Source: a virus. Taken from it: a DNA stretch of 25,155 nt. This document shows, in pieces, positions 1 through 25,155 of the stretch (its first letter is position 1; each line of letters opens with the position of its first letter). The notes under the pieces were generated by a model that was not told the DNA's origin, made no database searches, and saw only the letters and a list, made by a program, of their open reading frames with translations. The stretch covers positions 1 to 25,155 of the IMG/VR virus record IMGVR_UViG_3300042434_000001, one strand, 5' to 3'. Position numbers and translations under genes: made by a program.

Positions 1-109
1 GTTTTTGACAAGGTTCAGCATGGAAATTGTCTGGGTTTTGGCAAAAATAGCGATATTTCTCATCACAACCATGTAGCATAAAAGCTACAAATACAAGTAA
101 GTACTTCAT
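1..109 (-). CDS. Small phage lipoprotein (partial, runs off window)
   Basis: The protein starts at an ATG (107-109) and runs off the left edge after about 36 codons. It opens MKYLLVFVAFMLHGCDEKYR: a Lys, a hydrophobic stretch and a lipobox-like LHGC with the Cys at residue 15, so it is probably cut by signal peptidase II and anchored by lipid. The mature part is rich in aromatic, Asn and Cys residues (YFCQNPDNF). Its ATG overlaps the TGA of the preceding 51-aa gene by 4 nt (ATGA), implying translational coupling. Tiny outer-membrane lipoproteins next to inner-membrane phage proteins are often Rz1-type o-spanins, but this mature part is not proline-rich as classical Rz1 is, so the spanin role is an inference. 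The missing C-terminus prevents a firmer call. Confidence 0.7.
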   Translation of the reverse strand, partial: MKYLLVFVAFMLHGCDEKYRYFCQNPDNFHAEPCQK

Positions 110-261
110 TTACCAAGACCAACCTTTCCAAGTAGAAGATTGACAATTCTGTCAGACAGATCATCAGGTAAGAACTTCAGAAAACCCAAGAAATACAAAG
201 CCACTACCCCGTAAACGAAGATTTTTAGGCACAAGTCAAAGGTCTTCTGATACTCATTCAC
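106..261 (-). CDS. Small single-pass membrane protein, 51 aa
   Basis: A 51-aa ORF starting at GTG (259-261) that overlaps the TGA of the upstream 165-aa gene by 4 nt (GTGA) and whose own TGA overlaps the downstream lipoprotein ATG. The only ATG nearby is in another frame and stops quickly, so GTG is the supported start. Residues about 13-31 are hydrophobic and aromatic (IFVYGVVALYFLGFLKFL), consistent with one membrane span, followed by an acidic stretch (PDDLSD) and a short amphipathic tail. I do not recognise the family. Position inside a chain of coupled membrane-protein genes suggests a lysis or envelope role (holin, antiholin or spanin partner), which is inference only. Confidence 0.7.
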   Translation of the reverse strand: MNEYQKTFDLCLKIFVYGVVALYFLGFLKFLPDDLSDRIVNLLLGKVGLGK

Positions 262-755
262 CGACCACACCTTCTTGTTGCTTCACAGAATGTCATCAAC
301 TCATTTACGCCAACAAAGACTAGAAACAAAACAAAGAATATTCCACCTATTGCCAAACCAATCTCTAGTTGTTCTTGCTCTTTCTGTTTGGCTGCTTTCT
401 CTGCCTTCTTTAATGCACTTATCTCTTTGGCATCTGCCAAGTCCATCTCTGCTTGACGGGCTTTAATCTTTTGCCAAACGTCAATCTTGCCTGTTTGCAT
501 GAAGAGCATCTTTAACTCTTCCTCGAATGCTCTGGCTTGCTCTAATGCCATCTCAATCTGCAAAGCCGTACCCATGTTTGAACCCTTGCCAGACTGCTTG
601 GCTTGAAGCATGGCCTTGGTAGCTACACTTTTTGCATCAAATAGCTTACCAATCATGGGCGCAAGTGAGCCTAAGTCATTGGCAACATTAGCTGCCTTCT
701 TGACCATGCTGATTGCTGACTGTATGCCAGCTAGTGCCGTGATTGGATCAATCAT
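258..755 (-). CDS. Coiled-coil membrane protein, 165 aa, function unknown
   Basis: The N-terminal half (MIDPITALAGIQSAISMVKK...) is Ala/Lys-rich and helical. Residues about 60-130 form a charged, probably coiled-coil region (ALEQARAFEEELK, then ALKKAEKAAKQKEQEQLE). Residues about 133-151 are a single membrane span (IGLAIGGIFFVLFLVFVGV), and a short Cys-containing tail (FCEATRRCGR) follows. The ATG overlaps the TGA of the 50-aa gene upstream by 4 nt. A long coiled coil beside one membrane anchor recalls i-spanins (Rz-like), but here the anchor is C-terminal, the reverse of Rz, so orientation would differ. Proteins of this layout occur near the ends of structural operons in uncultured phages as hypotheticals. 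Coding status is strong; function is not established. Confidence 0.85.
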   Translation of the reverse strand: MIDPITALAGIQSAISMVKKAANVANDLGSLAPMIGKLFDAKSVATKAMLQAKQSGKGSNMGTALQIEMALEQARAFEEELKMLFMQTGKIDVWQKIKARQAEMDLADAKEISALKKAEKAAKQKEQEQLEIGLAIGGIFFVLFLVFVGVNELMTFCEATRRCGR

Positions 756-904
756 TTTTTCTCAACCTTTTGCCACTCAAGGCATACTACCTTTCGGTTG
801 TAAACATCACCTGTCCATGCCCATCTAACACAACGATATTCAGTTTTGTCTTTACTAGATGCCACCAATGTAAACAACATAGACAGCATCAGTAGCCATT
901 TCAC
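752..904 (-). CDS. Small secreted or anchored protein, 50 aa
   Basis: An ORF of 50 codons starts at GTG (902-904), overlapping the TGA of the 30-aa gene by 4 nt (GTGA) and ending in a TGA that overlaps the ATG of the 165-aa gene (ATGA). The product opens KWLLMLSMLFTLVASS after the initiator, a good signal peptide or membrane anchor with possible cleavage near residues 15-17. The mature part (YRCVRWAWTGDVYNRKVVCL) has two Cys (25 and 41) that could form a disulfide in the periplasm, and several Trp. The conserved coupling on both sides is the main evidence that it is real. An internal ATG at codon 6 is an alternative start but would shorten the signal. Family not recognised. Confidence 0.65.
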   Translation of the reverse strand: MKWLLMLSMLFTLVASSKDKTEYRCVRWAWTGDVYNRKVVCLEWQKVEKK

Positions 905-993
905 GGGTACGCCCAAACAATAATGTAGCTACAAAAGATGACAAAGCAAGTAATACAGACTGCCGCAATGATTGCTACAGTCCAATCTTTCAT
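901..993 (-). CDS. Micro-ORF: 30-aa transmembrane peptide
   Basis: A 30-codon ORF starts at ATG (991-993), one base after the TAA of the transglycosylase gene, and ends in a TGA shared with the GTG start of the next gene. The peptide (MKDWTVAIIAAVCITCFVIF then CSYIIVWAYP) is a nearly uninterrupted hydrophobic helix with one charged N-terminal patch and three Cys. Upstream, the end of the previous gene supplies a purine-rich AGGGAG-like stretch (1001-1008 on the complement is weak), and reinitiation after the adjacent stop is also possible. Size and layout would fit a pinholin-like or accessory membrane peptide, but no family is recognised. Confidence rests on position and composition. Confidence 0.55.
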   Translation of the reverse strand: MKDWTVAIIAAVCITCFVIFCSYIIVWAYP

Positions 994-994
994 G

Positions 995-3196
995 TTATCT
1001 AGGGAGCAAGAAACGATCAGCATCATACTGAGGCATCTGTCCTAACCCATAGTTTAGCAATGGATTGGAAGTTATTTGATTCAGTAGTCCTGGCGCTTGT
1101 GGTTGTGAGCTAGGCAACATATTACGTTGGAACATTGGTGATACTGCAACAGAACGCAATGTAGGTCTTGTAGCCGCACTCAACAAAACAGCAGGATTTC
1201 CAGATGCTGCACTAGCAATACCTGCGGTTCCAATATCCAATGGACTAAAGCCAGGAACACTACCAATCCTTGCAACATTTTGGAATGCAGTTGGATATGC
1301 ACCTGCAGCATTTGCCAGATTTTGAAGTTCAGCAGGAACAATCTTGCCAGTAGCGGCTCTTTGGCCTAATACAGCTCCTGATACATTTCCAGTAGCGGCA
1401 TTTAAAGCTTTTTCAATCGTATAACTTTTAGCAATGTCTTGACGAGCTTGTTTAAAGTTTGTCATTACATCAGGTTGATTAAAGTTTTTAAGATTACGTT
1501 CTGCAAGTGCTTCAAGTTGTTGGGCAGCAAACTTTTGCGCTCTACCAAGATCTTTGTCTCTAGCATTAGCAAGAGGTGATGAGTTTGTTTGTGCGCTATC
1601 TCTAAGTCGTTTAATTGACTCAACCAACTCATCCCCGTTAAAGTTCATTTGCTTTAAATTATTTAACAGTTTTAATTCTGACGATACATCTAAAGCCTTC
1701 ATGTTTTGCAGTCTAGATGTCTCTTTATTAAGTTCTGCAAAAAACGACTTGTCTGCGTAATATGTTGGATTAGCTCTTAAAGCATCGTATGCCAAACCTT
1801 TTTCGGCTCTAAATTGCTGTAACACTTGTGGTGTTATTTCAACATCAGGAGCAAGGTTTAAAGCTTTACGAGCTTGTTCGTTAACCAATTGCTGATTCTT
1901 AACAGAAGCAATTTGGCTTGTTTGTTGTTTGCCAGAAATACCTTCAATGATTCTATTTAGCATTGATGGATTAACTTGCGTTGGAGGCAATGTAGCGCCT
2001 TCAGCAATAGCACGTTCAGCAACCAATTGAGCTTGAGTTAAATTGGCTGGCCTTTTGGGGGTAGTCAATCCACTAACAGTAGCAGTTGGCAATGTCATTA
2101 ATGCACCAGCAGTAATTTCATTTGCTAGTTGCATAGGATTAATAGTGCCAGTATCTGCGGCTTGTTGGGCAGCAGATGTTATTCCAGCAGTAGTTGATCC
2201 AGTTAAAACATTCTGAGCTAAAGCAGCAGTTCTAGGTGCGGCTTTAGCAAATGATGCGGGAGTACCAGCAATAAGAGATTTTTGCAAACCACCAGGCAAC
2301 AATAAATTTACAGGATCAAGTAAACCAGTACCCATGCCACCAACAAGCAGTCCTGGGCGCTCTGTAGCCACGTTATAAGTGCCTTTTAGAATGTCAGTTA
2401 ATGATGGTGTTGGACCTAAAGTAGGTTGTTCTTTAGTGCGATCTATGCCAAGGTATTCATCAGACAAGCCAAGCGCACTCAAACCACCTTTAATGCCTTG
2501 AGACATTAAATTAGCAGTACCAGTAATTAAATTTCCAGTAGTAGTCTTTCCACGAAATACATCTAATGGGTTAAAACTTGCGGCAACATCTTGCTGAAAC
2601 TGAGTTCTAGGCTGAAAGGCTTGTTGTCTAACACTCTGCATGAACTCAGCAGGACTAGGGGCAACTTGTGTTTGTTGTACTTGTTGTTTAACTTGTGTTT
2701 GTGAACCAGTAAATGGCACAAAATCATCAGCACCTACAGTTTGAGTAGGCGCTTGAGTTGTTGAACCTTGTCCGAAAGGAACAAACTCATCATCAGTTGT
2801 AGATTTAGCCATAAAGTTTTTAACCTTTTGAACATAGTTTTGTGTTTCTTTAAATGGTGGAATACCGCCATACTTGTCTACATTACCCAACCCTGCGTTA
2901 TATGCAGCAAGAACTAAATCTGGGTTATCGTATCTTTGTGATAACTGGCTTAGATACTTAACACCACCTCGGATGTTATCTTTCCATTCCATCCTGTTAA
3001 CGCCAAGATCTTTGGCAGTAGTGGCCATCAACTGCATAGGACCATAGGCACGATCACCAGTTTTAGTCTTCGGCCCAATGGCATTAAAAGCACCACCAGA
3101 CTCTGTATCAACCACGCCCTGTACTAACGAAAGAGGAACACCTTGGCGCTCTGCCTCTTGAGCAGCAAAAGCAAAGATTTCGTCTTTAGTCGCCAT
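995..3196 (-). CDS. Virion transglycosylase / internal ejection protein, 733 aa
   Basis: Residues 1-125 form a lytic transglycosylase SLT domain: the catalytic Glu is E32 in DTESGG, followed by YGPMQLM (51-57), and AAYNAG at 97-102, with a final Tyr-containing NYVQKV. This cuts peptidoglycan glycan strands. The rest is a long Gln/Ala/Thr-rich region with two copies of a short DDxFVPF motif (about 135-163) and hydrophobic Ala/Gly stretches (about 285-370) that could interact with membranes. An SLT domain fused to a large structural chain is typical of phage internal virion proteins (as in T7 gp16) that open the cell wall during DNA entry, rather than of free endolysins. Its ATG overlaps the TAA of the 513-aa gene by one base (TAATG), so the two are translated in tandem. 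Confidence 0.88.
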   Translation of the reverse strand: MATKDEIFAFAAQEAERQGVPLSLVQGVVDTESGGAFNAIGPKTKTGDRAYGPMQLMATTAKDLGVNRMEWKDNIRGGVKYLSQLSQRYDNPDLVLAAYNAGLGNVDKYGGIPPFKETQNYVQKVKNFMAKSTTDDEFVPFGQGSTTQAPTQTVGADDFVPFTGSQTQVKQQVQQTQVAPSPAEFMQSVRQQAFQPRTQFQQDVAASFNPLDVFRGKTTTGNLITGTANLMSQGIKGGLSALGLSDEYLGIDRTKEQPTLGPTPSLTDILKGTYNVATERPGLLVGGMGTGLLDPVNLLLPGGLQKSLIAGTPASFAKAAPRTAALAQNVLTGSTTAGITSAAQQAADTGTINPMQLANEITAGALMTLPTATVSGLTTPKRPANLTQAQLVAERAIAEGATLPPTQVNPSMLNRIIEGISGKQQTSQIASVKNQQLVNEQARKALNLAPDVEITPQVLQQFRAEKGLAYDALRANPTYYADKSFFAELNKETSRLQNMKALDVSSELKLLNNLKQMNFNGDELVESIKRLRDSAQTNSSPLANARDKDLGRAQKFAAQQLEALAERNLKNFNQPDVMTNFKQARQDIAKSYTIEKALNAATGNVSGAVLGQRAATGKIVPAELQNLANAAGAYPTAFQNVARIGSVPGFSPLDIGTAGIASAASGNPAVLLSAATRPTLRSVAVSPMFQRNMLPSSQPQAPGLLNQITSNPLLNYGLGQMPQYDADRFLLPR

Positions 3197-4737
3197 TATT
3201 GACCTATGCGATAGATTGAGCCATCAGGACGTTTAATTTGAAACTCACCTGATTTTTTACCAGTACCAAATGTAAATCCTGCGGGAAGCACAGGCTTTCC
3301 TTGAGCGCCACCTTGACTCCAAGCATTAACTTGTTCAGTAAGGAACTGGTTAAATTTTGGATGAGCAAAAATTGGTTTATTTTCTGGAGAATTTTGCCAT
3401 GCTGTGCTTATCTTGCCAGGATCACCTTTATAGGCTTCAACAAACTGATTTTTAGCAACGTCTTTATCAGCAAGTGCAACCTCAAAGGCGGCAGCCATTC
3501 TTGTTGAAGAAGCAGGATCTGTTATAGATGCGTAGCTTTTCTCAATCGTTGTAGCGTCTAAGTTACTGGCAGCACCTTTTTGCATTGCAGTCTTTTCTAA
3601 CTGTGCTGTCTTAATCATCTGAGTCATGCGGGTTACATCAGTAATGTCCTGCTCAAATAACTTTCCAACACCTGGAATTGCATTCATGTATCCATAAACA
3701 CCTGCTTGCAGACCAGTTAATTTATTGTTGTTAACTTGTGTTGCAAGATCATACAATTGTTCAGCGGCAATCTTACGTCCACTAGCACTATTTGCAGACT
3801 CTAGGCTGTTCTTAGAGAAATCTAAGAATCGAGCATTGGTTGCGGTATCTAGTGTTGCTTGAGCAGGAGAAACTTTGGCTACTGCACCAATAGGTGCGCC
3901 ACCAGTTGTTACTCCAGCTTGACCTGTTGTTGGACGCTGAGTAAGCAATGCAGATCTAGGAACAAAATATTCTGTTCCATCTGCACCAACAACTCGCTCA
4001 ACTTGACCACTAGCTTGAGCAATAGCTTTAGCAGATTCAATTTCTCCAACCGCAGCTGGACCACCAGGTATTGATCTTTGAACAAAACCACCACCTTGCA
4101 ATGGAACAAGCATAGTATTTGCAGATACTTCAGGAGGAGTAGACTGAATCCTAGCTTGCATACCTCCGACAACTGGCCTTGACTCATATAAACCTGTTGC
4201 AGCATTAAGTTGAGTTTGAACCAAATCTTTTTGTGATGGCAAGCCACGAATGATTTGCATATTAGGGTTCATCAACAAGTCGCCTTGAACTCTTGGTTGC
4301 AACGCAGTAATAGTTTCACGCATACCGCTTTGAGCAGCAGTAGGCAATGCCAATACATCTTGCAAAGCATTTTGTATATTAAATGGCAAACCTTGCGCTC
4401 TAGCACCTTTAATTTGCTCTTGTTGAGCCAATTGATCTGGCGTAACAGGACCCACGTACTCAGGGTTAGCTTCTTGGAATTTAGTAGGAGTGTACCTAGC
4501 TCGGAAACCCTCTAAAGCGGCTTGATCTGCTTGAGCTTGTTGGCTCTTACGCAACATATCTTGCATTGAGATTGCAGTAGCGGGGATGTCTGATGCTGAC
4601 TTAAAGCCAACACCAGGATCACCACTTAACAAACTACCCAACAAGAACTGTTGAGTGGCTTGCTTTTGCATTGATTCTTTGTCAGCAGCAGACAAGCCCG
4701 TCAATGCAGCATCAGATAACAACCCAATATTAAACAT
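3196..4737 (-). CDS. Putative internal virion / ejection protein, 513 aa
   Basis: A long soluble protein rich in Gln, Ala and Ser with no obvious catalytic motif. Residues about 1-75 are helical (SAADKESMQKQATQQFLLGS); the middle is low-complexity and Gly/Pro-rich; residues about 300-430 look helical (EQLYDLATQVNNNKL..., KTAQLEKTAMQKGAASNLDA); the C-terminus is a compact basic tail. The start is supported by AAGGAATTTAT just before ATG. It lies between the 428-aa Ala/Gln-rich protein and the SLT protein, the position where podoviruses encode DNA-ejection proteins. By context I infer a virion internal or ejection protein, but I do not recognise the sequence as a named family. A tail-associated structural role is the alternative. 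Confidence 0.75.
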   Translation of the reverse strand: MFNIGLLSDAALTGLSAADKESMQKQATQQFLLGSLLSGDPGVGFKSASDIPATAISMQDMLRKSQQAQADQAALEGFRARYTPTKFQEANPEYVGPVTPDQLAQQEQIKGARAQGLPFNIQNALQDVLALPTAAQSGMRETITALQPRVQGDLLMNPNMQIIRGLPSQKDLVQTQLNAATGLYESRPVVGGMQARIQSTPPEVSANTMLVPLQGGGFVQRSIPGGPAAVGEIESAKAIAQASGQVERVVGADGTEYFVPRSALLTQRPTTGQAGVTTGGAPIGAVAKVSPAQATLDTATNARFLDFSKNSLESANSASGRKIAAEQLYDLATQVNNNKLTGLQAGVYGYMNAIPGVGKLFEQDITDVTRMTQMIKTAQLEKTAMQKGAASNLDATTIEKSYASITDPASSTRMAAAFEVALADKDVAKNQFVEAYKGDPGKISTAWQNSPENKPIFAHPKFNQFLTEQVNAWSQGGAQGKPVLPAGFTFGTGKKSGEFQIKRPDGSIYRIGQ

Positions 4738-4746
4738 ATAAATTCC

Positions 4747-6033
4747 TTATCTGAATAGACCAAATAAACCTTGGCCTGATGAAGAGGTTTGTTGCATACC
4801 AGAGCCACCACCAACATTGATACCCAATGCTTGATTGAGAATCTGTTGTTGCTCCAAAGGCAGATTGCGGATTGCATCCAACTGTTGTTGAGTGAAACCT
4901 TGTTGCAACAAACCCTGATCTCGCAACTGGTTTGCCTGTCCAAAGCCAAGGTTTTGCAAGTTAGTAGCGGCACTAGCAAGTTGACCACCAGCAGTAGTTC
5001 TTTGTTGATTAGCTTGCAAACCTGCTTGTTGATTAGCTAAGTAAGATTGCAACTGATTCTGAGCATTAGCCAAAGCCGCAGCATTCTGAGCAGAAGCACC
5101 AAACTGACCTGCTTGATTGGCAGCAGCCTGATTAGCCAATGCTATTTGTTGAAGGTTTTGAGTATTAAGTTGTCCAGTAGACACATCAACACCTTGATTA
5201 GCCAAAGATGCACGTAAAGCCGCATCTTGATTAGCCAAACCAAATTGACCTGACAAAGCTAATGCCTGTTGAGTTGTAGCCAAGTCTTTAGCTTGATTCA
5301 ACTGTTGTGCTTGCATCATGCGACCAAGATCAGCCTCAGAAATCTGTTGAGCATTTTGATAAGCAGCAGCATTCTGTTGAGCAAGTAATCGAGCCGCATT
5401 CTCACCATAAGCACGATTAGTCTCTGCTTCTGCAACACCTTGGCGTGAACCACCAAAGGCTTTAGCAGCAGTAGCTTGGGCAGAAGTCTTAACTTGCTCT
5501 AGTTGTCTAGAACGCTCCAAATCCTGCAAACTTTGCTCAGTAACCGCCTTAGTATAAGGATTCATGTACGCTTGAATATTCTGATTCAAGAATGATGCTG
5601 GCGTAACATCACGAATGTTTGCACTAGCCGATGGAGCAAGAGATCCAAAAGCTTCTCTTGCAACTTGAGAACCAGTAACACCTGCGGCATTTACATTCTG
5701 AATACTGCCACGATTTAGTTGGGCGGCTTGTGCTTGAGCAGGGGTGTAGCCTTGTGCAATAGCATTCTGATATTGAACATTCTGTGGCTGATATTGACCG
5801 CCTTGCTTTAATATATTGGCGGCATCAGTAGCATACAAACTAGCCGCACTAGTTGGGCTTGCATATAAGCGGTTTAGTGCAAAAGCCTGTTCTTGGTCAG
5901 GAGTAAATCCTGCAAACTGACGGGCTTGTAATCCACTCGCAGTGCCTTGAGCGCCTTGATAGTTTTGTAGAAATAGATCCCGCAATGCAGGGTCTAATTG
6001 CTGTTGACTTTCGCTTGAGCCGCCTAGAGACAT
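4747..6033 (-). CDS. Ala/Gln-rich structural or ejection protein, 428 aa
   Basis: I place the start at the ATG at 6031-6033 (MSLGGSSESQQQLDPALRDL) because a strong Shine-Dalgarno AAGGGGAAT sits just upstream and the previous gene stops one base away; the longer reading frame to 6069 would overlap that gene. The protein is extremely rich in Ala, Gln and Asn, with a possible head region (residues 1-60, QLDPALRDLFLQNYQ), a conserved-looking stretch near MNPYTKAV and KAFGGSRQGVAEAETN (about 165-215), then a long helical Ala/Gln region and a Gly-rich C-terminus. Proteins with the NPYT...FGGSRQGV signature occur in many uncultured podovirus-like genomes as hypothetical structural proteins. Together with the two following genes it probably forms the internal protein set. 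Confidence 0.78.
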   Translation of the reverse strand: MSLGGSSESQQQLDPALRDLFLQNYQGAQGTASGLQARQFAGFTPDQEQAFALNRLYASPTSAASLYATDAANILKQGGQYQPQNVQYQNAIAQGYTPAQAQAAQLNRGSIQNVNAAGVTGSQVAREAFGSLAPSASANIRDVTPASFLNQNIQAYMNPYTKAVTEQSLQDLERSRQLEQVKTSAQATAAKAFGGSRQGVAEAETNRAYGENAARLLAQQNAAAYQNAQQISEADLGRMMQAQQLNQAKDLATTQQALALSGQFGLANQDAALRASLANQGVDVSTGQLNTQNLQQIALANQAAANQAGQFGASAQNAAALANAQNQLQSYLANQQAGLQANQQRTTAGGQLASAATNLQNLGFGQANQLRDQGLLQQGFTQQQLDAIRNLPLEQQQILNQALGINVGGGSGMQQTSSSGQGLFGLFR

Positions 6034-6034
6034 A

Positions 6035-6505
6035 TTATTCCCCTTGTATCCATTTAATTGCATCATCATGTGAGGTGAAATACCGCCACATTTCCGTACT
6101 AGTTTCTCTCATTGCTTCTTGTCCTCTAAGCAATAAGACTATCATTGGTGCTATTTGTAATGAAATAATACGCAATGTGAGCGCATAGGCTCTGTCATTG
6201 GCATTACCACTTTCAAGTTCTACAGAGTCTTGCCAAGCATTTATACTCTGAATCACTAAAGGCATTAGAAACGCCCTATTTTGATTAAAGAACTCATTTG
6301 TAGGTAGCGTCACCAGTGCGTTCCAAAAGACAGCATCTATCTCTTTACGACTAGGCTCTTTATCTTTATCTACTAAGTCATCCCATAACTCAGCAATACT
6401 TGATAAAGCGACTAAAAAGTCTACAGCACTCTGGTTGCCACCAAACCATTCTAACAGTTTGGCATTCCTTATTTCACGCCAATCTTGACTATCGTGATCT
6501 ATCAT
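6035..6505 (-). CDS. Conserved-looking phage hypothetical protein, 156 aa
   Basis: A soluble helical protein (MIDHDSQDWREIRNAKLLEW) with many Trp, Glu and Asp residues in its first 60 positions and a more hydrophobic segment near residues 110-128 (LTLRIISLQIAPMIVLLL) that may be a buried helix or a membrane segment. It sits between the 491-aa putative tail hub gene and the Ala/Gln-rich protein. The ribosome site is weak (AAGTGA about 11 nt before ATG), suggesting low expression compared with its neighbours. It could be a chaperone or assembly factor rather than an abundant virion part; that is a guess from size and position. No family recognised. Confidence 0.72.
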   Translation of the reverse strand: MIDHDSQDWREIRNAKLLEWFGGNQSAVDFLVALSSIAELWDDLVDKDKEPSRKEIDAVFWNALVTLPTNEFFNQNRAFLMPLVIQSINAWQDSVELESGNANDRAYALTLRIISLQIAPMIVLLLRGQEAMRETSTEMWRYFTSHDDAIKWIQGE

Positions 6506-6533
6506 ATTATTAATTCACTTAAATTGCTAGTTT

Positions 6534-8009
6534 TTAACGCAAACCACCCATTTTCCCATCAAATCTGATAATGCCAACACGCCAATTAGCGTTTCTAGCA
6601 CCCTCAATTTTGACCGCTATTTGCCTACCAGTTAAGCGTAAAGAAGTTGGGTTTGCCATTGAATATGGGCCATAGGAATATTCAGTACTTGTTGGGTAAA
6701 ACTTAGTGCTAAACCTAGCCTGTACATCACCCAAAGTATTCTCATCAGGAATCATCCCAGTAAGGCTTAGAACACGATCACCCGCACCTAACTCTACTGG
6801 TCCAGACTCAGCAAACAATGTTTGTGAATCATAGGCAAAGCCAACTTCATGTTCATAAACGTAGCCATCAGTTGAAACCATCAATGGATTGGCAAAGATA
6901 CCTTGGTCTGTTCCACAAGTTCTAGCCAAAGTGCCAACAGCCCAATGACCTTCCCTGTAGTTGTAAGACACATAAGAATCTACTTCATTGCTTGTAGCAC
7001 TTGGGTAAAACCACCAAATCTCACCAAAAGCAGAGTTATGTACGGCATAAATCTTAGAAGATTGGGTGTAGTTAATGTTGTTAAAAACAAAGTCGCCAAC
7101 ATCAGAAACCAATGGCTTTACAAAACCATCATATATCCAGAACCCAGACCTAGACATCCATAGACAAGAGTTATCTGTAACCGCTGCGGCTTGCTTGGAT
7201 ATAACACCACATCCAGTTCCAACTCTGTCAAAACTGTAGATATAAGGTGGGCCAATATAGGTTGCAGTATGTACGTCTACATCTGTAAAGATAATAGTTA
7301 ATCCACGTATTCTTTTGGCACATTGCAAAGAACCAATAGTTGTCAGTTCAAAGTCACCCGCTTGGTTAGTGGCGGCAGCAGTCCAAATAGTATTGTTTTC
7401 CTGATCTGACCAAGAAATCTTCCTTGGATTACCACCTGCTCCAAGCGCAAATAAGAATCGTTCTTGAGTAGTTATTAACCCAACACATGAAATTGGAGCA
7501 TTTGTAATGGCAGCCGCATCATTGGCGGTGTTTAACTGCCACTCAAGCAGTCTTCCATCAGCAGTTGAGCAACCCACCAAGTACTCACCCCATGTGTCCA
7601 AAGACCATGTTGTAGCGGGAGTAATTGATCCCAAATCGGGACGTGCAACACCATAAGCAAAATTGCCATAAGTACTGTAGCCATAGCCAAGCTTCTGAAT
7701 GGCATCTGCGCTACCAACAACCAAATCTGTTGGGGTGATGTCTGTCAGAGTACCCGCTTCATTCATAGCGTAAAACTTTGAGTGTGTACCGATACCAATA
7801 CGTCTGTTTCCAGAATTGTCTTTCCAGTTAATCAATCCTCTGGCTAAACCAGTAAGTTGTGCAGAAGCACGTTTACGCCATCCACCCACAGGGCGAATAG
7901 TATTTTCAAACCAACGAACTAAATTGGAATTATTCCACCTACCTTTGGATTGGTATTCTGTGCCATTTTTGTAGACACCAGGCGGTATTTGTAGTGGTAT
8001 GTATGCCAT
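6534..8009 (-). CDS. Putative tail hub / stabilisation protein, 491 aa
   Basis: The N-terminus (IPPGVYKNGTEYQSKGRWNN, then LVRWFENTIRPVGGWRKR) is a signature seen in many podovirus-like genomes at the tail-tube position. The remainder is beta-rich with repeating short segments around Trp and Gly (GLINWKDNSGNRRIGIG, TWSLDTWGEYLVGC, RKISWSDQENNTIW), consistent with a beta-propeller as found in short-tail nozzle or P22 gp10-type tail accessory proteins. Length (491 aa) is close to P22 gp10 (about 470). I infer that it extends the portal-adaptor channel in the short tail. The function rests on fold-like repetition and context, not on a catalytic motif. ATG at 8007-8009 follows the previous stop by 4 nt. 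Confidence 0.7.
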   Translation of the reverse strand: MAYIPLQIPPGVYKNGTEYQSKGRWNNSNLVRWFENTIRPVGGWRKRASAQLTGLARGLINWKDNSGNRRIGIGTHSKFYAMNEAGTLTDITPTDLVVGSADAIQKLGYGYSTYGNFAYGVARPDLGSITPATTWSLDTWGEYLVGCSTADGRLLEWQLNTANDAAAITNAPISCVGLITTQERFLFALGAGGNPRKISWSDQENNTIWTAAATNQAGDFELTTIGSLQCAKRIRGLTIIFTDVDVHTATYIGPPYIYSFDRVGTGCGVISKQAAAVTDNSCLWMSRSGFWIYDGFVKPLVSDVGDFVFNNINYTQSSKIYAVHNSAFGEIWWFYPSATSNEVDSYVSYNYREGHWAVGTLARTCGTDQGIFANPLMVSTDGYVYEHEVGFAYDSQTLFAESGPVELGAGDRVLSLTGMIPDENTLGDVQARFSTKFYPTSTEYSYGPYSMANPTSLRLTGRQIAVKIEGARNANWRVGIIRFDGKMGGLR

Positions 8010-8013
8010 ATAT

Positions 8014-8667
8014 TTATGTTGTTAGGTTTGATACAAAACTCATCGTGACGATGGCAGATGGCACAGCAGGGCGTGTGGGGCTTGTGCTTGTCCCAAAATG
8101 CTCAATACTTACACCAGTGTTTTCAGTTCTCCACATAATCTCAATGTAATCATTAGCAGCCATTTCAACAAAGAAATTCAATGAAGCAATGATATGGCTT
8201 GGATCACCAGAACTTTTTCTTGGAGGAGGGTGAAATCTACTGTTTGAGTTGTCAATATTTGTTCCATTTTTACGAAACCAAATATCCACATCTTGACCAT
8301 CGTTTGTGGTGTTTTTTAGTTGAATGGAAAACTGCAAGTTCCAAATACCAGAATCAACCACAGTGATTCTAGATCCACTGGCCATAGTCACGCCATTAGA
8401 AAAATCTGTAGTGTTAAATGTTATGGCATAAGCAGTTGTTGTGTTTGCAGCTACTTGGTCTGTTGAATCTTGAAAAGCCCCATAGGGATTGTTTAAGTAT
8501 CTGCCACCTTTTCGACCAACAATATTACTCACAACATTAATTAGCTTAGTAAAGAATGTTCTAGTTACAGAATTGTTCTGATTCTGTAAGTCTTGTGAGT
8601 AAGAATTAGATGAAGATGCCAGCGTTGGAACTGCTGGCGCATCTAATTGTTGGTTGACATTTGGCAT
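8014..8667 (-). CDS. C1q/TNF-like jelly-roll fibre tip protein, 217 aa
   Basis: Residues 1-75 are polar and probably an attachment or linker segment. Residues about 75-217 show the pattern of a C1q/TNF-like beta sandwich used by phage fibres: AITFNTTDFSNGV, SRITVVDSGIWNLQFSIQL, DVDIWFRKNGTNID, NDYIEIMWRTENTGVSIEHF and a closing SAIVTMSFVS strand. Such domains usually trimerise and bind host surface glycans or decorate fibres. The ATG overlaps the stop of the glycine-rich fibre gene by one base (TAATG), so the two are probably made together and may assemble on the same fibre. Exact receptor role unknown. Confidence 0.75.
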   Translation of the reverse strand: MPNVNQQLDAPAVPTLASSSNSYSQDLQNQNNSVTRTFFTKLINVVSNIVGRKGGRYLNNPYGAFQDSTDQVAANTTTAYAITFNTTDFSNGVTMASGSRITVVDSGIWNLQFSIQLKNTTNDGQDVDIWFRKNGTNIDNSNSRFHPPPRKSSGDPSHIIASLNFFVEMAANDYIEIMWRTENTGVSIEHFGTSTSPTRPAVPSAIVTMSFVSNLTT

Positions 8668-9605
8668 TAAGCAGTCCAGTACCAGACATTGATTTGACCC
8701 GCATTACCACTTGTACCACTGTTATTGCCATCACCAAAACCACCACCACCTGGGCCACTTGCTTGACCACTTGCTAATGTAAATGCACCAGAATAAGGAG
8801 CAACACCTCCTGTGCCTATAGAACCACTACCAATAAGTTGCCCCCTTGAGCCTCTAAGGTTAAGTATAGATCCACCACTCCCAACGCCACCTGCACCATT
8901 CCCACTACCTGTTCCTGCACCACCAGTAGCACTTATTGTGCTAAAAGTAGATGTGCCACCAGTACCTCCATCATTACCGATTGCCTGACCGCCAGTTCCA
9001 CCTGCGCCAACAGTAGCAGTAATCGTATTGCCAGGAGTAACAGTTAATATGCCTTTTGAGTAACCACCACCACCACCACCTTGAGTACTAATAGCGGCTC
9101 CACCACCACCACCCCATACTTCTACCATGATCTTGGTAATTCCATTTGGAACAGTAAATGTGTTAGTTCCTGATGTATAGACTGTGCAATTAGGTTGAGA
9201 AACAACTGTAGGTGTACCCCATGTAGGGGCGCTAGATCCACCAGAAGTCAATACCTGACCTGCTGTACCTGATGCGCTAAAAGCATAAGCAGAACCAGTA
9301 CCATAGGCCACAGCACCCGCAGTTGGACTAGCAGTTGCATTAGTACCACCACTTGCTACAGGCAAAGTACCTGAGAAGGCAATAGTCTGGTTAGGCCAAG
9401 AGTTTGTGATACCAATGTTAGTACCCGCTACCAATGCAGGAGAAGCAGTACCAGTACCACCTTTGGTTTTCTTTAGTACTGGACCAGCATCAAACAAGGC
9501 ATCAATGGTGTCTAGATCAGTATTGATCTTTGTACCCCAAGTGTCAGTTGAAGCACCTACTTCTGGCTTTGTTAACGCTAGGTTTGTGGTTGTGGTATCT
9601 GCCAT
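8667..9605 (-). CDS. Tail fibre with collar repeats and glycine-rich tip, 312 aa
   Basis: Three parts can be seen. Residues about 6-40 (TNLALTKPEVGASTDTWGTK) match an N-terminal segment common to many phage fibres and probably anchor it to the tail. Residues about 45-135 carry collar-type repeats (KGGTGTASPA, SGTLPVASGGTNATASP, AGQVLTSGGSSAPTWGTP). From about 155 (ITKIMVEVWGGGGGA) to 300 the chain is a glycine-rich domain with long Gly tracts, the type that packs as polyglycine II helices in phage adhesins such as S16 gp38. The tip is the likely host-recognition surface. The collar repeats are shared with the fibre protein at 12866-13519. Possible chaperone: the jelly-roll protein encoded immediately downstream. 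Confidence 0.85.
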   Translation of the reverse strand: MADTTTTNLALTKPEVGASTDTWGTKINTDLDTIDALFDAGPVLKKTKGGTGTASPALVAGTNIGITNSWPNQTIAFSGTLPVASGGTNATASPTAGAVAYGTGSAYAFSASGTAGQVLTSGGSSAPTWGTPTVVSQPNCTVYTSGTNTFTVPNGITKIMVEVWGGGGGAAISTQGGGGGGYSKGILTVTPGNTITATVGAGGTGGQAIGNDGGTGGTSTFSTISATGGAGTGSGNGAGGVGSGGSILNLRGSRGQLIGSGSIGTGGVAPYSGAFTLASGQASGPGGGGFGDGNNSGTSGNAGQINVWYWTA

Positions 9606-9614
9606 GATTTCCTC

Positions 9615-10079
9615 TTAATTTACTGTTGTCCAAGATTCTGATTGATCTGAAACTGTTGTCCATGTCTCTGATTGGTCTGAAGTATCAGTCCATGATTCAG
9701 AAGTATCTGCCTCATTTTCCCATTTGTATCTAGCATTTGCAACAACACTAGAAACAGAGTCAATATTTGCAAAGGTTTTGGTTGTATAACTTGCACTAGA
9801 TACAAAAGAACTCTGAGGATTAAATTGAATTAATGCAGAAATTATAGAAACCGCAGAACTTGTAATTGACGATTGAGATGCTAAATCTGCTTGGGCTTGT
9901 AATGTTCTTACTGCGGCAGTTTGTATAGAAGATGTACTTGAACTTGTTGCTACACCCGCATAGATTGCAGATGCTGAAGTATCTACAGTGCTTGTAGATG
10001 TAAGCGCAACAGAAGCATCTACAAATCCACCAGCTAGTGATGAAAATGGAGCTTCTGAGAATGCGCTAAATCCAAACAT
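9615..10079 (-). CDS. Ser/Ala/Thr-rich virion protein with C-terminal Trp repeats, 154 aa
   Basis: The N-terminus (MFGFSAFSEAPFSSLAGG) is a short motif found at the start of similar small proteins in uncultured phages. Residues about 20-110 are a low-complexity Ser/Ala/Thr region. The C-terminus has decapeptide repeats beginning with Trp at residues 120, 130, 140 and 150 (WTDTSDQSET, WTTVSDQSES, WTTVN). Such regular Trp spacing suggests a stacked beta or collagen-like binding surface, perhaps a fibre-associated adhesin. It lies inside the fibre block between an XhlA-like gene and the glycine-rich fibre. Function unproven; coding status is strong because all flanking genes are packed tightly. 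Confidence 0.72.
   Translation of the reverse strand: MFGFSAFSEAPFSSLAGGFVDASVALTSTSTVDTSASAIYAGVATSSSTSSIQTAAVRTLQAQADLASQSSITSSAVSIISALIQFNPQSSFVSSASYTTKTFANIDSVSSVVANARYKWENEADTSESWTDTSDQSETWTTVSDQSESWTTVN
9618..9722 (-). repeat. 30-bp in-frame coding repeats
   Basis: On the minus strand this stretch encodes three full decapeptides and a half copy, each starting with Trp (codons at 9722, 9692, 9662 and 9632). The period is exactly 30 nt and the copies are imperfect at the DNA level, most similar between the last two. Copy number could change by slippage or recombination. Confidence 0.75.
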
Positions 10080-10090
10080 TTATCAGTCTT

Positions 10091-10318
10091 TCATTTTTTA
10101 ATGAACGTCTGCCAGACAGCACCAGCCGCCATGATTAGACCGCCCACCCACAGAATAGGCTTGGCAGCAGAGGCTATCCATCCCAAGACTTTAAAAGCAC
10201 CTTGCAAAGCATCAAAAGCCTCTACAAGCCCTTTGGTGTTCTTATCTATGCTATCTACCTTACTTTCGACTTCAACGAGTCTGTCGTAGATTTGCTTGTG
10301 GGTTACTTCGTTTTCCAT
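10091..10318 (-). CDS. XhlA-like membrane protein, candidate holin, 75 aa
   Basis: Residues 1-45 form a charged heptad-like helix (THKQIYDRLVEVESKVDSID) and residues about 50-70 form a single hydrophobic span (GWIASAAKPILWVGGLIMAAGAVW), ending in a basic KK tail. This layout, coiled coil then one C-terminal membrane span in about 75-90 residues, is typical of the XhlA/haemolysin family of phage proteins that cooperate with holins. It lies alone among fibre genes with a GAGAATGAATC leader before ATG. It may be the holin or a membrane partner of the lysis system, separated by about 9 kb from the left-end membrane cassette. The exact role is inferred. Confidence 0.7.
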   Translation of the reverse strand: MENEVTHKQIYDRLVEVESKVDSIDKNTKGLVEAFDALQGAFKVLGWIASAAKPILWVGGLIMAAGAVWQTFIKK

Positions 10319-10327
10319 GATTCATTC

Positions 10328-11221
10328 TCAAAAAGTAATTGATCCAGAAGCTGTAAATTTATATATTCTAAACCCACCTGATGTAGATATGGTAGGCGAA
10401 CCTGTTGTGCTTGTTGCAGCATTAAATGTGTCTGGATAGCGGAGAATAACAATACCGCTACCGCCTGCACCAGCAGCACCAGTATTTCCACCAGTAGCTC
10501 CACCACCACCACCTGTATTAGCAGTACCAGCCGTACCAGCGCCAACTAAACTTGTTCCTGCGCCACCACCACCAACACCACCAGAACCACCAGTACCTAG
10601 TGGTGCAGCACATCCACCACCGCCTCCACCAGCATAGGTAACGACAGACCCACTTATAGCACTTGCTATTCCCGCACCACCATTACCAGCAATTGCATTT
10701 GTAGGTGGATTCAATCCTACAGTTCCCGCACCACCACCGCCAGCGGCAGGGAATTGATTGGCATTAAAAGATGATGTGCCGCCAGTATTGCCTTGTCCTG
10801 CCGTACCAGCACCTCCAGCATTTGTGCCGCCAGCACCACCGCCACCACCAGAACCACCAGATAAACCATTAGTGTTAGAGGTGGCATCACCAGCACCTCC
10901 ACCACCATTGGCAACATAAGTTCCTGTAGTTGCGCCAGATGACGTTGCAATTAAAACTGAGTTTGTGCCAGTTGTTCCATTTCCAGTACCACCACTAGCA
11001 CCCGCACCGCCACCGCCAACAGTTACAAATAATTGAGTGGCAGAAATTACGCTAGAAAATCCTGCGAGAAGTCCACCAGCACCACCACCAGCGCATGAGC
11101 CACCACCACCGCCAGCAACAACCAAATACTCTACATTCTGTGGAGGCAGTCCTGTCCATGTGCCAGCTTTAATGCCTTGGCTTACTTGAGATTGAGTCCA
11201 AATACCAGAAAACTGTCCCAT
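10328..11221 (-). CDS. Glycine-rich adhesin-like protein (copy B), 297 aa
   Basis: A short unique N-terminus (MGQFSGIWTQSQVSQGIKAG) is followed by VEYLVVAGGGGGS (about 31-43) and about 200 residues dominated by Gly tracts alternating with Ala, Thr and Asn. The C-terminus (GSGIVILRYPDTFNAATST, then FRIYKFTASGSITF) forms a beta-rich cap. The same opening and cap occur in the 290-aa protein at 11591-12463, so the two are paralogues. Glycine-rich domains of this type bind cell-surface structures in phage adhesins. AAGGGGCTTAATC precedes the ATG. It lies just upstream of the XhlA-like gene. Confidence 0.82.
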   Translation of the reverse strand: MGQFSGIWTQSQVSQGIKAGTWTGLPPQNVEYLVVAGGGGGSCAGGGAGGLLAGFSSVISATQLFVTVGGGGAGASGGTGNGTTGTNSVLIATSSGATTGTYVANGGGGAGDATSNTNGLSGGSGGGGGAGGTNAGGAGTAGQGNTGGTSSFNANQFPAAGGGGAGTVGLNPPTNAIAGNGGAGIASAISGSVVTYAGGGGGGCAAPLGTGGSGGVGGGGAGTSLVGAGTAGTANTGGGGGATGGNTGAAGAGGSGIVILRYPDTFNAATSTTGSPTISTSGGFRIYKFTASGSITF

Positions 11222-11223
11222 GA

Positions 11224-11580
11224 TTAAGCCCCTTGAGTTACTTCAACCCATGACAATGTTGGCTCATCCCATTTGTACATCTTGTCGTCTGTCGGCATAG
11301 GTGTTGGGGCATCCCACAAATATGTCGTAGAGTTCTTAGTCCAAGACGCAAATGGCTGTGGAGGGGCAAAGCCTGTTCCATCCCATGTGTAACCAATGCC
11401 AGCGTAGTTCTTATGCAATGGAGTTCCACCATTAGCATGAACACCGCCATGTGTGTTGTAACTGGTCTGAATCCACAATGATGGGTCACCCCAAGGATGC
11501 CCCTCAATGTTCAATGTTTCCCACTCAACTACATTCACTTCTGTAACGATGCCGTTGATGACTTTTGCAAAATGTGCCAT
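11224..11580 (-). CDS. MAHFAK-type phage fibre-associated protein, 118 aa
   Basis: I choose the ATG at 11578-11580 because AAGGAAATAGAC precedes it and the longer frame would overlap the previous gene. The product begins MAHFAKVINGIVTEVNVVEW, a start seen in many cyanophage and marine or freshwater phage proteins, and continues with Trp/Gly/Pro-rich beta segments (NYAGIGYTWDGTGF, ASWTKNSTTYLWDAPTPMP, YKWDEPTLSW). Regularly spaced Trp residues suggest a small fibre or carbohydrate-binding domain. It sits between the two glycine-rich paralogues, so it is probably part of the same adhesive structure or its assembly. Function not established. Confidence 0.75.
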   Translation of the reverse strand: MAHFAKVINGIVTEVNVVEWETLNIEGHPWGDPSLWIQTSYNTHGGVHANGGTPLHKNYAGIGYTWDGTGFAPPQPFASWTKNSTTYLWDAPTPMPTDDKMYKWDEPTLSWVEVTQGA

Positions 11581-11590
11581 GTCTATTTCC

Positions 11591-12463
11591 TTAGAAAGTG
11601 ATTGTGCCGTTAGCTGTAAATGTGTAAATTCGATAGCCATTTACGATTGATATTTGTGGTGAACCAGTTGTTGCTACTGCTGCGGACAGTAATGCGTTAT
11701 ATCTGATGATGACGATTCCAGAGCCGCCAGAGCCAGCAGTTTTGTTTGGAGTGCCATTTTGACCGCCACCGCCACCGCTACCAGTATTTGCACTAGCAGA
11801 TGTAGCATTAACAGAATCATATGTAGCACCATTGCCACCGCCAGCAACGCCAAGACCGCCTGTTCCAGCACTTGTTCCCCCAGCACCACCACCACCGCCA
11901 GCGTAAAAAACTCTTGAACCTGTAATTGTTGAGCAAAGTCCAGCACCACCACTACCAGCCGTAGCACCCGCAATTCCATTACCACCTACTGAACCAGCGC
12001 CTCCACCTCCACCAGCGCTATTATTGGTTGCTTGATTACCACCAGCAAAACCTTGTCCAGAAGTTCCTGCGCCACCAGATGGTACTGCTGTACTAGTAGC
12101 TCCACCACCAGAACCACCGCTATTTACAGCTACGTTTCCTGACGAAGAACCACCACCACCACCACCGCCACCAGTAGCTGTAATTGTAGAAAATACTGAA
12201 GCAACACCATTTGCACCTACTGAACCAGTTGATGGGCCAGCACCTCCAGCGCCAATCGTAATAGTTAAAGCAGTACCAGTAGCAACAGCAAATCCAGTCG
12301 CAGTTAATAAGCCACCTGCGCCACCACCACCACCCAAACCAGAAGAATAAGTTTCTACACCACCAGAACCCCCGCCAGCAATCACAAGGTATTCAACAGT
12401 CGTTGGAGTTGTTAAAGGATTAAATGATGCGCTTAATATTCCACCCGCATATCTTTGTGACAT
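11591..12463 (-). CDS. Glycine-rich adhesin-like protein (copy A), 290 aa
   Basis: After a short N-terminus (MSQRYAGGILSASFNPLTTP) comes VEYLVIAGGGSGG (about 23-35) and roughly 200 residues of Gly tracts with Ala, Ser, Thr and Asn. The C-terminus (GSGIVIIRYNALLSAAVATT, YRIYTFTANGTITF) matches the cap of the 297-aa paralogue at 10328-11221 almost position by position. AAAGGTCTACC precedes the ATG. The Gly pattern is that of phage glycine-rich adhesin domains, which present variable loops to host receptors. Two copies in one operon may give two receptor specificities or a heteromeric tip; that is inference. Confidence 0.82.
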   Translation of the reverse strand: MSQRYAGGILSASFNPLTTPTTVEYLVIAGGGSGGVETYSSGLGGGGGAGGLLTATGFAVATGTALTITIGAGGAGPSTGSVGANGVASVFSTITATGGGGGGGGSSSGNVAVNSGGSGGGATSTAVPSGGAGTSGQGFAGGNQATNNSAGGGGGAGSVGGNGIAGATAGSGGAGLCSTITGSRVFYAGGGGGAGGTSAGTGGLGVAGGGNGATYDSVNATSASANTGSGGGGGQNGTPNKTAGSGGSGIVIIRYNALLSAAVATTGSPQISIVNGYRIYTFTANGTITF

Positions 12464-12472
12464 GGTAGACCT

Positions 12473-12856
12473 TTAAGAAATAGTTTCGTAGCTTACTGTG
12501 TAAGTCAACTTACTTGCTGTACTACTAGTAGCCCACAATGTGCAAGCCTCACCAGTAACAGAAGTATCCATCAAATAAAACATAGTAGTTTTATCAGATA
12601 CGATCAATGAAGCATCTGCTGGTACAGAGATAGTAGAAGCAATAGCACGATGAGTTGTGCCATCAGCTAAACGCAACTCAACTGTAGCGTCATAAGCATT
12701 TGTACCATCAATATTAGTAACAATAATTTGGTTAATCTTTTGTACTGCTCCAGTAGAAGGTGCGGCAACCAATGCGTTACGAGAAGTATCCGCAGGGGTA
12801 ATAGAAACAGTATGTGGAGTTGCTGTTGTTGCGGCAAGAATATTTGGTGCAGCCAT
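12473..12856 (-). CDS. Small beta-rich virion protein, 127 aa
   Basis: The sequence is Ala/Thr-rich with alternating hydrophobic residues: KINQIIVTNIDGTNAYDATV, RAIASTISVPADASLIVSDK and KLTYTVSYETIS, which reads as a compact beta sandwich without signal peptide or membrane segment. The strand pattern resembles small fibre, head-decoration or baseplate-like beta proteins. Its place directly after the 217-aa fibre protein and before the glycine-rich proteins supports a role in tail-fibre attachment or decoration. Family not recognised by name. Confidence 0.72.
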   Translation of the reverse strand: MAAPNILAATTATPHTVSITPADTSRNALVAAPSTGAVQKINQIIVTNIDGTNAYDATVELRLADGTTHRAIASTISVPADASLIVSDKTTMFYLMDTSVTGEACTLWATSSTASKLTYTVSYETIS

Positions 12857-12865
12857 GATTAATCC

Positions 12866-13519
12866 TTAATATCCAAAAACAAGAGAAATTGCAGTAACTT
12901 GCGCTCTTGTCAAACCACTAGCTGCGGGTGCAGTAGATGACCAAGTTGTGCCATTAGAAGTTAGCACATTGCCAGCAGTGCTAGGAGCAACTAATTGAAC
13001 CGCAGAAGTTCCATTTCCTAAAATAACATTGTTTAGCGTCAAAGTAGTAGCACCAGTGCCACCATTACCTACTGGCAAAGTACCAGTTACACCTGTTGAA
13101 AGAGGCAAGCCAGTAGCATTAGTCAAAGTTCCACTAGAAGGAGTGCCTAAAACTGGCGTGACAAAAGTAGGACTGTTTAAAGTCTTGTTTGTCAGGGTTT
13201 GGGTTGAGTCGCTAAGTACTGCTTTGTCAGCAGGGTATGTAACAAAGACAAACTTAGAACCTGCGGCAAAGGATACCTTTGTATCTGAATTGCTAGACTG
13301 CAAAACAGTAGTTCTAGCTAATGTCAAACCATTAGCAGACAGAGTTCCCAGACCAATTTCAAAATCACTACCCAATGCAACAGCATAGTAGGTTGTGTTG
13401 TTTGCACCTACACCTGCGGCAAATGTCTGAAAACCAGTATCAGCACCACTTAGAACAAAGTCAGCAGTACCAGTAGTGGTTGTAGTTTCCTTAACACGAT
13501 CAGCAAGTACTAATGGCAT
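12866..13519 (-). CDS. Tail fibre protein with collar repeats, 217 aa
   Basis: The N-terminus ([18 protein letters not shown], residues 9-26) is a motif common in aquatic phage fibres, continuing as a beta domain to about residue 100. Then come fibre repeats: [46 protein letters not shown], and a [14 protein letters not shown] unit near residue 185. The final 15 residues are helical. Collar repeats of this kind form triple beta shafts in phage fibres. The protein is likely the tail-proximal shaft that carries more distal adhesins. It shares its repeat unit with the glycine-rich fibre at 8667-9605. Confidence 0.82.
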
Positions 13520-13521
13520 GA

Positions 13522-13914
13522 TTAACTCAATGTAATGTCAAGATCACCAGCAGGAATACGCAAAATATCGCCAGTACCGATTGTCTTGCTTGTTGTTAGG
13601 TCAGAGAAGGCTAAGAAATTACCAGAGGTTGAAGCATCGAAAATACCGATGGCCACAATAGTTCCCCAAGAAGAAGTGGCGGCATCAAATTCAACCGCAG
13701 CAGAGTTTGTCGCCAAAGTGGTAGTCCCACTTACTGTAAAAGCGACGGATTTGCGTACGTATCCGCTACCAGACAACTCTGTACCGCCACCAGTATCAGT
13801 TGGTGCGGTGGTATACAAAGCTACATAAAGAGTAGTTGGGGATGTATAAGCAGTGTTTGTGAAAACGTGCTTTAAAACTTTGTCTTCTAAATAATCAGAG
13901 AATGATCCAGCCAT
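13522..13914 (-). CDS. Small phage tail/fibre structural protein, 130 aa
   Basis: The N-terminal helix ([15 protein letters not shown]) is followed by a beta-rich body ([52 protein letters not shown]) and a C-terminal [14 protein letters not shown]. The [12 protein letters not shown] motif is common in phage proteins usually listed as tail-fibre or structural. No membrane segment or catalytic motif is visible. It lies between the adaptor and the fibre shaft genes, consistent with a connector linking the tail knob to fibres. Confidence 0.75.
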
Positions 13915-13917
13915 TTT

Positions 13918-14538
13918 TTACCCCAAAGATCGGGCACGAACAATAGGAGTAGAAGCAACAGATGCCCTTTGATCTGCTATTTCTATGTCGCCAATGGAGG
14001 AAATATATAAGTTACCCCATACGGCAAGACGCTCATCATCTTTCAAATATGGAGATGCCTCAAGCAATGCACCATATAAGTACAAGTCTGGGGCATAAGC
14101 TAGAAGCCAGTTGCTTGTGTTTGAATCACTCAACGCAGGAATTTTACCATAATAGGTTAATTCACCTGTATAACTACTATCAGGAGTAGCAATTACTTCT
14201 ATTTGCGTACCAACAATAGTGTAATAAGAAGGCTTGCCAACAGCAATAATTTGATTCTGACGCAATTCATTTGCTTGTTTATCAGTTACAAACTCCATGT
14301 AAGTAATGGGATTTGTGTTCAAGATAAACTCTTTGGCCTGTAGCCAATCAGTTGGGAAAGCAAAATACTGTGTATCAATGGTGGCAGTAGCACGTTTAAT
14401 CATCTGGCGAACACGCAACTTACGATTAAATTTAGCCTCTGCAACAGTAATAAAACTTGGGATAACAGAAGTCAGATCATCCCGATTGAGATAATCCGCT
14501 ATGGTTGCTTTAAGCCCCGCAAAAGTATCAAGTGCCAT
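13918..14538 (-). CDS. Head-tail adaptor protein (SU10 adaptor type), 206 aa
   Basis: The N-terminus (LKATIADYLNRDDLTSVIPS) and the following AEAKFNRKLRVRQMIKRATA and FAFPTDWLQAKEF stretches match the pattern of the SU10-type adaptor proteins that bind below the portal in podoviruses. The chain is helical with a beta insertion near residues 95-130 (YTIVGTQIEVIATPDSSYTG) and a helical region ending LYLYGALLEASPYLKDDE. Length near 200 is normal for the family. Its start lies within the last 11 bases of the glycosyltransferase gene. The role would be to prolong the DNA channel and receive the tail hub and fibres. Family assignment is from remembered sequence pattern. Confidence 0.78.
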   Translation of the reverse strand: MALDTFAGLKATIADYLNRDDLTSVIPSFITVAEAKFNRKLRVRQMIKRATATIDTQYFAFPTDWLQAKEFILNTNPITYMEFVTDKQANELRQNQIIAVGKPSYYTIVGTQIEVIATPDSSYTGELTYYGKIPALSDSNTSNWLLAYAPDLYLYGALLEASPYLKDDERLAVWGNLYISSIGDIEIADQRASVASTPIVRARSLG

Positions 14539-15193
14539 TTTCTACATCCCTACACATTAATGTGTGTTCATGTTTGTATTCAAATGTGCCAATATGATGG
14601 ATCTGTTTTGAGAGATCTTGGTCAACAAATGTTTTGTGTCCGTTCTGTGCGGCTCTACGGCAAAACCATACATCTTCACCGATGTAGTCTTCCGCAGCAG
14701 GAACCCAAGGGATAGCAAACCAAGGATATTCCATAGATTTGTAGACTTCGGATTTAACGAGCATTACACCCATTCCGCAGTAGTCTACTTCAACAAGTCC
14801 TGTTGAATCGTCCTCAGTATATACCCGATTGATAAATGTTGCATCCATATCTGGGGTATTTTTTTTCACCGCAATAGGTTCTGTAGGAAATCTACGTTTG
14901 GCATAGTTTCCACAGACAATCCCAATATCATGTTTTAACAAGCGAATAATGGAATCTTTTGGAAACCGCATATCGCTATCTAGCCACAGGGTATGGGTGC
15001 ACTCAGCCTCAATAGCATCCCTAGCCAAATCCTGACGTTGTGCTGACAACAAAGTGCCAGAACTAGTGTAGATCACTACCTTGTGGTTTGTTGTGCCTAC
15101 AGTAAACCCAACTAGCCTCGCTAAATCAAAAGCAAATCCAGAGTTAACAAAATCCCGTGTTGGAACCAAAATTCCAATGGTCTTACTATCCAT
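14528..15193 (-). CDS. Glycosyltransferase-like protein (GT-A fold), 221 aa
   Basis: The N-terminus (GILVPTRDFVNSGFAFDLAR) is a GT2-like beta-alpha unit. A metal and nucleotide-sugar binding DxD motif is seen at D72-S-D74 in LWLDSDMRFP. Later come CGNYAKRRFP (about 95-104), GMGVMLVKSEVY, and an acidic GEDVWFCRRA motif with a closing HHIG, all typical of GT-A enzymes. Length 221 is short but complete for phage-encoded versions. It could glycosylate a virion protein or modify host surface sugars; no acceptor is visible. The location in the capsid-to-adaptor interval, overlapping the adaptor start by 11 nt and sharing one base (TAATG) with the 104-aa gene, suggests late expression with structural proteins. 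Confidence 0.78.
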   Translation of the reverse strand: MDSKTIGILVPTRDFVNSGFAFDLARLVGFTVGTTNHKVVIYTSSGTLLSAQRQDLARDAIEAECTHTLWLDSDMRFPKDSIIRLLKHDIGIVCGNYAKRRFPTEPIAVKKNTPDMDATFINRVYTEDDSTGLVEVDYCGMGVMLVKSEVYKSMEYPWFAIPWVPAAEDYIGEDVWFCRRAAQNGHKTFVDQDLSKQIHHIGTFEYKHEHTLMCRDVENGT

Positions 15194-15507
15194 TAAACTT
15201 CTCCAGGTCTTGTGCGAAATGCACGATTATCAGGGTCATTGAGCCATCGTTTCATGTAGGCTTGATCTTCAAGCTTACCTTCGGCCTTCATTTGATAATA
15301 CAAAGCCATTGGGATGGATGCAACATGGTGCATATCACCCTTCCAATTGGCCTTCTCATCAAACGAATTAAATCGTTCTTTGTTTGCATCTACCACCTCG
15401 GTGGCATCAATAATTGTCTGAATGGTTGCCTCATCTTTCTCAGCATCGTAATGCCAGACTTTCTGAGTCCCCATCTCTAGGTTTGTATCAAAGATTTTTG
15501 TAGTCAT
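15193..15507 (-). CDS. Conserved phage hypothetical protein after capsid gene, 104 aa
   Basis: A soluble, acidic-basic mixed protein (VWHYDAEKDEATIQTIIDAT, MHHVASIPMALYYQMKAEGK) ending in KRWLNDPDNRAFRTRPGEV. The last motif, WLNDPDNRxFRTRPG, recurs in small proteins encoded just after the major capsid gene in uncultured podovirus-like genomes. It probably has a role in head or neck assembly. The ATG (15505-15507) directly follows the U-tract of a strong terminator and has no normal Shine-Dalgarno between hairpin and ATG, so its synthesis depends on readthrough and on some unusual initiation. Function unknown. Confidence 0.8.
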   Translation of the reverse strand: MTTKIFDTNLEMGTQKVWHYDAEKDEATIQTIIDATEVVDANKERFNSFDEKANWKGDMHHVASIPMALYYQMKAEGKLEDQAYMKRWLNDPDNRAFRTRPGEV

Positions 15508-15540
15508 AAAAAAAAGGGTGGGTTATTAGCCCACCCCTTT
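15508..15540 (-). terminator. Intrinsic terminator after the capsid gene
   Basis: On the minus strand: a perfect 7-bp stem GGGTGGG / CCCACCC (15530-15536 and 15516-15522) with a 7-nt loop, then eight T (15515-15508). The stem may extend by a G-T and A-T pairs to 15540. It lies 10-42 nt after the capsid stop. It would end most capsid transcripts, letting fewer continue to the neck and tail genes. Confidence 0.9.
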
Positions 15541-15549
15541 GTCTTCAGA

Positions 15550-16530
15550 TTAGGTCTGAATTGTTGAGTTCAAGTCATAGACAGCGCCATGAGCTTTCTC
15601 ATTCTTGATCTTCAAGCCCCACTCACACAAGAGCATACGCTTCTCGGCATCACCTGTCTTAGCCAGTTCAACTGTCTGGAAGGGACGCAGATAAGCAACT
15701 GATGCGTACTCAGGATCAAGCACAAAAACATCACGCTCACGTTGGAACCTGTTGGCAACAATGCTCACGTTTCCGAAGTCGCTGACATAAACATCTGCGG
15801 CCCCGATGATAGTTGAAGGCTTTGCGCCTGTAACATTGAAACGCTGACCAGCAATACCAGCCATCTTAGACAAGTTCTGCTTGTTAACAGGACCAGCCAT
15901 AACGATAGATGGGTTGCCACCTTCTGTCCACACCTTCTGAATTACGTCTTTCAGCAATGCTTCGCTGAATGAACGCAAGTTAGTAGTTGTAGCATCAGTA
16001 CGAGCTGCATCAGGGATAGTGGTGTATGAAGGATCAGAACCACCAGTACCTTCGCTAGTATTGGTCTTCAAGAAGGCCAACAAAGCGCCTGATTTACGGG
16101 CAGATGACGTAGAACCAGCGGCAGCGGCTTGGTTAGCCAACATTGTGGCCTCCATGTCACGCTTAATTTCCGCAGATTTTTTGGCCATTTGATAGCTCAA
16201 TTCTGAGCGACGACCTGCCTTGTCAACCGCTTCCAATGTACCAGCAATGATTACATCCTTACGGCTAATCTGGGTGTAGTTGCCCAAACGAACTGTAGCT
16301 GTAACTGCTGTGAAAGAGGTGATGTCATCGCCCTCGATCTGTGCATTAGTTGTGATTGCAGCGGCCAAATCATCAGTCTGCCACTCAAAGAAAGTGTTGG
16401 TGACGTTCTCACGGCCAACATTGCTCATAAATGGAGTCTCTTCTGGTGAGATCTGATAAATGACGTTTGAAAGATCTTCCCGTACACCCTTTGCGTCAAA
16501 GCGGGTGTAGGTGTTTGTAATAGCAGCCAT
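15550..16530 (-). CDS. Major capsid protein, SU10 type, 326 aa
   Basis: The sequence begins ITNTYTRFDAKGVREDLSNV and IYQISPEETPFMSNVGRENV, a hallmark of SU10-like (DUF5309) capsid proteins. Following regions WQTDDLAAAITTNAQIEG, RLGNYTQISRKDVIIAGTLE and RRSELSYQMAKKSAEIKRDM form the expected long spine-helix area; the C-terminal half contains SIVMAGPVNKQNLSKMAG and VYVSDFGNVSIVANRFQRER typical of the HK97-fold A and P domains. Length 326 is normal. AAGGAATTAAC precedes the ATG. The gene follows a scaffold gene and precedes a strong terminator, consistent with high expression. It builds the icosahedral head. Confidence 0.9.
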   Translation of the reverse strand: MAAITNTYTRFDAKGVREDLSNVIYQISPEETPFMSNVGRENVTNTFFEWQTDDLAAAITTNAQIEGDDITSFTAVTATVRLGNYTQISRKDVIIAGTLEAVDKAGRRSELSYQMAKKSAEIKRDMEATMLANQAAAAGSTSSARKSGALLAFLKTNTSEGTGGSDPSYTTIPDAARTDATTTNLRSFSEALLKDVIQKVWTEGGNPSIVMAGPVNKQNLSKMAGIAGQRFNVTGAKPSTIIGAADVYVSDFGNVSIVANRFQRERDVFVLDPEYASVAYLRPFQTVELAKTGDAEKRMLLCEWGLKIKNEKAHGAVYDLNSTIQT

Positions 16531-16539
16531 GTTAATTCC

Positions 16540-17526
16540 TTAAATAAATTTCTCGAAAAGGGATGCGGCATCTCTGACGCTTCCAGTTTGTGCAAGACGC
16601 TTTTTTGCGTTATTTAAATCACTAGACTTAGAACTCACGCTACCTGCTGAACCAGGAGTAACCATCTTCGGGGCTTTTTTAATCTTCGCTTGGAATTCTG
16701 GACGCTTACTCATCATCTGGTCATATTTCCACGCTTTGTGAAGCGCCAATAATGCCCGTGAATCCGTAATCGTATTCAGTTCCTGCTCTGAAAAGCCCAA
16801 ATTCTGACCATACTCCAACAAAGCTTTGCCTTCTGCTTTGGCTTTTTCGGGAGAACTCCACTCTGGAATTTTCTCTTTCAACCGAGCAACCTCGGCAACC
16901 ATAGTTTGCTGCATAAACTTTTGCAGTTCAGCTTGTTGCACTTGTTTAAGTCTCTCTTGCTCTGCTTGAACCGCATATTTCTGTTGGTTTCTCCTCTGAT
17001 GAGATGTCCATTGACGGGCATATTCAGTAGGATCTTCAACTTCTAAACGATTCCAATCAGGCTCTGGAGGCTCAAACTCCTGCAATTTCTGCTGTAATTG
17101 TCCTAATATCTGAGAGTATTGTTCACGCTCTCCACGTACTTGCTGAAACTCAGACTCGACTAATTTGCGCTCTTCTGCCAGTTTCTGCGTTTTCCGTGTG
17201 TAGTCAGCTTCACGTTGGTAGCCTCGGATAAGTTCATCCTTTGGGACTTCGATTTCTTTGCCATCAACTTTGACAACAAACTTCTCATCCCTAGGAGCTT
17301 CTTCTTCGCCTTCCTCTTCTTCGCCTTCTACTTCCTCGGAAGATTCCTCTGTTTCATCTTGCGTCTCCGCAGATTCCACTTCCTCAGACTCAGATTCGGA
17401 TTGCTCCTCCTCTGGTTGCGCCTCTGCACCAGTGTCAACACCCTCTTGGCTGTCTAGCATGGAAGCAAAGCTTTGCGCTGCTTGGTTTACTGTAATCGAA
17501 CCGACTGCGTTTGCGTTATCGGACAT
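16540..17526 (-). CDS. Capsid scaffolding protein, 328 aa
   Basis: Residues about 30-80 are extremely acidic (runs of Glu with Ser and Thr), then KFVVKVDGKEIEVPKDELIR (about 83-102) forms a small beta-helix unit. Residues about 105-215 are a long coiled coil rich in Gln, Glu, Lys and Arg, and the C-terminal part (about 285-328) is basic (KIKKAPKMVTPG, NNAKKRLAQTGSVRDAASLF). Acidic N-terminus, long coiled coil and basic C-terminal coat-binding helix directly upstream of the capsid gene are the normal features of podovirus scaffolds. It would direct procapsid assembly and then leave. AGAGGTAAAT precedes the ATG. Confidence 0.85.
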   Translation of the reverse strand: MSDNANAVGSITVNQAAQSFASMLDSQEGVDTGAEAQPEEEQSESESEEVESAETQDETEESSEEVEGEEEEGEEEAPRDEKFVVKVDGKEIEVPKDELIRGYQREADYTRKTQKLAEERKLVESEFQQVRGEREQYSQILGQLQQKLQEFEPPEPDWNRLEVEDPTEYARQWTSHQRRNQQKYAVQAEQERLKQVQQAELQKFMQQTMVAEVARLKEKIPEWSSPEKAKAEGKALLEYGQNLGFSEQELNTITDSRALLALHKAWKYDQMMSKRPEFQAKIKKAPKMVTPGSAGSVSSKSSDLNNAKKRLAQTGSVRDAASLFEKFI

Positions 17527-17547
17527 ATTTACCTCTTAGTTTAACAA

Positions 17548-17820
17548 TCATTTGTTTGGGGGTCTTCCCCGTCTACGAACAAGGGCAACTTCTGCCATCT
17601 TGCCTGTATCCATAACAGAGCGTAGTTTTGCTCTCAGAATATCAACTGTTGTCAGAAGCAAGTAAGCTTGCTCTCTAACTGGTCCTTCCATAAGTTTGGA
17701 AGAACGAATCTCACGATAACAATCATCTTCTATTCGTTTAAGCATCTCATTGAGAAGTTCATCCTCAAGAAGTAACTTTGCTCTGTCTCCTCTTGCGAGG
17801 TTAATTTCTAGATCGTCCAT
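17548..17820 (-). CDS. Small charged protein between portal and scaffold, 90 aa
   Basis: A mostly helical, charged protein (LEINLARGDRAKLLLEDELL, KRIEDDCYREIRSSKLMEG, YLLLTTVDILRAKLRSVMDT) with a basic tail VRRRGRPPNK resembling an AT-hook core (RGRP). The ATG directly follows the portal stop codon (no gap). Small helical proteins at this position occur in many similar phages; a role in portal or scaffold assembly, or DNA contact through the RGRP tail, is possible but not shown. Confidence 0.8.
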   Translation of the reverse strand: MDDLEINLARGDRAKLLLEDELLNEMLKRIEDDCYREIRSSKLMEGPVREQAYLLLTTVDILRAKLRSVMDTGKMAEVALVRRRGRPPNK

Positions 17821-19968
17821 TTACATCATTGGTTGGGGCTGTTGAGGTACTTGGCTCATTGCAGCTTGTTGACGGATTAATTCTCGGTCTTTATTCATTG
17901 CGGCTTCTATTTCCGCACTTTGAATTTGTACACCATATTTCAATTCTAGCTCATATCTACGCAAAATACCATCTTGTTCAATACGATCTCGCTCACGATC
18001 ATCAGACATAATCATTTTTTCACGATCTAATTGCAATTCTGCGGCTTTCTTTTGAATATCCGCTTGAATAGATTGTGCCTGTACTTGAGCCAACATCTCC
18101 TCTGGAGTAAGCTTTGGCTCTGGAGGTGGTGGCAACTGGAAGTCAACAGGTAATTGGTTAAAGTAATTCTGTGAATCCTTAATACCCGCCAACTGAAGCA
18201 TCTTGGTTAATGTGTTTGTATACTGTGGTAAAGAAACAACAGGGTTATTAACACCAGTTTCTTTAATCAGCATTTCTTGACGCAGTGCGACTTGATTCAA
18301 GATATTGATTCGGTCTTCAAGAGTGCCATCACCTACGCCAACATTAACAATGACATCCATATTGGCATCCCAAGAACGTGGGTCAATAGGCACAAATGTA
18401 TTACGCAAACGAATCATTCGGGCTTTATCTTGGTTCTCAATAACGAGTTTCAAGATACCAGTAAATAGTTTACGCAAACCAGTTTCAGCAAAGATACGGG
18501 CAATCATCTCAATGTGCTGATGGGCGGCATTAACAGTTGCAGATACTGCGGCTTTGGTAGTGCTTTGTAAAGCATCTGCATCTAGCCCTGCTGCGGCCTT
18601 AGAAATGCCTGTACGGGTCTGTTTAATGTCATCCAAGTAGTCAAGCATAGGGAATGCGGCCTGACCAACAAATGGAGTTGTAAAGGGTTGCACCATGCCT
18701 GGCGCTCTCATGCGAATAACAGCACCAACTTCTGTATTAAGCACATCTTCCATGTTGGCCTGTCCCTCAACGATGGCTGTGCGAGGGTGAATGGATTGAG
18801 CCAAAGAATCTAAGATGCCACGTTGGACATTGGACTTGATACGCTGAATATCCATGACCACATCAGCAGGACACATACCAAAAAAGGTATGGGGTTCTGG
18901 GTCTGGGCAGAAGGCGGCAAACTGTCTGTCATCAACAATTTCGTTTCGCAGAACTTTATTGCCAGTACCTACTGTGCAAATTCTACGCATCTCAGCAATG
19001 CCATCGCCATCAAAGTCTACCTTTAAGTAGCCTTCAATGTAGAGAACACTCTTGCTTGATGGATCACCATTGTTTGCAGTACTGATAACAGCAAATGGGT
19101 TACGGGCTATGTACTCTTCGTTGTTGTCAAAGTCATTCCCATTACCTGCAACCTCAACCATTTCATCATAGTCATAACCCATTGCGACTAGATCGGAAAC
19201 AGTCTTCATTGTGCGGTGGCCAACAAAGGTAGCCTCTTCAACCGACTTTGCTCTGCGGTCAATCAGGAACTCTTCTGGGGGTAGAGCCTCAATCTTTACC
19301 TTGCCTGACTTGATTCTGCGCTTGATCTCCACATCGTACATCATGGGTGGTGGAGTCATAATGCCTTGGGCATCGTTCATTGGCTGAGTGCCAGGTACTG
19401 GATACTCACGCACCGCAGAAATCTCAATGTTTGGGTCTTGAGTTAAGAACATCATTGTCTGCTCATCAAGCATAGAGAATGATTCTGCTTTAACTTCTAC
19501 AGACTCATCCCACCAATACTTCACGATACCAACTTTGCGTACCAAAGCATCTTTGAATGCCGAGTGAAGAATCTTAAAGCCTTGGTTATCACGCTTGAAA
19601 ATAAAGTCCACATAGTCTGTAGCTTGTTCAGCAGACTGTACATCTTCTGGTCCTTGGGGGGCAAACTCAACCACACGCTCTGGACCAAAGAAAATACGCA
19701 TCAGGCTTGGCAATATGCCTTGCACAGTATCACGTACATCCATTGATACTACTTGTGAACGGCCTTCTTCTTCATCACCAAAGGGTTGGCCATAATAGTA
19801 TTCAGTAGCCAACGCACGATTGCCACCAATGTCATCATCTATGAAAGAAATGGCATCATTAATTTCAGCAGAGATAACGCCTTGAAGTTGCTCTTCTGAC
19901 ATTACCTCATCTTCTTGCATCTCGCCCTGCAAGGTTTCGGCCATCAACATTGGGTTTTCTTGTTTCAT
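17821..19968 (-). CDS. Portal protein, P22/SU10 type, 715 aa
   Basis: The N-terminal region carries the usual portal signature: DAISFIDDDIGGNRALATEY, YYGQPFGDEEEGRSQVVSMD and RDTVQGILPSLMRIFFGPER, followed by EQATDYVDFIFKRDNQGFK (about 115-135) and IVKYWWDES. The mid part includes LPPEEFLIDRRAKSVEEATF and the wing and stem region with HIEMIARIFAETGLRKLFTG. The C-terminal 110 residues are a Gln/Glu/Lys/Arg-rich helix (MLAQVQAQSIQADIQKKAAE) that can form the barrel. Length 715 matches P22 (about 725). TAAGGAATAAAA precedes the ATG. It forms the dodecameric DNA entry ring and docks the terminase and adaptor. Confidence 0.92.
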   Translation of the reverse strand: MKQENPMLMAETLQGEMQEDEVMSEEQLQGVISAEINDAISFIDDDIGGNRALATEYYYGQPFGDEEEGRSQVVSMDVRDTVQGILPSLMRIFFGPERVVEFAPQGPEDVQSAEQATDYVDFIFKRDNQGFKILHSAFKDALVRKVGIVKYWWDESVEVKAESFSMLDEQTMMFLTQDPNIEISAVREYPVPGTQPMNDAQGIMTPPPMMYDVEIKRRIKSGKVKIEALPPEEFLIDRRAKSVEEATFVGHRTMKTVSDLVAMGYDYDEMVEVAGNGNDFDNNEEYIARNPFAVISTANNGDPSSKSVLYIEGYLKVDFDGDGIAEMRRICTVGTGNKVLRNEIVDDRQFAAFCPDPEPHTFFGMCPADVVMDIQRIKSNVQRGILDSLAQSIHPRTAIVEGQANMEDVLNTEVGAVIRMRAPGMVQPFTTPFVGQAAFPMLDYLDDIKQTRTGISKAAAGLDADALQSTTKAAVSATVNAAHQHIEMIARIFAETGLRKLFTGILKLVIENQDKARMIRLRNTFVPIDPRSWDANMDVIVNVGVGDGTLEDRINILNQVALRQEMLIKETGVNNPVVSLPQYTNTLTKMLQLAGIKDSQNYFNQLPVDFQLPPPPEPKLTPEEMLAQVQAQSIQADIQKKAAELQLDREKMIMSDDRERDRIEQDGILRRYELELKYGVQIQSAEIEAAMNKDRELIRQQAAMSQVPQQPQPMM

Positions 19969-19977
19969 TTTTATTCC

Positions 19978-20385
19978 TTATCGTGAGCCAATGTAGGGAA
20001 GAAGTCCCTGTGATGCACCACCATAACTTTGGAGTAGTGATGGGATGCCACCCATGTAGTTATTAGCCATACCGCCACCACCCATACGCATTTGAGGAGC
20101 AGACATCATTTGCTCATCTTGTTGACCTTGGGGGCTAAATGCGTACTTATATGCGCCTGACAACATATCGCCAGATGTAGAGTTGGGATTAATAAATGTA
20201 TTAAAAGCATTCATAGAAGGGGCAATAGCTTGATTTCCCATCCCACCAATGGTGCTTCCCAAACCTTCCATAGCAGTAGGTGGAGCCATGCCACCAGAGG
20301 CAACCGCCTCAGACATACCACTACCAGCAACTGCTTCAGTAGCAGCAGGTAAAAACGATTCCATTAGTGCAGCTAGGAAATTCAT
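19978..20385 (-). CDS. Met/Gly-rich phage hypothetical protein, 135 aa
   Basis: The N-terminus (NFLAALMESFLPAATEAVAG) is an amphipathic helix, then the chain is low-complexity with many Gly, Met, Ala and Gln (GLGSTIGGMGNQAIAPSMNA, MRMGGGGMANNYMGGIP). No domain is recognised. The ATG overlaps the stop of the Cys-rich gene by 4 nt (ATGA) and the gene ends 10 nt before the portal. Composition resembles flexible internal head proteins or disordered virion components. Frame is supported by coupling to both neighbours. Confidence 0.7.
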   Translation of the reverse strand: MNFLAALMESFLPAATEAVAGSGMSEAVASGGMAPPTAMEGLGSTIGGMGNQAIAPSMNAFNTFINPNSTSGDMLSGAYKYAFSPQGQQDEQMMSAPQMRMGGGGMANNYMGGIPSLLQSYGGASQGLLPYIGSR

Positions 20386-20831
20386 TGCTCTTCCTCTTCC
20401 ATGTCGTATTCTGTCTTGGCCATCATCAACATATTTTGCTGATTCTTGGTCATCTTCTTAGTGATAGGGCCACCAGATAGCCATGCTGAACAGGTACGCT
20501 CACCTGCACACTTAAAGTCAAATAGTTCACAATAACCAAGATTTGCCGCACCCTGTACATCTTTGGCATAGCCATCAGTCTCTTCATCAATACCTTTTAG
20601 GATGCAATCTAGCATCTCAGGGGTTTGGATAAAGGCAGCGCAATTACCACAACGCATCTCTTGGACTTCATCAATAGATACTGACCACATATCAGCAAGG
20701 TTCTGCCAGTACTCTTCGTTATCTTCTTCTGGGTTAGCAGGACCATAGTCAACATTCTTGATCGCCCAATTACGATTCTTTAAGTTGAACTTAATGTCAT
20801 AGGTAGCAATAGGGCAGTTCATAGTTACCAT
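20382..20831 (-). CDS. Cys-rich, probably metal- or Fe-S-binding protein, 149 aa
   Basis: Six Cys fall in the middle of the protein: C61 and C64 (RCGNCAAF), C76, then C101, C108 and C114 in YCELFDFKCAGERTCSAW. The spacing CxxC plus later Cys and a conserved Trp is suggestive of a zinc site or an iron-sulfur site as in high-potential iron-sulfur proteins; either is inference. The C-terminus is Met/Lys/Glu-rich. Two candidate starts exist (MVTM): the first has AAGG just upstream and overlaps the previous gene by 7 nt, the second ATG is codon 4. Similar Cys-rich proteins occur between terminase and portal in related phage genomes. Function unknown. Confidence 0.8.
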   Translation of the reverse strand: MVTMNCPIATYDIKFNLKNRNWAIKNVDYGPANPEEDNEEYWQNLADMWSVSIDEVQEMRCGNCAAFIQTPEMLDCILKGIDEETDGYAKDVQGAANLGYCELFDFKCAGERTCSAWLSGGPITKKMTKNQQNMLMMAKTEYDMEEEEQ

Positions 20832-21076
20832 TTAACCTTGTTTGCCCAGAACGCTGCACTCATCTTGCCTTTGGCAATATTCTGAGCATGACGGGCTTTA
20901 AATGCTTCGTTTCTTTTAGATCCATCAGGACTACCAGAAACACCTTGTTGGCCAAAGCGAATTAACTTTACTTCGTCACCAGACTTAGCCAATACAGCAT
21001 GGCTTTTCTTTGGGTGGTTAGGAGTTTTCTTTGGCTTGTTGTAGCCAGAGAACTCTTCTGAACCACGCTTAATCAT
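20825..21076 (-). CDS. Conserved small basic phage protein, 83 aa
   Basis: The sequence contains FSGYNKPKKTPNHPKKSHAV, VKLIRFGQQGVSGSPDGSKR and FKARHAQNIAKGKMSAAFWA, ending NKVKW. This combination (YNKPKxTPxHPxKSH, IRFGQQGV, FKARHAxNIxKGKMSAAxWANKVKW) is a conserved signature of a widely distributed small phage protein of unknown function, often near terminase and portal genes; I recall it as DUF5872-like but cannot confirm. It is strongly basic, which would suit nucleic acid contact. The ATG overlaps the TGA of the 48-aa gene by 4 nt. Possible role in packaging. Confidence 0.85.
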   Translation of the reverse strand: MIKRGSEEFSGYNKPKKTPNHPKKSHAVLAKSGDEVKLIRFGQQGVSGSPDGSKRNEAFKARHAQNIAKGKMSAAFWANKVKW

Positions 21077-21219
21077 TTCTTTTTAGCAGTCTTAGCCGCT
21101 TGCTTAAAGTCTTTAGCAGTAGGAGCGCCTTTAGTGCCAGGCTTTCGCATCTTCTCTTTAGAGCCAGCCTTGATACGTTCTTGTTTGGCATTGATATTGG
21201 CATAAAGTCCAGCTTTCAT
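21073..21219 (-). CDS. Very basic small phage protein, 48 aa
   Basis: A 48-codon ORF from ATG (21217-21219) to TGA (21073-21075). The product is MKAGLYANINAKQERIKAGS followed by KEKMRKPGTKGAPTAKDFKQ and AAKTAKKK: 13 Lys and 2 Arg in 48 residues. Both ends overlap neighbours by 4 nt (ATGA), strong evidence for a coupled gene. The GLYANI...KPGxKGAPTAKxFKQ pattern is one I have seen repeatedly in uncultured phage genomes beside DUF6496-type genes. A DNA-condensing or ribonucleoprotein role is plausible from charge only. Confidence 0.8.
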   Translation of the reverse strand: MKAGLYANINAKQERIKAGSKEKMRKPGTKGAPTAKDFKQAAKTAKKK

Positions 21220-21401
21220 TTCTTGCTCCGATTAGTTGCAGTTCTACCACCACGTTTGGGCATAGAACGGGACTCGCTCATTGCGATAGCGACAGCTTGG
21301 TCACGGGATTTAACCTTGTCACCAGAAGAAGACTTGAGCTTGCCACGCTTGTATTCGCCCATTACCTTGCCAATTTTCTTGGCGGCTTCATCCATTTTCA
21401 T
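21216..21401 (-). CDS. DUF6496-type small basic protein, 61 aa
   Basis: I choose the ATG at 21399-21401 (MKMDEAAKKIGKVMGEYKRG) because GGAGATTCCT precedes it; the longer frame uses TTG inside that Shine-Dalgarno. The body (EYKRGKLKSSSGDKVKSRDQ, AVAIAMSESR) matches the DUF6496 pattern KVMxEYKxGxLxSxSGxKVxxRxQAIAIAxSEAR, ending in a basic tail (PKRGGRTATNRSKK). The family is common in phages and also in bacterial genomes, and its function is unknown. It is the first gene after the terminase terminator and begins a chain of coupled small genes leading to the portal. Confidence 0.85.
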   Translation of the reverse strand: MKMDEAAKKIGKVMGEYKRGKLKSSSGDKVKSRDQAVAIAMSESRSMPKRGGRTATNRSKK

Positions 21402-21426
21402 AGGAATCTCCAATATAGGTTGCGAG

Positions 21427-21435
21427 ATATTACCA
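21427..21435 (-). promoter_or_regulatory. Possible extended -10 promoter for the head-gene transcript
   Basis: Directly after the terminator U-tract the minus strand reads TGGTAATAT, an extended -10 like element about 20 nt before the Shine-Dalgarno region of the 61-aa gene. No -35 match is visible at normal spacing. It would restart transcription after the terminase terminator. Confidence 0.25.
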
Positions 21436-21440
21436 TAAAT

Positions 21441-21472
21441 AAAAAAAAGAGCTACTTTTTTAGGGTAGCTCT
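21441..21472 (-). terminator. Intrinsic terminator after terminase large subunit
   Basis: Minus strand: 8-bp perfect stem AGAGCTAC / GTAGCTCT (21465-21472 and 21448-21455) with a 9-nt loop CCTAAAAAA, followed by a run of seven or more T. It lies 17 nt after the terminase stop, so it should separate the terminase unit from the head genes. Confidence 0.9.
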
Positions 21473-21488
21473 AAAATGGCAACGGCAA

Positions 21489-22886
21489 TCAGACCAATCC
21501 TCGGATCAACCTTTTAATCGGTTTACCCCAAGATAGATTAGATCCCCATGAGATGGTGGCGGCATCTGAGGCAAATGTCAAGACAAAAGCATCAGCCATA
21601 TCAGGAGATTTCAATCCCCGTCTACGAATATCATCCTTAGATTCAATTTTTATCTTGCCGTTAGAGGTAAAGGTGTACCTAACAGTGGCTAGTTCAGCAA
21701 TGAAATCCTCATTGTTAGGTATCTTGCAGTCACGTTTTTCTAGCCAAGCCTTGGTTTTATGCCAGAGTTCTGCTCTCAGGTTTAAATACGTCCCACCCAT
21801 AGCGGGGCTTTCGGATACGTTAATTCCCCGACATGGCAGTTTTAGTTCTCTGAGTCGGTCAACAACACCCGCACCGAGTCCGATAGAGTCAACCAGAATC
21901 TCTGCGGGTCTACTCTTGTGGTCACAGGCTTCGTATTGGGCGACTACTGCACCTGTTAACTGCATCAGATCCAAGTTCCTCCACCTCTCAAGAGTGTGTA
22001 CAACATTAGACTGACGTTTACATAGAACTGAAGAATCGGAGCCAAAACGAGCCACATCGAGTCCCCAAATGATCGGAGCGTCTTCATAAGCTCTTGTATC
22101 CCTGTGTTTAGCAGACTCAAGTAACTCCATAGGAATAATCGTGTCATCATCGCTCCTTGGAAACTCACCCAGAACCCTGATCCGATAGGCGTTACTTTCC
22201 TCGCCATAGCGGGATTTCATGTCTTCTACGTACTCTTTACTCACCCGAGTAGAGTCAATACAGGATACTCTCTTAGTCCACCACTCATCCTTTAGTCGAT
22301 TATGCGTATCAAAGAAGAAGCCAGAAGACCTAACTGGATTGCCTAACAGGATGGTCAAAGCATTATGGCCAGACATAGAACCCGCAGCAGCCTCGAATAC
22401 TGCCTCTGGAACACCAGAAGCCTCATCTGCAACCAACATGACGTTCTCGGAGTGGACACCTTGTAGGGCTTCGGGTTGTTCAGCACGAGATGTTCGGGCA
22501 GAGATAAACGCCTCGGTAGCGGAAGCCTTGAGTTCTATCCTCTCTTGTTTGACATCAAGCAAGTCTTGGATAGGTTTGGGTAGTTCTTTAACCCACCTCT
22601 TTAGTTCGGCAAACAAAGCGTCATACAGTTGGGCAGAAGTAGGGGCAGTAACTACGACCTTAACTGGATACCTGGTCAACAGGAACCATAGCATTGCCCA
22701 AGAAGCTGTTGTGGATTTACCCACCCCGTGACCAGACCTGATTGAAATCTTGCGTTCACCAGAGGCTACAGCATTAAGGAAGTCTTGTTGCCAATCATCA
22801 GGCTCTACTCCTAAGACCTCTTTGACAAACAGAACAGGGTCATTCCTGTACAGGGTAATGAACTGTATGAAGGGGTTATTAGCCAT
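21489..22886 (-). CDS. terL: Terminase large subunit, 465 aa
   Basis: The packaging motor ATPase and nuclease. ATPase: an adenine-contact-like DDWQQDFL (30-37), Walker A SGHGVGKST (51-59), VVVTAPT (77-83), Walker B VMLVADE (149-155) with catalytic Glu 155, and coupling motif TILLGNP (178-184). Nuclease: an RNase-H-like fold with Asp 277 in IIWGLDVARFG, a second acid in ILVDSIGLGAGVVDRL (about 333-348), and a third in SPDMADAFVLTF near the C-terminus. Length 465 is normal. It overlaps the small subunit gene by 8 nt, so the two are coupled. It docks on the portal and cuts the concatemer. Confidence 0.95.
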   Translation of the reverse strand: MANNPFIQFITLYRNDPVLFVKEVLGVEPDDWQQDFLNAVASGERKISIRSGHGVGKSTTASWAMLWFLLTRYPVKVVVTAPTSAQLYDALFAELKRWVKELPKPIQDLLDVKQERIELKASATEAFISARTSRAEQPEALQGVHSENVMLVADEASGVPEAVFEAAAGSMSGHNALTILLGNPVRSSGFFFDTHNRLKDEWWTKRVSCIDSTRVSKEYVEDMKSRYGEESNAYRIRVLGEFPRSDDDTIIPMELLESAKHRDTRAYEDAPIIWGLDVARFGSDSSVLCKRQSNVVHTLERWRNLDLMQLTGAVVAQYEACDHKSRPAEILVDSIGLGAGVVDRLRELKLPCRGINVSESPAMGGTYLNLRAELWHKTKAWLEKRDCKIPNNEDFIAELATVRYTFTSNGKIKIESKDDIRRRGLKSPDMADAFVLTFASDAATISWGSNLSWGKPIKRLIRGLV

Positions 22887-23328
22887 TGTTTTCCAAAGTT
22901 GTCACCACTTCAGCCTTACCCATATGCTTTAAAGCTTGTAGGTGTAGATCACCCAAAGAGATATTGACTTGGGTTTTAGCAGTGTCTCCGTAGTTCTCAG
23001 GGTCAAGCTTGGAGGCCATCCACTTACGAGTATCGACTTGGAGTCTGGCTTTGTTAACTCCACTGTTAGAAGTCTCATCAGCCTCATCCGCAATCTCTAG
23101 AGCCTCTTCTGCCAGTTTCTCAGCCTTTAGCTTCCTAGCAGCAAGTACTGCATCTCTACGCTCATCAGTATGGTTTATCCAGAAAGAAAGCATGGGCCTA
23201 GAACACTCTATGAACTCTGCCAAGCGTCCTATGGTCATTCCTTGAGAGATATGTGCGGTAACGAACTCTATCCCTCCTAGTTCCTCTATCTTCTTCTCCA
23301 ACGCTCTCCTCATAGGAAATCCAGCCAT
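22879..23328 (-). CDS. terS: Terminase small subunit, 149 aa
   Basis: The N-terminus has a helix-turn-helix-like region (ISQGMTIGRLAEFIECSRPM, LSFWINH, about 28-54) for pac/cos DNA recognition. The middle (ARKLKAEKLAEEALEIADEA) is a helical oligomerisation segment, and VNKARLQVDTRKWMASKLDP plus ENYGD is a signature of many phage small terminases. The C-terminal part likely binds the large subunit. CAAGGAGAAGATATG gives a strong start at 23328. It is the first gene of the minus-strand late region and opens directly onto the divergent intergenic region. Confidence 0.88.
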   Translation of the reverse strand: MAGFPMRRALEKKIEELGGIEFVTAHISQGMTIGRLAEFIECSRPMLSFWINHTDERRDAVLAARKLKAEKLAEEALEIADEADETSNSGVNKARLQVDTRKWMASKLDPENYGDTAKTQVNISLGDLHLQALKHMGKAEVVTTLENNG

Positions 23329-23441
23329 ATCTTCTCCTTGATTTAATGGTTACAAATTCTAAACTATAAAAAAATTTTTTGGAGGGTTATCTTTGTCCTG
23401 ATAGGGGGTGGGTGGGGGTCTGTTGATTGAAGGGTATGTTG

Positions 23442-23475
23442 ATGTGTGTTTATGTAGATCCATGTGTGTTTATGT
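23442..23475 (+). repeat. Two 14-bp direct repeats with 20-bp period
   Basis: ATGTGTGTTTATGT occurs exactly at 23442-23455 and 23462-23475. The 20-bp centre-to-centre spacing is about two helical turns, so a protein could bind both copies on the same DNA face. Confidence 0.85.
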
Positions 23476-23525
23476 CCCCTGTTACTGCACCCCCTCCGAT
23501 TTACACAAGGGGGGGTAAACCCTAC

Positions 23526-23590
23526 GTTAGTGAGTGCTCACTTCGCTAAAGTTAGTGAGTGCCAACTAACTTAGCCAGGTTAGTGAGTGC
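23526..23590 (+). repeat. Three GTTAGTGAGTGC direct repeats (operator or iteron candidates)
   Basis: Identical 12-mers lie at 23526-23537, 23551-23562 and 23579-23590 (spacings 25 and 28). Each copy is part of a different imperfect inverted repeat: GTGAG-TG-CTCAC in the first, GTTAGT-N8-ACTAAC in the second, GTGAG-TG-CTTAC in the third. This looks like a repeated protein binding site. Confidence 0.85.
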
Positions 23591-23606
23591 TTACTTACTT
23601 CTAGAT

Positions 23607-23625
23607 GCGAATGATTCTCATTTAC
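23607..23625. promoter_or_regulatory. Fur-box-like palindrome
   Basis: GCGAATGATTCTCATTTAC contains the inverted repeat AATGA-TTC-TCATT and agrees with the 19-bp Fur consensus at 13 positions by hand alignment. Whether a host Fur protein binds here is unknown. Confidence 0.35.
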
Positions 23626-23745
23626 AAAAGGTTATGCGGTTTTTGCATAGTTGTCTCACTGGCGCATAGGATTGTCGATTGTCGGTGTGCTTGGGGTTCT
23701 TAAATGTTCTCTATGCTTAGGCTATCCATAACCCAGCCTTTAGCC

Positions 23746-23789
23746 TATCCCCTTATGTATCCTTCTATATCCCCTTATCTATCCCTTAC
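23746..23789 (+). repeat. Repeated TATCCCCTTAT units
   Basis: TATCCCCTTAT occurs at 23746-23756 and 23768-23778 (22-bp period), followed by the related TATCCCTTAC at 23780-23789, within a pyrimidine-rich plus strand. Confidence 0.7.
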
Positions 23790-23843
23790 TACAATTGGAT
23801 CCCCTGTTATGGGTTTCCCCTTCTTTTCTTTTCTCAATTGTAG
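23789..23843. repeat. 9-bp inverted repeat enclosing a polypyrimidine tract
   Basis: CTACAATTG (23789-23797) and CAATTGTAG (23835-23843) are perfect inverted copies 37 nt apart. The interval includes a long C/T run (about 23814-23834). It could be a paired operator or part of an origin. Confidence 0.65.
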
Positions 23844-23863
23844 CTACAGAATCAAAGCATATT

Positions 23864-23906
23864 AGGGTTTACCCTTAAGGGTTTAAAGATCCATAACCTA
23901 GGGTTT
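23864..23906 (+). repeat. AGGGTTT repeats with perfect 12-bp palindrome
   Basis: AGGGTTT occurs at 23864-23870, 23878-23884 and 23900-23906. The first two flank the perfect palindrome ACCCTTAAGGGT (23871-23882). It lies about 80-120 nt before the first plus-strand start codon, a good position for an operator. Confidence 0.7.
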
Positions 23907-23986
23907 GTACTAATGGTTTTGCTGTTTTTAATTGCTATCATAAATGCACATTCAATCCGAATGTATCTACTAAATAGGTGTTCACA

Positions 23987-24175
23987 ATGACAAAATCCGA
24001 ATCAAAAGAAGTCGCTAGATCTGTTCAATATAGCGAAGCAGGCTTAGGTAAGGACTATCTCGCTAGGGCTTTATCGGCCCTTATCCGCTCCGCTAGATCT
24101 AGCAAGTCCCAAAATGAAATTATGGCAATAGCTGTAGCGCATGGTGTTACATCTAACCCTGAATTCATCGCATAA
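23987..24175 (+). CDS. Small early protein, 62 aa
   Basis: I choose the ATG at 23987 because AGGTG lies 7-8 nt upstream; the longer frame begins at a GTG inside that ribosome site. The product (TKSESKEVARSVQYSEAGLG, KDYLARALSALIRSARSSKS) is helical, rich in Ser, Ala and Arg, with a C-terminal segment NEIMAIAVAHGVTSNPEF. It is the first gene of the plus-strand block. No family recognised. A small helical protein at the head of an early operon could be a regulator, but no helix-turn-helix is clear. Confidence 0.75.
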   Translation: MTKSESKEVARSVQYSEAGLGKDYLARALSALIRSARSSKSQNEIMAIAVAHGVTSNPEFIA

Positions 24176-24185
24176 GGGGAATAAC

Positions 24186-24377
24186 ATGAAAATTCAAGTT
24201 GATATCCGCTCACAGTACGGGAACACAGTTGCATACCCTATATGCCATGCTGCAAAGCTTTTTGCCCGTATATCAGGGACTAAAACGCTACCCGCTCAAG
24301 CCCTTAAGGACATTCAAGCCCTAGGGTTTCACATTGTCGCTATCAATTCTCAAAACACTTTGGAGCAAATATTATGA
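24186..24377 (+). CDS. Small early protein, 63 aa
   Basis: The start at ATG 24186 is supported by AAGGGGAATAAC upstream; the longer frame would overlap the preceding gene. The product (MKIQVDIRSQYGNTVAYPIC, then HAAKLFARISGTKTLPAQAL, KDIQALGFHIVAINSQN) reads as an alternating beta-helix-helix-beta unit with a central AxxFAxIxGTKTLP segment. The TGA overlaps the ATG of the next small gene (ATGA), so the two are coupled. I have seen similar short proteins in aquatic phage early regions but cannot name the family. Confidence 0.78.
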   Translation: MKIQVDIRSQYGNTVAYPICHAAKLFARISGTKTLPAQALKDIQALGFHIVAINSQNTLEQIL

Positions 24378-24469
24378 AAACAATCATTTTTGAAGCTATT
24401 TTTGCAATAGTTCTTTTTTGTGTAGCGCTGGCTTTGATGCTGGCTTATTTTGACGTTCTCGTTAAATAA
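24374..24469 (+). CDS. Small transmembrane peptide, 31 aa
   Basis: A 31-codon ORF whose ATG overlaps the stop of the previous gene by 4 nt. The peptide (MKTIIFEAIFAIVLFCVALA, then LMLAYFDVLVK) is one hydrophobic helix with a positive start and a Lys end. It is followed 10 nt later by the next start codon with its own AAGGGG. Its early location makes a lysis role less likely than a host-membrane interaction, but neither is shown. Confidence 0.6.
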   Translation: MKTIIFEAIFAIVLFCVALALMLAYFDVLVK

Positions 24470-24479
24470 GGGGAAAACC

Positions 24480-24647
24480 ATGAAATTACAATTTAATCAA
24501 TTTGGCTGGATAGTAGCTTATGACGAAAAGCAGGGTTTTTTTACCCGTTTTGATAGCAAAGCAAGGGCTAAGGCTTGGGTAAGAGAAAACCCCGAATTCC
24601 GTTATATATCCTCAGAATGCATTGTGGAAAGGAACCGCCATGCTTAA
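24480..24647 (+). CDS. Small early protein, 55 aa
   Basis: ATG 24480 follows TAAGGGGAAAACC, a strong ribosome site; the longer frame from 24450 would overlap the membrane peptide. The sequence (MKLQFNQFGWIVAYDEKQGF, then FTRFDSKARAKAWVRENPEF, RYISSECIVERNRHA) suggests a two- or three-strand sheet plus a helix. Phages often encode such small alpha-beta proteins in early regions. It overlaps the next gene by 8 nt. Function unknown. Confidence 0.75.
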   Translation: MKLQFNQFGWIVAYDEKQGFFTRFDSKARAKAWVRENPEFRYISSECIVERNRHA

Positions 24648-24864
24648 AAAGATGCGCTCAAAATTCCGCTCTAGGTGTTCACAGTCCCATGCTGTGATAA
24701 ATGTCGGGGATTGGATCCTATTCGATACCGCTACAAAACGGGCGGTATTAGAACCCGATAGCGACACAATCACTTTTTTTGGTGAAAACGGCCCGAATAC
24801 GTTCTATCGGAATAAAAAAGGCCGCTGTATCGATGCCCCTTGCTGTGGGTGTTGCACAATCTAA
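24640..24864 (+). CDS. Small basic protein with C-terminal Cys cluster, 74 aa
   Basis: The start at ATG 24640 is supported by AAAGGAACCGCC; the longer frame begins with TTG inside the ribosome site. The N-terminus is strongly basic (MLKKMRSKFRSRCSQSHAVI), the middle is beta-like (NVGDWILFDTATKRAVLEPD), and the last residues (RCIDAPCCGCCTI) contain five Cys (63, 68, 69, 71, 72). Together with Cys 13 this could bind a metal ion. The basic arm could contact nucleic acid. Family not recognised. Confidence 0.72.
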   Translation: MLKKMRSKFRSRCSQSHAVINVGDWILFDTATKRAVLEPDSDTITFFGENGPNTFYRNKKGRCIDAPCCGCCTI

Positions 24865-24896
24865 ACTGTTTTTTTCTTTTTTTAATAGGTGTCAAT

Positions 24897-25155
24897 ATGA
24901 AAATTATCCCAATTATCCCAATGACAAAAACCCAGGCTGCAATAGCTTGCGGATCTCTCACGTCAACGTCAAAAATGCCCTGTAAGAGCTACAGTCTCCC
25001 GACCGAAGCTTGCGTGACAGGGTTCAAAATGTCCAAAATCGAGGGTTCTATATGCTCAAAATGTTATGCAAATAACGGGTTCTATCGAATGTATGAAAAC
25101 AACATTAAACCCGCTCAATTTTCCCGCTTAGATAGCATAACGGGTGAATTTTGGG
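24897..25155 (+). CDS. Cys-rich protein resembling phage gp88 (partial, runs off window)
   Basis: An open frame from ATG 24897 (AGGTGTCAAT upstream) to the right edge, 86 codons without a stop. Visible Cys are 18, 29, 39, 53 and 56: IACGS, KMPCKSYSLPTEACVTGFK and SICSKCYANNGFYRMYENN. The pattern SxSKMPxxSYSLPxxxC...C..CYAxxGxY....N is that of the gene product 88 family of mycobacteriophages and related proteins in other phages; the Cys group suggests a metal or Fe-S cluster. Function of the family is not established. The C-terminal part is missing here. Confidence 0.75.
   Translation, partial: MKIIPIIPMTKTQAAIACGSLTSTSKMPCKSYSLPTEACVTGFKMSKIEGSICSKCYANNGFYRMYENNIKPAQFSRLDSITGEFW

Follow-up and report, generated by a model that had tools for sequence, protein, structure and literature searches.

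Tandem SlmA-type sites in phage genomes and a proposed role in blocking host cell division

The DNA under analysis is a stretch of 25,155 nucleotides (the window), which is part of a tailed phage whose TerL and portal proteins were closest to those of Manatee Spring metagenomic phages and Sinorhizobium phage phiM5. An array of three palindromes in this window, judged by its sequence, very probably consists of SlmA-type sites. We regard as evenly balanced the broader proposal that unrelated phage lineages convergently gained consensus SlmA-site arrays, and that replicating DNA, not a protein, activates nucleoid occlusion and blocks division. The occurrence of such arrays in many unrelated environmental phages suggests that plain DNA is used to seize the host's own division brake.

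The array and its surroundings

The initial annotation described three identical 12-bp repeats, and the 12-mer GTTAGTGAGTGC was found exactly at 23526-23537, 23551-23562, and 23579-23590 on the + strand, with spacings of 25 and 28. The search that it had proposed returned no further copy in the rest of the 25,155-base record, even with 2 mismatches. Its view that the repeats are not random sequence held as well; none of 200 first-order Markov copies of the window contained three non-overlapping exact 12-mers within 70 bp. Each 12-mer forms the left part of a 20-bp imperfect palindrome in which the left half is constant and the right half varies, in agreement with the earlier description of copies that pair with different flanking bases. 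The predicted sites and the neighboring genes are as follows.

23526-23545, + strand: predicted SlmA-type site 1, GTTAGTGAGTGCTCACTTCG, holding 12-mer copy 1
23551-23570, + strand: predicted SlmA-type site 2, GTTAGTGAGTGCCAACTAAC, holding 12-mer copy 2
23579-23598, + strand: predicted SlmA-type site 3, GTTAGTGAGTGCTTACTTAC, holding 12-mer copy 3
22879-23328, - strand: terminase small subunit gene terS (phrog_1482; Pfam Sf6_terminase), first gene of the leftward block
21489-22886, - strand: terminase large subunit gene terL (phrog_2)
17821-19968, leftward block: portal gene
15550-16530, leftward block: major head protein gene
23978-24175, + strand: first rightward small ORF, 65 aa as listed from GTG, no known family

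The array lies approximately 200 bp upstream of terS, which starts at 23328. The surrounding intergenic region of 650 bp separates the leftward terS-terL-portal block from small rightward ORFs that begin at about 23978. The first of these ORFs (23978-24175), on the side of the array opposite terS, is kept in relatives. Relatives were also where the initial annotation would have looked for the repeats, and there they were present; in the alignment of the eight closest sequences, all three sites were kept in 8/8, and the array was among the best-conserved intergenic stretches. The sequence of site 3 drifts among these relatives, yet it remains a site. Nothing matched when the window was scanned for Rfam families and tRNAs.

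Several other features were recorded in the window. The same intergenic region holds extra short direct repeats at 23442-23455 and 23462-23475, and at 23746-23762 and 23768-23784 (sequences ATGTGTGTTTATGT and TATCCCCTTATSTATCC). Adjoining the array, GCGAATGATTCTCATTTAC at 23607-23625 resembles a Fur box and is mostly conserved in relatives and partly repeated in L007 and L020. A Fur box at 23607 was nevertheless rejected, as the 13/19 identity to the Fur consensus was not above the best chance matches in the window. At 11379-11476, 98 bp share 89.8% nucleotide identity with Roseobacter phage CRP-207, whereas the rest of the genome is dissimilar; this stretch perhaps reflects recent exchange. 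At the right end of the window, an ORF clustered with a Gp88-family gene (PF17338), which related phages have on the array's early side (L004:5906-6688 and L061:791-1702).

Arrays in other phages

The IMG/VR scan for two tandem copies retrieved 17 contigs, and reading them revealed that the real unit is the 20-bp palindrome GTTAGTRAGYRCTYACTAAC, of which the window copies are imperfect versions. A pattern of the palindrome followed by a second half-site matched 35 contigs, and a pattern with fixed outer halves and a free centre matched 24, whereas the backward-read control patterns gave 0 and 0 matches. In total, about 68 contigs, most of them fragments, carried arrays of 2-8 palindromes with the consensus GTWAGTRAGYRCTYACTWAC. 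In the free-centre scan, the centre was GYRC in 40 of the 44 good sites; hence, the centre is constrained too. The spacing between units in distinct arrays was mostly 22-30 bp, with a second class of 37-42.

The array contigs fell into seven gene-sharing groups: a large one containing the window, a T5-like one, and five more. TerL families near the arrays varied (phrog_2, phrog_38, and phrog_15); in the T5-like group, TerL shared about 50% identity with its counterpart in T5-like phages of Vibrio and E. coli. Most groups have the array immediately upstream of terS or terL. In the T5-like group, however, it is not beside the terminase but several kb from terL, between paralogous genes weakly similar to T5 D5-type regulators.

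The early region of close relatives holds additional SlmA-like sites, a few kb away from the main array (three at L018:3007-3082, two at L017:709-785, one at L004:5192, and one at L007:11); the window ends before the equivalent place. Some arrays also contain a 16-bp palindrome of the GTTAGTGGYCACTAAC type (L008:6184 and 6207; L034:756 and 808; L055:5184 and 5208), with the outer half-sites of the 20-bp unit and a centre 4 bp shorter. This shorter palindrome might represent an SlmA site that is half occupied or spaced differently.

Short-query blastn found no arrays in annotated phages and plasmids. In Rhizobium phage V1VFA-S, an intergenic region (L101:3990-4024) holds a good SlmA-like site that overlaps a weaker one, and Klebsiella phage Bp5 and MW202697 have isolated sites. 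The whole records of the known relatives MW202879, phiM5, Venkman, MW202711, MW202496, MJing1, and C72C1 contained no array, nor did the terminase regions of DSL-LC05, MW202483, and MW202898.

The binding protein and its chromosomal sites

Published SlmA sites include SBScons GTAAGTGAGCGCTCACTTAC, SBS17 GTTAGTGACCATTTACTTAC, and SBS12 CGAAGTGAACGCTAACTCAC (PMC4423959), whose 20-bp cores we took from the oligonucleotides printed in that paper. The phage consensus matched E. coli SBScons at 20/20 positions without a mismatch. Site 3 of the window equals E. coli SBS17 at all 16 outer bases, and the right half of site 1, read backwards, is CGAAGTGA, the unusual half found in E. coli SBS12. A matrix built from 72 distinct phage sites, with the close group of the window left out, detected SBS17 at about 1e-6 and SBS12 at about 5e-6 per position. 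Chromosomal SBS of E. coli and gammaproteobacteria thus resemble the phage sites in being 20-bp palindromes with the half-site GTWAGTGA and the centre GYRC. They differ in arrangement; the chromosomal sites found here were degenerate, mostly single, and scattered over megabases, whereas the phage sites are near-consensus, clustered as 2-8 in 50-200 bp, and located in a virus genome.

We then searched bacterial chromosomes with the phage consensus, using the curated family NF007015 to select the genomes with the strongest SlmA scores. With up to 2 mismatches allowed, 18 strong-SlmA genomes gave 28 matches, compared with 5 in the backward-read control. With up to 3 mismatches, nine strong-SlmA chromosomes gave 165 against 56, whereas seven genomes without SlmA gave 8 against 25 (Fisher p 3e-8 for strong-SlmA versus SlmA-less genomes). 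Avoidance of the terminus, a known hallmark of SlmA sites (PMC3116907), was shared by the matches to the phage consensus. It was measured in three genomes whose matches were fully listed and located on one large contig with dif, the length of the contig being approximated as the genome size. The dif-proximal half of the chromosome held 0/16 matches in G371, 3/19 in G227, and 7/20 in G420, that is, 10/55 in the pooled data (p 1e-6).

One array contig, L034, falls in the SlmA-encoding betaproteobacterial MAG G001, where it may be misbinned. In 19 SlmA-encoding genomes from the class of G001, which have lower SlmA scores, no enrichment was detected at up to 3 mismatches (39 matches, 4 of them phage sites, against 34), although the aligned proteins share one recognition helix. 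Three shorter queries (the 14-mer, its 12-mer core, and the outer-half pattern) likewise did not rise above background in this class. Either the sites of this class are both weaker and fewer, or it uses SlmA differently.

A search of 28 array-bearing phage records, many of which are fragments, detected no TetR_N domain; therefore, the binder is probably a host protein, and the sequence evidence makes host SlmA the most likely one. The recognition helix VSEAALYRHF was identical in 10/10 SlmA proteins aligned, and SlmA is the TetR-like protein with that helix that beta- and gammaproteobacteria conserve. Alternatively, the array might be bound, as an operator or decoy, by a different TetR-family protein of the host that has this helix, with SlmA not being the partner. 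In bacterial genomes, exact single copies of GTTAGTGAGTGCTYACTAAC often adjoin TetR-family genes, in Actinobacteria and others, which identifies a TetR-type operator, and the lack of enriched chromosomal sites in the class of G001 points the same way. These operators share GTTAGTGAGTGCTYACTAAC with the phage sites but, unlike the phage arrays, comprise one or two sites per gene without an array and have their regulator encoded adjacently. We consider a partner other than SlmA unlikely. Three findings indicate SlmA: the consensus is identical to SBScons, enrichment is restricted to strong-SlmA chromosomes, and dif is avoided. In addition, one motif across phages of seven groups calls for a protein common to many hosts.

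The initial annotation had expected a cooperative operator or replication iterons. An array of protein-binding palindromes agrees with the former, but binding by an early phage protein is unsupported, given the absence of TetR_N from the 28 records and the correspondence of the motif to the site of a chromosomal protein, SlmA. Iterons are directly repeated sites bound by the initiator of a plasmid or phage. The tandem repeats and their intergenic position between early and late genes would suit either iterons or an operator bound by an early protein of the phage; however, the palindromes are of the TetR type and recur in phages that share no genes, with no cognate gene common to the groups. 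Iterons are accordingly unsupported, and this pair of readings is highly improbable.

A proposed division block and competing functions

The explanation we favor, with moderate confidence, is the complete mechanism in which an SlmA-site array recruits and activates SlmA and thereby blocks FtsZ-ring assembly. During infection, host SlmA, a TetR-like nucleoid-occlusion protein, would bind the array as a dimer of dimers and be switched to a form that antagonizes FtsZ. As the phage genomes multiply, SlmA-site complexes would spread through the cell, Z-ring assembly would stop, and the cell would stay undivided while virions are made. In that case, DNA rather than a phage protein would serve as the division inhibitor.

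Bound to one site, SlmA is a dimer of dimers, and in this complex it takes FtsZ polymers apart (PMC4423959). In E. coli, a multicopy plasmid bearing tandem SlmA sites brings about an SlmA-dependent lethal division block, with active SlmA complexes dispersed through the cell (PMC3573117, PMC4117426). A multiplying phage genome with 2-8 near-consensus sites could act like such a multicopy SBS plasmid, and by this analogy we infer that the array may have a division-block role. The laboratory plasmids pUC-2xSBS and p2SBSK, each with two SBS copies, likewise place tandem SlmA sites on a multicopy replicon; they are artificial and cause an SlmA-dependent division block, whereas the phage arrays are natural and a similar effect is only proposed. 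An E. coli cell has an estimated 300-400 copies of SlmA, compared with 24-52 chromosomal sites (PMC4423959). At these numbers, some tens of phage genomes would be competing for the greater part of the SlmA.

The phage division inhibitors known so far are gene products, including lambda Kil, DicB, and a T7 product acting on FtsZ (PMC3961180). The proposed outcome of the array resembles theirs, in that FtsZ-ring assembly is blocked by a phage factor, but the agent would be a DNA element. DicB also acts via a host inhibitor of FtsZ. If the model is true, a noncoding SlmA-capturing array would represent a new means of viral control over the host cell cycle, one that gene annotation does not reveal; it would also be the natural equivalent of the laboratory multicopy-SBS experiment. 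The motif may also provide a genome-level hint that the host of a phage has an SlmA-like protein. We found no papers on SlmA sites in phages in the open-access literature searched.

Some observations count against a division block. Annotated phages and the known relatives examined lack the array, and genomes from the class of G001 lack enrichment. Moreover, the array is regularly upstream of the terminase operon, and this placement hints at a function that depends on position, which a division block would not require. The sites could thus be SlmA sites at which SlmA serves as a ready-made transcription factor for the divergent early and terminase promoters, tying the expression of packaging genes to the host DNA or division state by repression or activation. 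The location of most arrays in a divergent intergenic region upstream of terS/terL fits promoter control, and SlmA can also activate transcription (PMC5519180); together, the regular site and this activity make a second use of the array possible. We consider promoter control rather unlikely. A consensus scan, which is weak evidence, detected no sigma-70-like promoter in the intergenic region of the window, the array of the T5-like group is not next to the terminase, and the number and spacing of sites vary more widely than is usual for a promoter operator.

The proximity to terminase genes of several TerL families also raises the prospect of a packaging element (pac, cos, or a terminal-repeat region) read by the small terminase or a helper host protein. 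Contigs ending less than 200 bp from the array were in mild excess (6 against 1.8 expected, p 0.01), and phiM5 has a terminal repeat just upstream of terL. We nevertheless find packaging distinctly unlikely, because one DNA motif is hard to explain with small terminases of different families, no terminal repeats were present in G212 or G202, whose array is near the contig end, and the distance of several kb to terL in the T5-like group does not fit. Among five long contigs checked for terminal repeats, three showed nothing, G211 had a dispersed repeat, and G010 had an end-to-start overlap like that of a circular assembly.
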